NCBI GenBank assembly: GCA_030653975.1
Contig: JAURYH010000040.1
Span: 1 to 64,000 of the forward strand
DNA: 64,000 bases
Source of the DNA: Hydrogenophaga sp.
GTDB taxonomy: Bacteria > Pseudomonadota > Gammaproteobacteria > Burkholderiales > Burkholderiaceae_C
Reading direction: 5' to 3'
In this document: one piece after another, positions 1-64,000 of the stretch
How positions within the stretch are numbered: position 1 is the first letter of the stretch
Layout of the letters: every line of letters begins with the position of its first letter
Notes under the pieces: generated by a model
Seen by the model: only the letters and a program-made list of their open reading frames with translations
Database searches by the model: none
What the model was told of the DNA's origin: nothing
Program-made: the position numbers and the translations under genes

Positions 1-8
1 CCCGAAGG

Positions 9-109
9 GAATGGGTTGAAAACAGCGCCACTCGTTGTTGCACTCCTAGGCCAGACATCCAGTCTGGCCGTCGTCGCGCGCCTAGATTGGCGCTGTTTTC
101 AACCCATTC
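9..109. repeat. Nested palindromic element with perfect 22-bp inverted arms
   Basis: Positions 9-30 and 88-109 are perfect reverse complements (22 of 22). Nested between them, 49-56 and 62-69 form an 8-bp hairpin (GGCCAGAC/GTCTGGCC). There is no T-run, so it is not an ordinary intrinsic terminator. It lies just upstream of norE and carries no visible coding. It resembles a dispersed REP- or MITE-like intergenic element, but only this copy is in the window. Confidence 0.75.
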
Positions 110-141
110 GCACTTGGAAAAATAGTGTGAACAGGCCCTAA

Positions 142-825
142 ATGAAACACCCCCTGCGCCGCTGCGCGTCTCCCTCCTCTCCTGCGGGAGGCGGACGCGG
201 TCCGTGGCCCGGCAAGACCGTTTCCACGGCTGCCCTGGATGAGGCACGCGTGCCGGCTGTGTACCCGGTTGAACCGCGCCTGGCCGGCGACGGCGTGGTC
301 TGGCTGCTGGTGCTGGCCGAGCTGCTGACCTTCGGCCTGCTGTTCGTGTCGTTCGCGTTCGCGCGCTGGCGGCAGCCCGACGTGTTCGCCGAGGGACAGG
401 CCGCGCTGGACCTGTCCACCGGCGCCATCAATACCCTGCTGCTGGTCCTGGCCAGCTGGGCGGCCGTGCGCGCGGTTCGGGCTTTCGAGGCCGACCGCAG
501 CGAGGCTGGCGCGCGCTGGCTGCTGGTCGCTCTGGTGGGCGCTGTCGGCTTCCTGGTGGTCAAGTCGCACGAATTCGCGGGCAAGGTGCAGGCCGGATTC
601 GACTGGGCGACCGACGCCTTCACGCTGCTCTACACCTTGCTCACCGGTTTCCATTTCCTGCATGTGGTCGTGGGCGCCATCGTCTTCACGCTGCTCTGGC
701 GCAAGGCGCGGGCCGGCGCCTACGGCCGGGTCAACCACATGGGGCCGGCTTCTGGCGCGGTGTTCTGGCACATGGTGGACCTGCTGTGGATGGTGCTGTT
801 CCCGCTGGTCTACGTCATCCGTTGA
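142..825 (+). CDS. norE: Nitric oxide reductase accessory protein NorE (cytochrome c oxidase subunit III-like)
   Basis: NorE is a small membrane protein of the heme-copper oxidase subunit III family that supports activity or assembly of nitric oxide reductase. The frame shows about five hydrophobic segments. The subunit III-like stretch 'FHFLHVVVGA' and the C-terminal 'FWHMVDLLW' are visible, and norF, norC and norB follow. The longest frame (227 aa) starts at 142, but its first 30 or so residues are encoded by a dispersed intergenic repeat. A GTG at 250, preceded by GAGG at 241-244, gives a 191-residue protein closer to usual NorE length and is my preferred start. Identity is good; the start is uncertain. 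Confidence 0.85.
   Translation: MKHPLRRCASPSSPAGGGRGPWPGKTVSTAALDEARVPAVYPVEPRLAGDGVVWLLVLAELLTFGLLFVSFAFARWRQPDVFAEGQAALDLSTGAINTLLLVLASWAAVRAVRAFEADRSEAGARWLLVALVGAVGFLVVKSHEFAGKVQAGFDWATDAFTLLYTLLTGFHFLHVVVGAIVFTLLWRKARAGAYGRVNHMGPASGAVFWHMVDLLWMVLFPLVYVIR
150..232 (+). repeat. Comamonad-type intergenic GC repeat, copy 1 (overlaps norE 5' end)
   Basis: This copy begins CCCCCTGCGCCGCTGCGCG and ends GGCCCGGCAAGACCG followed by TTTCCACGGC. The same head and tail recur near 4950, 7691, 10452 and 59370. The first roughly 30 codons of the longest norE frame are made of this repeat, which argues that they are not genuine NorE sequence. Confidence 0.6.
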
Positions 826-836
826 AAGGGAAAGGC

Positions 837-1112
837 ATGCGCTTCACCAAGGCAGACACCGTGTTCGCAGGGCTGGTGCTGGCCACCGCCGCGAGCTGGT
901 GGCTGGGCGAGGGCGCGGTCGTCAGTGGCCGGTCGCTCGGCACCGCGGCCACGCTCGCGGTGCTGGCACTCTCCGTCTTCAAGGGCGCGCTGATCGCACT
1001 CGATTACATGGAACTGCGCACCGCGCCCGCGCTGTGGCGGCGCGTGGTGATGGGCTGGCTGGTGGTGGTGATCGGACTGATTCTGCTGGTCGGTCTGCTG
1101 CCACGGGCCTGA
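837..1112 (+). CDS. norF: NorF-like small membrane protein (cytochrome c oxidase subunit IV family)
   Basis: A 91-residue protein with three predicted membrane helices and little else, 11 bp downstream of norE. Its size, hydrophobic pattern and position match NorF, the small subunit IV-like partner of NorE in nor clusters. The motif 'KGALIALDYMELR' in the middle is typical of prokaryotic COX IV-like proteins. The ATG at 837 is preceded by AAAGGGAAAGG, a good ribosome site; an in-frame upstream ATG at 786 lies inside norE and is less likely. Family is reasonably sure; the exact role is inferred from context. Confidence 0.8.
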   Translation: MRFTKADTVFAGLVLATAASWWLGEGAVVSGRSLGTAATLAVLALSVFKGALIALDYMELRTAPALWRRVVMGWLVVVIGLILLVGLLPRA

Positions 1113-1151
1113 CGCCGTTTTCAGCCCGGGCACCGCTGTTGTGGCCATTCC

Positions 1152-1165
1152 TTGAACCAGTTCAA
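1152..1165 (+). promoter_or_regulatory. FNR/DNR-type binding site in the norC promoter
   Basis: TTGAACCAGTTCAA is a perfect TTGA-N6-TCAA dyad. Its centre at 1158.5 predicts a class II start site near 1200, 23 nt before the norC ATG, with GAGGAT (3/6 match) at the -10 position 1188-1193. The regulator encoded at 6986 carries the matching recognition residues. Confidence 0.75.
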
Positions 1166-1222
1166 GGACGATACCTGAGCAAAACAGGAGGATACCGCCA
1201 TCGCCAACCGATGGAGGGTTCC

Positions 1223-3129
<1,907 letters not shown>

Positions 3130-3138
3130 ACCCAGCGA

Positions 3139-3960
3139 GTGCACGCCATGGACCACAGCGACATCCACCACCTGGCACAGGTGCCGTTCTACGCCGAGCA
3201 GGCGGGTGAGGTGGCGCTCTTCGGGCACGCCTTCCGCCAGCGCCTGCCGGTGCTGATCAAGGGCCCCACGGGCTGCGGCAAGACGCGCTTCGTGGAGCAC
3301 ATGGCGGCCCGGCTGGGCCGGCCGCTCATCACCGTGAGCTGCCACGACGACCTGAGCGCGGCCGACCTCGTGGGCCGCCACCTGATCGGCGAGCAGGGCA
3401 CGGTGTGGGCCGACGGGCCGCTGGCCCGCGCCGTGCGCAGCGGCGCCATCTGCTACCTCGACGAGGTGGTCGAAGCCCGCAAGGACACCACCGTGGTGCT
3501 GCACCCGCTGGCCGACGACCGGCGCGTGCTGCCGATCGAACGCACCGGCGAACAGCTGGTGGCACCACCCGGATTCATGCTGGTCATCAGCTACAACCCG
3601 GGCTACCAGAACCTGCTCAAGAGCCTGAAGCCGAGCACGCGCCAGCGCTTCATCGCGCTGAGCTTCGGCTACCCCGAGCCGGCCGTGGAGCGCGCCATCA
3701 TCGAAGCCGAGACCGGCGTGGATGCCGCGCTGGCCGATCGCCTGGTGCGGCTGGCCACGGCCCTGCGGCGCCTGACCGACCACGACCTGGAAGAAACCGC
3801 GAGCACCCGCCTGCTGGTGATGGCCGCACGCCTGGTGGCCAGCGGCCTGCCGCTGCACGCCGCCTGCCGCGCGGCCATCGTGGACGCCCTGACCGACGAT
3901 GCCGAAACCGCGTCCGCGCTGGACGAAGTGGTGGCGGCCGTGACCGGTTCGACCGGATAA
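3139..3960 (+). CDS. norQ: NorQ, MoxR-type AAA+ ATPase for nitric oxide reductase activation
   Basis: NorQ works with NorD to insert or activate the non-heme iron of NOR. The frame gives 273 residues with Walker A GPTGCGKT at residues 42-49 and Walker B 'ICYLDEV' near 104-110, plus the CbbQ/NorQ-type 'VISYNPGYQ' sensor segment and an arginine-rich 'STRQRF'. The frame opens with GTG at 3139; an ATG three codons later (3148) is equally possible, and neither has a strong ribosome site. A run of seven T follows the stop (3964-3970) without a stem. Confidence 0.95.
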   Translation: MHAMDHSDIHHLAQVPFYAEQAGEVALFGHAFRQRLPVLIKGPTGCGKTRFVEHMAARLGRPLITVSCHDDLSAADLVGRHLIGEQGTVWADGPLARAVRSGAICYLDEVVEARKDTTVVLHPLADDRRVLPIERTGEQLVAPPGFMLVISYNPGYQNLLKSLKPSTRQRFIALSFGYPEPAVERAIIEAETGVDAALADRLVRLATALRRLTDHDLEETASTRLLVMAARLVASGLPLHAACRAAIVDALTDDAETASALDEVVAAVTGSTG

Positions 3961-4015
3961 CCGTTTTTTTGTTTTGCGGCGGCGGCGTTGCGCTCCCTCC
4001 TCTGTTTGTCACACC

Positions 4016-5074
4016 ATGCAACGCCGCCGTCTTTTCTTTCAACTCGGCTTCTTCGCGCTGTTCCTGCTGGCGCCCGCGCTGGACCTGCTGCGTTTTGACC
4101 TCCATCAAGCCCAGCTCTGGTTTCTGGGGCAGCGCTGGAGCCTGGGTATCGACGCTTTCAGGGCCGGCGAGATCAGCGCCAACGAGGCCGCTATCCGCAT
4201 TTTTCTGCGCGCCTTCCTGCCCGCCATTGTGGCCATCGTGGCCTTCCTGGGCGTGGCCTGGCGCTACGGGCGCCTGTATTGCGGCTGGCTCTGCCCGCAC
4301 TTCACCCTGGTCGAAACGCTCAACACGGCGCTGCACCGCGCCTGCGGCAAGCTCAGTTTCTGGGACAAGCACCGCACCTCCCGCGCGGGGGTGAAGCCCT
4401 CGGCCCGCTGGTGGCCAGTGTTCGGTACGCTGTGCCTGGGTTTCGGTTTCATCTGGGCGATCACGCTGCTGAGCTACCTGCTGCCGCCCGCCACCCTCTG
4501 GAGCAACCTGTTCGCGGGCACGCTGACGCCCAACCAGGCGCGTTTTCTCGTCATGGGCACCGTGGTGTTCACGGCCGAGTTTGCTTTCGCCCGCCACCTG
4601 TTCTGCCGCTTCGGCTGCGCCGTGGGGCTTTTCCAGAGCCTGGTCTGGATGGCGAATCCCAAAGGCATGGTGGTCGCGTTCGATCGCGAGCACGCACGCG
4701 ACTGCCGCACCTGCAGCACGGCGGCGTACCCCGGCGGCACGGCCTGCGACAACGGCTGCCCGATGCGCCTGCACCCGCGCAACATCAAACGCATGATGTT
4801 CTCCTGTGTGCAGTGCGGCCAGTGCCTGGACGCCTGCGATGAAACCCAGACCGCACAAGCGCGCGAACCGCTGCTGGAGTGGAAGCTCGGCGCCGACGCG
4901 GTGCGCGAAACCCTGCGCCAGCGCAAGGCCGAACTGGAACGCGAACACGCTCCTGCGCCGCTTCGCGCCGTCCCCCCCGGGAAGGGGGTGCCCACCAGCA
5001 ACCCGGCGAAGCCGGTTCTGCGGCGTGCGCCGGATGCGGGTTCCGCGTTGGCCGTGACAGAAACGGAGCATTGA
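4016..5074 (+). CDS. CcoG/RdxA-like 4Fe-4S membrane protein inside the nor cluster
   Basis: A 352-residue protein with about four hydrophobic segments. It has two membrane-proximal cysteine pairs, YCGWLCPHF and FCRFGCAVG, then CRTC...CDNGCP and a ferredoxin-like SCVQCGQCLDACDE. The 'CxxCxxC..ACDE' pattern and the CGxxCP pair are typical of the CcoG/RdxA/FixG family, whose members act in cbb3 oxidase maturation or redox chemistry. The C-terminal Ig-like FixG domain is absent (CcoG is about 470 aa). The last 40 or so residues are encoded by a dispersed intergenic repeat (4950-5024), so the tail is probably not functional. It sits between norQ and norD, one base before norD, suggesting a role in NOR maturation; that role is inferred. 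Confidence 0.8.
   Translation: MQRRRLFFQLGFFALFLLAPALDLLRFDLHQAQLWFLGQRWSLGIDAFRAGEISANEAAIRIFLRAFLPAIVAIVAFLGVAWRYGRLYCGWLCPHFTLVETLNTALHRACGKLSFWDKHRTSRAGVKPSARWWPVFGTLCLGFGFIWAITLLSYLLPPATLWSNLFAGTLTPNQARFLVMGTVVFTAEFAFARHLFCRFGCAVGLFQSLVWMANPKGMVVAFDREHARDCRTCSTAAYPGGTACDNGCPMRLHPRNIKRMMFSCVQCGQCLDACDETQTAQAREPLLEWKLGADAVRETLRQRKAELEREHAPAPLRAVPPGKGVPTSNPAKPVLRRAPDAGSALAVTETEH
4950..5024 (+). repeat. Comamonad-type intergenic GC repeat, copy 2 (inside coding 3' end)
   Basis: TCCTGCGCCGCTTCGCGCCG, then a CCCCCCGGGAAGGGGG hairpin, then ACCCGGCGAAGCCGGTTCTGCGGC. This is the same head-hairpin-tail order as the copies at 7691 and 10452. It lies within the C-terminal coding part of the 4Fe-4S protein gene and reads through in frame. 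Confidence 0.6.
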
Positions 5075-5075
5075 G

Positions 5076-6911
5076 ATGGAAGAATGGGTTGGCCAGCAAT
5101 GGCACCGTTTCATCCACCGGGCGGCGAGTCGCCAGCACGCGAACGCCGCCGTGCACCTGCCGGAGGTGCAGCGTGCCATCGGCATGCTGTTCCGCGCCGC
5201 CGGTGGCGCGCACGGCGTGCGCCTGGCGCCCGCCACCGACACCCGCAGCGGTGGCCCGCGCGACTGGCTGCAGCGCATCGCCGGCAGCGGCACGCACGCG
5301 GCAACCGGCCGGCTGGAGCCCGAGGCGCTGTCGCTGCCGCCCACCGTCGCGGTGTTTGACGACGCGGCATTGAACCGCGCGCTCTACCTCTGGCTGGCGG
5401 CGCAGGGCGCCTGCATCGAGGCCACCGGCGACTGGCTCGGCGACAACGTGCGCGCCAGTGTGCAGGTGCTGCGCACCTTTCCCGGCCTGGCCGCGCGCCA
5501 CCAGGATCTGCTGGCGGCCCAGCTCGCGCTGCGGCCCGATCCGGCGCGCCTCAAGGGCGCGGCCGCCGAGGCCGAGCGCGCCGTGCAGCAGGCGCTGCGT
5601 GGCGCCTGGCCTGCGGCGCCGTGTGGCCTGCGGCCGGACAACGTGGCGCCGGTCTGGCTCTGGCTGGACGCGGGCGGTGAACCCGTCAGCGCTGTGGCCC
5701 GGTCCGGTGGGGAGCAGGCGCCGGGTGATGCCCGCAAGCCTTCGGCCAGCGACGCGCGTCGCCGACGGGCCCAGGCCGTGAGCGACGAGCGCGACAAGGC
5801 GCCGCTGATGATGTTTTTCCGCGCCGAGTCCATCCTGTCCTGGGGCGAGTTCGTCAAGGTCAACCGCGCCAGCGACGACGACCCCGATGACAACGCCGCC
5901 GGGGTCGCCAACGACATGGACGTGCTGGCCATCGCGCCCGACGGGCAGAGCACGGCCGCGCGTGTGAAGTTCGACCTCGACCTGCCCAGTGCCGCCGCCG
6001 ACGACCGCCCGCTCGGCCCCGGCATCCGCCTGCCCGAGTGGGATTTCAGGCGCAACGCGCTGCTGCCGGAACACTGCGCGCTGCAGACGCTGGTGGCCAC
6101 GCCTGCCGAACCCTATGTGCCCCCGACCGCCTTGCGCACCACGGCCCGGCGCGTGCGGCGCCGGCTGGAAATCCTGCGCGCAGGCACCTGCCGGCAGCGC
6201 GCGCAGCCCGAGGGCGAAGAGATCGACCTCGACGCCTGGGTGCGCCACCGGGTGGACGCCACCGGCGCGCCCCGCAGCGAGAGCCCGGCGGTGTTCACGC
6301 GCCGCGTGCGCACCGAACGCAGCCTGGCCACGCTGCTGCTGGCCGACCTCTCCCTTTCAACGGACGCGTACGCCACGCAGACGGCGCGTGTGATCGACGT
6401 GATCCGCGAGGCGCTCTACGTGTTCGGCGAAGCGCTCAGCGCGAGTGGCGATCCGTTCGAGATGCTGGGCTTTTCATCGGTGCGGCGGCAGAACGTGCGC
6501 ATCCAGCACCTGAAGGGTTTTGACGAACCCTGGAACGCCGCGGTGCGCGACCGCGTGGGGGCGATCAAGCCGGGTTACTACACGCGCATGGGCGCCGCCA
6601 TCCGCCTGGCCACGCTGCGCCTGGGCGAGCGCCCGGAGCGCCAGCGCCTGATGCTGATCCTGACCGACGGCAAACCCAACGACCTGGATGTGTACGAAGG
6701 CCGCTACGGTCTGGAGGACACGCGCCACGCGGTGCTGGCCGCGCGCGAGGCCGGGCTCATCCCGTTCTGCATCACCATCGACGAAGCGGCCCACGACTAC
6801 CTGCCCATGCTGTTTGGCCAGCAGGGCTATGCGCTGGTGCACCGGCCGCAGGACCTGGTGGACCGGTTGACGGGGGTGTACACGCGTTTCATGCGCCAGT
6901 CGGCGCGCTGA
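5076..6911 (+). CDS. norD: NorD, von Willebrand factor A domain protein for NOR activation
   Basis: NorD partners with the NorQ ATPase in activating nitric oxide reductase. The 611-residue protein has an acidic central part and a C-terminal VWA domain. The MIDAS motif DLSLS appears in 'LLADLSLSTDA'; the downstream metal-site threonine and aspartate lie in 'MLILTDGKPND'. Length is typical for NorD (about 600-640). ATG 5076 lies one base after the stop of the previous gene, so translation is likely coupled. The GTACACG...CGCTGA end at 6911 is followed by the regulator gene 74 bp on. Confidence 0.95.
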   Translation: MEEWVGQQWHRFIHRAASRQHANAAVHLPEVQRAIGMLFRAAGGAHGVRLAPATDTRSGGPRDWLQRIAGSGTHAATGRLEPEALSLPPTVAVFDDAALNRALYLWLAAQGACIEATGDWLGDNVRASVQVLRTFPGLAARHQDLLAAQLALRPDPARLKGAAAEAERAVQQALRGAWPAAPCGLRPDNVAPVWLWLDAGGEPVSAVARSGGEQAPGDARKPSASDARRRRAQAVSDERDKAPLMMFFRAESILSWGEFVKVNRASDDDPDDNAAGVANDMDVLAIAPDGQSTAARVKFDLDLPSAAADDRPLGPGIRLPEWDFRRNALLPEHCALQTLVATPAEPYVPPTALRTTARRVRRRLEILRAGTCRQRAQPEGEEIDLDAWVRHRVDATGAPRSESPAVFTRRVRTERSLATLLLADLSLSTDAYATQTARVIDVIREALYVFGEALSASGDPFEMLGFSSVRRQNVRIQHLKGFDEPWNAAVRDRVGAIKPGYYTRMGAAIRLATLRLGERPERQRLMLILTDGKPNDLDVYEGRYGLEDTRHAVLAAREAGLIPFCITIDEAAHDYLPMLFGQQGYALVHRPQDLVDRLTGVYTRFMRQSAR

Positions 6912-6985
6912 ATGCCCCGCCGGGCGGGTACAGTGCGGGGCCGCCACCCCCCACAACACTACCTTGCGCGAAGCGCGCCCCGGCC

Positions 6986-7690
6986 ATGGACATCGCCCAG
7001 TTCGATCTGCCCCGTTACCTCTCGATGCTGCCGCTGTTTCAGGAAATGAAACCACCCGAGCTGCAGCGCCTGGCCCAGGGCAGCCGGCTGCGCCAGCTGG
7101 CCCGCGGCGACGATGTGTTCAACCTCGGAGACCCGTGCAACGAGTTCCACGTCACCGTCACCGGCCAGATCAAACTGTTCGCCATCTCGCCAGCCGGGCA
7201 GGAAAAAATCATCGAGATCGTCGGACCGGGCAACAGCTTCGCCGAAGCGCTGATGTTCACCGACAAGCCCTATTTCATCAACGCGCAGGCGCTCACGGAC
7301 ACCCTGTTGCTCAGCGTGTCCAAGCAAAGCGTGTTGCAGGAAATCGAAAACGATGCGCGTTTCTGCATGCGCATGCTCGCGGGCCTGTCGCGGCGCCTGC
7401 ATGGGCTGGTCAAAGACGTGCAGGCCTACTCGCTGCACAGTGGCGTGGAGCGGGTCATCGGCTACCTCATGCGCGACCTGCCCGAGGCCGGCAAGCGCGG
7501 TGCAGAAGAGTCTGCTCAGCGCGTGACGCTGCCGGTGAGCAAGGCAGCGATCGCCTCGCGCCTGTCCATGACGCCCGAGTACTTCTCGCGCGTGCTGCAC
7601 GAGCTGGAGGCCAAGGGCCTGATCCTGATCGACAAGCGCGACATCCACATTCCGGACCCGCAGCGGCTGACGCGGTACCCACTGGATTGA
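6986..7690 (+). CDS. dnr: CRP/FNR-family regulator, DNR/NNR-like
   Basis: A transcription factor of 234 residues with an N-terminal cyclic-nucleotide-binding fold (about 20-130) and a C-terminal winged helix (about 165-225). There is no N-terminal cysteine cluster, so it is not an O2-sensing FNR; placement beside nor genes fits the NO-responsive DNR/NNR group. The recognition helix contains E198, S201 and R202 (PEYFSR), the residues that in FNR read TTGA half-sites, matching the dyad before norC. ATG 6986 opens the frame at 'MDIAQFDLP'. No FNR dyad was seen in its own upstream 74 bp. The DNR assignment is moderately sure; ligand sensing is inferred. Confidence 0.85.
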   Translation: MDIAQFDLPRYLSMLPLFQEMKPPELQRLAQGSRLRQLARGDDVFNLGDPCNEFHVTVTGQIKLFAISPAGQEKIIEIVGPGNSFAEALMFTDKPYFINAQALTDTLLLSVSKQSVLQEIENDARFCMRMLAGLSRRLHGLVKDVQAYSLHSGVERVIGYLMRDLPEAGKRGAEESAQRVTLPVSKAAIASRLSMTPEYFSRVLHELEAKGLILIDKRDIHIPDPQRLTRYPLD

Positions 7691-7845
7691 CCCCCTGCGC
7701 CGCCTGCGGCGTGCCTTGCAGGCCGCGGCATCGCCAGAGACGATGCCTCTTCGGGCTGTCCAAGCCTGCGCAGACCGGCTCGGAGCCGCAGCCCTCAGCC
7801 CCCCAGGGGGCGATGCGAATGGCCCGGCAAGCCGGTTCCACCGCA
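7691..7845. repeat. Comamonad-type intergenic GC repeat, copy 3 (long form)
   Basis: This copy starts CCCCCTGCGCCGCCTGCGGCG, has a long central part containing CTTCGGGCTGTCCAAGCC, then CCCCCCAGGGGGC and ends GGCCCGGCAAGCCGGTTCCACCGC. It occupies most of the 237-bp gap between the regulator gene and tsaD. Its central part is the reverse complement of the centre of the copy at 59370. Confidence 0.65.
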
Positions 7846-7927
7846 TCCTGGGCACGTGCGCCGGCAAGTCCCGTGCAACAGAAGCCCTTTCACTTTCGCG
7901 CGCAGGGCGCCCCGTACACTCCCGGCC

Positions 7928-9010
7928 ATGCTGATTTTGGGATTTGAATCGTCTTGCGACGAAACCGGTGTGGCCCTGGTGGACGCCAGTGGCAGCGCCG
8001 TGCCGCGCCTGCTCGGCCACGCGCTGCACAGCCAGATCGAGATGCACCAGGCCTACGGCGGCGTGGTGCCCGAGCTCGCGAGCCGTGACCACATCCGCCG
8101 TGTGCTGCCGCTGACCGACGCCGTGCTGGCGCAGGCGGGCCTGCCGCTGTCGGCGGTGGACGCCATCGCCTACACCCGCGGACCGGGCCTGGCCGGAGCG
8201 CTGCTGGTGGGCTCGGGCGTGGCCTGTGCGATGGCCATGGCGCTGGGCAAACCGGTGGTGGGCGTGCACCATCTTGAAGGGCATCTGCTCTCCCCGTTCC
8301 TGAGCGCCGATCCGCCCGAGTTCCCTTTTGTGGCGCTGCTGGTGTCGGGCGGCCACACCCAGCTGATGCGGGTGGACGGCGTGGGCCGCTACGCGCTGCT
8401 CGGCGAAACCATCGACGACGCGGCCGGCGAGGCGTTTGACAAGTCGGCCAAGCTGCTCGGCCTGGGTTACCCCGGCGGTCCGGCGCTGGCGAAGCGGGCG
8501 GAGCAGGGCAGCGCCACCGCCTACAAATTCCCGCGCCCGCTGCTGCACAGCGGTGACCTCGATTTTTCCTTTGCCGGTCTGAAGACGGCGGTGCTGACGC
8601 AGGTGAAGCGTCTGGCGCACGCGCGGCCCGAAGGTCCGGCCACGCCGCAGCTGGCCGAGGCGCTGGACGCTGGCCAGATCGCCGACGTGGCCGCCAGCGT
8701 GCAGGCCGCCATTGTCGAGGTGCTGGTGAAAAAGTCGCTCGCCGCCATCGAATCCGCCGGGCTGAAGCGCCTGGTGGTGGCCGGCGGGGTAGGGGCCAAC
8801 GCGCTGCTGCGCGAACAGCTCAACGCCGCCTGCGTCCGCCGCGGCGTGCGGGTGCATTACCCCGAGCTGCACCTGTGCACCGACAACGGCGCCATGATCG
8901 CGCTCGCCGCCGGGCTGCGTTGCCAGGCCGGACTGCTGCCCGGCGCGGCTGCCGCGCCGGCCTACCACTTCGACGTGCGGCCCCGCTGGCCGCTGTCGGC
9001 GCTCGGCTGA
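7928..9010 (+). CDS. tsaD: tRNA N6-adenosine threonylcarbamoyltransferase TsaD
   Basis: TsaD transfers the threonylcarbamoyl group to A37 of ANN-decoding tRNAs, working with TsaB and TsaE in the cytoplasm. The product begins [13 protein letters not shown], the family signature. It contains the metal-binding HHLEGH near residue 112, then 'SGGHTQL' and '[10 protein letters not shown]'. Length 360 fits (about 340). ATG 7928 places the signature at the N-terminus; the frame extends upstream to 7856, but that part is repeat-flanking sequence. It stands alone; the next gene is unrelated. Confidence 0.97.
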
Positions 9011-9034
9011 ACCCGCGTTGCGCTGCCCTCTTGG

Positions 9035-9077
9035 TTGAAATACCCGGGTGGGGTAGTGGTTGTAATTATAAATTACA
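9035..9077 (+). promoter_or_regulatory. Promoter region with 7-3-7 perfect operator before the ABC binding-protein gene
   Basis: TGTAATT-ATA-AATTACA (9061-9077) is a perfect inverted repeat in an AT-rich island within GC-rich DNA. TTGAAA at 9035-9040 could be the -35. TATAAA at 9067-9072 lies within the dyad but 26 bp away, so the -35/-10 pairing is not ideal. The dyad looks like an operator for a GntR- or MarR-size dimer. Confidence 0.5.
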
Positions 9078-9156
9078 CTGGCCAAACCAGTCGCCCAGGC
9101 GACACTGGGTGCCGAGCAGTCCCGCCGGCAGGTACTGAACAACGGAGACCTTTCCC

Positions 9157-10449
9157 ATGAATTTCACGACCCGTCTGCGCCGTCGCGCGCTGGCCACCGT
9201 CCTGCTGGCGGCCACCTGTGCCACGGCTGCGCTGGCCCAGGGCCAGGCAGCTTCCGCTGCAGCGCCCATCCGCATCGGCATGATTGAGGGCCTGTCGGGC
9301 CCGTTCGCCAACACCGGCGAGGCGGTTTACCGCAATCTGGTCTGGGCCACCGAACGCGTCAACGCCCGCGGCGGCGTGAAGCTGCCCGGGGGCAACCGCC
9401 CGCTGCTGATCGAACGCTTTGACAGCAAGGGCCAGACCGAAGAGGCGCTGTCGGCGCTGCGCTCGGCCATCGACCGCGACATCACGGTGGTGACCCAGGG
9501 CAACTCTTCGGCGGCGGCCTCGGGCCTGATCGACGCCATCAACAAGCACAACGAGCGCGATCCGGCGCGCCAGGTGCTGTTCCTCAACTACTCGGCGGTG
9601 GACCCGGTGCTGACCAATGAGAAGTGCAGCTACTGGCACTTCCGTTTCGATGCCCACGCCGACATGCGCATGACCGCTCTCATGAGCGTGTTGCGCGAAG
9701 ACAAGGCGCTGAAGAACATCTACCTGATCGGGCAGGACTACAGCTTTGGCCAGGCCGTGCTGCGCGAAGCGCGCAACCAGCTGGCGGGCAAGCGGCCGGA
9801 CGTGAAGATCGTCGGCGACGAGCTGCACCCCATGGCCCGCATCAAGGATTTTGCCCCCTACGCCGCCAAGATCAAGGCCAGCGGTGCGCAGGCCGTGCTG
9901 ACCGGCAACTGGGGCAACGACCTGACGCTGCTGGTGAAAGCCGCGCGCGAAGCGGGCTTCGACGGCACGTTCTACACCTTCTACGGCAACGCCCTGGGCG
10001 CGCCAGCGGCCATCGGTGACGCCGGCATCGGCAAGGTGGTCGCCGTGGCCGACTGGTTCCCCAACGTGCCGACCCAGGACTCCGAAGCCTTCTACCAGTC
10101 GTTCCGCCAGCGCTTTCCGAACCCGGCCGACGACTACGTGCACATGCGCATGCAGCTGATGATCGAGTCGCTGGCCCAGGCCATCGAGCGCGCCGGGTCG
10201 GTCAAGGCGGCGGACGTTGCGGCGCAACTGGAGAAGGTCGAGGTCAAGCTCGCCGGCCAGACCGCGCGCATGCGCGCCGCAGACCACCAGTTCCAGCAAG
10301 CACTGGCCGTGGCCGTGATGGATCGCCAGGGGGCGCAGGGCGTGAAATTCGACGTCGAAGGTTCGGGCTACGGCTTTCGCGTGATCCGCAACCTCACGCC
10401 TCAACAGGCAGAGCAGCCCCACAGCTGTAACATGACCCGGCCGCAATAA
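9157..10449 (+). CDS. ABC transporter substrate-binding protein, branched-chain amino acid type
   Basis: A periplasmic binding protein of the Leu/Ile/Val-binding (type 1) fold. The 430-residue product starts with a signal peptide, MNFTTRLRRRALATVLLAA, with likely cleavage after ALAQ near residue 28. The mature part opens 'IRIGMIEGLSGPFANTGE', typical of the LivK/AmiC-like family, and shows 'YLIGQDYSFGQ' further on. No permease or ATPase genes are adjacent, so it is an orphan binding protein whose partners must lie elsewhere. The substrate cannot be told from the sequence. ATG 9157 follows GGAGACC at 9143. Confidence 0.85.
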   Translation: MNFTTRLRRRALATVLLAATCATAALAQGQAASAAAPIRIGMIEGLSGPFANTGEAVYRNLVWATERVNARGGVKLPGGNRPLLIERFDSKGQTEEALSALRSAIDRDITVVTQGNSSAAASGLIDAINKHNERDPARQVLFLNYSAVDPVLTNEKCSYWHFRFDAHADMRMTALMSVLREDKALKNIYLIGQDYSFGQAVLREARNQLAGKRPDVKIVGDELHPMARIKDFAPYAAKIKASGAQAVLTGNWGNDLTLLVKAAREAGFDGTFYTFYGNALGAPAAIGDAGIGKVVAVADWFPNVPTQDSEAFYQSFRQRFPNPADDYVHMRMQLMIESLAQAIERAGSVKAADVAAQLEKVEVKLAGQTARMRAADHQFQQALAVAVMDRQGAQGVKFDVEGSGYGFRVIRNLTPQQAEQPHSCNMTRPQ

Positions 10450-10451
10450 GC

Positions 10452-10526
10452 ACCCCCCGCCGCGCTTCGCGCGACCCCCAGGGGGCAACACCAGCGGCCC
10501 GGCAAAGCCGGTTCCGCGGTGTTCTG
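10452..10526 (+). repeat. Comamonad-type intergenic GC repeat, copy 4
   Basis: ACCCCCCGCCGCGCTTCGCGCG, a CCCCCAGGGGGC hairpin, then GGCCCGGCAAAGCCGGTTCCGCGG. This compact copy lies between the ABC binding-protein gene and the aminotransferase gene and shows the minimal head-hairpin-tail arrangement. Confidence 0.65.
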
Positions 10527-10572
10527 GTTGAATCCCCGGCGTGCGAAGTGATCTCGGAAAAGGAAATGTCTG

Positions 10573-11763
10573 ATGCGATCGGTGGTTGAAAGTCTGGAAG
10601 AGTCGCGCATTCGCGAAGTGGCCAACGAAGGCTTGGGCCGCAGCGACGTGCTCAAGTTCTGGTTTGGCGAGAGCGATGAGGTCACGCCGGCCTTCATCCG
10701 CGAGGCGGCGATCACCTCGCTGCAAGCGGGCGAAACCTTCTACGCCCACAACCTGGGCCTGACCGAGCTGCGCCAGGAAATCGCCGTCTACACCCACGGC
10801 CTGCATCCGCAGCAGAGCACCGACCACTGGTTCGACCGCATCGCCGTCACTTCCGGCGGCGTCAACGGCCTGATGCTGGCCTCTCAGGCGCTGGTGGACG
10901 CGGGCGACGAGGTGGTGGTGGTCACGCCGGCCTGGCCCAACCTGGTGGCGCAGCCGCAGATCATGGGCGCGAACGTCAAGACCGTGCCGCTCCAGGTGGT
11001 GGAGCAGGGCGAGAACGTCGGCGCCTGGGTGCTGGACCTGGCCGCGCTGTTGGCCGCCATCACCCCGGCCACGCGACTGCTGATCGTCAACGCGCCCAAC
11101 AACCCCACCGGCTGGACACTGAGCCGCGACGAGCAGGCCACCATCCTCGCCCACTGCCGCCGCACCGGCACCTGGATCCTGGCCGACGAGGTGTACGAGC
11201 GCCTGTATTTCGCGCCGGATTCGCCCAATGGCGCCGCACCGAGCTTTCTCGATGTGTCCGAGCCCGAAGACCGGCTCATCGTCGCCCACAGTTTCTCCAA
11301 GAGCTTCCTCATGACCGGGTGGCGTCTCGGCTGGCTGGTGCTGCCCCAGTCGCTGACCCACGCGGTGGGCAAGCTGATCGAGTTCAACACTTCGTGTGCA
11401 CCGGTGTTTGTCCAGCGCGCCGCCGCGGTGGCGCTGCTGCGCGGCGCAGAAGTCACGCCCGCGCTGGTGGCGCACCTGCAGGCCTGCCGCGACACGCTCG
11501 TGCCGCTGCTCAAAGCCGTGCCTGGTGTGACGCTGGCCGAGCCCAAGGGCGGCATGTACGCGTTCTTTCGCTTGGAAGGGCACGGCGACTGCCTGGACAC
11601 TGCCAAGCGCCTGGTGCGCGAGGCCGGGCTGGGTCTGGCGCCCGGCAGCGCCTTCGGCCCCGAGGCGGCCGGCTGGCTGCGCTGGTGTTTTGCCAGCCGC
11701 GACCCGCAGCGTCTGGTGCAGGGGGTGGCGCGTTTGCGGGCGTGGCTGGACGCACAACGTTGA
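10573..11763 (+). CDS. PLP-dependent aminotransferase, class I/II
   Basis: A fold-type I aminotransferase of 396 residues. 'NAPNNPTGW' (cofactor-binding Asn) and the Schiff-base lysine motif 'HSFSKSFLMTGWRLGW' are clear, with the C-terminal arginine region 'WLRWCFAS' that binds the substrate carboxylate. The sequence suggests the aspartate/aromatic group, but the amino-acid substrate is not determinable here. ATG 10573 follows GGAAAAGGAAATGTCTG, with AAGGAA at about 10 nt. It is monocistronic, between an intergenic repeat and the rpsO promoter. Confidence 0.9.
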   Translation: MRSVVESLEESRIREVANEGLGRSDVLKFWFGESDEVTPAFIREAAITSLQAGETFYAHNLGLTELRQEIAVYTHGLHPQQSTDHWFDRIAVTSGGVNGLMLASQALVDAGDEVVVVTPAWPNLVAQPQIMGANVKTVPLQVVEQGENVGAWVLDLAALLAAITPATRLLIVNAPNNPTGWTLSRDEQATILAHCRRTGTWILADEVYERLYFAPDSPNGAAPSFLDVSEPEDRLIVAHSFSKSFLMTGWRLGWLVLPQSLTHAVGKLIEFNTSCAPVFVQRAAAVALLRGAEVTPALVAHLQACRDTLVPLLKAVPGVTLAEPKGGMYAFFRLEGHGDCLDTAKRLVREAGLGLAPGSAFGPEAAGWLRWCFASRDPQRLVQGVARLRAWLDAQR

Positions 11764-11775
11764 GAGCCGCTGGGC

Positions 11776-11781
11776 TATAAT
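11776..11781 (+). promoter_or_regulatory. Likely rpsO promoter -10 element
   Basis: TATAAT is a perfect -10 hexamer 116 bp before the rpsO ATG. The expected -35 position (about 11753-11758, CACAAC) is weak. The leader from about 11788 to the ATG is GC-rich, with GCCGGTGCCGG and CCGGAGGACCGG stems that could serve S15 autoregulation. Confidence 0.6.
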
Positions 11782-11897
11782 TTGCGGTTGCCATCTTTCC
11801 AGATGACAAACCACGCCCGTTGCGGCGGCCGGTGCCGGACCTGTTCCGGAGGACCGGCAGGCTGCGGCGGGACGCATGTAACCCCAAGGAATCCGAC

Positions 11898-12164
11898 ATG
11901 ATCGAAAAATCCATCAAGGCCGCCGTTGTCGCCGACAACGCCCGCGCTGCCAACGACACCGGCAGTCCTGAAGTGCAGGTCGCCATCCTGACCGCCCGCA
12001 TCAACGAACTGACCCCCCACTTCAAGCAACACGCCAAGGACCACCACGGTCGCCGTGGCCTGCTGCGCATGGTGAGCCGTCGCCGCAAGCTGCTGGACTA
12101 CCTGAAGTCCAAAGACGCTGAGCGCTACATCGCCCTGATCGCGAAACTGGGTCTGCGCAAGTAA
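11898..12164 (+). CDS. rpsO: 30S ribosomal protein S15
   Basis: S15 binds the central domain of 16S rRNA. The 88-residue product carries the family signature 'TGSPEVQVA', '[15 protein letters not shown]' and 'LLDYLK'. Length is normal (89). ATG 11898 follows CAAGGAATCCGAC, with AAGGA spaced 7 nt. It precedes pnp, the usual bacterial order, with an intrinsic terminator between them. Confidence 0.99.
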
Positions 12165-12188
12165 TTTGGCCCACGCCATGGCACGCAA

Positions 12189-12224
12189 AACGCCTGAGTT
12201 GGTTCGCTGGCTCGGGCGTTTTTT
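12189..12224 (+). terminator. Intrinsic terminator after rpsO
   Basis: AACGCCTGAG (12189-12198) pairs with CTCGGGCGTT (12211-12220), one G-T pair allowed, followed by a T-run to 12224. It lies 25 bp after the rpsO stop. Confidence 0.9.
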
Positions 12225-12279
12225 GCTTGTCAATTCCCGTTTTTGATTCCGGAGCCGCGACAACAGAGCGAAGCTGTGT

Positions 12280-12383
12280 CATTCCAAAGGCGTTGTACAT
12301 GTCGCGTGCATGTGTGCTCAACCCCTCTGGAATGGCATCGTGTTCTGGGTTGCTTTTCCGGGTTTTGTGCAGATTGTCTGCAC
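12280..12383 (+). promoter_or_regulatory. Structured pnp leader
   Basis: The 200-nt gap before pnp holds a long stem, 12280-12290 with 12324-12334 (7 bp outer, 2 bp inner around a small internal loop), and a second perfect hairpin, GTGCAGA-TTG-TCTGCAC, at 12367-12383. In enterobacteria pnp mRNA is autoregulated through an RNase III-cut leader stem, so these are plausible equivalents. Confidence 0.5.
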
Positions 12384-12427
12384 GCCATGCCACCCCTTGA
12401 TTCGCGGGTGGTTCATAGGAGAAAACC

Positions 12428-14563
12428 ATGACCATGTTCAACAAAGTCACCAAGACCTTCCAGTGGGGCCCGCACACGGTCACCATGGAAACCGGCGAAA
12501 TCGCCCGCCAGGCCACCGGCGCCCTGCTGGTCAACATCGATGACACCGTGGTGCTCGCCACCGTGGTCGCCAAGACCGAAGCCAAGGCCGGCCAGGACTT
12601 CTTCCCGCTGACGGTGGACTACACCGAAAAATCGTACGCCGCCGGCAAGATCCCCGGCAGTTTCTTCAAGCGCGAAGGCCGCCCCAGCGAACTGGAAACC
12701 CTGACCTGCCGCCTGATCGACCGCCCGATCCGCCCGCTGTTCCCTGAAGGCTTCTACAACGAAGTCCAGGTGATCGTGCACGTGGTGAGCCTGAACCCCG
12801 AAGTGCAGGCCGACATCGCGGCCATGATCGCCACCTCGGCGGCCCTGTCGGTCAGCGGCATTCCGTTCAACGGCCCCATCGGCGCTGCGCGCGTGGGCTA
12901 CGTGAATGGCCAGTACGTGCTCAACCCCGGTCAGACCCAGCTCAAGGACAGCCAGCTCGACCTCGTGGTCGCCGGCACCGAGGCCGCCGTGCTGATGGTG
13001 GAATCGGAAGCCGATCAGCTGTCAGAAGAAATCATGTTGGGCGCCGTGGTGTTCGGCCACGAGCAGGGCAACATCGCCATCGCCGCGATCAACGAACTGG
13101 TGCGCGATGCCGGCAAGCCGGCCTGGGACTGGCAGCCGCCCGCCAAGGACGAGCCGCTGATCGCCAAGATCGACGAGCTGGCCAAGGCCAAGCTCGAAGC
13201 CGCCTACCAGATCCGCAACAAGCAGGCCCGCACCCAGGCTTGCCGCAGCGCGTACGCCGACGTGTTCGCTGCCTTGAAAGCCGAAGGCGTTGCTTTCGAC
13301 AGCGTGGCCATCGAAAGCCTGCTGTTCGAGATCGAAGCCAAGATCGTGCGTGGCCAGATCCTGGCCGGCGAGCCCCGCATCGACGGTCGCGACACGCGCA
13401 CCGTGCGCGCCATCGAAATCCGCAACAGCGTGCTGCCCCGTACCCACGGTTCGTCGCTGTTCACCCGCGGTGAAACCCAGGCACTCGTGGTCGCCACGCT
13501 CGGCACCGACCGCGATGCCCAGCGCATCGACGCGCTGGCTGGCGAGTACGAAGACCGCTTCATGCTGCACTACAACATGCCTCCCTTCGCCACCGGCGAA
13601 GCTGGCCGGTTTGGTACCCCCAAGCGCCGCGAAATCGGCCACGGCCGCCTGGCCAAGCGCGCGCTGATCGCAGCGCTGCCGACCAAGGAAGACTTCCCCT
13701 ACACCATGCGCCTGGTCTCGGAAATCACCGAGTCCAACGGCTCTTCGTCGATGGCGTCGGTCTGCGGCGGCTGCCTGGCGCTGATGGACGCTGGTGTGCC
13801 CATGAAAGCCCACGTGGCCGGCATCGCCATGGGCCTGATCAAGGACGGCAACCGCTTCGCCGTGCTGACCGACATCCTGGGTGACGAAGACCACCTGGGT
13901 GACATGGACTTCAAAGTTGCTGGCACCACCAACGGCATCTCTGCCTTGCAGATGGACATCAAGATCCAGGGCATCACCAAGGAAATCATGCAGGTCGCAC
14001 TGGCCCAGGCCAAGGAAGCCCGCATGCACATCCTGGGCAAGATGCAGGAGTCCATGGGCGAAGCCAAGACCGAAGTGTCGAACTTCGCGCCCAAGCTCTT
14101 CACCATGAAGATCAACCCCGAGAAGATCCGTGACGTGATCGGCAAGGGCGGCGCCGTGATCCGCGCGCTGACCGAAGAAACCGGTTGCCAGATCAACATC
14201 GACGAAGACGGCACCATCACCATCGCCGCGACCGAAGCTTCCAAGGCCGATGAAGCCAAGCGCCGCATCGAGCAGATCACCGCCGAAGTCGAAATCGGCA
14301 AGGTCTACGAAGGCCCGGTCACCAAGATCCTGGACTTCGGCGCCCTGATCAACCTGCTGCCCGGCAAGGACGGTCTGCTGCACATCAGCCAGATCGCCCA
14401 CGAGCGCGTCGAGCGCGTGACCGACTACCTGAGCGAAGGCCAGATCGTCAAGGTCAAGGTGCTGGAGACCGACGAAAAGGGTCGCGTCAAGCTGTCCATG
14501 AAGGCCCTGATCGACCGCAATGCTGCCCCTGTCGAGCAGGCTCAGCAGCAACAGCAGCAATAA
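12428..14563 (+). CDS. pnp: Polynucleotide phosphorylase
   Basis: PNPase degrades RNA 3' to 5' with phosphate. The 711-residue protein has two RNase PH domains (about 10-230 and 320-550), then KH ('[17 protein letters not shown]') and S1 domains ('[16 protein letters not shown]'). The catalytic-core '[20 protein letters not shown]' is complete. It ends in an unusual Q-rich tail (AQQQQQQQ) after the S1 domain. ATG 12428 follows ATAGGAGAAAACC; a second ATG two codons on is possible. Confidence 0.99.
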
Positions 14564-14582
14564 GCGCCGCGTGTCCGAGGTC

Positions 14583-15572
14583 ATGCAAGCGGTTGAGATC
14601 AGCGCCTTTGGCGCACCCGAGGTTTTGCGTCTGACCGAGCGTCCGATGCCGGTCGCGGGTGCGGGTGAGGTGCTGATCCGCGTGCGGGCTTCGGGCGTGA
14701 ACCGGCCTGATGTGCTGCAGCGCAGCGGCGCCTACCCGCCGCCGCCCGGCGCCTCCGACCTGCCCGGTCTGGAAGTGGCGGGCGTGATCGAGTCGGGTGA
14801 TGCCGATGCGCTGGCGGCAACCGGCCTTGCGGTCGGCGACAGGGTGTGTGCACTGGTCGCTGGCGGTGGCTATGCCGAGTACTGTGTGGCTCCCGTCGGA
14901 CAGTGCCTGCCGGTGCCGGCGGGCTTCGACGATGTTCAGGCGGCTTCGCTGCCCGAGACCTTCTTCACTGTCTGGAGCAACGTGTTCGATCGGGCGCGGT
15001 TGCAGGCGGGCGAAACCCTGTTGATCCAGGGGGGCACCAGCGGCATCGGCGTGACCGCGATCCAGTTGGCGAAAGCCCTGGGTGCGCGCGTGATCGCCAC
15101 AGCGGGCAGTGACGACAAGTGCGCCGCCTGCCTGGCGCTCGGTGCCGACCACGTCATCAACTACAAGACGCAAGACTTCTCGGCCGTGGCGCGCGAGCTC
15201 ACGGACGGCAAAGGCGTCGACGTCATTCTGGACATGGTCGCCGGCAGCTATGTGGCGCGCGAGGTCGAGTGCCTGGCCGAGGACGGTCGGCTCGTGATCA
15301 TTGCGGTGCAGGGCGGCGTCAAGGCCGAGTTCAACGCCGGTCTGGTGCTGCGTCGCCGCCTGCTCATCACCGGCTCGACGCTGCGTCCGCGTCCGGTGGC
15401 GTTCAAGGAGGCCATTGCCGCTTCGCTGCGCGAGAAGGTCTGGCCGTTGCTGGAACAGGGGCGCGTTAAGCCCATCATCCACAGTGTGTTCGGCGCGGCC
15501 CGTGCGGCCGAGGCGCATGCCTTGATGGAGAGCAACCAGCACATTGGCAAGATCGTCCTCACCTGGGCTTGA
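14583..15572 (+). CDS. NAD(P)H quinone oxidoreductase, PIG3-like MDR family
   Basis: A zinc-free medium-chain dehydrogenase/reductase of 329 residues. The cofactor-binding loop '[18 protein letters not shown]' (near 146-163) and the PIG3-type opening '[15 protein letters not shown]' are seen; no catalytic-zinc cysteine pattern is present. Such enzymes reduce quinones using NADPH. It lies 19 bp after pnp and 14 bp before tpiA, so it is probably in one transcript with them. ATG 14583 (after CGAGGTC) removes a spurious N-terminal extension that overlaps pnp. Confidence 0.9.
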
Positions 15573-15586
15573 GACTCAAGGAGAAC

Positions 15587-16336
15587 ATGATGAAAAAATT
15601 GATCGCAGGCAACTGGAAAATGAACGGTTCGCTGGCCGCCAACGAAGCGCTGGTCAAGGCCATGCTCGACGGCCTGCAGGGTGGCGAACCTGCGGCCGAC
15701 ATGGCGCTTTGTGTGCCCGCCCCGTATCTGGCTCAACTGCAGTCGCTCTTGCAGGGCAGTCCCATCACCTGGGGCGCGCAGGACGTGTCGGCGCACGAGC
15801 AGGGTGCCTACACCGGCGAAGTGAGTGTGGCCATGCTGAAGGAATTCGGTTGCCGTTACGCCATCGTTGGCCATTCGGAGCGCCGCCAGTACCACGGTGA
15901 GACGGACGAGGTCGTTGCGGCCAAGGCGCAACGCGCATTGGCCGCCGGCGTCACGCCCATCGTGTGCGTGGGTGAAACCCTGGCGCAGCGCGAAGCCGGT
16001 GAGACCGAGGCCGTGGTCAAGCGCCAGCTCGCCGCAGCGATTCACACGGTGGGGCATTGCATCACCGAAATCGTTGTCGCTTACGAACCCGTCTGGGCCA
16101 TCGGCACCGGCAAGACCGCGACGCCCGAGATGGCGCAAGCGGTGCACGCGGTGCTGCGTGCCCAGCTCGCTGCGGCCACCACCCATCCCAAGCGGGTGCA
16201 CATCCTCTACGGCGGCAGCATGAACGCGGCCAACGCCGCCAGCCTGCTGGCGCAGCCCGACATTGACGGCGGCCTGATCGGTGGTGCATCGCTCAAGGCG
16301 GCCGACTTCCTTCAAATCGTGGCATCGGCTCGCTGA
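15587..16336 (+). CDS. tpiA: Triosephosphate isomerase
   Basis: TIM interconverts dihydroxyacetone phosphate and glyceraldehyde 3-phosphate. The 249-residue protein has N- and K-containing 'AGNWKMNG' at the start, the catalytic His in 'VGHSERR' and the catalytic Glu in '[11 protein letters not shown]', ending with the phosphate loop 'YGGSMN' and 'GGLIGGASL'. The start is ATG 15587 or the adjacent ATG 15590; AAGGAG at 15578-15583 supports either. The usual tpiA-secG-tRNA-nuo order follows. Confidence 0.99.
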
Positions 16337-16371
16337 GCGCTGTCCACGACCTTTCCCTTTCGGAGAAACAC

Positions 16372-16767
16372 ATGAACGTTTTGTTGACCATTCTTCAGGC
16401 GGTGCAGATCCTGGCAGCCATCGGCATGATCGGCCTGATCCTGATGCAGCACGGCAAGGGCGCCGATGCGGGTGCGGCCTTCGGTGGTGGCGCTGGTTCG
16501 GCCAGTCTGTTCGGCGCGTCGGGAGGTGCGAACTTCCTGTCGCGCACCACCGCTGTTCTGGCCGCCATCTTCCTGGCCTGCACCCTGGGGCTGGCCTATT
16601 TTGGCAACCTGCGCACCGCTGCGCCGTCGTCGGGCAGCGTGCTGGAGGGTGCCGTTCCAGTGCAGCAGCCCGCTGCACAGCAGATTCCCGCGGGCACCGA
16701 AGCGCCCGCCGCAGCCGCTCCAGCCGAAGCGCCAGTGACAGGTGCTGCGCAGATCCCCGGAAAATAA
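16372..16767 (+). CDS. secG: Preprotein translocase subunit SecG
   Basis: A small membrane subunit of the SecYEG channel. The 131-residue product has two hydrophobic helices (about 3-23 and 55-75) joined by the loop 'LMQHGKGADAGAAFGGGAG', the SecG hallmark, and a long Ala/Pro-rich cytoplasmic tail. TTTCGGAGAAACAC before the ATG gives a strong ribosome site. CCCCGG (16755-16760) and CCGGGG (16768-16773) can form a hairpin at the stop codon, without a T-run. Confidence 0.97.
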   Translation: MNVLLTILQAVQILAAIGMIGLILMQHGKGADAGAAFGGGAGSASLFGASGGANFLSRTTAVLAAIFLACTLGLAYFGNLRTAAPSSGSVLEGAVPVQQPAAQQIPAGTEAPAAAAPAEAPVTGAAQIPGK

Positions 16768-16949
16768 CCGGGGGGAGTACAGCAGGCCCGGATCCCGCGC
16801 CGTGCCTGTGTTTTTGCGCTGCAGCAAACCAACCTTTTCCTTTTGAAAATCCGATGCACCCTCTCGAAAAGGGGGGTGTTTCAGGGTAAACTCTATGGGT
16901 TGTCAGCAAGGCTTACATGGTCCCTCGTGAGCCAGACAATGCAGACCCA

Positions 16950-17034
16950 GCCGACGTGGTGAAATTGGTAGACACGCTATCTTGAGGGGGTAGTGGCGAA
17001 AGCTGTGCGAGTTCGAGTCTCGCCGTCGGCACCA
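16950..17034 (+). tRNA. tRNA-Leu (GAG anticodon)
   Basis: The acceptor arm GCCGACG (16950-16956) pairs with CGTCGGC (17024-17030), followed by discriminator A and an encoded CCA. The anticodon stem CTATC/GGTAG encloses the loop TTGAGGG, giving GAG. A long variable arm (class II) and the T-loop GTTCGAGTC are present. It sits 50 bp upstream of nuoA. Confidence 0.97.
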
Positions 17035-17083
17035 ATCTTTGGACAACATGGCCCATGAGCCATGTCAGTGGAACTTACCCAAG

Positions 17084-17443
17084 ATGAGTCTCGAACAATA
17101 CCTTCCCGTGCTCTTGTTCATTCTGGTGGGTATTGCCGTCGGGATCATCCCGCAGGTTCTGGGCTACATCCTCGGCCCCAACCGTCCGGACGCAGAAAAA
17201 AACTCCCCCTACGAGTGCGGCTTCGAAGCCTTCGAAGACGCGCGCATGAAGTTCGATGTGCGCTACTACCTGGTGGCCATCCTCTTCATTCTTTTTGACC
17301 TCGAGATTGCGTTCCTCATCCCTTGGGCGGTGGCCTTCGCCGACATCGGTGCCACCGGCTTCTGGGCGGGTGTGGTGTTCCTGGCGATTCTGGTTGTGGG
17401 CTTTGCCTACGAATGGAAAAAGGGCGCTCTGGACTGGGAATGA
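17084..17443 (+). CDS. nuoA: NADH-quinone oxidoreductase subunit A
   Basis: A membrane subunit of complex I at the junction with the peripheral arm. The 119-residue protein has three helices and the conserved '[15 protein letters not shown]' loop, whose Cys and acidic residues contact the quinone channel region. ATG 17084 opens 'MSLEQYLPV', the length and start seen in betaproteobacteria; the frame from 17039 includes non-homologous residues. It is the first gene of the complete nuoA-N operon. Confidence 0.98.
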
Positions 17444-17503
17444 CCGCGGTCTGCGGGTTCGGTATAGCGCGTCACGCCCTGAACGGGTGCATTGGAGCAG
17501 CAC

Positions 17504-17983
17504 ATGATTGAAGGTGTTTTCAAGGAAGGCTTCGTCACCACCAGCTACGACGCCGTGGTGAACTGGGCCAAGACCGGATCGTTGTGGCCCATGACCTTTG
17601 GTCTGGCCTGCTGCGCGGTCGAGATGATGCACGCGGCCACCGCGCGTTACGACCTGGGCCGTTTCGGCGCCGAGGTGTTTCGCGCCAGCCCGCGCCAGTC
17701 CGACCTGATGATCGTGGCTGGCACGCTGTGCAACAAGATGGCACCCGCCCTGCGCAAGGTCTACGACCAGATGGCCGAGCCGCGCTGGGTGCTGTCCATG
17801 GGGTCCTGCGCCAATGGGGGTGGTTATTACCACTACAGCTATTCGGTGGTGCGCGGTTGCGACCGCATCGTGCCGGTGGACGTGTATGTGCCGGGTTGTC
17901 CACCCACCGCCGAGGCCTTGCTGTACGGGATCATCCAGTTGCAGCAGAAGATCCGCCGCACCAACACCATCGCGCGCGCCTGA
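17504..17983 (+). CDS. nuoB: NADH-quinone oxidoreductase subunit B
   Basis: This subunit carries the terminal 4Fe-4S cluster N2 that reduces quinone. The 159-residue product shows the tandem Cys pair in '[10 protein letters not shown]', a third Cys in 'SMGSCANGG' and the fourth in '[10 protein letters not shown]'. ATG 17504 follows TTGGAGCAGCAC (GGAG at 17494); an in-frame TTG at 17492 is less likely. Followed by nuoC after 41 bp. Confidence 0.99.
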
Positions 17984-18024
17984 GCGCCGCACCGGCCCAC
18001 AGGCTTCAGTCAGAAAGACGGTCC

Positions 18025-18645
18025 ATGAGCGAAACCGCCACCCTTTACGCCACCAGTCCCGAGGCGCTGAAAAACACCCTGGCCGCCGTGCTGGGTGAGC
18101 GCGTTCAGTCCCTTGATGTCGAACGGGGTGAGCTCACCCTGGTCGTGGCAGCGTCGGACTATCTGGCTGCCATGCAGACCCTGCGCGACGCGCCTGAGGC
18201 GCGTTTTGAGCAGTTGATCGACCTGTGCGGCATGGACTACCAGACCTACGGCGATGGTCGCTGGGAAGGTCCGCGTTTTGCTGCGGTGGTGCACCTGCTG
18301 TCGGTCGGTCTGAACCAGCGGGTGCGGGTGCGGGTGTTCTGTCCGGACGATGACTTCCCCGTGATTGATTCCGTGACCTCGCTCTGGGCATCGGCCAACT
18401 GGTATGAGCGTGAGGCGTTTGACCTGTACGGCATCGTGTTCGAGGGGCACAACGACCTGCGTCGCATCCTGACCGATTACGGTTTCATCGGGCATCCCTT
18501 CCGCAAGGATTTTCCGCTCTCCGGTCATGTGGAGATGCGCTACGACGCCGAGCGCGCGCGGGTGGTTTACGAGCCGGTCACGATCGAGCCGCGTGAAGTC
18601 ACGCCGCGCGTGATCCGCGAAGACAACTACGGAGGCCTGCACTGA
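18025..18645 (+). CDS. nuoC: NADH-quinone oxidoreductase subunit C
   Basis: The 30-kDa subunit of the connecting module. Its 206 residues include the family signature '[27 protein letters not shown]' split across residues 130-160 and the C-terminal '[16 protein letters not shown]'. ATG 18025 is the in-frame start after the nuoB stop; upstream in-frame sequence overlaps nuoB and is not homologous. It is separate from nuoD, not fused as in enterobacteria. Confidence 0.98.
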
Positions 18646-18646
18646 A

Positions 18647-19900
18647 ATGGCCGAAATCAAAAACTACACCCTGAACCTCGGGCCGCAGCACCCCGCTGCG
18701 CACGGCGTGCTGCGCCTGGTGCTGGAGCTTGATGGTGAAGTCGTGCAACGCGCCGACCCGCACATCGGCCTGCTGCACCGTGCCACCGAAAAGCTCGCCG
18801 AACACAAGACCTTCATCCAGTCGCTGCCCTACATGGACCGGCTGGACTACGTGTCGATGATGTGCAACGAGCACGCCTACTGCCTGGCCATCGAGAAGCT
18901 GCTGGGCATCGAGGTGCCGATCCGTGCGCAGTACATCCGTGTGATGTTCAGCGAGATCACCCGCCTGCTCAACCACCTGATGTGGCTGGGCTCGCACGGC
19001 AACGATTGCGGCAGCTCGACCATCCTGATCTACGCATTCCGCGAGCGCGAAGACCTGTTCGACATGTACGAGGCGGTTTCGGGTGCACGCATGCACGCGG
19101 CCTACTTCCGTCCGGGCGGTGTCTACCGCGACCTGCCGGACACGATGCCGCAGTACAGGCACAGCAAGATCCGCAACGCCAAGGCGATGGCCGAGCTGAA
19201 CACGAACCGCCAGGGTTCCTTGCTCGACTTCATCGACGACTTCACCCAGCGTTTCCCGACCTACCTGGCGGAATACCACACGCTGCTGACCGACAACCGC
19301 ATCTGGAAACAGCGCACCGTCGGCATCGGCGTGGTGACGCCCGAGCGGGCGCTCAACCTGGGCATGACCGGCCCCATGCTGCGCGGCTCCGGCATCGCCT
19401 GGGACCTGCGCAAGAAGCAGCCCTACGAGGTCTACGACCGCATGGACTTCGACATTCCTGTGGGCAAGACGGGTGACACCTACGATCGTTACCTCGTCCG
19501 CATGGAGGAGATGAAGCAGTCCAACCGCATCATCAAGCAGTGCGTGGACTGGCTGCGTGTCAACCCGGGTCCGGTGATCACCGACAACCACAAGGTGGCA
19601 CCGCCCTCGCGCGAAGCGATGAAGTCGAGCATGGAGGAGCTGATCCACCACTTCAAGCTCTTCACCGAAGGTTTCCACGTGCCCGAAGGCGAGGCCTATG
19701 CCGCCGTCGAGCACCCCAAGGGCGAGTTTGGCATCTATCTCGTGAGCGATGGCGCCAACAAGCCCTACCGCCTGAAGATCCGCGCCCCGGGTTTCGCCCA
19801 CCTGTCCACCATGGACGAGATGGCCAAGGGCCACATGCTGGCCGATGCGGTCGCCATCATCGGCACCATGGACATCGTTTTTGGAGAGATTGACCGATGA
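18647..19900 (+). CDS. nuoD: NADH-quinone oxidoreductase subunit D
   Basis: The 49-kDa subunit lining the quinone pocket. The 417-residue protein opens '[19 protein letters not shown]', where the conserved His binds the quinone head group, and ends with 'DIVFGEIDR'. The start lies 1 bp after the nuoC stop and the end overlaps nuoE by 4 bp (ATGA), so these genes are translationally coupled. Confidence 0.99.
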
Positions 19901-20433
19901 TCTCTGAGCACAAGACCCCCAGCGGCGCCGTCCAGGCGATGCAGCTGTCCGAGGCCACGCTGGCTCGCTTCGCGCGCGAGGTGGCCAAGTACCCGGCTGA
20001 CCAGAAACAGTCGGCCGTGATGGCCTGTCTGTCCATCGTGCAGCACGAGCAGGGTTATGTCCCTCTCGAAGCCGAGAGGGCGATTGCCGACTACCTCGGC
20101 ATGCCGGTCATGGCCGTGCACGAGGTCACGACCTTTTACAACATGTACAACCAGCGCCCGGTGGGCAAGTTCAAGCTCAACGTCTGCACCAACCTGCCTT
20201 GCCTGCTGCGCGACGGTGGCAAGGCGCTGGAGCACCTGGAGCGCAAGCTCGGCGTGCAGATGGGCGAGACCACGGCCGATGGCCTCTTCACCCTGCAGCA
20301 GAGCGAATGCCTGGGCGCCTGTGCGGACTCGCCGGTGATGCTGGTCAATGACCGCCACATGTGCAGCTTCATGAGCAACGAGAAGCTCGATCAGCTGGTC
20401 GACGGCCTGAAGGCCGCAGAGGGCAAAGCATGA
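19897..20433 (+). CDS. nuoE: NADH-quinone oxidoreductase subunit E
   Basis: The 24-kDa subunit with the 2Fe-2S cluster N1a. Of 178 residues, ligands lie in 'CTNLPC' and 'CLGACADSP', a four-cysteine thioredoxin-like ferredoxin pattern. The ATGA overlap with nuoD fixes the start; the stop overlaps nuoF by 4 bp. Confidence 0.98.
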
Positions 20434-21803
20434 ACGCAGAACAGGTGATTTCGCAGTTCAGCGCCACCGGCGTGCAGACCTGTTTCCATGGCCGCCACAT
20501 CGAACCGCAGATCTACAAGAACCTGAACGGCAGCAACTGGTCGCTCAAGGACTACGAAGCGCGCGGGGGCTACCAGGCCCTGCGCAAGATTCTGGGGCAG
20601 GACGGTTCGGCGCCGAATCCCGAGACCGGCGTGTCCGGCATGACGCAGGACCAGGTGATCGCCACCGTCAAGGAGTCGGCTCTGCGGGGTCGTGGCGGCG
20701 CCGGCTTCCCGAGTGGCTTGAAGTGGAGCTTCATGCCGCGCCAGTTTCCGGGCCAGAAATACCTGGTCTGCAACTCGGACGAAGGCGAACCGGGCACCTG
20801 CAAGGACCGCGACATCCTGATGTTCAACCCGCACATCGTCATCGAAGGCATGGCGATCGCGGCGTATGCCATGGGCATCGACGTGGGCTACAACTACATC
20901 CACGGCGAAATATTCGAGGTCTACGAACGCTTCGAAGCCGCGCTGGAAGAGGCGCGTGCCGCGGGGTACCTGGGCAACGGCATCATGGGCAGCAGCTTCA
21001 GCTTCCAGCTGCACGCCTTCCATGGTTTTGGTGCCTACATCTGCGGTGAAGAAACCGCTCTGCTCGAATCGCTGGAAGGCAAAAAGGGCCAGCCGCGCTT
21101 CAAACCGCCGTTCCCGGCCAGCTTCGGTCTGTACGGCAAGCCGACCACCATCAACAACACCGAGACCTTCGCGGCGGTGCCCTGGATCATCCGCAACGGT
21201 GGTTCGGCCTACCTCGAATGCGGCAAGCCCAACAACGGCGGCACCAAGATCTTCTCGGTCAGTGGCGACGTCAACCTGCCGGGCAATTACGAAGTGCCCA
21301 TGGGCACGCCGTTCGCCAAACTGCTGGAACTCGCTGGTGGTGTGCGCACCGGTCGTCAGCTCAAGGCCGTGATCCCTGGTGGTTCGTCTTCGCCCGTGTT
21401 GCCCGCGTCCATCATCATGGACTGCACCATGGACTACGACTCGATCGCCAAGGCCGGGTCCATGCTGGGATCGGGCGCCGTGATCGTGATGGACGACTCC
21501 CGCTGCATGGTCGAGTCGCTCAAGCGCCTGTCGTACTTCTACATGCACGAGTCCTGCGGGCAGTGCACACCCTGCCGCGAAGGCACGGGCTGGCTCTGGC
21601 GTCTGGTGGACAAGATTCAGCGCGGGGAAGCGAAGACTTCCGACATGGCGCTGCTGGACAACGTGGCCGAGAACATCATGGGTCGCACCATCTGTGCCCT
21701 GGGTGATGCGGCGGCGATGCCGGTGCGCGCCATGCTCAAGCATTTCCGGCCCGAGTTCGCGGCCATGATCAAGGCCGATGCGGCCGCCACACACACCGTC
21801 TGA
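20430..21803 (+). CDS. nuoF: NADH-quinone oxidoreductase subunit F
   Basis: The 51-kDa NADH- and FMN-binding subunit with cluster N3. The 457-residue protein has the NADH-binding glycine loop '[13 protein letters not shown]', the FMN loop '[10 protein letters not shown]', and cluster ligands in '[11 protein letters not shown]' plus a later Cys in 'RTICALGD'. ATG 20430 overlaps the nuoE stop (ATGA). The longer frame from 20361 begins inside nuoE and is not the real start. Confidence 0.99.
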
Positions 21804-21817
21804 CCCGACACATCACC

Positions 21818-23953
21818 ATGGTTGAAATCGAACTCGACGGCCAGAAGGTCGAAGTGCCACCGGGCAGCATGATCATGCATGCGGCCGAAAAGGCGGGCAC
21901 CTACATCCCCCATTTCTGTTACCACAAGAAACTGTCCATCGCGGCGAGCTGCCGCATGTGCCTGGTGGAAGTGGAAAAGGCCCCCAAGCCCATGCCCGCC
22001 TGCGCCACGCCGGTGACCATGGGCATGATCGTGCGCACCAAGTCCGACAAGGCGATCAAGGCCCAGCAGTCGGTGATGGAGTTCCTGCTCATCAACCACC
22101 CGCTGGACTGCCCGATCTGCGACCAGGGCGGCGAATGCCAGCTGCAGGATCTGGCCGTGGGCTACGGCGGTGGGGCCTCGCGCTACGAAGAAGAGAAGCG
22201 CGTGGTCTTCCACAAGGACGTCGGACCGCTGGTCTCCATGGAAGAAATGAGCCGCTGCATCCACTGCACGCGCTGCGTGCGTTTTGGCCAGGAAGTGGCC
22301 GGCGTGATGGAGCTCGGCATGTCGCACCGCGGCGAACACGCCGAGATCGAGACCTTCGTCGGCCAGTCGGTGGATTCCGAACTGTCGGGCAACATGATCG
22401 ACATCTGCCCCGTCGGTGCGCTCACCAGCAAGCCGTTTCGCTACAGCGCCCGCACCTGGGAACTCTCGCGCCGCAAGAGCGTGAGCCCGCACGATTCGAC
22501 CGGTGCCAACCTGATCGTTCAGGTGAAGAACCACCGGGTCATGCGCGTGGTGCCGCTGGAGAATGAAGCCGTCAACGAATGCTGGATCGCCGACCGCGAC
22601 CGCTTCAGCTACGAAGCGGTCAACAGCGAAGAGCGTCTGACCGCGCCCATGCTCAAGCAGGGCGGGGAGTGGAAGACGGTGGACTGGCAGACCGCGCTGG
22701 AATACGTGGCCAATGGTCTGAAGCAGGTCAAGGCCGAGCACGGCGCTGGTGCCATCGGTCTGCTCGCCAGCCCGCACAGCACGCTGGAAGAGCTGGCCCT
22801 GGCCGGTGCCTTGGTGCGTGGTCTGGGCAGCGAAAACATCGACAGCCGGTTGCGCCAGGCGGACTTTGGCAACACCGCTGCCGCCGGATCGGCCCGCTGG
22901 CTGGGCATGCCCATCGCAGCCCTGTCGGGTCTGCAGCGCGTGCTGGTGGTCGGCTCGAATCTGCGCAAGGACCATCCCCTGTTCGCCCAGCGCATCCGCC
23001 AGGCCGCTCGCAAGGGTGGGCAGGTGAACGTGCTCAACGACCGGGTGCAAGACTGGGCGATGCCGGTCGCGAACGCCGTGACCGTCGATAGCAATCACTG
23101 GGTGGCGGCGCTCGCCGGCATCGCCGCGGCCGTGGCCGCCGAAACCGGTGTGCAGACGCCCATCGCGGGCGAAGTCAACGACACGACCCGTGCCGTGGCC
23201 CGATCCTTGTTGGGTGGCGAACAAAAAGCCATCCTGCTGGGCAACGCCGCGGCTCACCACGAAAAGGCATCCAGCCTGCTTTCTCTGGCCAACTGGATCG
23301 CTCAGCAAACCGGTGCTTCGATCGGATACCTCACCGAGGCCGCGAACACCGTGGGTGCCCAACTGGTGAACGCCTTGCCCGGACAGGGCGGTTTCAACGC
23401 TGGCCAGATGCTGGGTGGCGGGCTCAAGGCGGCGCTGCTGCTGAACAATGAACCCGGCTTTGACAGTGCTTCGGGCAGCCAGGGTCTGGTCAACGCCGGC
23501 ATGGTGGTCACACTCAGCCCGTTCAAGGCCAATATGGACATCAGCGACGTGTTGCTGCCCATCGCTCCGTTCACCGAAACCTCGGGCTCCTTCGTCAACG
23601 CCGAAGGCCGGTTGCAGAGTTTCCACGCCGTGGTGCGTCCACTGGGCGACACGCGCCCTGCCTGGAAGGTGTTGCGCGTGTTGGGCAACCTGCTGGGCCT
23701 GTCGGGTTTCGACGCCGACTCTTCGCAGGCGGTGCTGGCTTCGGTGCTGCCCGGTGTGGCTTCGGGTGAGGTGGTGGCCGCCTCCCGTCTGTCGAATGCC
23801 GACGCCGGTGTTGGCCCGGCCGCTGCCGATCTGGGTCCTGCCCAGTACAAGCCCTGTGTGGCGTCCATCTACCAACTGGATTCGCTGGTGCGGCGCGCCA
23901 GCTCGCTGCAGCTCACGGCCGATGCCCGCGCAGCAGAAGGAGCAAACGCATGA
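21818..23953 (+). CDS. nuoG: NADH-quinone oxidoreductase subunit G
   Basis: The largest peripheral subunit, carrying several Fe-S clusters. The N-terminal 2Fe-2S domain has '[18 protein letters not shown]' ligands and a later Cys near residue 64; a His-containing 4Fe-4S motif '[16 protein letters not shown]' and the ferredoxin-type '[13 protein letters not shown]' follow. The remaining 500 or so residues form a molybdopterin-oxidoreductase-like domain without cofactor. Length 711 fits the mid-size betaproteobacterial form. It overlaps nuoH by 4 bp. Confidence 0.98.
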
Positions 23954-25032
23954 TCGACGCGATGTACAACGGCGGCCTGGGCCTGATCGCAGCGCCGTGG
24001 TGGACCACGGCCGCCTGGCCGGTGATCTGGGGTTTCATCAAGATCGTGGCCGTGCTGGCACCCCTGATGGGCGCGGTGGCCTACCTCACGTTGTGGGAGC
24101 GCAAGCTGCTGGGCTTCATGCAGGTGCGCCTGGGTCCGAACCGTGTGGGTCCGTTTGGTCTGCTGCAGCCGATCGCCGACGCTATCAAGCTGCTGACCAA
24201 AGAAATCATCAGCCCCAGTGCGGCGGCTGGTGGCCTGTTCCGCCTCGGCCCCATCATGGCCATCATGCCGGCCCTGGCGGCCTGGGTGGCTGTGCCTTTT
24301 GGTCCTGAGGCGGTGATCGCCAACGTCAACGCGGGTCTGCTGGTGATCCTGGCGATCACCTCGATCGAGGTGTACGGCGTGATCATCGCGGGCTGGGCGT
24401 CCAACTCGAAATACGCCTTCCTGGGTGCGTTGCGTGCCTCGGCCCAGATGGTGAGCTACGAAATTGCCATCGGTTTCTGTTTCCTGGTGGTCGTCATGAC
24501 CGCCGGCAGCCTGAACCTGGGCGAGATCGTGGCTTCACAGTCGCGCGGCATGGGCGCGAACATGGGTCTGAGCTTCCTGTCCTGGAACTGGTTGCCCCTG
24601 TTCCCGATTTTCATGGTCTACCTGATCTCCGGCGTGGCCGAAACCAACCGCCACCCGTTCGACGTCGTGGAAGGCGAAGCCGAGATCGTGGCCGGCCACA
24701 TGGTCGAGTATTCAGGCATGGGCTTCGCGATCTTCTTCCTGGCCGAATACGCCAGCATGTGGCTGGTCTCCATCGTGGCGGTGCTGATGTTCCTGGGTGG
24801 CTGGCTGCCCCCCATCGACAGCGCGCTCTTCAACTGGATTCCGGGCTGGATCTGGCTCGGTATCAAGACCTTTGTCGTGGTGTCCATGTTCATCTGGATC
24901 CGCGCCACTTTCCCGCGCTTCCGCTACGACCAGATCATGCGTCTGGGCTGGAAGATTTTCATTCCCGTGACGCTGATCTGGCTGCTGCTCGTGGGCGGTC
25001 TGATGCAGACCTCGTGGAACATCTGGAAATAA
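23950..25032 (+). CDS. nuoH: NADH-quinone oxidoreductase subunit H
   Basis: A membrane subunit forming much of the quinone tunnel. The 360-residue protein has eight or more helices and the conserved loops '[21 protein letters not shown]' (split at residues 51-71) and '[13 protein letters not shown]'. The ATGA overlap with nuoG sets the start. Followed by nuoI after 15 bp. Confidence 0.99.
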
Positions 25033-25047
25033 GCAGGGCGAACGACC

Positions 25048-25584
25048 ATGTCCACCACCGTATCCCCTTCCGCATTGCCTTCGGTAGTCGCGCCGTTTTC
25101 CATCGGCGATTTTTTCAAGAGCTTCCTGCTGGTCGAGCTGGTCAAGGGCATGGCCCTGACCGGTCGCTACGCCTTCCGCCGCAAGGTGACGGTGCAGTTC
25201 CCGGAAGAGAAGACGCCGCTGTCGCCGCGCTTCCGCGGTCTGCACGCCCAGCGCCGTTATGAAAACGGCGAAGAGCGCTGCATCGCCTGCAAGCTGTGCG
25301 AGGCGGTGTGCCCGGCCCTGGCCATCACCATCGAGGCCGGTGAACGCGCCGACGACGGCTCGCGCCGCACCACGCGCTACGACATCGACCTGACCAAGTG
25401 CATCTTCTGTGGCTTCTGTGAAGAAGCCTGCCCGGTGGACGCCATCGTCGAAACCCACATCCTCGAATACCACGGCGAGAAGCGCGGCGATCTGTATTTC
25501 ACCAAAGAGATGCTGCTGGCCGTGGGCGACCGCTACGAACCCGAGATCGCAGCCGCCAAGGCGGCCGACGCGAAGTACCGCTGA
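25048..25584 (+). CDS. nuoI: NADH-quinone oxidoreductase subunit I
   Basis: The 23-kDa subunit with two 4Fe-4S clusters (N6a, N6b). Its two ferredoxin motifs are [12 protein letters not shown] and [12 protein letters not shown]. The 178-residue chain has a slightly extended N-terminus (about 15 residues, Ser/Pro-rich) before '[10 protein letters not shown]'; a start further in is possible but no better ribosome site was seen. Confidence 0.98.
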
Positions 25585-25605
25585 AGCTGGCGAAAGACAA
25601 GAACC

Positions 25606-26244
25606 ATGGATTACCAGACCGGCTTTTTCTACCTGTTCGCGGCCGTGCTGCTGTTTGCAGCCTACCGCGTGGTGACCGCGCACAACCCCGTGCACGCGGT
25701 GTTGTACCTGATGCTCTCGTTCTCGCAGGCGGCTGCCCTGTGGCTGCTGCTCAAGGCCGAGTTCCTGGGCCTGACCCTGGTGCTGGTGTACCTCGGCGCG
25801 GTGATGGTGCTGTTCCTGTTCGTGGTGATGATGCTCGACATCAAGCTCGACGATGACCGCTGGGGCTTCTGGCAGAATTTTCCTCTGGCCGCGGCGCTGG
25901 GCGCCCTGGTGGCAGCCGAGATCATTGCGGTGCTGTGGGTGGGTTTCCCGACCGTCACGGGGGAGGGCATTGCCGCCGTTCCAGCCAACTACTCGAACAC
26001 CAAGGAGCTGGGCAAGCTGCTGTACACCGAGTACCTCTATCCCGTTGAAGTCGCTGCCGTGATCCTGCTGGTGGCGATGATCGCCGCGATCGCGCTCACG
26101 CTGCGCCAGCGCAAGGACAGCAAAGCCATCAACCCGGGGCTGCAGGTCAAGGTGCGCGCCAGCGACCGTCTGGTCGTGTTGCCCATGGCCGCCACACAGA
26201 AGGCCGCTCCAGCGGCACCGACCAACGAGGAGAGCCAGGCATGA
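25606..26244 (+). CDS. nuoJ: NADH-quinone oxidoreductase subunit J
   Basis: A membrane subunit with five helices, 212 residues. '[16 protein letters not shown]' and '[18 protein letters not shown]' (split here) are the conserved helices near the quinone chamber. The C-terminal tail of about 40 residues is polar. It overlaps nuoK by 4 bp. Confidence 0.98.
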
Positions 26245-26549
26245 GCCTCACACTGGGACATTTCCTATCCGTGGGGGCGATCCTGTTTGCCCTGTCGGTC
26301 ATCGGCATCTTCCTCAACCGCAAGAACCTGATCGTGCTGCTGATGGCCATCGAGCTGATGCTGCTGGCGGTCAACATGAACTTCGTGGCGTTCTCCCATT
26401 TCCTGGGCGACATGCACGGCCAGGTGTTCGTGTTCTTCATCCTGACGGTGGCGGCGGCCGAATCGGCCATCGGTCTGGCCATCCTGGTGCTGCTGTTCCG
26501 GGCCAAGTCGTCCATCGGCGTCGAAGAACTCAACACCCTCAAGGGTTGA
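26241..26549 (+). CDS. nuoK: NADH-quinone oxidoreductase subunit K
   Basis: A small membrane subunit, 102 residues and three helices, with the conserved buried glutamates in '[11 protein letters not shown]' and '[11 protein letters not shown]' that take part in proton transfer. The ATGA overlap with nuoJ fixes the start. Confidence 0.99.
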
Positions 26550-26574
26550 AGCCAGGGAAAGAACAGGCACAAAA

Positions 26575-28608
26575 ATGAGCACCACCCTTTCTGCAAGCAC
26601 ACTCCTGGCCGTCCCGCTGGCGCCCCTGGTGGGCGCGGCGCTGGCCGGCATCCTGGGCACCACCTTTGGCGGCAACGTCATCGGGCGCCGCACCTCGCAC
26701 ACCCTGACCATCCTGGGCGTTCTGATCGCTTTCATCCTCTCGGCCATGACGCTCAAGAGCGTGGCCGTGGACGGCGCCCGCTTCAATGAAACCATCTACG
26801 AATGGATGGTGGTCGGCGGCATGAAGATGGAAATCGGCTTCCTGGTCGATGGGCTGACCGCGATGATGATGTGCGTGGTCACCTTCGTCTCGCTGATGGT
26901 GCACATCTACACCATCGGCTACATGGAAGAAGACGACGGCTACAACCGCTTCTTCGCCTACATCTCGCTGTTCACCTTCTCCATGCTGATGCTGGTGATG
27001 AGCAACAACCTGCTGCAACTGTTCTTCGGCTGGGAGGCGGTGGGTCTGGTGTCCTACCTGCTGATCGGCTTCTGGTTCAACAAGCCGACCGCCATCTTTG
27101 CCAACATGAAGGCCTTCCTGGTCAACCGGGTCGGCGACTTCGGCTTCATCCTGGGTATCGGCCTGATCGTGGCCTACACCGGTACGCTCAACTACACCGA
27201 AGTCTTTGCCAAGGCGCCTGAACTCGGTACGCTGGGCTTCCCCGGCACCGACTGGCTGCTGATCACCGTGATCTGCATCTGCCTCTTCATCGGCGCCATG
27301 GGCAAGTCGGCCCAGTTCCCGCTGCACGTCTGGCTGCCCGACTCCATGGAGGGCCCGACCCCGATTTCCGCGCTGATCCACGCCGCCACCATGGTGACGG
27401 CCGGTATCTTCATGGTTGCACGCATGTCGCCGCTGTTCGAGCTGTCCGACACGGCGCTCAACTTCATCATGGTGATCGGCGCCATCACGGCGCTGTTCAT
27501 GGGTTTCCTCGGCATCATTCAGAACGACATCAAGCGCGTGGTCGCGTATTCCACGCTCTCGCAGCTGGGCTACATGACGGTGGCGCTCGGTGCTTCGGCC
27601 TACAGCGTGGCGGTGTTCCACCTCATGACCCACGCTTTCTTCAAAGCGCTGCTGTTCCTCGCAGCCGGCTCGGTGATCATCGGCATGCACCACAATCAGG
27701 ACATCCGCTGGATGGGCGGCGTGCGCAAGTACATGCCCATCACCTGGATCACGTCGCTGCTCGGCACGCTGGCGCTGATCGGCACGCCGCTGTTTGCCGG
27801 CTTCTACTCCAAGGACTCGATCATCGAGGCGGTGCACTTCAGCAACCTGCCGGCTTCGGGCTTCGCCTATTTCGCGGTGCTGGCCGGCGTCTTTGTCACG
27901 GCGTTCTATTCGTTCCGACTCTATTTCCTGGTGTTCCACGGCAAGGAACGCTACGACCAGAACCCGGACGCCCACCACGGCCATGATGATCACCATGGCG
28001 ACCATGGGCACGGACATGACGACCACAAGCCGCACGAAACCCCCTGGGTGGTGACCGTGCCGCTGCTGCTACTGGCGATCCCGTCCGTTGTGATCGGCTT
28101 CATGACGATCCAGCCGATGCTGTTCGGCGAGTTCCTCAAGGACGCGATCCACATCAACCTCGAACTGCACCCGGCGATGGAGAAGTTCGCCGAAGAGTTC
28201 CACGGCCCGCTGGCCATGGCCCTGCACGCCTTCTCGACCGCACCGTTCTACCTGGCGCTCGGCGGTGCCGTGACAGCCTGGTACATGTACATGATCAACC
28301 CGGCGCTGCCGGCCGCCATTGGCCGCACGTTCAAGCCCATCGTCACCCTCCTGGAAAACAAGTACTACATGGACTGGTTCAACGAAAACGTGCTCGCCCG
28401 TGGCGCGCGCCTGTTGGGCACCGGTCTGTGGAAGGGTGGCGACCAGGGCGTCATCGAAACTGGCGTGGTCAACGCCAGCTGGAAGCTGGTCGCTGGCGTG
28501 TCTGCCGTGGTGCGCCGCCTGCAGACCGGTTACCTGTACCACTATGCGCTGATGATGATCGTGGGCATCCTGCTGTTCATGACCTACTTCGTCTGGCTCG
28601 CGAAATAA
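26575..28608 (+). CDS. nuoL: NADH-quinone oxidoreductase subunit L
   Basis: The distal antiporter-like proton-pumping subunit with the long lateral helix. The 677-residue protein has about 16 helices, with 'FFGWEAVGLVSYLLIGFW' and 'LHVWLPDSMEGPTPISALIHAATMV' (pieces near 150 and 245-270) as hallmarks. A His/Asp-rich cytoplasmic loop, HHGHDDHHGDHGHGHDDH, lies near residue 465 and could bind metal; similar loops occur in some relatives. Followed by nuoM after 13 bp. Confidence 0.99.
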   Translation: MSTTLSASTLLAVPLAPLVGAALAGILGTTFGGNVIGRRTSHTLTILGVLIAFILSAMTLKSVAVDGARFNETIYEWMVVGGMKMEIGFLVDGLTAMMMCVVTFVSLMVHIYTIGYMEEDDGYNRFFAYISLFTFSMLMLVMSNNLLQLFFGWEAVGLVSYLLIGFWFNKPTAIFANMKAFLVNRVGDFGFILGIGLIVAYTGTLNYTEVFAKAPELGTLGFPGTDWLLITVICICLFIGAMGKSAQFPLHVWLPDSMEGPTPISALIHAATMVTAGIFMVARMSPLFELSDTALNFIMVIGAITALFMGFLGIIQNDIKRVVAYSTLSQLGYMTVALGASAYSVAVFHLMTHAFFKALLFLAAGSVIIGMHHNQDIRWMGGVRKYMPITWITSLLGTLALIGTPLFAGFYSKDSIIEAVHFSNLPASGFAYFAVLAGVFVTAFYSFRLYFLVFHGKERYDQNPDAHHGHDDHHGDHGHGHDDHKPHETPWVVTVPLLLLAIPSVVIGFMTIQPMLFGEFLKDAIHINLELHPAMEKFAEEFHGPLAMALHAFSTAPFYLALGGAVTAWYMYMINPALPAAIGRTFKPIVTLLENKYYMDWFNENVLARGARLLGTGLWKGGDQGVIETGVVNASWKLVAGVSAVVRRLQTGYLYHYALMMIVGILLFMTYFVWLAK

Positions 28609-28621
28609 GAGGAAGAACAAG

Positions 28622-30097
28622 ATGGGTTTGCTGAGCCTTGCGATCTGGACGCCGATTTTCTTTGGCGTCGTGCTGCTGGCCCTGGGCCGGGACGAACATG
28701 CGAACGCCGTGCGCTGGATCGCCCTGGTCGGTGCGCTGGTGTCACTGGCCGTGACCGTGCCGCTTTACACCGGGTTCGAACTCGGCACGGCTGCGATGCA
28801 GTTTGTGGAACAGGGTGTCTGGATCGAACGATTCAACGTCAACTACCACCTTGGTGTGGACGGTATCTCGCTCTGGCTGGTGCTGCTGACCGCCTTCATC
28901 ACCGTCGTGGTGGTGATCGCCAGCTGGGAGTCCATCACCAGCCGCGTCAACCAGTACATGGGCGCCTTCCTGATCCTTTCGGGTCTGATGATCGGTGTCT
29001 TTGCGGCGCTCGACGCGATGCTGTTCTATGTCTTCTTCGAAGCCACGCTGATTCCGATGTACCTGATCATCGGCATCTGGGGCGGCCCGAACAAGATCTA
29101 CGCCGCGTTCAAGTTTTTTCTCTACACACTGCTGGGCTCGCTGCTCATGCTGGTGGCGCTGATCTACCTGTACACCCAGTCGGGTGGCAGTTTTGACCTC
29201 GCCACATGGCACAAGCTGCCGCTCGGCAGCACCGCGCAGACGCTGCTGTTCTTCGCTCTCTTTGCCGCCTTCGCGGTGAAGGTGCCGATGTGGCCGGTGC
29301 ACACCTGGCTGCCCGACGTGCACGTGGAAGCGCCCACCGGGGGTTCCGCCGTGCTGGCCGCCATCATGCTGAAGCTGGGTGCCTACGGCTTCCTGCGCTT
29401 CTCGCTGCCCATCCTGCCCGACGCTTCGCACGAATGGGCCTGGCTCATGATCACGCTGTCGCTGGTGGCTGTGGTCTACGTGGGTCTGGTGGCCATGGTC
29501 CAGAAGGACATGAAAAAGCTGGTGGCCTATTCGTCGGTGGCCCACATGGGCTTCGTTACCCTCGGCTTCTTCCTCTTCAGCGACATGGGTGTGGCCGGTG
29601 GCATCGTGCAGATGATCGCCCACGGCTTCGTCTCGGCCGCCATGTTCCTGTCCATCGGTGTGCTCTACGACCGCGTGCACTCGCGCGAAATTTCCGCCTA
29701 TGGCGGCGTGGTCAACACCATGCCCAACTTCGCCGCGTTCGCGCTGTTGTTCACCATGGCCAACTGCGGCCTGCCGGGCACAGCGGGTTTTGTGGGTGAG
29801 TGGATGGTGATCCTCGCCGCGGTCAAGGCCAACTTCTGGATCGGCGCCGCCGCGGCGACCGCCCTGATCTTCGGTGCCGCTTACTCGCTGTGGATGTTCA
29901 AACGCGTCTACCTGGGCGCGCCCGGCAACCAGCACGTCAAGGCGCTGACCGATATCGGTTCCCGGGAATTCCTCGTCATGGCCGTGCTGGGCATCGCCGT
30001 GCTGTACATGGGCGTCCATCCCAAGCCTTTCACCGATGTGATGGACGCTTCGGTGGCCGAACTGTTGCGCCACGTGGCCATCTCCAAGCTGAACTGA
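28622..30097 (+). CDS. nuoM: NADH-quinone oxidoreductase subunit M
   Basis: An antiporter-like subunit of 491 residues and 14 helices. The key Glu/Lys region 'FYVFFEATLIPMYLIIGIWGG' (around 137) and 'HTWLPDVHVEAPTGGS' near 225 are conserved. The start at 28622 follows AAGAGGAAGAACAAG. It is preceded by nuoL and followed by nuoN 28 bp later. Confidence 0.99.
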   Translation: MGLLSLAIWTPIFFGVVLLALGRDEHANAVRWIALVGALVSLAVTVPLYTGFELGTAAMQFVEQGVWIERFNVNYHLGVDGISLWLVLLTAFITVVVVIASWESITSRVNQYMGAFLILSGLMIGVFAALDAMLFYVFFEATLIPMYLIIGIWGGPNKIYAAFKFFLYTLLGSLLMLVALIYLYTQSGGSFDLATWHKLPLGSTAQTLLFFALFAAFAVKVPMWPVHTWLPDVHVEAPTGGSAVLAAIMLKLGAYGFLRFSLPILPDASHEWAWLMITLSLVAVVYVGLVAMVQKDMKKLVAYSSVAHMGFVTLGFFLFSDMGVAGGIVQMIAHGFVSAAMFLSIGVLYDRVHSREISAYGGVVNTMPNFAAFALLFTMANCGLPGTAGFVGEWMVILAAVKANFWIGAAAATALIFGAAYSLWMFKRVYLGAPGNQHVKALTDIGSREFLVMAVLGIAVLYMGVHPKPFTDVMDASVAELLRHVAISKLN

Positions 30098-30125
30098 GTC
30101 AGCCAAAAAACAAGAGAGCGTTTAC

Positions 30126-31622
30126 ATGATTGACAACCTCAGCTGGGTCGCGGCCTACCCCGAAATGCTGTTGCTGGTGATGGCCTGCGTGATCGCACTG
30201 GTGGATCTCGGCGTCAAGTCCCCGTTGCGCGGCGCCACCTATTTTCTGACTCTGCTGACCCTGGCGGTCGTGGCTGTTCTGCAGGGCGTGTACGCCAGCT
30301 CGGGTGAAACCATCGTGGCCTTTGGCGGCATGGTGGTGAGTGACCCCATGGGCAACTGGCTCAAGTGTTTTGCCGCCCTCGCGATGATGGTCACCCTGGT
30401 GTACGGGCGCGCTTATGCCGGTGCACGCGACATGCTGCGCGGTGGCGAGATGTTCACGCTGGCGCTGTTTGCGCTGCTGGGCATGTTCGTCATGATCTCC
30501 GGCCACAACTTCCTGGTGATCTACCTGGGCCTGGAGCTGCTCACGCTCTCCAGCTACGCGCTGGTGGCCTTGCGCCGCGACGATCCTCAGGCCATCGAAG
30601 CCGCCATGAAGTACTTCGTGCTCGGCGCGCTGGCCAGCGGTTTCCTGCTCTACGGCATGTCCATGGTCTACGGGGCCACCGGTTCGCTGGATCTGGGCGA
30701 AGTGCTCAAGGCCATCGCCGGCGGAGAAGCCACGCTCAAGGGCTCGGCCCAGGTGCTGGTGCTGGGTCTGGTCTTCGTGGTGGCGGGTCTGGCGTTCAAG
30801 CTGGGTGTCGTGCCGTTCCACATGTGGGTGCCCGACGTGTACCACGGCGCTCCGACGGCGATCACGCTGATGATTGGTGGTGCGCCCAAGCTGGCGGCCT
30901 TTGCCATCGTGATCCGTCTGCTGGTCGAGGGCCTGCTGCCGCTGGCGGTGGACTGGCAGCAGATGCTGGCGGTGTTGTCGGTGGTCTCGCTGCTGGTGGG
31001 CAACCTCGCTGCCATCGCACAGACCAACCTCAAGCGCATGCTGGCGTTTTCCACCATCTCGCAAATGGGCTTCATGCTGCTGGGCCTGCTCGCGGGTGTG
31101 GTCGCGGGTGACAACGGCAACATGGCCAACGCCTACAGCTCGTCGATGTTCTACGTGATCACCTATGTGCTGACCACGCTGGGCACCTTCGGTGTGATCC
31201 TGCTGCTTTCGCGCAATGGTTTCGAATCGGAAAACATCAGCGACCTGGCCGGCCTGAACCAGCGCAGCCCGCTGTACGCCGGTGTCATGGCGGTGTGCAT
31301 GTTCTCGCTGGCTGGTGTGCCGCCGCTGGTGGGCTTCTACGCCAAGCTCTCGGTGCTGCAGGCCTTGCTGGCTTCGTCCCAGCCGATCTACATCGGGTTG
31401 GCCGTGTTCGCGGTGATGATGTCGCTGGTGGGTGCCTTCTACTACCTGCGTCTGGTCAAGGTGATGTACTTTGACGCACCCACGCAGACCGCCGACATCG
31501 AGGCGGGCGCGGATGCCCGTTCGGTGCTCACACTCAACGGCGCGCTGGTGCTGGTCCTGGGCATCGTGCCCGGTGGCCTCATGACCCTGTGCGCCCAGGC
31601 CATTGCCGCCTTGCTGGCCTGA
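30126..31622 (+). CDS. nuoN: NADH-quinone oxidoreductase subunit N
   Basis: The third antiporter-like subunit and last gene of the operon, 498 residues. 'YLGLELLTLSSYALVAL' and 'PFHMWVPDVYHGAPTAIT' are family signatures; 14 hydrophobic helices fit. The ATG follows CAAGAGAGCGTTTAC. No T-run terminator follows; a DUF2818 gene begins 64 bp on. Confidence 0.99.
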   Translation: MIDNLSWVAAYPEMLLLVMACVIALVDLGVKSPLRGATYFLTLLTLAVVAVLQGVYASSGETIVAFGGMVVSDPMGNWLKCFAALAMMVTLVYGRAYAGARDMLRGGEMFTLALFALLGMFVMISGHNFLVIYLGLELLTLSSYALVALRRDDPQAIEAAMKYFVLGALASGFLLYGMSMVYGATGSLDLGEVLKAIAGGEATLKGSAQVLVLGLVFVVAGLAFKLGVVPFHMWVPDVYHGAPTAITLMIGGAPKLAAFAIVIRLLVEGLLPLAVDWQQMLAVLSVVSLLVGNLAAIAQTNLKRMLAFSTISQMGFMLLGLLAGVVAGDNGNMANAYSSSMFYVITYVLTTLGTFGVILLLSRNGFESENISDLAGLNQRSPLYAGVMAVCMFSLAGVPPLVGFYAKLSVLQALLASSQPIYIGLAVFAVMMSLVGAFYYLRLVKVMYFDAPTQTADIEAGADARSVLTLNGALVLVLGIVPGGLMTLCAQAIAALLA

Positions 31623-31686
31623 ACCGCCTGATGCGGGTGGCGGGTCGTTGAAGCGGCCGCCCCCCCATCGGCTCCAATTGCACCAT

Positions 31687-31989
31687 ATGACCCATTCAAT
31701 GTCTGTCTGGCTGGTCTTGCTGGCCGCCCTGGTGGGTGCCAACCTGCCGTTTCTCAACAACCGCTGGCTGGCTGTCATTCCGCGCAAACAGCCCAAGACC
31801 CTGGGGATGCGCGTCGGAGAGCTGGTGGTGTGTTACCTGCTGGTTGGGGCCCTGGGGCTGGCACTGGAGCAGTCGGCCGGGCAGATCTACCCGCAGGGCT
31901 GGGAGTTCTACGCCACGACGGCGGCGCTGTTCCTCACGCTGGCCTTTCCAGGTTTTGTGTACCGCTATCTGTTCCACCGTCGAGGCTGA
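31687..31989 (+). CDS. DUF2818 family membrane protein
   Basis: A 100-residue protein with three hydrophobic helices and the motif 'NLPFLNNRWL'. Genes of this family sit after nuoN in many Burkholderiales, which is the basis for the name; the function is unknown. It may belong to the complex I transcript. ATG 31687 opens 'MTHSMSVWLVLL'; the longer frame from 31603 adds Pro-rich, unlikely residues. Confidence 0.8.
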   Translation: MTHSMSVWLVLLAALVGANLPFLNNRWLAVIPRKQPKTLGMRVGELVVCYLLVGALGLALEQSAGQIYPQGWEFYATTAALFLTLAFPGFVYRYLFHRRG

Positions 31990-31991
31990 CG

Positions 31992-32612
31992 GTGACCCAT
32001 CTGCCGGCTCAGATGCCCACCGCTGATGGCCACTTGCGCGAGACGCCGGTCTCTCGCACCGAGCTGCTCAAAGGGCATTTCCTGCACGTGGTGTGCGACA
32101 CCGTGCGCCTGCCGTCCGGCCATGAAGCCACGCGGGAATACGTGTTGCACCCAGGGGCCGTCATGGTCATTGGTCTGCTCGACGACGGCCGGGTGGTGCT
32201 GGAGCGCCAGTTCCGCCATCCGATGCAGGCCGTGGTGATCGAATTTCCGGCGGGCAAGCTCGATGCGGGCGAGGGCAGCCTGACTTGCGCGCAACGCGAA
32301 TTGCGCGAGGAAACCGGCTACAGCGCCCGCGAATGGGCCTTTGCCGGCCGGCTGGCGCCGACCATCGCCTACTCGGACGAGATCATCGACATCTGGTTTG
32401 CGCGCGGGCTCTCCCTGGGCGAGCGCCGTCTGGACGAAGGCGAATTTCTCGACGTGTTCACGGCCACGCCCACCGAGCTGCAGGCATGGTGCCACAGTGG
32501 CGAGGTGTTCGACTCCAAGACCCTGGTCGGCATGCTCTGGTTGCAGAACGTCCAGCGCGGTGAATGGGTGCTTGACTGGTCGGGTCGCATGCCCGCGGGC
32601 GTTGCCAGATAA
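31992..32612 (+). CDS. Nudix hydrolase, ADP-ribose pyrophosphatase-like
   Basis: A Nudix-fold enzyme with the complete box G-x5-E-x7-REUxEExGU, read in 'GKLDAGE', then 'GSLTCAQ', then RELREETGY. This group (NudF/YffH-like) hydrolyses ADP-ribose and related nucleoside diphosphate sugars. The start is GTG 31992, two bp after the DUF2818 stop, or ATG 32013; the former gives 206 aa. It is probably co-transcribed with its neighbours. Confidence 0.88.
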   Translation: MTHLPAQMPTADGHLRETPVSRTELLKGHFLHVVCDTVRLPSGHEATREYVLHPGAVMVIGLLDDGRVVLERQFRHPMQAVVIEFPAGKLDAGEGSLTCAQRELREETGYSAREWAFAGRLAPTIAYSDEIIDIWFARGLSLGERRLDEGEFLDVFTATPTELQAWCHSGEVFDSKTLVGMLWLQNVQRGEWVLDWSGRMPAGVAR

Positions 32613-32620
32613 TCCACTGC

Positions 32621-33091
32621 ATGAAGGTCCTCAACCTGCAATGCGCCCACCAGCACGAATTCGAAGGCTGGTTCGGTTCCGAAGACGACTTCACCAGCCA
32701 GCTCGGGCTTGGCCTGGTGAGCTGTCCGCTGTGCGGTGATACGCAGGTCCAGAAAATGCTCTCGGCCCCGCGCCTGAACCTGCGCACGGGGCGCGAAGAC
32801 AAGACTCCCCCTGCACCGACAGAGGCCGGCGGCGGCGTGGAACTGGGCCTTCCGGCGTCTGGCTCGGCACTGAATGCCCAGTTGCTTAAGGCCATGCGCC
32901 AGGTGCTGGCCCATACCGAAGACGTGGGCGAGCGTTTTGCCGATCAGGCCCGGGCCATGCACCACGGCGAGATGGAACAGCGCAACATCCGCGGTCGCAC
33001 CAGCCCCGAGGTGGCCCTGGAGCTGATCGAAGAAGGCATCGAGGTGATGCCGCTCCCGTCGCTGCCAGCGCTCAAGGAAACGCTGCAGTAG
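32621..33091 (+). CDS. DUF1178 family protein
   Basis: A 156-residue protein with an N-terminal zinc-ribbon-like part, 'LQCAHQHEFEGWF' and 'SCPLCGDTQVQKMLSAPRL', diagnostic of DUF1178. The rest is helical with a low-complexity linker near 65-75. Function unknown. It follows the Nudix gene by 8 bp and ends the plus-strand run before convergent gdhA. Confidence 0.88.
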   Translation: MKVLNLQCAHQHEFEGWFGSEDDFTSQLGLGLVSCPLCGDTQVQKMLSAPRLNLRTGREDKTPPAPTEAGGGVELGLPASGSALNAQLLKAMRQVLAHTEDVGERFADQARAMHHGEMEQRNIRGRTSPEVALELIEEGIEVMPLPSLPALKETLQ

Positions 33092-33096
33092 TTGGC

Positions 33097-33124
33097 TCCC
33101 CCCGCGCCGCCTGCGGCGCGGGGG
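33097..33124. terminator. GC hairpin between convergent genes
   Basis: CCCCCCGCGCCGC (33097-33109) and its perfect complement (33112-33124) form a 13-bp stem with a minimal loop, between the DUF1178 stop and the gdhA stop. No T-run on either side, so termination is only suggested. It resembles the head hairpin of the comamonad-type intergenic repeats. Confidence 0.45.
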
Positions 33125-33128
33125 TGGA

Positions 33129-34457
<1,329 letters not shown>

Positions 34458-34557
34458 GCTGAAAGTCTCCTGTTGGTTGGCGTTGTCCTTTGTGGAGTCA
34501 ACGGGTCGCCAGCTTACGGAGAGCGCAAGCCCCTGTCCAACGCCAGGTTGGCTGGTT

Positions 34558-34578
34558 GTTATGCGTTTAACGCATAAC
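34558..34578. promoter_or_regulatory. Perfect 21-bp palindrome upstream of gdhA
   Basis: GTTATGCGTT-T-AACGCATAAC is a perfect 10-1-10 inverted repeat about 100-120 bp before the gdhA ATG. It lacks a T-run and is AT-richer than its surroundings, so an operator (for example of a LysR-type regulator) is more likely than a terminator for the upstream ABC gene. Confidence 0.6.
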
Positions 34579-34628
34579 CTGGCTGATGGCATCGCTTCGG
34601 TCCCACGGGATGCCCTGGCGGATGGTGG

Positions 34629-36416
34629 TCAGGCGTTGAATTGAAGCGCCGCCAGGCCCGCGTACACGCCGCCGTGCGCCACCAGTTCCGTGTGCGTGCC
34701 TTGCTCCACCAGGCGCCCGTGGTCCAGCACCACGATGTGGTCGGCCTGCTGCACGGTGGCCAGGCGGTGGGCGATGACCAGCGTGGTGCGGTCTTTCATG
34801 GCCGATTCCAGCGCGGCCTGCACCATGCGCTCGCTCTGCGCGTCCAGCGCGCTGGTGGCTTCGTCCAGCAACAGGAGTGGCGGGTTTTTCAGCATGGCGC
34901 GCGCGATGGCGATGCGCTGGCGCTGTCCGCCGGAGAGGCGCACACCGCGTTCGCCCAGAAAGGTGTGGTAACCCTCGGGCAACTGGGTGATGAACTCGTC
35001 GGCAAAGGCGGCCTGGGCCGCAGCGCGCACCGCGTCGTCGCTGGCGCCGGGCTTGCCGTAGCGGATGTTTTCCATGGCACTGGACGAGAAGATCACCGGG
35101 TCCTGCGGCACGATGCCGATGCGGCTGCGCAGTTCGTGCAGGCTCAGCTGGTGGATGGGCACACCGTCCAGTGCAATCGAGCCCGAAGCGGGGTCGTAGT
35201 AGCGCAGGAGCAGACCAAACACCGTGCTCTTGCCCGCACCGCTCGGCCCGACCAGCGCCACCGTCTGCCCGGGTTTCACGGCCAGGCTGAAACCGGAGAG
35301 AGCGGCTTGCGCGGGTCGGGAGGGGTAGTGGAAGGTGATGTCCTCAAAACGAAGCGCACTGCCACCCTGTGGGGTGACCGCGGCCACCGGAACGGCGGGC
35401 GACTGCACCGGTGACTCCAGCTTCAGCAACTCCATGAGTCGCTCGCTCGCGCCGGCGGCGCGCAGCAGGTCGCCGTAGACCTCGCCCAGCACCGCCACCG
35501 CCCCGGCCAGGATGATGATGTAGACGACGGTCTGCCCCAGGTGCCCGGCGGTGATCTCGCCGGCGATGACGGCCTGCGTGCCCTGGTACAGGCCCCACTG
35601 CAGCAGGGCGGCCGTGCTGATGATGATGAAGGCCACCAGCCCGGCGCGCGCCCGGCTGCGCTTGACCGCCGTGCCGAAGGCCTGTTCGGTCGAGTCGGAA
35701 AAACGCTGTGCCTCGCGGTCCTCGGCGGTGTAGCTCTGCACGATGGGGATCGCATTCAGTACCTCGGCCGCGATGGCGCTGGAGTCGGCCACCCGGTCCT
35801 GGCTGGCGCGCGAGAGCTTGCGCACGCGCCGGCCGAACCACATGCTCGGCAGCACCACCAGCAGGATGATCAGCGCCACCTGCAACATCACATACGGGTT
35901 GGTCCAGACCAGCATCACCACCGCGCCCACACCCATGAACGCGTTGCGCAGCCCCATGGAGAGCGACGAGCCCACGACCGTTTGCACGAGCGTGGTGTCG
36001 GTCGTCAGGCGGCTCAGCACCTCACCCGTCTGCGTGGTCTCAAAGAACTGCGGGCTCTGGCGCAGCACGTGGCTGTAGACCGCGTTGCGCAGGTCGGCGG
36101 TGATGCGTTCGCCCAGCCAGCTCACCAGGTAGAAGCGGGCCGCCGAAAACAGGCCCAGCGCCACCGCCACGCCAAAGAGTTGCAGGAAATGGCCGCGCAG
36201 CGCCACCGCCTGCGCGCCACGGTCGCCCGACACCAGACCACCATCAATGAGGTGGCGCAGCGCCACCGGAAACAGCAGCGTCGCCGCTGCGGCCCCGATC
36301 AGGAACAGCACCGCCAGCCCGATCTGCAGCCGGTACGGCCGCATGAATGGCCGCAGGCCGCCGAGCGCGGTGGGGGTGGTGGATCTGGGGCGTTCGGTGG
36401 GGGAGGGGGCACTCAT
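34629..36416 (-). CDS. ABC exporter, fused permease-ATPase (MsbA-like)
   Basis: A half-transporter of 595 residues: six-helix membrane domain (about 25-320) and nucleotide-binding domain (about 355-590). Walker [10 protein letters not shown], signature [14 protein letters not shown], Walker [13 protein letters not shown] and H-loop 'VIAHRLA' are intact, so it should be active. The overall form resembles lipid A or multidrug exporters of the MsbA/LmrA group; the substrate is unknown. The ATG at 36416 is the only good in-frame start before '[14 protein letters not shown]'. Confidence 0.9.
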
Positions 36417-36493
36417 GGCGATGAGTGTGCCGGGTTTTCAGCGGGGGCGCTGGTGCATCGGCACCCGTCTGCCGCATGGCCGGAGAGCGGTGT

Positions 36494-36784
36494 TCAGTGC
36501 AGGGGGGGCTGCTGACTCACGACGCGCGAGTGCGCCTGCTCCAGATCGGCGATCAGCACGTCCACCTGTGCCATGAAGGCTGCTCGGCTGGCAGGCGGGC
36601 TCTGGGTGATCAGTTCGGTGGAGCGTTCGGCCAGCGCCTGCTCCCCGGCCTGGCGGGCCCAGCGCCGCACTTCACAGTAGGCCAGCAAGGCCAGGCGGCT
36701 CAGGTCGCCACTGCGGCGAGCGTGTTGCAGGTCGCCGAGCAGATCCTCGAGACTGTGCTGGATGGGCGCGGTGGAAGCGTTCAT
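36494..36784 (-). CDS. Small helical hypothetical protein
   Basis: Not recognised. About 96 residues from ATG 36784 ('MNASTAPIQHSLEDLL'), almost entirely predicted amphipathic helix with alternating Arg/Glu; no membrane segment. In-frame ATGs at 36799 and 36829 would lengthen it, and none has a clear ribosome site. It is upstream of the ABC exporter gene on the same strand, 78 bp apart. Codon choice (GC-rich third positions) looks genuine. Confidence 0.55.
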   Translation of the reverse strand: MNASTAPIQHSLEDLLGDLQHARRSGDLSRLALLAYCEVRRWARQAGEQALAERSTELITQSPPASRAAFMAQVDVLIADLEQAHSRVVSQQPPLH

Positions 36785-36931
36785 GTTGCACTGCAGCATA
36801 TCCCTGTTTGTGCAAGCTTGCTGGTCCATTCGTCGGTTGGTGGGGATTCAGCGCCCACAGCCGGGCCTGCGGGGCCGTTTGCGGCGGGATGCGCCGGCGT
36901 GCCCGGGTCCGGGTTGGCACGCTGGCCGGCT

Positions 36932-37381
36932 TCAGGACGCCGGTCGCGAATTCCCCTGAATCCGCTTTTCGATCTCACCCACGTCGAGTGCCGTGAAATC
37001 GATGTCCTGAGCCAACTCGACCCGCTGGTCCACGTTGCGGCTGAGCGCTGCCTTCAGTTCGCCCAGCAGCGGACTGGAGACGTACAGCCACAGCTTGTCG
37101 AACTGGCCTGTCGACAGACCTTCGTCGAGCCGGGCGGCGATCTCGCGTGCGAACTGGTGCTGGGATTTGCGCTTCGGATCGGTGTGCGGCTCGAAGCGGG
37201 CGGCCGCCGTGCTGGTGTCGCTGCGCTCATGGCCCGGCCGATCACGCGCCAGTTCGCTGCGCGGGAGCCGGCCTTCCGGGTGGTGGATGGTTTCCAGCGC
37301 CTCCAGCGGTTCGCTGCGCGAGTTTCTGACAAAGATGCGGGCGATGGAGCTGTTGGCAACCAGAATCCATTGTTTCGTCAT
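36932..37381 (-). CDS. Host attachment family protein (AtsE-like)
   Basis: A 149-residue soluble protein. 'TKQWILVANSSIARIF' at the N-terminus, a central Asp/Arg-rich segment and 'FDKLWLYVSSPLLGELKAAL' are typical of the family named for attachment to host cells, whose biochemistry is unknown. The ATG follows TTGGAGCCGTC (GGAG, 6 nt). An FNR dyad at 37469-37482 with TACAGT correctly placed downstream suggests induction at low oxygen or by NO. Confidence 0.8.
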   Translation of the reverse strand: MTKQWILVANSSIARIFVRNSRSEPLEALETIHHPEGRLPRSELARDRPGHERSDTSTAAARFEPHTDPKRKSQHQFAREIAARLDEGLSTGQFDKLWLYVSSPLLGELKAALSRNVDQRVELAQDIDFTALDVGEIEKRIQGNSRPAS

Positions 37382-37468
37382 GACGGCTCCAAGGTTTGGG
37401 TCGGGTCTGGCGTTTGGACAGGGCCAGACCCCAGGGACACTACTGTAGGCGACTTGTTGTCCCCAGCG

Positions 37469-37482
37469 TTGAGCAGGCTCAA
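37469..37482 (-). promoter_or_regulatory. FNR-type box before the host-attachment-family gene
   Basis: TTGAGCAGGCTCAA is a perfect TTGA-N6-TCAA dyad. On the minus strand TACAGT (37442-37447 complement, 4/6 to TATAAT) lies at about -13 to -8 of a predicted start near 37434, 53 nt before the ATG. Confidence 0.7.
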
Positions 37483-37602
37483 TGCCGGCTCGCCAGACGC
37501 GGCTTCCACACCCGTTTCACCAGCGTTGGCTGCAGCTGCGTTGATCACCCGGCAGGCCCGGGTTCTTCAGGAAGCCGCTGCCAGGACCGGCACCTGGTGC
37601 GA

Positions 37603-38133
37603 TCACACCACCACGCGGGTCCAGTGCTCCTGGCGGGTTTCCGGCGCACCCGGCAGGCTGGGCGCTTTGCCCGGGTCGGCCTTCGGCGTGTGCATCGCGA
37701 GTTCGCGGTCCATGCCGTTGCGGATGATCGCTGCCAGTCCACCGACCTGCTCCGCGCAGGCTTCGATCACATCGTCCAGTGAAACGATGCCACTCAGGCG
37801 ATGCTCACCATCGGTCACCAGAAGGCGGCGCACGCCACTGTCCTGCATGGCGACAACCGCCTGGCCCAGACTGGCATTCTCGGCAATCAGCGTGAGGTCC
37901 ACGTGGGCCAGATCGCCCACTTCCACATCCAGCTCCAGCGGCGTTCGAGCCAGTGCGTCAACGACCAGATCGCGGTCGGTCACGATGCCGCACACCTGTT
38001 CGCCTCCGGCATCGGTGCAGGTGACGACCAGCATTCCCACATGGTGATCGCGCATCATGCGCGCGGCCTCCATGAGCGAGCACTGCGCGTCGATGGTGAC
38101 AATGTCCCGGTTGCAGATGGTGCTGACTTGCAT
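37603..38133 (-). CDS. Two-CBS-domain protein
   Basis: A 176-residue protein with two CBS motifs: the first around residues 7-60 ('MMRDHHVGMLVV', 'GIVTDRDLV') and the second around 75-130 ('AVVAMQDSGVRRLLVTD', 'GIVSLDDVI'). Paired CBS motifs bind adenine nucleotides and sense energy state. A 45-residue unstructured tail follows. The ATG has a strong AAGGAGG ribosome site. A weaker FNR-like sequence, TTGCGTTCAATCAA (38208-38221), lies upstream. Confidence 0.88.
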   Translation of the reverse strand: MQVSTICNRDIVTIDAQCSLMEAARMMRDHHVGMLVVTCTDAGGEQVCGIVTDRDLVVDALARTPLELDVEVGDLAHVDLTLIAENASLGQAVVAMQDSGVRRLLVTDGEHRLSGIVSLDDVIEACAEQVGGLAAIIRNGMDRELAMHTPKADPGKAPSLPGAPETRQEHWTRVVV

Positions 38134-38207
38134 GGGGCCCTCCTTGGTGAGCCGTTTTGATCGGAATGATCAGGCACTCCATCGTGCTCCTTTCGGCGGT
38201 TGTGAAA

Positions 38208-38221
38208 TTGCGTTCAATCAA
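38208..38221 (-). promoter_or_regulatory. Degenerate FNR-like box before the CBS-protein gene
   Basis: TTGCGTTCAATCAA matches TTGAT-N4-ATCAA at 8 of 10 positions; its centre predicts a start near 38173, 40 nt before the ATG. The -10 is poor. It overlaps the last codons of the small gene at 38218. A separate TGATC-N5-GATCA dyad lies at 38158-38172. Confidence 0.4.
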
Positions 38222-38415
38222 CGGATGGCGCTGGCAGGAAGCGTCACCAGACCGACCAGTACGCCCTGCGGTGTTGTGATCGGCAGTCTGCGAAACCCCT
38301 TGCGGCGCAAGGTGGACAGCAGGTCTTTGATCGAGTCTTCCTCCAGCGGCATGCTCCGCCCGGCCACCGTGACGATCCGGTTGCCGATGTCTGCGGCATT
38401 CAGGGGTTTGCGCAT
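38218..38415 (-). CDS. Single-CBS-motif mini protein
   Basis: 65 residues ending shortly after the second strand of one CBS motif ('GFRRLPITTPQGVLVGLVTL'). A clear GGAGAACAC ribosome site precedes ATG 38415, so it is probably translated. It could be a degraded copy of a two-domain CBS protein or a subunit that pairs with the CBS protein next door. I cannot tell which. Confidence 0.6.
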   Translation of the reverse strand: MRKPLNAADIGNRIVTVAGRSMPLEEDSIKDLLSTLRRKGFRRLPITTPQGVLVGLVTLPASAIR

Positions 38416-38690
38416 GGTGTTCTCCGGGTTGACATCGGGAAGCGGGTGGAAGAGGGGGGCATTGAAGGGCGGTCAGGCCCACGCAGTCCTGCGTGCCGGT
38501 GATCGTTCGCAGGTCTTCGGCCTTCACCAGATCCCGGCGATGGCAAAGCGCGTCGTGGCGGAAGCTGCCTTGCTCCAGCACCATGTAGAGATCCATCTCC
38601 GGCCAGTTGTGTGCCGATGGCGCGGTGCGGCCGTGACTGGCAGGTCGGTTGACGAATCCCTATTCATGCGTGGGCTGGCTGTCCAGCACC

Positions 38691-38733
38691 AGAAAAAAAG
38701 AAGGCCCGCCAACCCTGACGGGTGGCGGGCCTT
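38691..38733 (-). terminator. Intrinsic terminator of the predicted small RNA
   Basis: On the minus strand AAGGCCCGCC pairs with GGCGGGCCTT (perfect 10 bp, 38724-38733 with 38701-38710), followed by CTTTTTTTCT at 38700-38691. It also protects the downstream CBS genes from read-through. Confidence 0.9.
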
Positions 38734-38881
38734 GTGAAGGTCCCCGGCATCGCGTGTGACCGTCCTGCCGGTCTGAGGGTGCCTTCACCCCTTGTGGTGT
38801 CGGAGACACCACAACCTTTCCCTCTGAAGGGAAACCTCACCTCACCGCTGGTGAGCAGATTTGCATCACATCCCCATCGGC
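38691..38881 (-). ncRNA. Predicted FNR-controlled small RNA, about 190 nt
   Basis: From the FNR box at 38916-38929 the expected start is 38881. The -10 GACACT sits exactly at -12 to -7. The transcript would form successive perfect stems: 38841-38846/38850-38855 (6 bp), 38817-38822/38829-38834 (6), 38792-38801/38805-38814 (10), 38734-38740/38782-38788 (7) enclosing 38744-38749/38766-38771 (6), and a terminator stem 38701-38710/38724-38733 (10) followed by CTTTTTTTCT. No reading frame with homology is visible within. I do not recognise the family. Confidence 0.7.
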
Positions 38882-38915
38882 AGCTTCAGTGTCCAACGAC
38901 CGGGGATTGGGGTCA

Positions 38916-38929
38916 TTGAGCATGCTCAA
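38916..38929 (-). promoter_or_regulatory. FNR-type box of the small RNA promoter
   Basis: TTGAGCATGCTCAA is a fully symmetric FNR/ANR dyad. An A8 tract on the minus strand (38941-38948) lies just upstream and could act as an UP element. The -10 GACACT (minus strand, 38893-38888) is exactly positioned for class II activation. Confidence 0.8.
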
Positions 38930-38983
38930 TCCAGTCGCAGTTTTTTTTCCGCGCCGCGCATGGGACCACTGGCGTGGTTGCCA

Positions 38984-39832
38984 TCAGGCCGCGAGACTGC
39001 GAGAGGGTGCGTGCCTGCGCTGCGTGGGCGTGCGGTCGGCCGGTGTGCGGGTGCGCACAAGCACCGGTGCATCCATTGGCCGCCGTGTGCTGCGAGCGAA
39101 GGCGCCGAGTCGGTCCATGTCCAGGATTTCGACCTCGCGGACGCTCACCCGGATCAGATCCAGCGCCGAGAGGGTGGTGAAACTGCGACTGACGGTCTCG
39201 TGCGCCACGCCCAGCAGGCTGGATAACTCGCGCCGACCCATCCGCAGGAGAAAACGGAGGGGCGACTGGCCACAGTCCGCCATGCGTCTGGAATGCCGAA
39301 TCAGAAAGCGTGCCAGGCGCACCTCGGACGCGACCGCCGCCATGATGTCCACCAGTTCGCGGCTGCGCGCCAGGGTGATGCTTCCGGAGCGCTGCAGCAT
39401 CAGACCAAAGGCCGGGAGCACTTCACACAGGCGCGGTATGTCGCACCTCGGGATCACATAGACGGCGGACTCTTCCAGGGCGGAAATGGCCACCGGGTAA
39501 GACGCCATGCAAAGCGCGTCAAATCCCAGTACCTCGCTGCGCAGGGCAAAGGCCAGCACCTGCTCGTAGCCGTCCTCGTCAGTCCGGAAGACCTTGAAGG
39601 TGCCTGCGCACACGAAGAAGATGGCATTGGCCGGTGCTCCTTCGTGCACCAGGCGCTCGCCGGCGTGCACCTTGCGGAGGGTCAACGGTGTGCGCGCAGC
39701 GGTGCCCGAAGGATCGACGGGAACGCCGGACATCTGCAACAAATCGGCAAAGGTGGCCCCCACAGGCTTGGTGGGTATCGGACCACGCGGCGTTCGCTGG
39801 GTGGCGATCTGGATCGGGTCCGTGCTGTTCAT
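38984..39832 (-). CDS. FNR-like CRP-family regulator lacking the N-terminal Fe-S cysteines
   Basis: A 282-residue transcription factor. The sensor fold resembles FNR ('AGTFKVFRTDEDGYEQVLAF', 'LGFDAL'), and the winged helix has 'RRELSSLLGVAHETVSRSF', where E212, S215 and R216 match the FNR recognition residues for TTGA half-sites. The N-terminus (first 75 residues) has no cysteine, so the FNR-type 4Fe-4S switch is absent and its signal is unknown. A basic 30-residue C-terminal extension is unusual. ATG 39832 follows CAGGAG with ideal spacing; the frame extends 22 codons upstream. Terminology: FixK/ANR-like, not FNR sensu stricto. Confidence 0.85.
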   Translation of the reverse strand: MNSTDPIQIATQRTPRGPIPTKPVGATFADLLQMSGVPVDPSGTAARTPLTLRKVHAGERLVHEGAPANAIFFVCAGTFKVFRTDEDGYEQVLAFALRSEVLGFDALCMASYPVAISALEESAVYVIPRCDIPRLCEVLPAFGLMLQRSGSITLARSRELVDIMAAVASEVRLARFLIRHSRRMADCGQSPLRFLLRMGRRELSSLLGVAHETVSRSFTTLSALDLIRVSVREVEILDMDRLGAFARSTRRPMDAPVLVRTRTPADRTPTQRRHAPSRSLAA

Positions 39833-39895
39833 CGGGAGACTCCTGAAGGGGATTTTTGGCGCGCTCAGCAAACCCCCAGCATGCGGCAAGCCGCA

Positions 39896-39983
39896 CATCC
39901 CGGCTATCAGACTCGGTATTCAGATCAACCCGGAAACAGAGCCACTGGTCAGTGGTTCTTGACTGATACGGGATAGGAGTATT
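39896..39983. repeat. Duplicated upstream element, copy A
   Basis: The 42-nt core 39896-39937 matches 41487-41528 at 38 of 42 positions. A second block, 39965-39983 (GATACGGGATAGGAGTATT), matches 41555-41573 at nearly the same spacing. It lies 64-152 bp before the FNR-like regulator gene. The rest of the 331-bp gap (39833-40163) shows no gene I can support. Confidence 0.65.
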
Positions 39984-40163
39984 CCGACGGGCAACCACCG
40001 GGCGGTGTTGTCCTGACGCCAGGGCTGCTGCTGCAACATGCCCATGCCCCCCCGCAGATGGCGACGAAAGGGCAAGGAGATGAGCAACACCATGCGCGCC
40101 AAGGTGCTGGACCAGCCCGGTGCCCGCCTGTGAACGCCAACACGTTCTGAGTGGCCGCGTGCT

Positions 40164-40784
40164 TCAGGCCCTGAGCTGTTCGATCACCTCGTCGTCCTCC
40201 ACCTGGGGAAAGTGAAGGTAGAACTGGCCGACGGCCTGGAAGTCTTCGGGGGCGTGCAGGCAGACCACCTCGTCGGCCAGGGGACGGACCTTCTCCAGCG
40301 CTTCGGGCGACGACACGGGCACGGCGCAGACCAGCCGGGCCGGATGGCGCTGGCGCACGCTGTGCAGCGCGGCGATCATGGTCGCGCCGGTGGCCAGGCC
40401 GTCGTCCACCACGATCACCACGCGACCGGCCGGGTCGATGGGGGTGCGCAGCGGCGAATACATCGCACGCCGCGCATCGAGTGCCCGCAGCTGCTGGCGC
40501 TTTTCTTCGGCGATGTAGTCCGGATCGGCGCCGACCTCGGCCGCATAAGGCGCGATGGTGCTCCAGCCACTTTCGTCGATGGCGCCAATGGCCAGCTCGG
40601 GCTGGTACGGCGCGTGCAGCTTGCGCACCAGCACCACGTCGAAGTCGCCCTTGAGCAGACCGGCCAGGGTCTTGCCCATGGGCACGGCGCCACGGGGAAT
40701 GGCGAGCACCAGTGGCTTCTGGCTCCGGTAGGCGCCCAGGCGGGTCACCAGCTGGCGGGCGGCGTCTTCGCGGTCGTGGAACAT
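40164..40784 (-). CDS. Phosphoribosyltransferase, COG1926-like
   Basis: A 206-residue protein with the PRPP-binding loop 'VVIVVDDGLATGATM' near residue 118 and 'RGAVPMGKTLAG' near 40. Proteins of this kind occur beside, or fused to, dienelactone-hydrolase-like proteins; one such gene is at 43986. The substrate is unknown. ATG 40784 follows AAAGGACCCACC. It lies directly after the second phosphoribosyltransferase gene, 11 bp apart, so the two form an operon. Confidence 0.85.
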   Translation of the reverse strand: MFHDREDAARQLVTRLGAYRSQKPLVLAIPRGAVPMGKTLAGLLKGDFDVVLVRKLHAPYQPELAIGAIDESGWSTIAPYAAEVGADPDYIAEEKRQQLRALDARRAMYSPLRTPIDPAGRVVIVVDDGLATGATMIAALHSVRQRHPARLVCAVPVSSPEALEKVRPLADEVVCLHAPEDFQAVGQFYLHFPQVEDDEVIEQLRA

Positions 40785-40795
40785 GGTGGGTCCTT

Positions 40796-41371
40796 TCAAT
40801 CGGCCCGGCCTGCGGGCGCTGGCTGCAGCAACTGGATGCTGAAGTCGGGCTCGTAGGGCGGCACATGGCATTCGACGATGTCGGTGGGCGCGACCTCCAG
40901 CCGCAACCCCACCACGTCGGCCCGCAGCGGCAAGGTGGTCACGCAGCGGTCGGCCAGAACCACGAGGCGGACGGCCGCGGGCCTTTTGCGGGTCAGCCAG
41001 TCCACCACCTTCAGCGCCGAGTGACCGGTGTACAGCACATCGTCCACCACGAGCAGGGTGTGGTTTCGCAGGTCGAGCGCGGCGTGGTGCGGCGCTTCGG
41101 CGAACTGCGTGTCGGGGAACAGCAGCGTGAGGTCGTCGGCGTAGCGCTTGACCGACAGGTCCAGCCGCAGTGGTGGGGCCAGGCCATGGCGCTGCACCAT
41201 GCGCTCGGTCAGGCGGTCGGCCAGCGGCGCGCCCCGGCGCAGCACGCCCACCACCGCCACCGGGCCGTGGCCCTGCAGCAGCCCGGCCGCCTGCTGTGCC
41301 ATGCGGTCCATCACGGCGCCCAGGCTGGCGCTGTCGTAGAGACAGGTCCGGGTGCCTTGGGGTGCGTTCAT
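40796..41371 (-). CDS. PyrR-like phosphoribosyltransferase
   Basis: A 191-residue type I PRTase fold. The PRPP loop 'LLVVDDVLYTGHS' and the early 'VVGVLRRGAPLADRL' are characteristic of PyrR/uracil PRTase-like proteins. True PyrR regulates pyrimidine genes, but no pyrimidine gene is near, so a regulatory or salvage role is open. The start at 41371 lacks a clear ribosome site. It is the upstream gene of a two-gene PRTase operon, behind duplicated element B. Confidence 0.82.
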   Translation of the reverse strand: MNAPQGTRTCLYDSASLGAVMDRMAQQAAGLLQGHGPVAVVGVLRRGAPLADRLTERMVQRHGLAPPLRLDLSVKRYADDLTLLFPDTQFAEAPHHAALDLRNHTLLVVDDVLYTGHSALKVVDWLTRKRPAAVRLVVLADRCVTTLPLRADVVGLRLEVAPTDIVECHVPPYEPDFSIQLLQPAPAGRAD

Positions 41372-41486
41372 GGGTGTGTCCGCGGCGCTGCCATGGTGGC
41401 CATCGTTGGATCTGCGCAGTTCATCAGGATTTCCTCGGGTGTCTTGCTGGCAGGGACAATCACTTTTCAGGATGAGACAAAACGCC

Positions 41487-41573
41487 CATTCCGGCTATCG
41501 GACTCGGCATTCAGATGAACCCGGAAACGGTGGCATGGGTCGGGGAGTTTTTCCGATACCGAGTAAGAGTATT
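41487..41573. repeat. Duplicated upstream element, copy B
   Basis: The core 41487-41528 is 38/42 identical to 39896-39937, and the block 41555-41573 matches 39965-39983. It lies 116-202 bp before the minus-strand PRTase operon and 126 bp before the plus-strand kinase gene. In both copies the element faces the minus-strand gene in the same orientation. Confidence 0.65.
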
Positions 41574-41614
41574 CTGGAGTGCCGACTTGGACCTTCCCTG
41601 GTCTTTGGTTTGCA

Positions 41615-41676
41615 ATGACTTTGATCAATCCACCCGCAGACCAGAACCCCCAAACAAGGCGCGGTCCCAATATGAT
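41615..41676 (+). promoter_or_regulatory. FNR-like box and -10 of the sensor kinase promoter
   Basis: ATGACTTTGATCAA (41615-41628) differs from TTGAC-N4-ATCAA at one position. TATGAT at 41671-41676 (5/6) predicts a start at 41683, which puts the box centre at exactly -61.5, the class I position. The leader would be only 16 nt but includes AAGGAG. Confidence 0.55.
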
Positions 41677-41698
41677 GAAAATCTGAAGGAGATCCGGC

Positions 41699-43189
41699 AT
41701 GCACAACCCCTGTCTTCCCGAAGACCCCCTGGAGCTGGATCCTGTGATCCAGTCCGGTGCGATCCATGCGGCACTGGAAGGCATCGTCACCATCGATGAG
41801 GCGATGCACATCGTGATGATCAACCCGGCTGCGCAGCGCATGTTTGGCCGGCCGGCCGCGCAGGTGTTGGGCCAGGACCTGTCGGTCCTGATTCCGGGTG
41901 CCTTGCGCGAACTGCACACGGCGCATGTGCAGGCGTTCATGGCCTCTGGCGTGGTCGAACGCCCGATGCGCGCGCTGGGACCGCTGGCGGGCTTGCGCGC
42001 GGACGGCTCGGAGTTCCCGCTGGAGGCTGCCATCTGCCAGGTGGAAGCCTCCAGCAAGCTGGGTGGCCATCGCTACTTCACGGCGATGCTGCGCGACCTC
42101 AGCAACGAGCACAAGCTCGCGGCCCAGATCGACCAGATTAACCGCCGGATGCGCGCGCTGTTTGACCTGCTGCCCGTGGCGATCTGGATCACGGAAGGGG
42201 AATCGGTGGTCTATGCCAACAAGGCCTGTGCCCGGCTGTTTGGCGCGGCGCAGCGCGAAAGCCTGACCGGTCAGTCGATCTATGCGCTGCTGCACCCCAC
42301 GACCCACGAACTGGTTCGGGAAAAGGTGGCCCATGCACTGGCTTCTGAGGAGGAGGTGCTGGCGATGCACGGGAAGATCGCCCGGCGCGACGGCTCGTCC
42401 CGCGATGTCGAGATGGTGGTCGCGGCGCTGCCGGATCATTCGCGCACCCTGGTGCAGATCGTGATCTACGACATCACGAAACAGACGCATGAGCGGCGGG
42501 CGTTGCTGGAGTCGAAGCGCACCCTGCGGGAACTCGCCGCGAGCCTGGTGGACACGCGGGAAGAGGAGCGGCGGCGCATTGCCCGCGAGCTGCACGATGA
42601 GTTGGGCCAGCAGCTCACGGCCCTGAAGCTGGAGCTGTCGGCGCTGGAGGGCATCGAAACACCCTGCATCCCTTCGGCGCGCACGCAATCCATGATCCAG
42701 ATGGTGGACGACACGGTGGCCGCCACACGCCGGATTTCCATGGATTTGCGCCCGTTGATGCTGGACGACCTGGGCCTGAGTGCCGCCATCGAGTGGCTGG
42801 CCCAGGAAACCGAGCGACGGTCAGGGTTGCAGGTGACGCTGCGCTGCGACCCGCTGCCCGACCTGCTACCGCAGAAGGTCCTGACGGCGCTCTACCGCAT
42901 CGTGCAGGAGGCCCTGACCAACATCGTGCGCCACGCAAACGCCACCCGCGTGGTGATTGCCATGGCCCACACGGGGTCGTTCATCGAGCTCCGTGTCGAA
43001 GACAACGGCGCCGGGTTTCCCGACCAGCCGCAGCGGGTGCCCGGAAAATCGTTTGGCCTGATCGGCATCCGCGAGCGCGTTCTCATGCTCGGCGGGGAGC
43101 TGAGCCTGGGCAACCTGCCGGGGGGCGGCGCGAGCATGGTTGTGAAACTGCCGCTGTCCGGGGCCGACGATGCCCAGGGAGATTCCTGA
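41699..43189 (+). CDS. PAS-domain sensor histidine kinase, NarX/LuxR-system type
   Basis: A soluble kinase of 496 residues with no membrane helix. Two PAS domains (about 15-135 and 150-265), a HisKA_3 dimerisation domain with phospho-acceptor H299 in 'RRRIARELHDELGQQ', and a HATPase domain with 'VQEALTNIVRHANA' and 'VEDNGAGF'. PAS sensing plus the nearby FNR-like box points to a redox or oxygen cue, but heme ligands are not evident. AAGGAGATCCGGC precedes the ATG. Its stop overlaps the response-regulator start by one base. Confidence 0.93.
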   Translation: MHNPCLPEDPLELDPVIQSGAIHAALEGIVTIDEAMHIVMINPAAQRMFGRPAAQVLGQDLSVLIPGALRELHTAHVQAFMASGVVERPMRALGPLAGLRADGSEFPLEAAICQVEASSKLGGHRYFTAMLRDLSNEHKLAAQIDQINRRMRALFDLLPVAIWITEGESVVYANKACARLFGAAQRESLTGQSIYALLHPTTHELVREKVAHALASEEEVLAMHGKIARRDGSSRDVEMVVAALPDHSRTLVQIVIYDITKQTHERRALLESKRTLRELAASLVDTREEERRRIARELHDELGQQLTALKLELSALEGIETPCIPSARTQSMIQMVDDTVAATRRISMDLRPLMLDDLGLSAAIEWLAQETERRSGLQVTLRCDPLPDLLPQKVLTALYRIVQEALTNIVRHANATRVVIAMAHTGSFIELRVEDNGAGFPDQPQRVPGKSFGLIGIRERVLMLGGELSLGNLPGGGASMVVKLPLSGADDAQGDS

Positions 43190-43875
43190 TGAAAGAACCC
43201 TCGATGAACGTCTTGCTCAGCCTGCTGCTGGTTGACGACCACACGGTGGTTCGCGAAGGGCTCAGGCGGCTGATCGATCCGCAGGCCAACCAGTGGAGCA
43301 TCACCGAGGCCGGCACCGGCTTTCAGGCGCTCGAATGCCTGCGCCGCCAGCCCTTTGATCTCGCCATCGTCGACCTGTCCATGCCGGGCATGAGCGGGCT
43401 GGAACTGACGCGCCGCATCAAGAGCGAGTTTCCGTCGGTGGCGGTGCTGGTGCTCACGATGCACAGCGAGGAGCAGTACGCCATCCGTGCGCTGCAGGCC
43501 GGCGCCAATGGTTTTTTAACCAAAGACAGCGCCGCCACCGAACTGGTGGCCGCCGTGCGCAAGGTCGCTTCGGGCGGTGTGTTCCTCTCGGCCCAGCTGG
43601 CCGAACGGGTGGTGCAGCAACTCAACGGCCAAACCCCGGCGCCCGACATCCAGGCGCTGACGAACCGGGAGCTCGACATCCTGCAGCGCATCGTCAGCGG
43701 CCAGCGCCCGGTGGACATTGCCGATGCACTGCACCTGTCGATCAAGACCGTAAGCACGCACAAGAAGCGCATCCAGGAAAAGCTCAAGCTGGACAGCACG
43801 GCTGCCCTGATCCGTTTTGGTCTGGAACACCGGCTGGGCAACGAACTCATCGACCCTTCTGTCGACGACAATTGA
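43189..43875 (+). CDS. NarL/FixJ-family response regulator
   Basis: The partner of the kinase: 228 residues, receiver domain (about 10-125) with phospho-acceptor D62 in 'LAIVDLSMPG' and the conserved Lys in 'FLTKDSAATE'; LuxR-type HTH (about 155-215) with 'LTNRELDILQRIVSG' and 'SIKTVSTHKKRI'. ATG 43189 overlaps the kinase stop (TGATG) and GGGAG lies just upstream. Targets are unknown. Confidence 0.94.
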   Translation: MKEPSMNVLLSLLLVDDHTVVREGLRRLIDPQANQWSITEAGTGFQALECLRRQPFDLAIVDLSMPGMSGLELTRRIKSEFPSVAVLVLTMHSEEQYAIRALQAGANGFLTKDSAATELVAAVRKVASGGVFLSAQLAERVVQQLNGQTPAPDIQALTNRELDILQRIVSGQRPVDIADALHLSIKTVSTHKKRIQEKLKLDSTAALIRFGLEHRLGNELIDPSVDDN

Positions 43876-43985
43876 AACCCCGGGCGCCGGCTTGGAGCAT
43901 TCGACAGCTCTGAACCGTACCCGTGGCTGCCGGACTTGGGAAGCTGCGCCTTGCAGGGCGGCGCGGCAAGGGATGGCTTCACCGG

Positions 43986-44633
43986 TCAGGACCTGGCCGG
44001 CGCGCGCAGGTGCTTCAGGAACCAGTCGGCCGCGAGCGCGGCCACGCTCTCCAGCGCGCCGGGCTCTTCGAACAGGTGGGTGGCACCCGGCACCACTTCC
44101 AGGCGTTTGGCGCAGCGCAGCTGGCGCAGCGCCCGCTGGTTGAGTTCCAGCACTTCATCGTCGTCGCCGCCCACGATCAGCAGGGTTGGCGCCTGCACCA
44201 GAGGCAGGTGGCCCTGGGCGAGATCGGGGCGCCCGCCGCGGGAGACCACCGCGGCGATGTCCTGGGGCCGATCCGCCGCGGCCACCAGCGCGGCCGCCGC
44301 ACCCGTGCTGGCGCCGAAAAGGCACACTGGCAAACCCGAGATGTCCGCGCGTTGCCTGGCCCACCGCAAGGCCTCCTGCACACGCTGGCCCAGCAGCGCG
44401 ATGTCGAACACCTTGCGCCGATCCTGCGCTTCATCCGGCGTCAGCAGGTCGAACAGCAAGGTGGCCAGGCCCTGCCGTTGCAGTGCGCGGGCCACCCAGC
44501 GGTTGCGCTCGCTCAGGCGGCTGCTGCCGCTGCCGTGCGCGAACAGCACCAGACCCCGGGCCTGGGCCGGCACCGCCAGATCGCCCTGCAGCGAGGACTC
44601 CTGGAGAACCACGGCCTCGTTGAAAAGGGTCAT
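43986..44633 (-). CDS. Alpha/beta hydrolase, dienelactone-hydrolase-like
   Basis: A 215-residue hydrolase with nucleophile S109 in 'FGASTGAAA', acid in 'VGGDDDEVLE' and H186 in 'PGATHLFEE', a full Ser-Asp-His set, and the oxyanion-side 'FAHGSGSSRLS'. Substrate unknown. It starts one base after the stop of the GroEL-derived gene (TGA-C-ATG), so both share a transcript driven by the FNR box at 44914. Proteins like this accompany COG1926 PRTases, as here. Confidence 0.85.
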   Translation of the reverse strand: MTLFNEAVVLQESSLQGDLAVPAQARGLVLFAHGSGSSRLSERNRWVARALQRQGLATLLFDLLTPDEAQDRRKVFDIALLGQRVQEALRWARQRADISGLPVCLFGASTGAAAALVAAADRPQDIAAVVSRGGRPDLAQGHLPLVQAPTLLIVGGDDDEVLELNQRALRQLRCAKRLEVVPGATHLFEEPGALESVAALAADWFLKHLRAPARS

Positions 44634-44634
44634 G

Positions 44635-44832
44635 TCAGAGATCCGGTATGCCGGCCCCGGGCATGCCCATGTCCTGCTGGACCTTGGGCGCCGGCGCGTT
44701 GTCGATCATGCAGCCGGTGGTCAGCACCAGGCGGGTGACCCTGGCCGGGTCCATCACGCCACCGCCACCAGGAACGATGCCGTGCTCGATAGCCGCGCGC
44801 GTGGCGCGCTGCGCGTCCTGTTTGGCGCTCAT
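44635..44832 (-). pseudogene. GroEL-derived mini-ORF with internal deletions
   Basis: 65 residues that collapse the C-terminal part of GroEL. 'QRATRAAIEHGIVPGGGG' corresponds to the GroEL 'ATRAAVEEGIVPGGG' segment, then jumps to 'MDPARVTR' (GroEL 'LDPTKVTR'), then to 'LVLTTGCMIDNAP' (GroEL 'MLTTECMVTDLP') and a short Met/Gly tail. About 80 and 10 residues are missing between blocks, yet the frame stays open and lies behind an FNR box. It cannot fold as a chaperonin subunit. The start ATG lacks a clear ribosome site. Confidence 0.75.
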
Positions 44833-44876
44833 GTGAAAGTCGCATTGTGAAACCAGCGGGTGGAGTGATGTGACAG

Positions 44877-44927
44877 CAATGTGCACATTGTTTCGCTGCG
44901 TGGTACCCCGGAATTGAGTGCGCTCAA
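44877..44927 (-). promoter_or_regulatory. FNR-type box and palindrome before the GroEL-fragment/hydrolase operon
   Basis: TTGAGTGCGCTCAA (44914-44927) is a perfect FNR dyad. The complement of 44887-44892 (AACAAT, 4/6) gives a -10 at about -13 to -8 of a start near 44879. A separate perfect 14-bp palindrome, CAATGTGCACATTG (44877-44890), overlaps that -10 and the start site and could be a repressor site. Confidence 0.7.
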
Positions 44928-45021
44928 CGACCATGCATTTGGCCATCGGATCCGTCTGGTGGTGGGGGACAGCTTCCGGCGAATGGGGATGGCGTTTGAG
45001 GTCACGCCCCGCATGCATCTC

Positions 45022-45303
45022 TCAGTGTTTGATCTGCTCAATGCCGCTGTCGGTACCTCCACCGCCGTTCGCCTGCTGAACCTGTGCCTCGGCCGTCAGC
45101 CAGTCGTCGAGCTCGTACCCGGGTTCACCACCGCGGGCTTCGTAGCAGGCGTAGGCGGCTTCGCGGATGGCCTGCTCGCGATCAAAGGGCGCAGCGGGTG
45201 TCGGGGTCGCCTCAGCGCCTTCCTCCGGATGGGGCGCCATGGCCGTCTGCATGGCCTTCACCGCACGGGCCGAGGTCTTGGGCGTTGCATGTTGTCTTGC
45301 CAT
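45022..45303 (-). CDS. DUF2934 family small protein
   Basis: 93 residues. The C-terminal half 'REQAIREAAYACYEARGGEPGY' followed by 'ELDDWLTAE' is the DUF2934 signature; the N-terminal half is basic and Ala/Pro-rich. Function unknown; such genes often lie among stress genes. ATG 45303 follows GGAGACTTGAA. A near-perfect FNR dyad with a correctly spaced -10 lies upstream. Confidence 0.85.
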   Translation of the reverse strand: MARQHATPKTSARAVKAMQTAMAPHPEEGAEATPTPAAPFDREQAIREAAYACYEARGGEPGYELDDWLTAEAQVQQANGGGGTDSGIEQIKH

Positions 45304-45399
45304 TTCAAGTCTCCAGTGAAAAAAGGTGGTTGGACGTGCAGGGCCTTGCGGTGCCATGCCTGCACCGGCTGAACATACGTTGGTGGTTTCGCCCGTTTG

Positions 45400-45413
45400 T
45401 TGCGTCGGCTCAA
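45400..45413 (-). promoter_or_regulatory. FNR-like box before the DUF2934 gene
   Basis: TTGCGTCGGCTCAA differs from the symmetric TTGAG-N4-CTCAA at one position. On the minus strand TATGTT (complement of 45372-45377, 4/6) falls exactly at -12 to -7 of a start at 45365. Confidence 0.55.
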
Positions 45414-45541
45414 TGTGTTGGCGTCTGCCGGTCGCTCAGCCGATGCGCGGTCATGGTTCGCCAGGCCGTGCGCCAGCCAACGAGGGACAGCCGCAGGCCA
45501 AGGCCGCTTTCACGGATGGAGGGGGGGTGCCGGTGTTTTTG

Positions 45542-45555
45542 TTGAGCACACGCAA
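45542..45555 (+). promoter_or_regulatory. FNR-like box before the Hsp20 gene
   Basis: TTGAGCACACGCAA differs from TTGAG-N4-CTCAA at one position. AATATT (45579-45584, 4/6) lies about where the -10 is expected for a start near 45590. This and the box at 45400 are the only structure I can support in the 343-bp gap 45304-45646. Confidence 0.5.
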
Positions 45556-45646
45556 TGCCCCGGCGCTTCCACGCGTCCAATATTTCCCGCCTGAAGTAGC
45601 TCCCTGAACACGTTTCAGTTTTCGCAACCCTTTGAAGGAGCTTTTT

Positions 45647-46072
45647 ATGAACGAACTCAAGGTCCGCGACCTCTTTGCTGCCGATCCCTTTGAAGATGCC
45701 TTCCGCAATTTCCTGCGCCCCTGGGTGTCCCGAGGCGCCGAGTCGGCACCCGATATCAAGGTCGAACTGGTTGAAAGCAACGGCGACTACAAGCTCAAGG
45801 CGGAGATTCCGGGTGTGCGCAAGGAAGACATCCAGATCGACATCGACGACAACAAGGTCAGCATCTCGGCCGAGGTGAAGAAAGAAAGCGAAGAGAAGAA
45901 GGACGACCGCGTCATCCGCTCGGAGCGGCAATACGGTTATGCCAGTCGCAGCCTCTGGCTGGACAAACCGGTGGACCAGTCGAAGTCCGTTGCCAAGTAC
46001 GAAAACGGTGTGCTCGAGTTGACGTTGCCCAAGAAGGCCACGTCCACCGGCAAGCGACTCACGATTTCCTGA
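45647..46072 (+). CDS. Hsp20/alpha-crystallin small heat shock protein
   Basis: An ATP-independent holdase of 141 residues. The alpha-crystallin domain (about 40-130) includes 'KLKAEIPGVRKEDIQIDI' and the C-terminal 'YENGVLELTLPKK', with a short tail containing the I-x-I-type 'LTIS'. AAGGAG is spaced six nt from ATG 45647. Expression is probably FNR-linked as well as stress-linked. Confidence 0.95.
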   Translation: MNELKVRDLFAADPFEDAFRNFLRPWVSRGAESAPDIKVELVESNGDYKLKAEIPGVRKEDIQIDIDDNKVSISAEVKKESEEKKDDRVIRSERQYGYASRSLWLDKPVDQSKSVAKYENGVLELTLPKKATSTGKRLTIS

Positions 46073-46123
46073 GCACCCAGGACGGCGGGGGGCCCGGACC
46101 TCGCGCTGGCTGCTGGCCTGCGC

Positions 46124-47974
<1,851 letters not shown>

Positions 47975-48094
47975 CCGATCGCCTTTCCGCCTGGTACCCA
48001 AATGAAGCGCTGTCCCATGCCCGGCCATGCCGGTGGTCAGCCGCTTCATGGTAGCCAGACAGAGCCCGTTGCGGGCGATTTTCATGGGACGGGA

Positions 48095-48108
48095 TTGAGT
48101 GGACTCAA
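48095..48108. promoter_or_regulatory. FNR-type box between ftsH and the E1 operon
   Basis: TTGAGTGGACTCAA is a perfect TTGA-N6-TCAA dyad between two divergent transcripts. It predicts starts near 48060 (minus, ftsH) and 48143 (plus, E1 operon). TAAGCT (48130-48135, 3/6) suits the plus direction; the minus -10 is weak. Confidence 0.65.
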
Positions 48109-48210
48109 TGCACAGGGCCGAATTGTCAATAAGCTGTGCTGTGGCGCTGTCTTGCGCCCGGTCTGGCAGCCGTATGCCCAGCCGTTCGTTTTTTCGAACA
48201 GGAGAGAACC

Positions 48211-49218
48211 ATTCAAGCAGGCAAAGAGGCAGAACTGTGGATGTACGAAAAAATGCTGGAGATACGGCACTTCGAGGAGACCATGGCCACGGTCTATCTG
48301 GAAGGCAAGCTGCCGCCGCATATCCAGAAAGGGCTGGCGTTTGACATCGGCGCAGGCCCGGTGCCGGGCGAGATGCACCTCGCCGCGGGGCAGGAGCCGG
48401 TGGCGGTGGGCGTGTGCGCGCACCTGAAGCAGACCGACACGGTGGTGGGCACGCACCGGCCGCACCATTTTGCGATCGCCAAGGGTGTGCCGCTCGGCCG
48501 CATGGCGGCCGAGATGTTCGGCAAGGCCACCGGGCTGGGCAAGGGCAAGGGGGGTCACATGCACCTGTTCGATCCGGTGAGCCGGTTCAGTTGCAGCGGC
48601 ATCATCGGTGCCAGCCTGCCGCCGGCTTGCGGCGCCGCGCTGGCGGCGAAGAAGCTGGGCAAGGACTGGGTGGCGGTGGCCTTTTTCGGTGAAGGCGCGG
48701 CCAACCAGGGCGCGGTGCACGAGTCGCTCAACCTCGCGGCCTTGTGGAAACTGCCGGTCATTTTTGTCTGCGAGGACAACAAGTGGGCGATCTCGGTGCC
48801 CAAGTCCAGCGCCACGTCCATCGAATGGGTGGCCGACCGTGCCGCGGGCTATGGCATGCCGGGCATCAAGGTCGCGACCAACGACGCCATGGCGGTGTAC
48901 GAGGTGGCCGGGCCGGCCATTGCGCGCGCCCGCCGGGGCGATGGCCCCAGCCTGATCGAGGTCAAGACCGACCGCTACCTGGGCCACTTCCAGGGTGACC
49001 CGGAGGTCTACCGTCCGAAAGACGAGGTGGCCAACCTGCGCAAGAACGATCCGATCCCGCGGATGGCCAGCCGTCTGAAGCTGCAGGGCTACATGAACGA
49101 CGCCGAGGAGGCCCACCTGGTGGCGCTCGCCCGGCGGCGGGTGGCCGATGCCTTCGAGTTCGCGCGCAACAGCCCCGACCCCGAACCGCAGGATGCCTTG
49201 CAGGACGTCTTTGTCTGA
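48211..49218 (+). CDS. Pyruvate/acetoin dehydrogenase E1 component, alpha subunit
   Basis: A thiamine-diphosphate-dependent decarboxylase subunit. 'GGHMHLFD', 'IIGASLPPACGAALAAKKLG' (split), the ThDP motif 'GEGAANQGAVHESLNLAALW' and the phosphorylation-loop region 'DRYLGHFQGDPE' are present. The first ATG (48241) gives 325 aa and has only a weak site. An ATT at 48211 directly after AGGAGAGAACC restores the usual N-terminal residues ('KEAELWMYEKML'); I give that start, with doubt. Followed by E1 beta after 35 bp. Confidence 0.88.
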   Translation: MQAGKEAELWMYEKMLEIRHFEETMATVYLEGKLPPHIQKGLAFDIGAGPVPGEMHLAAGQEPVAVGVCAHLKQTDTVVGTHRPHHFAIAKGVPLGRMAAEMFGKATGLGKGKGGHMHLFDPVSRFSCSGIIGASLPPACGAALAAKKLGKDWVAVAFFGEGAANQGAVHESLNLAALWKLPVIFVCEDNKWAISVPKSSATSIEWVADRAAGYGMPGIKVATNDAMAVYEVAGPAIARARRGDGPSLIEVKTDRYLGHFQGDPEVYRPKDEVANLRKNDPIPRMASRLKLQGYMNDAEEAHLVALARRRVADAFEFARNSPDPEPQDALQDVFV

Positions 49219-49253
49219 GCCGGTCCGCCACCGAAACCCACCAGGAGCACGAC

Positions 49254-50294
49254 ATGAGCAACACCCGAAAGCTCACCATGGCGCAGGCCATTGCGGAGGG
49301 CATTGGCCAGGAGATGCAAAGCGACGACACGGTTTTCGTGATGGGCGAGGACATCGGCCAATACGGCGGCATCTTCGGTGCCACCGGGGGCCTGCTGGAC
49401 CGCTTCGGTCCGGATCGCATCATGGACACCCCGATCTCCGAGACCGCCTTCATCGGCACCGCCACCGGCGCCGCCGCCGCGGGCCTGCGGCCGATCGCCG
49501 AGCTGATGTTCGTGGACTTCTTCGGCGTCTGCATGGACCAGATCTACAACCACCTGGCCAAGAACACCTACATGGCGGGCGGCCACATCAAGCTGCCGGT
49601 GGTGCTGACCACGGCCATCGGCGGCGGCTACAACGACGCGGCGCAGCACTCGCAATGTCTGTACGCCACCTTCGCCCACATGCCGGGCCTGAAGGTGGTG
49701 GTGCCGTCCAACGCGTACGACGCCAAGGGCCTGATGATCCAGGCGATCCGCGACGACAACCCGGTGCTGTTCATGTACCACAAGGGCATCATGGGCCTGC
49801 CCTGGATGGCGTACTTCGAGGGCAGCAGCAACGAGGTGCCTGAGGCGGCGTACACCATTCCGTTTGGCCAGGCGCGCGTGGCGCGCGAGGGCAGCGACGT
49901 CACCATCGTCACCCTCAGCCAGATGGTGCAGAAGGCACTGCTGGCGGCGGAAGAACTGGCGACCGAGCGCATCAGCGTGGAGGTGATCGACTTGCGCACG
50001 CTGGTGCCGCTGGACCGCGAGGCGGTGCTGCGTTCGGTGCGCAAGACCGGGCGCCTGCTGGTGGCCGACGAGGATTACCTGGGCTTTGGCCTGACCGGTG
50101 AAATCGCCGCCATCTTGGCCGAAAACCTCGATACCGTGCACCTGAAGGCGCCGGTGAAGCGGGTGGCGGTGCCGAATGTGCCGATTCCCTACAGCCGACC
50201 GCTGGAGCAGTTCGTGATACCGCAGGTTGACAGCCTGGTGGTGGCGGTGCGCGGGCTGATGGGTTCCACGATCCGACAGCCGGCAGCCGCATGA
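49254..50294 (+). CDS. Pyruvate/acetoin dehydrogenase E1 component, beta subunit
   Basis: A 346-residue transketolase-like subunit. 'VFVMGEDIGQYGGIFGATGGL' (split) holds the ThDP-activating Glu; 'DTPISETAFIGTATGAA' and 'ADEDYLGFGLTGEIAA' are typical of AcoB/PdhB. The stop overlaps the lipoyl-domain gene start by 4 bp (ATGA), so the products are likely made in ratio. Substrate (pyruvate, acetoin or another 2-oxo acid) is not decidable. Confidence 0.93.
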   Translation: MSNTRKLTMAQAIAEGIGQEMQSDDTVFVMGEDIGQYGGIFGATGGLLDRFGPDRIMDTPISETAFIGTATGAAAAGLRPIAELMFVDFFGVCMDQIYNHLAKNTYMAGGHIKLPVVLTTAIGGGYNDAAQHSQCLYATFAHMPGLKVVVPSNAYDAKGLMIQAIRDDNPVLFMYHKGIMGLPWMAYFEGSSNEVPEAAYTIPFGQARVAREGSDVTIVTLSQMVQKALLAAEELATERISVEVIDLRTLVPLDREAVLRSVRKTGRLLVADEDYLGFGLTGEIAAILAENLDTVHLKAPVKRVAVPNVPIPYSRPLEQFVIPQVDSLVVAVRGLMGSTIRQPAAA

Positions 50295-50542
50295 TGAACA
50301 TCACCTTGCCGGACGCCGTATGGGAGGGGGTCGAGCCATCGGTCGAGGCCCTGGTGGACCGCTGGCTGGTGCAGGAGGGGGACACCGTGCGCCAGGGCCA
50401 GCCGCTGGTCACGGTGGTGCTGGTCAAGGCCAGCCAGGACATCGGGGCGCCCATGGATGGCCGTATCGCCCACATCCTGGTGACTGCGGGTCACACCTTC
50501 CACCGGGGCCAGCCCATTGCAACGCTGGAGCGCCTGCCATAG
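50291..50542 (+). CDS. Free-standing lipoyl-domain protein
   Basis: An 83-residue protein that is only one lipoyl/biotinyl domain: 'EALVDRWLVQEGDTVRQGQPL', then the hairpin 'VVLVKASQDIGAP' with K46 as the modifiable lysine (VKA in place of the usual DKA), then 'GRIAHILVTAGHTFHRGQPI'. It lacks the peripheral-subunit-binding and acyltransferase domains of a normal E2. Co-translated with E1 beta (ATGA overlap), it is probably the swinging arm for this E1. Confidence 0.85.
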   Translation: MMNITLPDAVWEGVEPSVEALVDRWLVQEGDTVRQGQPLVTVVLVKASQDIGAPMDGRIAHILVTAGHTFHRGQPIATLERLP

Positions 50543-51249
50543 ACACCACAGCCCTGGAGCAGGACTGGAACCGCCAGCAGCTGGAGCGACCGGTTTCCGT
50601 CGCGGACTTCCGTGTCTGGAACCACCGCTGGCCTGCCGTTGTGCTGGGCTGTTCGCAGCGTGGCCTGCGGGACGGCATCGCAGCGCGCCTGCAGCCCCGG
50701 GGCGTGGGTCTGGTGGAGCGCTCATCGGGCGGCGGTGCCGTGTTGAGCGGACCCTGGATGGTCAGCGTTTCCGTGGCTTTGCCGCCGGACCACGTCTGGG
50801 CGACCAGCGGGCTGGAGGGATACCGGCAACTGGGGCGCGTGCATGCGGCTGTGTTGGCCGGGCTGGGCGTGGCCACGCTGCAGGTGCCGCCCGAGGGCGT
50901 TGGCCGCGCAAATCAGCGCTGGGGCGGCGGTGTGCGCTGGGCGTGTTTCGGCAGCCTGGCACCCTGGGAGCTCACCGACGGTGAGGGCCGCAAATTGGTG
51001 GGGCTGGCCCAGCGGCGGCAGGGCCATGGCGTGCTGCTGGTGGCCGGCACCTTGTGCCACGCGCCCGATTGGCCGCTGTTGTGCGATGCCATGGGATCGC
51101 CTGGCGATGTGTCAGGGCTGCAGCGGGTGACCGTGGCCTGTGATGCGCTGGCCGATCGGGCGTTTTCCGCGACCACACTGGCCGAACAACTGCGGCGCGC
51201 CCTGGCCAGCGAACTGGGGCCTCCACGGTGTTCGCCGTTGGCGATCTGA
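50539..51249 (+). CDS. Lipoate-protein ligase A-like protein (BPL/LplA/LipB fold)
   Basis: About 236 residues. 'FRVWNHRWPAVVLGCSQRG', 'VERSSGGGAVLSG' and 'GRKLVGLAQRRQGHGVLL' match the LplA core, with the lipoyl-AMP-binding glycines and the conserved Lys (GRKLVG). The frame has no ATG, GTG or TTG upstream of the conserved N-terminus. An ATA at 50539, overlapping the lipoyl gene stop as ATAG and preceded by GGAG at 8 nt, or a CTG at 50554, could serve; frameshifting from the lipoyl gene is another option. It presumably loads lipoate onto the adjacent domain. Confidence 0.75.
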   Translation: MDTTALEQDWNRQQLERPVSVADFRVWNHRWPAVVLGCSQRGLRDGIAARLQPRGVGLVERSSGGGAVLSGPWMVSVSVALPPDHVWATSGLEGYRQLGRVHAAVLAGLGVATLQVPPEGVGRANQRWGGGVRWACFGSLAPWELTDGEGRKLVGLAQRRQGHGVLLVAGTLCHAPDWPLLCDAMGSPGDVSGLQRVTVACDALADRAFSATTLAEQLRRALASELGPPRCSPLAI

Positions 51250-51394
51250 ACCGGATCTCCGCTGCGCCACGTCGGACGTTCATCACATCCACGGCTGTCA
51301 GGGTCTCTGCGGCGCCGCTGCGGCATTTGAGCGCCTTCCTGTAAGGTTCTGCTGGTTTCCCCGACTCATCCCTACCCAACCCGAGGACACCGTG

Positions 51395-51904
51395 ATGAAG
51401 AAGGACCGCAGAACCCTGCTGAAGCAACTGGGCGCCATGCTGGCCGGGGTCGCCTTGCCGGCCGTGGCGCCGCAGGCCGCCGAGCCACCGTTTCCGCTGA
51501 AAAAGACCGCCGCCGACTGGAAGAAGATCGTTTCGCCCGCGGCCTACCACGTGCTGTTCGAACACGGCACCGAGCGCGCCGGCACCAGCGCCCTGAACGC
51601 CGAGAAGCGCCCGGGCACCTATGTCTGCGCCGCCTGCAACCTGCCGCTGTTCGACGCCGCCCACAAATACGAGAGCGGTACCGGCTGGCCGAGCTTTTGG
51701 CAACCGCTGCCCGGCGCGCTGGGCACGTCCACCGACTTCAAGCTGATCTACCCGCGCACCGAATACCACTGCAGCCGCTGTGGCGGACACCAGGGCCACG
51801 TGTTCAACGACGGCCCCAAACCCACCGGCAAACGTTATTGCAACAACGGCGTGGCGCTGGCCTTTGTGCCCCAGGGCGACGCGCTGCCGGCGCTGCGCAC
51901 CTGA
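51395..51904 (+). CDS. msrB: Peptide methionine-R-sulfoxide reductase, exported
   Basis: Reduces methionine-R-sulfoxide. The 169-residue protein has a twin-arginine-type N-terminus ('KKDRRTLLKQLGAML', hydrophobic stretch, then 'AAEPP'), so it probably acts in the periplasm. Zinc cysteines are in 'CAACNLPLF' and 'CSRCGGHQGHVF'; the catalytic Cys is in 'RYCNNG'. ATG 51395 follows GAGGACACCGTG. The gap before it (51250-51394) holds no gene. Followed by msrA after 17 bp. Confidence 0.93.
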   Translation: MKKDRRTLLKQLGAMLAGVALPAVAPQAAEPPFPLKKTAADWKKIVSPAAYHVLFEHGTERAGTSALNAEKRPGTYVCAACNLPLFDAAHKYESGTGWPSFWQPLPGALGTSTDFKLIYPRTEYHCSRCGGHQGHVFNDGPKPTGKRYCNNGVALAFVPQGDALPALRT

Positions 51905-51921
51905 ACCTTTGGAACCCCACC

Positions 51922-52506
51922 ATGAACAAGACATTCCGGGCGCTGGCCCTCTCCGCCTGCCTGGGCGCCCTGGCCGCGACGGCCCAGGCGGCCACCGCCA
52001 CGGCGGTCTTTGCCGGCGGCTGCTTCTGGTGCATCGAGGCGGACTTCGAGAAGCTGGCGGGCGTGGTCGAGGTGGAGTCCGGCTACACCGCGGGCAAGAC
52101 CGCCAACCCGACCTACGAGCAGGTGAGCAACGGCCACACGGGGCACACGGAAGCGGTGCGCGTCATCTACGACCCGGCGAAGGTGAGCTACGCCGATCTG
52201 GTCGAGTATTTCTGGCGCCACATCGATCCGACGGTGAAAGACCGCCAGTTCTGCGACATCGGCAGCCAGTACCGCAGCGGCATCTACTGGGGCAATGCGG
52301 TCGAGCGCCAGGTGGTCGAGGCCAGCCGTGACGCGCTGCTCAGGAGCGGCCGGTTCAAGGCCATCCACACCGAGCTCGCGCCCGCCAGCACCTTCTACCT
52401 GGCGGAGGACTACCACCAGGACTATTACAAGAAGAACTCGGTCCGCTACAACTACTACCGCTACAGCTGCGGTCGCGATGCGCGCGTGAAGTCGCTCTGG
52501 CAGTAG
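51922..52506 (+). CDS. msrA: Peptide methionine-S-sulfoxide reductase, exported
   Basis: Reduces methionine-S-sulfoxide. 194 residues with a signal peptide (about residues 1-23, cleavage near AQA) and the catalytic 'GGCFWCIEADF', plus 'GHTEAVRVIYDP' and the C-terminal 'DYYKKNSVRYNYYRYSCGRD' whose Cys can resolve the disulfide. Together with msrB it forms a periplasmic repair pair made of separate proteins. Confidence 0.95.
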   Translation: MNKTFRALALSACLGALAATAQAATATAVFAGGCFWCIEADFEKLAGVVEVESGYTAGKTANPTYEQVSNGHTGHTEAVRVIYDPAKVSYADLVEYFWRHIDPTVKDRQFCDIGSQYRSGIYWGNAVERQVVEASRDALLRSGRFKAIHTELAPASTFYLAEDYHQDYYKKNSVRYNYYRYSCGRDARVKSLWQ

Positions 52507-52552
52507 CCCCGTCCGGGGTCTTCCGAACGCCCGGAGTGGCACGGACCCGGTG

Positions 52553-52568
52553 GTAGCATTCCTGCTAC
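52553..52568. promoter_or_regulatory. 6-4-6 inverted repeat before the DUF898 gene
   Basis: GTAGCA-TTCC-TGCTAC is a perfect inverted repeat 23 bp before the DUF898 ATG. A small CCCCG-TC-CGGGG hairpin at 52507-52518, just after msrA, may end that transcript. Confidence 0.45.
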
Positions 52569-52590
52569 TTTTCACTACAAGGGGCGGGGA

Positions 52591-53823
52591 ATGAGGGATT
52601 CGGACAATTTCGCCGAAACGGTGATGATGGACGCCCAGCCACCGGCGCCGCCGCACCGGCCGCAGACGCTGGACATCCGTTTCACCGGCTCGGGCAGCGA
52701 ATACTTCCGGATCTGGATCGTCAACCTGCTGCTGACCCTCGTCACGCTCACGCTCTACCTGCCCTTCGCCCGCGCGCGGCGCATGGCCTATTTCCAGAAC
52801 AACACGCTCGTTGGTGGTGACCCGCTGGGTTTCCATGCCGATCCCTGGAAGATGTTTCGCGGCTACCTGCTGGTGCTGGTGCTCGGCCTGGGCTACTGGG
52901 CGGTGTCGAATTTCATGCCGGCGTTTTCCTGGGTGGCGCTGGTGGTGTTCATGGGGCTGTGGCCGCTGCTGTGGCGCTCATCGCTGCAGTTCCGCCTGCG
53001 CAACACCAGCTGGCGCGGTGTGCGCCTGAGTTTCGTGGGCGACATCCCATCGGCCTATCTGAGCATGCTGCCGATGTTCCTGCCCGCGCTGGCCTTTGTC
53101 GTGCTCCTGCCCGAACCCGTCGAGGGCGAGGTGGTCGACGAAGAGAGCGCGCGCTACGCCGCTGCCGTGGTGGGGGCCGTGGTGCTGGGGTTTGTGCTGT
53201 TGCTGCCCTGGCTCTGGGCACGCATCAAGCGCTACCAGCACGGGGGCTACACCTTCGCCCAGGAGCGCACCGAGCTCACCGTCGGCGTGGGCCGGTTCTA
53301 CGGCCTGTTCTTCAAGATCCTGGGCGTGGCGCTGGCGGTGATGCTGGTGGTCGGCAGTGTCATGGGCGCGGCCTTCGGGGTGATGATGCTCATGGGCATG
53401 ACCAACTGGGCCGAACTGAGCAGCGGGGGTGGTGCGGTCGCCGGCCTGCTGGCTGCGGTGGCTTTTGGCGTTGTCGTGTTGATGGTCTACATGCTGATGC
53501 CGCTGGTCGTGGGGTCGTACACGACCTCGCGCCTGCAGAACCTGCTCTGGTCCCACACCCGCAGCCCGAAGATCCAGTTCCGGAGCGACCTGCGCCTGGG
53601 CCCGCTGTTTCGCGTCGGCCTGGTCAACTGGCTGCTGATCGCGCTCACCCTGGGCCTCTACTGGCCGTTTGCCAAGGTGCGCCTGGCGCGCGTCAAGCTC
53701 GAAGCGATGGCGCTGGTGGTGCAGGGTGATGTGGACGAATGGGTGGCCGAAGCGCAGCCGGCGGGCCGGGGGGTGCTGGGCGATGCGGCGGGCGATTTCT
53801 TCGGCATCGACATGGGGCTGTGA
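52591..53823 (+). CDS. DUF898 (YjgN-like) multi-pass membrane protein
   Basis: A 410-residue protein with about eight to ten hydrophobic helices and two copies of the DUF898 feature: 'RFTGSGSEYFRIWIVNLLLTLVTLTLYLPFAR' (split) early and 'FRVGLVNWLLIALTLGLYWPFAKVRLAR' (split) late. Function unknown. An M48 protease gene starts within its stop codon (TGATG), suggesting the two act together at the membrane. Confidence 0.88.
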   Translation: MRDSDNFAETVMMDAQPPAPPHRPQTLDIRFTGSGSEYFRIWIVNLLLTLVTLTLYLPFARARRMAYFQNNTLVGGDPLGFHADPWKMFRGYLLVLVLGLGYWAVSNFMPAFSWVALVVFMGLWPLLWRSSLQFRLRNTSWRGVRLSFVGDIPSAYLSMLPMFLPALAFVVLLPEPVEGEVVDEESARYAAAVVGAVVLGFVLLLPWLWARIKRYQHGGYTFAQERTELTVGVGRFYGLFFKILGVALAVMLVVGSVMGAAFGVMMLMGMTNWAELSSGGGAVAGLLAAVAFGVVVLMVYMLMPLVVGSYTTSRLQNLLWSHTRSPKIQFRSDLRLGPLFRVGLVNWLLIALTLGLYWPFAKVRLARVKLEAMALVVQGDVDEWVAEAQPAGRGVLGDAAGDFFGIDMGL

Positions 53824-54926
53824 TGGAGGCGGGCGCATCCGCGGTGATCCGGACCCAGTGGTTTGACGGGCGCAGCCCGCGCGGGCGCTCGGTGACCCTG
53901 CAGGTGTTGGGCGACGAGCTGCTGCTGCGCACGCACGACGGCCTCGTCGAACACCGCTACCCGCTGGGCGGCGTGCGCTGGCCCGAGCGCCGCAGCCACG
54001 GCCAGCGCCAGACCGGACTGCCCGATGGTGGCCTGATCCAGCACGCCAGCGCCGCCGAGTGGGACGCCTGGTTCCAGGCCAGCGGTCTGCGCGAGGGCGC
54101 CGTCGTGGGCTGGATGCAGAGCTGGCGCGCCACCTTCGCCGCCATGGCCGGCACGGTGGTGTTTCTCGCCGCGGCCTGGGTCTGGGGCGTGCCCTGGCTC
54201 AGCACCACGCTGGCCCGGCTGGTGCCGCAGTCGCTGGAAAACCAGATCGGCGAGCAGAGCCTGGCGCAGCTCGACCGCCTGTTCCTCAAGCCCAGCCAGT
54301 TGCCCGCCGCGCAGCAGGAAGCGCTGCGCCAGCGCTTTGCCCGGGTGGTTGAAGCCGCCCACCCCGAGGGCGATGCACCGGCCTGGCAACTCGCCTTTCA
54401 CCAGAGCGAGGTGCTGGGTGCCAACGCCTTTGCCCTGCCCGGTGGCAGCATCGTCATGACCGACGATCTGGTGGCGCTGCTGGACGACCAGCCCGATGCG
54501 CTTGTGGGCGTGCTCGCGCACGAGCTGGGCCATGTGCAGCGCCGCCACGGGCTGGACCTGATGGTGCGCGCCAGCCTGGTCAGCGCGCTGGTGGGCGTGG
54601 TGCTGGGCGACGCCAGCGGCTTCCTCGCCACCGTGCCCGCCACCCTGGCCACGCAGTCGTATTCGCGCGATGCCGAGCGCGAAGCCGACGCCCACGCGGC
54701 GCAGATGCTGCACGCGAGCGGCATTCATCCGGCGGTGATGGCGATCTTCTTCGAGCGCATGCTGATGGAGGCCAACGGCCCAGGCAACGCGTCGGGCCAG
54801 CCGGCGGATGCGCGCGATGACGAGACCGGCGCGGGCGTGTCGCTGCCCATCGCCATCTCCAGCCACCCGGACCATGCCGAGCGCATCCGCTTCTTCCGCG
54901 AATGGCAGGCGCCCGGCCCGCGTTGA
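53823..54926 (+). CDS. M48-family membrane metalloprotease
   Basis: A zinc protease with HELGH in '[14 protein letters not shown]' (residues near 225) and the third ligand Glu in '[12 protein letters not shown]'. 367 residues; one N-terminal non-catalytic domain of about 100 residues, a membrane segment near 105-125, then the catalytic domain. ATG 53823 overlaps the DUF898 stop. It resembles HtpX/BepA-type quality-control proteases; the substrate is unknown. Confidence 0.9.
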
Positions 54927-55021
54927 GACTTTTTACCCGGAGCGCAGCGCCTGTTGCGGTGACCGCACAGCGGGTGGGGGTCGTCGGGCGTATGCTGAGA
55001 TCAACTTGTTTTCTGCACCCC

Positions 55022-55762
55022 ATGCACGCCTTGACCCAGCCCTCTGCCGAACCCGTTTTCACCGCCCGTGGCCTGACCAAGGTCTACGGCGAAGGCGACA
55101 CCGCCGTCCATGCCTTGCGCGGTGTGGACCTGGACATCGTGCGTGGTGAGTTCGTGGTGCTGCTGGGCGCCTCGGGCAGCGGCAAGTCCACCCTGCTCAA
55201 CATCCTGGGCGGGCTGGACACGGCCACGGCCGGCTCGGCCCGCTGGACGCACGCGGGCGAAACGCACGAACTCATCGGCGCGGGCGACGCCGAACTCACG
55301 CGCTACCGGCGCGAACACGTGGGCTTCGTGTTCCAGTTCTACAACCTGATCCCCAGCCTGACGGCACGCGAAAACGTGGCGCTGGTGACCGACCTGGCCG
55401 AAGACCCCATGAAGCCCGAGGATGCGCTCGCGCTGGTGGGCCTGGGCGGGCGTCTGGACCACTTCGTGTCGCAGCTCTCGGGCGGTGAGCAGCAGCGCGT
55501 GGCGATTGCGCGCGCCATCGCCAAGAACCCCGAGGTGCTGCTGTGCGACGAGCCCACCGGTGCGCTCGACTGCGCCACCGGCGTGATGGTGCTGCAGGCG
55601 ATCGAACACGTGAACCGCGAACTCGGCACGACCACCGTCGTCATCACGCACAACGCGCCGATCGCCGAGATGGCCGACCGTGTGCTGCGCCTGGCCGACG
55701 GCCGCATCGTCGAGACCCGCGTCAACCCGCACAAGCTGCCGGCGTCCACGCTGAGCTGGTGA
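55022..55762 (+). CDS. ABC transporter ATP-binding protein, LolD/MacB type
   Basis: 246 residues with Walker [10 protein letters not shown], signature [14 protein letters not shown], Walker B '[12 protein letters not shown]' and H-loop 'VITHNAP'. The MacB/LolD subclass is shown by '[20 protein letters not shown]' (split) and the gene order ATPase-FtsX permease-fusion protein. ATG 55022 opens the frame in front of '[15 protein letters not shown]'. Confidence 0.93.
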
Positions 55763-55769
55763 ACCCCGC

Positions 55770-58139
55770 ATGAAGGCCATCCACATCAAGCTCTGGCGCG
55801 ACCTGAAGCGCCTGCGTGCGCAGGTGGCCACCATCGCCATGGTGGTGGCCATCGGTGTGGCCGGCTTCGTGGGCATGTTCTCGGTGCACCAGTCGCTGCA
55901 GGGTTCGCGAGATGACTTCTACCGCGACAACCGGCTGGCCGACGTGTTTGCCAACGTGAAGCGCGCGCCGGTGCACCTGCGCGAGCGCCTCGCCGCGCTG
56001 CCCGGTGTCGCCGAGGTCCAGCTCGACGTGCTGTTCGACGCGCAGATCGACCTGCCGGGCGTGCTGCCGCCGGTCACCGGGCGCTTCATCGGCCTGGACC
56101 TGGCGCGCGCCCACGCCGGCCGCCAGGGCATCAACACGCTCACGCTCAAGCGCGGGCGCTGGCCCGAGCGCGACGGTGCGCTGGAAGCGCTGGTGAGCGA
56201 CCGCTTTGCCGCCGCGCGCGGGCTGAACCCCGGCGACACGGTGCACGCGATCCTGAACGGCAAGCGCGAGCGCGTGCACCTGGTGGGCACCGCCGCGTCG
56301 CCCGAGTACGTGTTCGCCTCGCAGGGCGGCGCGCCAGACGACCAGTCGTTCGGCATCTGGTGGATCGACGGTGCACGCATGACCCAGGCCTTCGACATGC
56401 AGGGCGCGTTCAACCAGGTGTCGCTGCGGCTCGACGCGGGCCAGGCCACGGCGCCGGTGCTGGCGCAGGTGGACCGCCTGCTGGAGCCCTACGGTGCTTT
56501 CGGCGCGGTCGGGCGCGACAAGCAGCTCTCGGCCAAGATCGTCAGCGACGAGCTGGACCAGCTTCAGGTCATGGGCACGGTGCTGCCGGCCATCTTCCTG
56601 GCGGTGGCGATGTTCATCCTCAACGTCGTGCTGAGCCGCCAGGTGGCCACGCAGCGCAGCCAGATCGCGGCGCTCAAGGCGCTGGGCTACAGCGATGGCG
56701 CCATCGCGTGGCACTACATCCAGCTCGCGCTGGCCATCGCCGGACTCGGCGTGGCGGTGGGGCTGGCCCTGAGCCAGCTCATTGGCCGCGGCATGCTCGG
56801 GCTGTACGACGAGGTGTTCCGTTTCAACGGGCTCACCTACGAGACCAGTGCCTGGCTGGTGGTGGTGTCGGCGCTGCTCGCCGCAGCCGCTGCTGCGGCG
56901 GGCACCTGGAACGCGATCCGCGCCGTGGTGCGGCTCAAGCCGGCGCAGGCCATGCAGCCGCCGGCCCCGCCGGCCTACCAGCCCACGCTGGTGGAGCGGC
57001 TGGGGCTGCGCCGTTTTGTCAGCACCGGCGCGATGATGGTGATCCGCAACTTCGAGCGCCGCCCGCTGCGCGCGGCCTTCACCGTGACCGGGATTGCACT
57101 CGCGGTGGCGCTGCAGATTTCCGGTGCCTTCTGGATCGACGCGATTGCGCACATCGTCGATGTGCAGTTCCGCCAGGTGCAGCAGGGCGACGTGCTGGTC
57201 AACTTTCACCGCCCGGTGCCCCTGACGGTGGTGCAGGACCTCAAGCGCCTGCCCGGTGTGATCGACGCCGAGCCCTACCGCACCGAGCCGGTCCGTGTGC
57301 GCCTGCACGGGCGCAGCGAAGACACGGCGCTCACCGGTTACCGCAGCGACGCGCAACTGATGCGCGTGGTGGACGAAACCCGCGGTGCGGTGGCCATGCC
57401 GGCGCACGGCGTGGTGCTGTCCTCGCTGCTCGCGCGCTCGCTCGGTGCGCGCGTGGGCGACCGCATCGAGCTGGAGTTCCGCCTCTGGAGCCAGCAGCGC
57501 GTCGAGGTGGCGGTGGTGGACATCGTGCACACCATGTTCGGCCAGCTGCTCTACATGAACCTGGACGCGATGAACGCGCTGGCGCGCGACGGCAACGGCG
57601 TGGCCGAAGCGGCACTGCAGGTCGACCCGATGGCCATGGACGCGTTCTGGGGCGCGGTGAAGGCCGCGCCGGTGATCAGCTCGGTGTTCGACAAGGCCGG
57701 CACCCTGGCAGCGTTCAACAAGACCACCTCGCGCAACATGGGCGTGTTCAGCGGCATCCTGACGCTGTTTGCGGTGGCCATGGCGGTGGGCATCATCTAC
57801 AACGCAGCGCGCATCGCGCTCTCCGAGCGCGCCTGGGAGCTCGCCAGCCTGCGCGTGCTGGGCATGACGCGGGCCGAGGTCTCGGTGCTGCTGCTGGCCG
57901 AGCTGGGCGCCGAGCTGCTGCTGGCCCTGCCCATCGGGGCGCTCACCGGCTGGGGGCTGGCCTCGCTGATGATGCGGCTGATGGCGTCGGACAGCATCGA
58001 TTTCCCGGTCGTGATCGAGCCGTCCACCTACGCATCGGCGGCGCTGATCGTGCTGGCGGCGGGTGTGGTCAGCGCGCTGCTGGTGCGCCGGCAGATCGAC
58101 CGGCTGGACCTGGTTTCTGTCTTGAAGGTACGCGAATGA
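55770..58139 (+). CDS. ABC transporter permease with two FtsX domains
   Basis: A 789-residue permease with an N-terminal helix, a large periplasmic domain, and two FtsX blocks (about 260-390 and 630-780). '[31 protein letters not shown]' and '[21 protein letters not shown]' (both split) are their cytoplasmic coupling helices. It is probably a mechanotransmission-type exporter or lipoprotein/peptide mover. It starts 7 bp after the ATPase and overlaps the next gene by 4 bp. Confidence 0.9.
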
Positions 58140-59353
58140 ATCAACAAAAGAACCCCCGGAAAACGGCCCGGCGCTGGATCATCGCCGGGCTGGCGCTGCT
58201 GGCTGCGGCCGCGATGGTCTATGCGGTCTACCGGCCCCGGCCGATCACCGTGGAGGTGGCCACGGTGACCACCGGCCACTTCGAACAGGTGATCGAGGAG
58301 GATGGCCAGTTGCGTCTGAAGAGCCGCTACGTGATCACTGCGCCCACCCTGGCCCATCTGCAGCGGCCCACGCTGAAGGTGGGTGACGCGGTGAATGCTG
58401 GCGACGTGGTGGCCCGGCTTGCGCCCACAGCCCCCCAGCTGATTGACGCCCGCACCCGCACCGTGCTGCAGCAGCGCGTGGGCAGTGCCGACGCGGCGCG
58501 CCGCGCGGCCGCGGCGCAGGTGCAGCGGGCGCAGACTGCGCTGGCGCAGGCCGCGCTGGAAGCGGGCCGGGCCGAACAGCTGGCCCAGCAGGGCTTCATC
58601 GCCCCCTCGGCCCGCGACCAGGCCGATCTGGCCCGGCGTTCGGCGCAGCAGGCCCTGGCCGCGGCCCAGGCCGAGCAGGCCATGGCCAACTTCGCGGTGG
58701 CCGAAGCCCGCGCCGCGCTCAGCCAGGCCGATCCCGCCGCGAGCGAACGGTCCACCGGCCTGTGGGAGATCAGGAGTCCGGTGAACGGCCAGGTGCTCAA
58801 GCTGCACCTAGACAGTGCAGCTCCCGTGACCGCGGGCCTGCCGCTGCTGGAGATCGGCGACATTGCGTCCATGGAAGCGGTGATCGATGTGCTCTCGGGC
58901 GAGGTGCGGCAGGTGTTGCCCGGTGCGCCGGTGCAGCTCTCCACCGGCAGCGGCGCACCCCCGCTGCCCGGAACGGTCACACGGGTCGAGCCGGTGGCCT
59001 TCACCAAGGTCTCGGCGCTCGGCATCGAGGAGCAGCGCGTGAATGTGGTCGTGGCGCTGGCGGCGCCGCCGCCAGGTGCGGCGCGCCTGGGCGACGGCTT
59101 CCGCGTGGACGCGCGCATCACCGTGTCGTCGCAGGCCGACGCCGTGCTCGTGCCCAGCGCGGCGCTGGTGCGCGATGGCGAGCAGTGGCGCGTGTACGTT
59201 GTCGAAGCCGGCAAGGCGCGCGCGCGGGCGGTGGTGTTCAACGACCGCAACGCCGACATGGCCTGGATCAAGGACGGTCTGCGCGAGGGTGAGACCGTGC
59301 TGCTCTACCCGGGCAGCATCGTCACCGACGGACAGCCGGTGAAGGTGCGGTAA
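58136..59353 (+). CDS. HlyD/MacA-like periplasmic membrane fusion protein
   Basis: 405 residues: one N-terminal anchor (about 14-32), barrel-sandwich halves around residues 60-95 and 205-245, an Ala/Gln-rich alpha-hairpin coiled coil (about 105-190), and a beta-barrel domain. It completes a tripartite-style exporter with the two genes upstream; no outer-membrane channel is encoded here. The ATGA overlap fixes the start. Confidence 0.88.
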   Translation: MNQQKNPRKTARRWIIAGLALLAAAAMVYAVYRPRPITVEVATVTTGHFEQVIEEDGQLRLKSRYVITAPTLAHLQRPTLKVGDAVNAGDVVARLAPTAPQLIDARTRTVLQQRVGSADAARRAAAAQVQRAQTALAQAALEAGRAEQLAQQGFIAPSARDQADLARRSAQQALAAAQAEQAMANFAVAEARAALSQADPAASERSTGLWEIRSPVNGQVLKLHLDSAAPVTAGLPLLEIGDIASMEAVIDVLSGEVRQVLPGAPVQLSTGSGAPPLPGTVTRVEPVAFTKVSALGIEEQRVNVVVALAAPPPGAARLGDGFRVDARITVSSQADAVLVPSAALVRDGEQWRVYVVEAGKARARAVVFNDRNADMAWIKDGLREGETVLLYPGSIVTDGQPVKVR

Positions 59354-59369
59354 CCCCCCTGACTGGGTA

Positions 59370-59534
59370 ACCCCCCGCAGCGCTTCGCGCTACCCCCAAA
59401 GGGGGCTGAGGGCCGCGGCTCCAAGCCTGCCTGCGCAGGCTTGGACAGCCCGAAGAAGCCTCGCTTCTGGCGAGGCTGCGGCCTGCAAGGCGCACTGGCC
59501 GTCCGGCAAAGCCGGCTCGGCGGTGCCCTTGGCT
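59370..59534. repeat. Comamonad-type intergenic GC repeat, copy 5 (long, inverted centre)
   Basis: CCCCCCGCAGCGCTTCGCGC, ACCCCCAAAGGGGGC, a central GCCGCGGCTCCAAGCCTGCC...TTGGACAGCCCGAAGAAGCC, and a tail GTCCGGCAAAGCCGG. The centre is the reverse complement of the copy at 7691-7845. It fills much of the 383-bp gap 59354-59736, in which I see no gene. Confidence 0.65.
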
Positions 59535-59736
59535 GGGTCCGTTCGCGCCCCTGCAGGGCGTTGAACGGCCGCCCCTTCGCCCCTTCAATACCCCCGAACC
59601 TGAGTGCGGCAGCGCACAGACTGTTCGTGGGTCAGGCTTTACTGTGGCGCCAATGGCACTGGACATGAATCCGGTCTGCCATGCGGTGCAGCCTCCGGTT
59701 GCGCAGCCCGTTCAACCCCTGTACAGAAAGCACCCC

Positions 59737-60051
59737 ATGATCACCAAACAACGCTTCTCCGTTCTTCTTCTGGCTGCTGCGGCCTTCACCACCATGGTGG
59801 GTTGCGCCGCTACCAGCAAGCAGGAGAGCACCGGCCAGTACGTCGACGACACCGTCATCACCACCCGGGTGAAGGCCGCGATTTTCCAGGAAGCCTCGCT
59901 CAAATCGGCCGAGATCAACGTCGAGACCTTCAAGGGCGCCGTCCAGCTCAGCGGTTTTGTGAATTCCCAGGCCGATATCAACCGCGCCGTTCAGGTCACG
60001 CAGAGCGTGCCCGGCGTCAAGTCGATCAAGAACGACATGCGCATGAAATGA
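59737..60051 (+). CDS. BON-domain lipoprotein
   Basis: 104 residues with a lipoprotein signal peptide ending 'TMVGCAA' (lipobox Cys near residue 23), then one BON domain ('DDTVITTRVKAAIFQEASL', 'GAVQLSGFVNS', 'VPGVKSIKNDM'). BON proteins, OsmY-like, sit in the periplasm and bind membranes. It heads a run of small envelope or stress genes. ATG 59737 follows ACAGAAAGCACCCC. Confidence 0.9.
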   Translation: MITKQRFSVLLLAAAAFTTMVGCAATSKQESTGQYVDDTVITTRVKAAIFQEASLKSAEINVETFKGAVQLSGFVNSQADINRAVQVTQSVPGVKSIKNDMRMK

Positions 60052-60102
60052 CCGGCGGGCTTCGGCCCCGGCATTCCCTCTCCATCCTGATGAGGTCACC
60101 CC

Positions 60103-60360
60103 ATGAACACACACAACCCTGTTGAATCCCGCTGGCTGACGCTGGCCGCCTCGCTGACCCTGGTCGCCGGCCTGAGTGCCTGCGCCGGCATGTCGCGCCA
60201 GGACCAGAACACCGCCATCGGTGCGGGCGTCGGTGCCGTGGGCGGCGCCGTGCTCACCGATGGCAGCGCGCTGGGCACCCTGGGTGGCGCTGCCATCGGC
60301 GGTGTCATCGGCAACCAGATCGAAACCGACGACGACCGCTATCGCCGCAGCCGCAGGTGA
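60103..60360 (+). CDS. Glycine-zipper outer membrane lipoprotein
   Basis: 85 residues: signal peptide with lipobox 'LSACAG' (Cys near 27), then a glycine zipper 'IGAGVGAVGGAVLTDG' and 'GGAAIGGVIGNQ', and a charged C-terminus. It resembles SlyB/OsmB-like stress lipoproteins. Role inferred from family. Confidence 0.88.
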   Translation: MNTHNPVESRWLTLAASLTLVAGLSACAGMSRQDQNTAIGAGVGAVGGAVLTDGSALGTLGGAAIGGVIGNQIETDDDRYRRSRR

Positions 60361-60401
60361 ACGGCCTGCTGCCCTTCATTTCAACCCACCGAAAGAAATC
60401 C

Positions 60402-60794
60402 ATGAGCAATCCCATCAGCACTTTGGGCGATGACGCCTCTTCCCTGGCCAGCTCGGTCGCCAATTCCACCGAGCACGCCATACGGAACACCCAGCGCGCG
60501 GCCCAGCAGGGCATCAACCAGCTCGCCAGCAACCTCGATGGCGCGCGCAGCCAGACCAGCAACGCGCTCCACCATCTGGTGAGCGACACCGAAGCACTGG
60601 CGCACCGCGGCATGGACGCCGTGCGCGACGGCGCTGGCCAGCTGCGCGAAAAATCGCTGCACGTGAAAGACGCCACCACCAGCTACATCCAGCATGAGCC
60701 GGTCAAGTCGATGCTGATGGCCGCTGCCGTGGGCGCAGCGCTCATGGGCCTTGTGGCCCTGTTCAGCCGCAACCACGGCGGCCACGGTCGCTGA
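60402..60794 (+). CDS. DUF883 (ElaB/YqjD-like) ribosome- or membrane-associated protein
   Basis: 130 residues: a long amphipathic helical region, then one C-terminal membrane helix ('SMLMAAAVGAALMGLVALF'), the tail-anchored plan of ElaB/YqjD proteins that bind stationary-phase ribosomes in enterobacteria. ATG 60402 after GAAAGAAATCC excludes a non-homologous 15-residue extension. Confidence 0.85.
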   Translation: MSNPISTLGDDASSLASSVANSTEHAIRNTQRAAQQGINQLASNLDGARSQTSNALHHLVSDTEALAHRGMDAVRDGAGQLREKSLHVKDATTSYIQHEPVKSMLMAAAVGAALMGLVALFSRNHGGHGR

Positions 60795-60810
60795 ACCCGG
60801 AGCGCTTGCC

Positions 60811-61194
60811 ATGATCCACCCCGTGTTCCGCCTGGCGGCTTCGCAGCCCCTGTTGCTCGCGGAGCACGCGGCGGCTTATGCGAGCCTGCTCGGTGAAGAG
60901 CTGGTGATCGGCAGCGCGCGCCTGAAGCGGCGCCTGGCGTTCCAGCTGGCGGGCGCTGCCTGCCTGGTGGTGGCCGCCATCCTGCTGGGCGTGGCCCTGC
61001 TCCTGTGGGCTTCGCTGCCCTCGGCCGGCTCGCGCTTCCCCTGGCTGTTTGTGCTCACGCCGGTGTTGCCGGCGGTGCTCGGCCTTTGGGCGCTGTGGCA
61101 GGCGCAGGACCGTGAGGCTGTCGAGCCGTTTGCCAGCCTGCGCCTTCAACTGGCCGAGGACGCTGCCCTGTTGCGCAACCCGGGCACCCCATGA
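60811..61194 (+). CDS. YqjE-like holin-superfamily membrane protein
   Basis: 127 residues with two membrane helices (about 47-70 and 78-98) and a helical N-terminus. Position after a DUF883 gene and topology match YqjE/phage-holin superfamily III proteins. It is not a sign of prophage. The stop overlaps the next start (ATGA). Confidence 0.75.
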   Translation: MIHPVFRLAASQPLLLAEHAAAYASLLGEELVIGSARLKRRLAFQLAGAACLVVAAILLGVALLLWASLPSAGSRFPWLFVLTPVLPAVLGLWALWQAQDREAVEPFASLRLQLAEDAALLRNPGTP

Positions 61195-61598
61195 ACGACA
61201 CCCCTGCACTTTTGCCACCGGCCTCACCACCACCAGCGGCCGGGCACGCGCACGCCAGCTCGGCCAGTGCCCGGCTGGAAAGCAACCGCCAGCGCCTGTC
61301 CGGCTGGCTGGAACAGGATCGCCGTGCCCATGCCTCGTATGGCTGGGTGGCGGCCGCGGCGCTGCCCGTGCTCAAAAGCCTGGGCACGCACCCGGTGGCG
61401 TCGCTGGCGCTCGGCGCGCTGGCCCAGGGCTGGATGCGGGATGCACCCGCCACGCTCCCGGGCCCGCCGCTGGAAACCCAGGCGCTCGGTGCGGCACTGG
61501 CCGTGGTGCGCCGCCATCCCAGGACCAGCCTGGCCATCGTGGCCATCGCTGGCGCTGCCCTGCTGTGGAGCGGTTGGCGCCGCAGCAGCCCTTCCTGA
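61191..61598 (+). CDS. Hypothetical protein of the yqjDE-like cluster
   Basis: Not recognised by motif. 135 residues: Pro/Ala-rich start, a charged helix, then two moderately hydrophobic stretches (about 50-75 and 100-125). It occupies the place of YqjK in related clusters, but its sequence does not show the YqjK pattern clearly. Translation is coupled to the preceding gene. Confidence 0.7.
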   Translation: MNDTPALLPPASPPPAAGHAHASSASARLESNRQRLSGWLEQDRRAHASYGWVAAAALPVLKSLGTHPVASLALGALAQGWMRDAPATLPGPPLETQALGAALAVVRRHPRTSLAIVAIAGAALLWSGWRRSSPS

Positions 61599-61630
61599 TC
61601 CCGACCCCAACCCCAACCCAAGGAACCACC

Positions 61631-61780
61631 ATGCTTTACACCATCGCCGTCGTCCTGCTCATCCTCTGGTTGCTGGGGCTCGTCACCTCCACCACGTTGG
61701 GCGGCTTCATCCACGTCCTGCTCGTGATCGCCGTCGTCATGGTGCTGCTGCGCGTGATCAGCGGGCGCAGTCCGCTGTAG
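61631..61780 (+). CDS. Lmo0937-like small membrane protein
   Basis: 49 residues, nearly all hydrophobic: 'MLYTIAVVLLILWLLGLV' and 'GGFIHVLLVIAVVMVLLRVI'. Two-helix, very short proteins of this form are the lmo0937 family, widely linked to stress and of unknown function. AAGGAACCACC precedes the ATG at 61631. Confidence 0.85.
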   Translation: MLYTIAVVLLILWLLGLVTSTTLGGFIHVLLVIAVVMVLLRVISGRSPL

Positions 61781-61885
61781 TCCATCCCCGGTGTGCTGGC
61801 TGTGTGGGTCAGCGCACAGACCTTGCCCGCAAGGGCGGCTAGTGTCCGCCTGTGTCGCCATGGGTGGCACCCACCAGAGACACCG

Positions 61886-63595
61886 ATGTCCGAGAATTCC
61901 CCCCGCCCCGACGACCCCGAGTGCCCGGGCAAGCCGGGTGAAACCACCGAATCGAGCCGGCGCAGTGCGCTGCTCAAGGCCGGTGCGCTGCAGAACGCCA
62001 TCCTGAACAGCGCCAATTTTTCGATCATCGCGACCGATGAAAAGGGCATCATCCAGCTCTTCAACGTGGGTGCCGAGCGCATGCTGGGCTACCGCGCCGA
62101 GGAGGTGGTCAACCGCGTGCGCCCGAGCGACATGCACGACCCGCACGAGGTGCATGCGCGCGCCACGGCCTTGAGCCTGGAGCTCGACACGCCGATTGCA
62201 CCGGGCTTCGAAGCCCTGGCCTTCAAGGCCTCGCGCGGCATTGAAGACATCTACGAGCTCACCTACATCTGCAAGGACGGCAGCTGGTTCCCGGCCATCA
62301 TCTCCATCACCGCGCTGCGCGACGACTACGGCGACATCATCGGCTACCTGCTGATCGGTACCGACAACTCGGTGCGCAAGCGGGTGGAGCAGCAGCTCAA
62401 CGAGGCCGTGGACGCGGCCGAAAAAGCCAACCAGGCCAAAACCGATTTCATCTCCAGCATGAGCCACGAGCTGCGCACACCGCTCAACGCCATCCTGGGC
62501 TTTGCGCAGCTGGTCGAATCGGGCACGCCCGTGCCCACGCCGACGCAGCAGCGCAGCATCGGGCAGATCCTGAAAGCCGGCTGGTACCTGCTGGAGCTGA
62601 TCAACGAGATCCTCGACCTCGCGCTGATCGAGTCCGGCAAGCTCACGCTTTCGGGTGAGCCGGTCTCGCTCACCGAGGTGCTGGCCGAGTGTCGCGCCAT
62701 GGTCGAGCCGCAGGCGCAGCAGCGCGGCATCGGCATGGTGTTTGCGCAGCTGGAATCGCCGCGCTACGTGAAGGCCGACCGCACCCGGCTCAAGCAGGTG
62801 CTGATCAACCTGCTCTTCAACGCCATCAAATACAACCAGCGCGGCGGCCATGTGACGGTGGTCTGCACGCTGAGGGCGAACGATGTGGTCCGCATCAGCG
62901 TGCGCGACACCGGCCCTGGACTGATGCCCGCCCAGCTGGCCCAGCTGTTCCAGCCCTTCAACCGGCTGGGTCAGGAGTCCGGCACCGAAGAGGGCACCGG
63001 CATCGGCCTGGTGGTGACGCAGCGGCTGGTGCACCTGATGGGTGGCCAGATCGGTGTCGACAGCACGCCCGGCGTGGGCAGCGTGTTCTGGGTCGAGATG
63101 GCGCTGACCGAGGCACCGCAGCAGGCCGAGCTGGGCACGCTGCCCGTCGACCTGCCGCGGCCTGAAGCGGCGTCCGGGATGCCACAACACACCCTGCTGT
63201 ACGTGGAAGACAATCCGGCCAACCTGGAGCTGGTCGAGCAGATCATCGAGCGCCGCGCCGACATGCGCCTGCTGGGCGCAGCCGACGCCAGCCTGGGCAT
63301 CGAGTTCGCCCGCGTCTACCAGCCCGAAGTGATCCTGATGGACATCAACCTGCCCGGCATCAGTGGTGTCGAAGCGCTGAAGATCCTGCGCGCCGACCCG
63401 GCCACCGCCCACATCCCGGTGATCGCGCTGAGCGCCAATGCCGTGCCGCGCGACATCCAGAAAGGGCTGGAGGCGGGCTTCTTCAACTACCTCACCAAAC
63501 CCATCAAGGTGGTCCAGCTCATGGAGGCGGTGGATGCTGCCTTGCAGGTTGCTGAAACCACCAGCGGCCCCGCCGCGCACCAGGAATCCGCATGA
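61886..63595 (+). CDS. Hybrid sensor histidine kinase (PAS-HisKA-HATPase-REC)
   Basis: 569 residues with no membrane helix. PAS domain (about 40-160), HisKA with H194 in 'SSMSHELRTPLN', HATPase with 'LFNAIKYNQRGGH' and 'DTGPGL', and a C-terminal receiver with D486 in 'ILMDINLPG' and Lys in 'YLTKPIK'. A cytoplasmic phosphorelay protein; the receiver may pass phosphate to the adjacent regulator. ATG 61886 is preceded by CACCAGAGACACCG. It overlaps the next gene by 4 bp. Confidence 0.93.
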   Translation: MSENSPRPDDPECPGKPGETTESSRRSALLKAGALQNAILNSANFSIIATDEKGIIQLFNVGAERMLGYRAEEVVNRVRPSDMHDPHEVHARATALSLELDTPIAPGFEALAFKASRGIEDIYELTYICKDGSWFPAIISITALRDDYGDIIGYLLIGTDNSVRKRVEQQLNEAVDAAEKANQAKTDFISSMSHELRTPLNAILGFAQLVESGTPVPTPTQQRSIGQILKAGWYLLELINEILDLALIESGKLTLSGEPVSLTEVLAECRAMVEPQAQQRGIGMVFAQLESPRYVKADRTRLKQVLINLLFNAIKYNQRGGHVTVVCTLRANDVVRISVRDTGPGLMPAQLAQLFQPFNRLGQESGTEEGTGIGLVVTQRLVHLMGGQIGVDSTPGVGSVFWVEMALTEAPQQAELGTLPVDLPRPEAASGMPQHTLLYVEDNPANLELVEQIIERRADMRLLGAADASLGIEFARVYQPEVILMDINLPGISGVEALKILRADPATAHIPVIALSANAVPRDIQKGLEAGFFNYLTKPIKVVQLMEAVDAALQVAETTSGPAAHQESA

Positions 63596-64000
63596 ACCTC
63601 ACCCCGCAAGAACGGCTCAATGCCCGCATCCTGATCGTGGACGATCAGCCGGTCAACGTGAGCCTGCTCGAAGAAATGCTGCAGGAAGCCGGCTACACGC
63701 GGGTCTCCAGCACCACGGAGCCCGAACAGGTCTGCGCCATGCACCGCAAGGCGCCGTTCGACCTGATCCTGCTCGACCTGCAGATGCCGGGCATGGACGG
63801 CTTCCAGGTGATGGAAGGCCTCAAGGCCAACACCGCCGAAGACGACTACCTGCCGGTGCTGGTGATCACCGCCCAGCCCGGCCACAAGCTGCGCGCGCTG
63901 CAGGCCGGCGCGAAGGACTTCGTCAGCAAGCCGTTTGACCTGGTCGAGGTCAAGGCGCGCATCCACAACCTGATCGAGGTGCGCCTGCTGCACCGGCAAC
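63592..64000 (+). CDS. Response regulator (partial, cut by window edge)
   Basis: The first 136 codons are visible: a receiver domain with 'ILIVDDQPVN', phospho-acceptor D62 in 'LILLDLQMPG' and Lys in 'FVSKPFD'. The chain continues beyond the window, so its output domain (HD-GYP, GGDEF or kinase would all be usual) is unknown. The ATGA overlap with the hybrid kinase implies a shared phosphorelay. Confidence 0.9.
   Translation, partial: MNLTPQERLNARILIVDDQPVNVSLLEEMLQEAGYTRVSSTTEPEQVCAMHRKAPFDLILLDLQMPGMDGFQVMEGLKANTAEDDYLPVLVITAQPGHKLRALQAGAKDFVSKPFDLVEVKARIHNLIEVRLLHRQ

Follow-up and report, generated by a model that had tools for sequence, protein, structure and literature searches.

A candidate pseudoknotted small-RNA family of Burkholderiales with a FixK-type box and a stress-island neighbourhood

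The window analysed here, a stretch of 64,000 nt, contains at 38881..38691 on the minus strand what looks, from its sequence, like a stand-alone small-RNA gene, complete with promoter and terminator. Comparison of genomes revealed that it belongs to a family of structured RNAs in the Burkholderiales that is apparently undescribed. We consider it probable that this gene, its fold, a FixLJ/FixK-like activation at low oxygen and co-production with a stress island are parts of a single explanation. According to this explanation, a FixL-like haem kinase would sense low oxygen and signal to a FixJ-like regulator, and the pair would raise the level of a local FixK-like protein of the Crp/FNR family. 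The latter would bind a dyad at -41.5 and bring about class II activation of an RNA of about 190 nt, whose fold would consist of a pair of hairpins, a long-range helix with a pseudoknot, and the terminator. This RNA would be produced together with the stress-island proteins Hsp20, CBS, BON, USP, Cpn60, FtsH and phosphoribosyltransferases. A compact pseudoknotted RNA family would become a further candidate component of how bacteria respond to low oxygen. Since the likely switch, the sensor and the neighbours lie within about 11 kb in the window's genome, the whole chain can be tested together.

The predicted gene and its promoter

A dyad of the Crp/FNR/FixK type, TTGAGCATGCTCAA, is located at 38929..38916 on the minus strand. 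The -10 hexamer GACACT (38893..38888) begins 29 nt from the centre of this dyad and 36 nt from the start of the box. With the G at 38881 as the predicted +1, the dyad is centred at -41.5, and the predicted transcript of 191 nt extends to 38691. It ends in a terminator (38733..38701) with a 10-bp stem, in which 38733-38724 pair with 38710-38701, followed by seven Ts (38699-38693). All of these elements had been pointed out in a first-pass annotation made from the letters of the window, and each of them is present, as is an A8 tract just upstream of the box; by eye, this tract is absent in the relatives L002, L013 and L015. The annotation had also seen no protein-like frame, and inspection by eye detected no conserved frame in the family. 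A small protein was considered and rejected on the same kind of inspection: the AUG or GUG before the core motif GAAGR is not conserved, since the window group has GUG there but L021, L026, L027, L028 and L031 have other codons, and some frames stop immediately.

The pattern TTGAG-N4-CTCAA occurs at four places in the window, compared with 0.01 expected by chance. The 191-nt RNA has a predicted folding energy of -93.6 kcal/mol, whereas shuffled sequences reach -72.9 ± 4.7 kcal/mol (z = -4.39), and none of 200 shuffles equalled it. Furthermore, the dyad, the spacing, the RNA and the terminator all recur in relatives. The rarity of the dyad, the z-score of the fold and the recurrence of the whole unit indicate that dyad and fold are more than chance.

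The promoter was then compared among homologues. Among 11 RNAs from the window's genus, the distance from the start of the box to ACA[C/T]TG is 37 nt in ten cases and 36 nt in one. A FixK2-type box, TTG[AC]-N6-[TG]CAA, which corresponds to the consensus TTGA/C-N6-T/GCAA given in PMC6710368 and would mark members of a FixLJ-FixK regulon, starts 60-120 nt upstream of the core in 27 of the 29 RNAs aligned below. At random control positions in the same loci, it was found in 215 of 9,614 cases (2.2%). The two exceptions are L048, which has no box, and L021, whose box is imperfect. Three offsets were allowed for the -10 hexamer, and the best one places it 35-37 nt downstream of the start of the box. 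In most relatives the hexamer is CACACT or TAnnnT, and the seventh base after it, the predicted +1, is a G in 27 of 28 homologues. The conserved offset and the conserved G therefore yield the predicted start, and relative to it the dyad lies at about -41.5, in class II geometry. Several relatives, L027 among them, have weak U-tracts.

The RNA family and its fold

A DNA search located the RNA at 11 places in nine of 67 genomes of the genus. Two of these nine genomes contain two copies each, which have diverged and lie in different places (L004 and L007 in one genome, L013 and L017 in the other). A covariance model built from the 11 RNAs was run on 399 genomes of the family, and 22 genomes matched at E 0.01: three were genus genomes known already, 11 were new, and eight with only weak matches were set aside. 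All 11 new matches are full-length, come from other genera and score 56-94 bits. When named genomes were scanned with a pattern, at least eight records were obtained, from Burkholderiales MAGs, two Rubrivivax, one Leptothrix and one beta proteobacterium; one record duplicates an earlier locus, with the same upstream sequence, and was dropped. Our alignment (A7) contains 29 distinct full-length Burkholderiales RNAs. A 30th homologue, detected by BLAST of plasmids in a stretch of Variovorax boronicumulans NZ_CP138497.1 without a listed gene, was kept out of the alignment and of model building; it scored 109 bits and has TTGCGCTGGATCAA upstream.

Plasmids were searched again with the L042 RNA as query, and nothing was found. 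Covariance scans of the whole order and class, which have low sensitivity, returned only the same two genus genomes (2/399 and 2/229), and these counts are lower bounds, as scoring covered up to 7 or 13 candidates in each genome. In a second pattern scan, at least six of 399 genomes matched, three of them at the known RNA loci L051, L053 and L055; the pattern scans missed the window's own clade, which has an extra base before CCUUC, and their counts are lower bounds as well. Weak covariance matches of 24-32 bits were excluded from the family. None of the six that were checked has the box; three others, L036, L039 and L041, match over the terminator only. Two further weak matches are a remnant in genome G073 and L097, which looked unrelated by eye. 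The G073 remnant (L096, 1501-1652) is a truncated copy of the RNA, in which the box is joined directly to GGGACCTTCACC, the 3' end of the helix P3 described below, and the terminator.

No family in Rfam 15 matches the window RNA at the gathering score (the window's only match is a tRNA at 16950-17031), in agreement with the first-pass annotation, which had recognised no known relative. Rfam matches in ten relative loci are all below the gathering score, and many of them cover the terminator. The one with the lowest E value, the Burkholderia sRNA Bp2_287 (RF02424), lies over the terminator end and reaches 23.6-27.1 bits, where the gathering score is 70; this is a resemblance of terminators. Searches of the openly licensed literature likewise turned up no description of such an sRNA; the apparent novelty of the family is judged from these two sources.

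To assess the fold, we counted compensatory changes in A7. With the pseudoknot described below included and two competing inner pairs omitted, 39 of 46 pairs have changed on both sides (198 such cells), and 95.4% of the cells are paired. Slid controls did not exceed 17 pairs, 45 cells and 52.4% paired. A5 and A7 had been fitted to the nested helices, but A7 had not been fitted to the pseudoknot. An earlier alignment of 22 sequences agrees, with both-side changes in 36 of 43 pairs. Compensatory changes beyond controls are what defines a structured noncoding RNA, and the first-pass annotation had named their absence in relatives as one of two observations that would overturn its proposal. As the case is computational throughout, one could think of a conserved DNA element or of chance folding in place of an expressed RNA, but the compensatory changes together with the nearly fixed promoter geometry make this extremely improbable.

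The conserved core, as delimited by the covariance models R1/R2, spans 38840..38699 on the minus strand. Its first hairpin, H1 (38834..38817), pairs 38834-38828 with 38823-38817. Hairpin H2 (38814..38792) has 10 bp, 38814-38805 with 38801-38792, and all eight modelled pairs covary. The comparison further revealed a long-range helix P3 (38788..38734), GUGAAGG/CCUUCAC, in which 38788-38782 pair with 38740-38734, and which encloses P4 (38771-38767 with 38748-38744). The annotation had described a series of perfect stems along the transcript: the complementary segments are indeed there, but they cannot all form simultaneously. When the window sequence was folded alone, the minimum-free-energy structure contained H1, H2, an inner 6-bp stem and the terminator, and contained neither the 7-bp stem P3 nor the pseudoknot. 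It pairs 38840-38835 with 38739-38734 and replaces P3 by a local hairpin at 38791-38776. P3 is thus supported by the comparison of homologues, and not by the window's own minimum-energy fold. A local hairpin of the form RAUG-AAGR-CAYC, used in that minimum-energy fold, was tried as an alternative. With 86.2% of cells paired and both-side changes in two pairs, it has less support than either P3 or the pseudoknot; in the folding pathway it may be an intermediate.

The pseudoknot had been missed in the first-pass annotation. We scanned A7 for every gap-free 5-bp helix and kept those with more than 92% of cells paired and at least two covarying pairs. Seventeen passed, 16 of which overlap known stems, and the sole extra helix joins UGAGG (columns 2-6; 38839..38835 in the window, minus strand) to CCUCA (columns 77-81; 38778..38774). 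It is paired in 97.9% of the cells and has both-side changes in three pairs and five cells, with the compensated versions UGGGG/CCCCA, CGGGG/CCCCG and UGAGA/UCUCA. Among 500 shuffles, this number of cells was never reached and this number of pairs once, while the number of pair types, reached in 240, is not above shuffles. Two rival pairings compete with it. GUGAGG, which includes the same 5' arm, can pair with CCUUCAC, as in the minimum-energy fold of the window (95.9% paired), and the CC of CCUCA can pair with a GG inside P3, these being the two pairs omitted above (93.2% of cells paired). Because neither of them shows any both-side change, we prefer the pseudoknot on comparative grounds; switching between the forms is possible.

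The local regulator and its probable sites

Beside the RNA, at 38984..39898 on the minus strand, lies a gene for a Crp/FNR-family regulator in which the FNR-type cysteine pattern is missing. Nearby, on the plus strand, are the genes for a PAS-PAS-HisKA_3 sensor kinase (41699..43189) and a response regulator with a GerE/LuxR-type output domain of the FixJ/NarL type (43204..43875). The first PAS domain of the kinase matches the haem PAS domain of FixL (1d06, E 7.4e-13) and also DosP haem sensors. A histidine is aligned in the haem region, and we take it to be the haem ligand. In the window, therefore, a kinase with a FixL haem PAS and a FixJ-type regulator, as would be required for a FixLJ-FixK regulon, are found nearby. 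Among solved structures, FNR is nearest to the local regulator (80 bits), followed by FixK2 (44 bits). We call the protein FixK-like because the FNR cysteines are missing and its neighbours resemble FixLJ.

The FixLJ-FixK cascade has been described in rhizobia and in the Burkholderia cepacia complex (PMC5234846, PMC6710368), and fixK is induced at low oxygen through FixLJ (PMC5234846). The window resembles this system in that a FixL-like haem PAS kinase, a FixJ-type regulator and a Crp/FNR-family protein are co-located, and its boxes fit the consensus of PMC6710368. It differs in the local form of the box, TTGAG-N4-CTCAA, and in the structured RNA under it, as the available parts of PMC5234846 and PMC6710368 name no sRNA target.

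Three further TTGAG-N4-CTCAA dyads were found in the window. The second (37469..37482) is upstream of a Host_attach gene (36932-37381), the third (44914..44927) is about 80 bp upstream of an ORF at 44635-44832 (minus strand), and the fourth (48095..48108) lies between divergent genes for FtsH (46124-48085, minus strand) and an E1 dehydrogenase (48136-49218, plus strand). In the 4.09-Mb assembly, all four dyads are within 10.6 kb, at window positions 37469-48108. A reversed control pattern occurs three times in the genome, so the count of four is ordinary and only the clustering is informative. The same segment contains eight of the window's 13 FixK2-type sites, and a site of this type, TTGAGCACACGCAA (45542..45555, plus strand), is located upstream of an Hsp20 gene (45647-46072). 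Judging from the sites, the segment 37469-48108 is likely to be a private regulon, compact and adjacent to the protein that probably controls it.

FnrS, AniS and PhrS are sRNAs controlled by FNR, and the window RNA shares with them a short intergenic gene, a Crp/FNR dyad in front and an intrinsic terminator. Unlike them, it has no Rfam match at the gathering score, its family has a pseudoknotted core and no conserved seed, and its activator is probably not FNR. The first-pass annotation had assigned the dyad to FNR and had also proposed control by NO, a proposal that receives no support from the present analysis. As regards FNR, the TTGA...TCAA core is kept in the dyad, a true FNR (with the cysteines CxxC...C) is encoded in the genome, and ATCAA half sites are found at several of the distant RNAs. 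However, the genome's perfect TTGAG dyads all lie in the island, beside the cysteine-less FNR-family gene, while the nine canonical FNR dyads of the genome, TTGAT-N4-ATCAA, all lie on contigs other than the window's. One of the nine is beside the true FNR gene: it lies just upstream of it (L107, reverse strand), which suggests that this gene is autoregulated.

The presence of the local regulator was surveyed in 39 of the 67 genus genomes, picked mainly for completeness, with a cut-off of E below 1e-40. An orthologue was found in all nine RNA-bearing genomes and in three of 30 others (Fisher p 1e-6, a value that ignores relatedness). These three include G071 and G074, in which the RNA was not found, and G073, which has the remnant only. 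Among RNA-bearing genomes of other genera, the regulator orthologue was detected in six of 11, the match in G097 having two stops, and no close orthologue was found in the other five. The genome of L023 has no close orthologue, and the dyad in front of its RNA is a perfect FNR dyad, TTGATCTATATCAA. FNR or another family member may act where the close orthologue is missing or broken, and we take this distribution to mean that a single RNA can come under different proteins of the Crp/FNR family. For the window, the clustering of the dyads and the co-occurrence of regulator and RNA make a local FixLJ-FixK-like cascade the likelier controller. Activation by the global [4Fe-4S] FNR, which would make the RNA a functional counterpart of FnrS, appears unlikely.

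Possible mode of action and stress-island neighbourhood

Antisense pairing is a common mode of oxygen-controlled sRNAs. The RNA could be a conventional trans-acting sRNA, in which an exposed segment, either an apical loop or a CCUCA released from the pseudoknot, pairs with mRNA leaders. The terminator and the conserved promoter fit this, and CCUC, read directly, complements the Shine-Dalgarno-like GAGG. In addition, a rise of Hfq in a fixLJ mutant has led to the suggestion that sRNAs modulate the fix regulon (PMC5234846). However, the core alignment of the 29 RNAs shows no conserved single-stranded seed: at a cut-off of 85% identity, unpaired runs are never longer than two columns, and those that reach it are GG, CA, GA, GG, C and G. 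The first-pass annotation had proposed the 16-nt apical loop at 38750-38765 as a source of targets, for which conservation gives no support. Moreover, CCUCA changes together with its internal partner UGAGG, as if it were held internally. We regard a conventional antisense sRNA as possible but doubtful.

As the conserved unpaired runs do not exceed two bases and CCUCA covaries with UGAGG, action through the fold, by binding of a protein or complex, is most compatible with the alignment when compared with a conserved antisense seed. Conservation leaves room for species-specific antisense targets alongside. Our tentative proposal, which may hold, is that the RNA is the RNA arm of a FixLJ-FixK-like stress regulon in a low-oxygen persistence island, and that when oxygen is lacking its pseudoknotted shape binds a protein, a ligand or some large complex, and not mRNAs. 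If the RNA does act by shape, this would extend the role of oxygen-controlled RNAs beyond antisense pairing. A CsrA sponge was considered and discarded, as the GGA motifs are, by eye, not kept in the window group.

We also considered a cis-acting leader, an attenuator or riboswitch that would control the gene behind it. At L003, L004, L005, L007 and L017, a BON-type gene (by Pfam in L007) follows on the same strand about 40 nt after the stem, and at L002 a CBS gene lies downstream. However, there is no fixed co-directional downstream gene. The gene in this position varies, and it is convergent at L113, L117 and L118, as is the next annotated gene in V. boronicumulans. The RNA is therefore not the leader of one gene, and a leader function of this kind is very improbable.

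The RNA is linked to a recurrent set of stress genes. In a protein marker search of 27 other RNA loci (stretches of 6-18 kb), 21 had at least one island marker and 20 had at least two, compared with 0 of 20 controls (16.5 kb each, 11 of the same genomes). The marker set comprised CBS, Hsp20, BON, USP, Cpn60, FtsH, phosphoribosyltransferases, Host_attach and an abhydrolase. The markers came from the window, except that Cpn60, BON, one CBS and USP were taken from RNA loci themselves (L120, L123, L127/L002); when L120, L123 and L127 were omitted, the count was 18 of 24 loci, which are not mutually independent. Within 6 kb of the V. boronicumulans RNA, there are also annotated genes for Hsp20, USP, BON and host attachment. 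The linkage to Hsp20, CBS, BON, USP and chaperonin genes offers a handle on a possible anoxic survival of the hosts.

A comparable arrangement is the low-oxygen-activated (lxa) locus of B. cenocepacia, for which six USPs are mentioned; there, the CRP protein BCAM0049 is a potential oxygen-sensing regulator, and its B. dolosa homologue is FixK under FixLJ (PMC6127331). The lxa locus resembles the window's island in its universal stress proteins and in having a FixK homologue as potential regulator, where the window has a FixK-like protein. As a difference, the main text of PMC6127331 never uses the term 'small RNA'. Within the island, a cpn60 remnant at 44635-44832 (minus strand) had been suggested by a chaperonin-like tail and was rejected, as this ORF has no Pfam match. 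At 38218-38415, the window contains an ORF of 65 aa that is CBS-like (CBS by Pfam) and, by eye, resembles an internally shortened form of the CBS gene that is found intact behind the RNA at L002.
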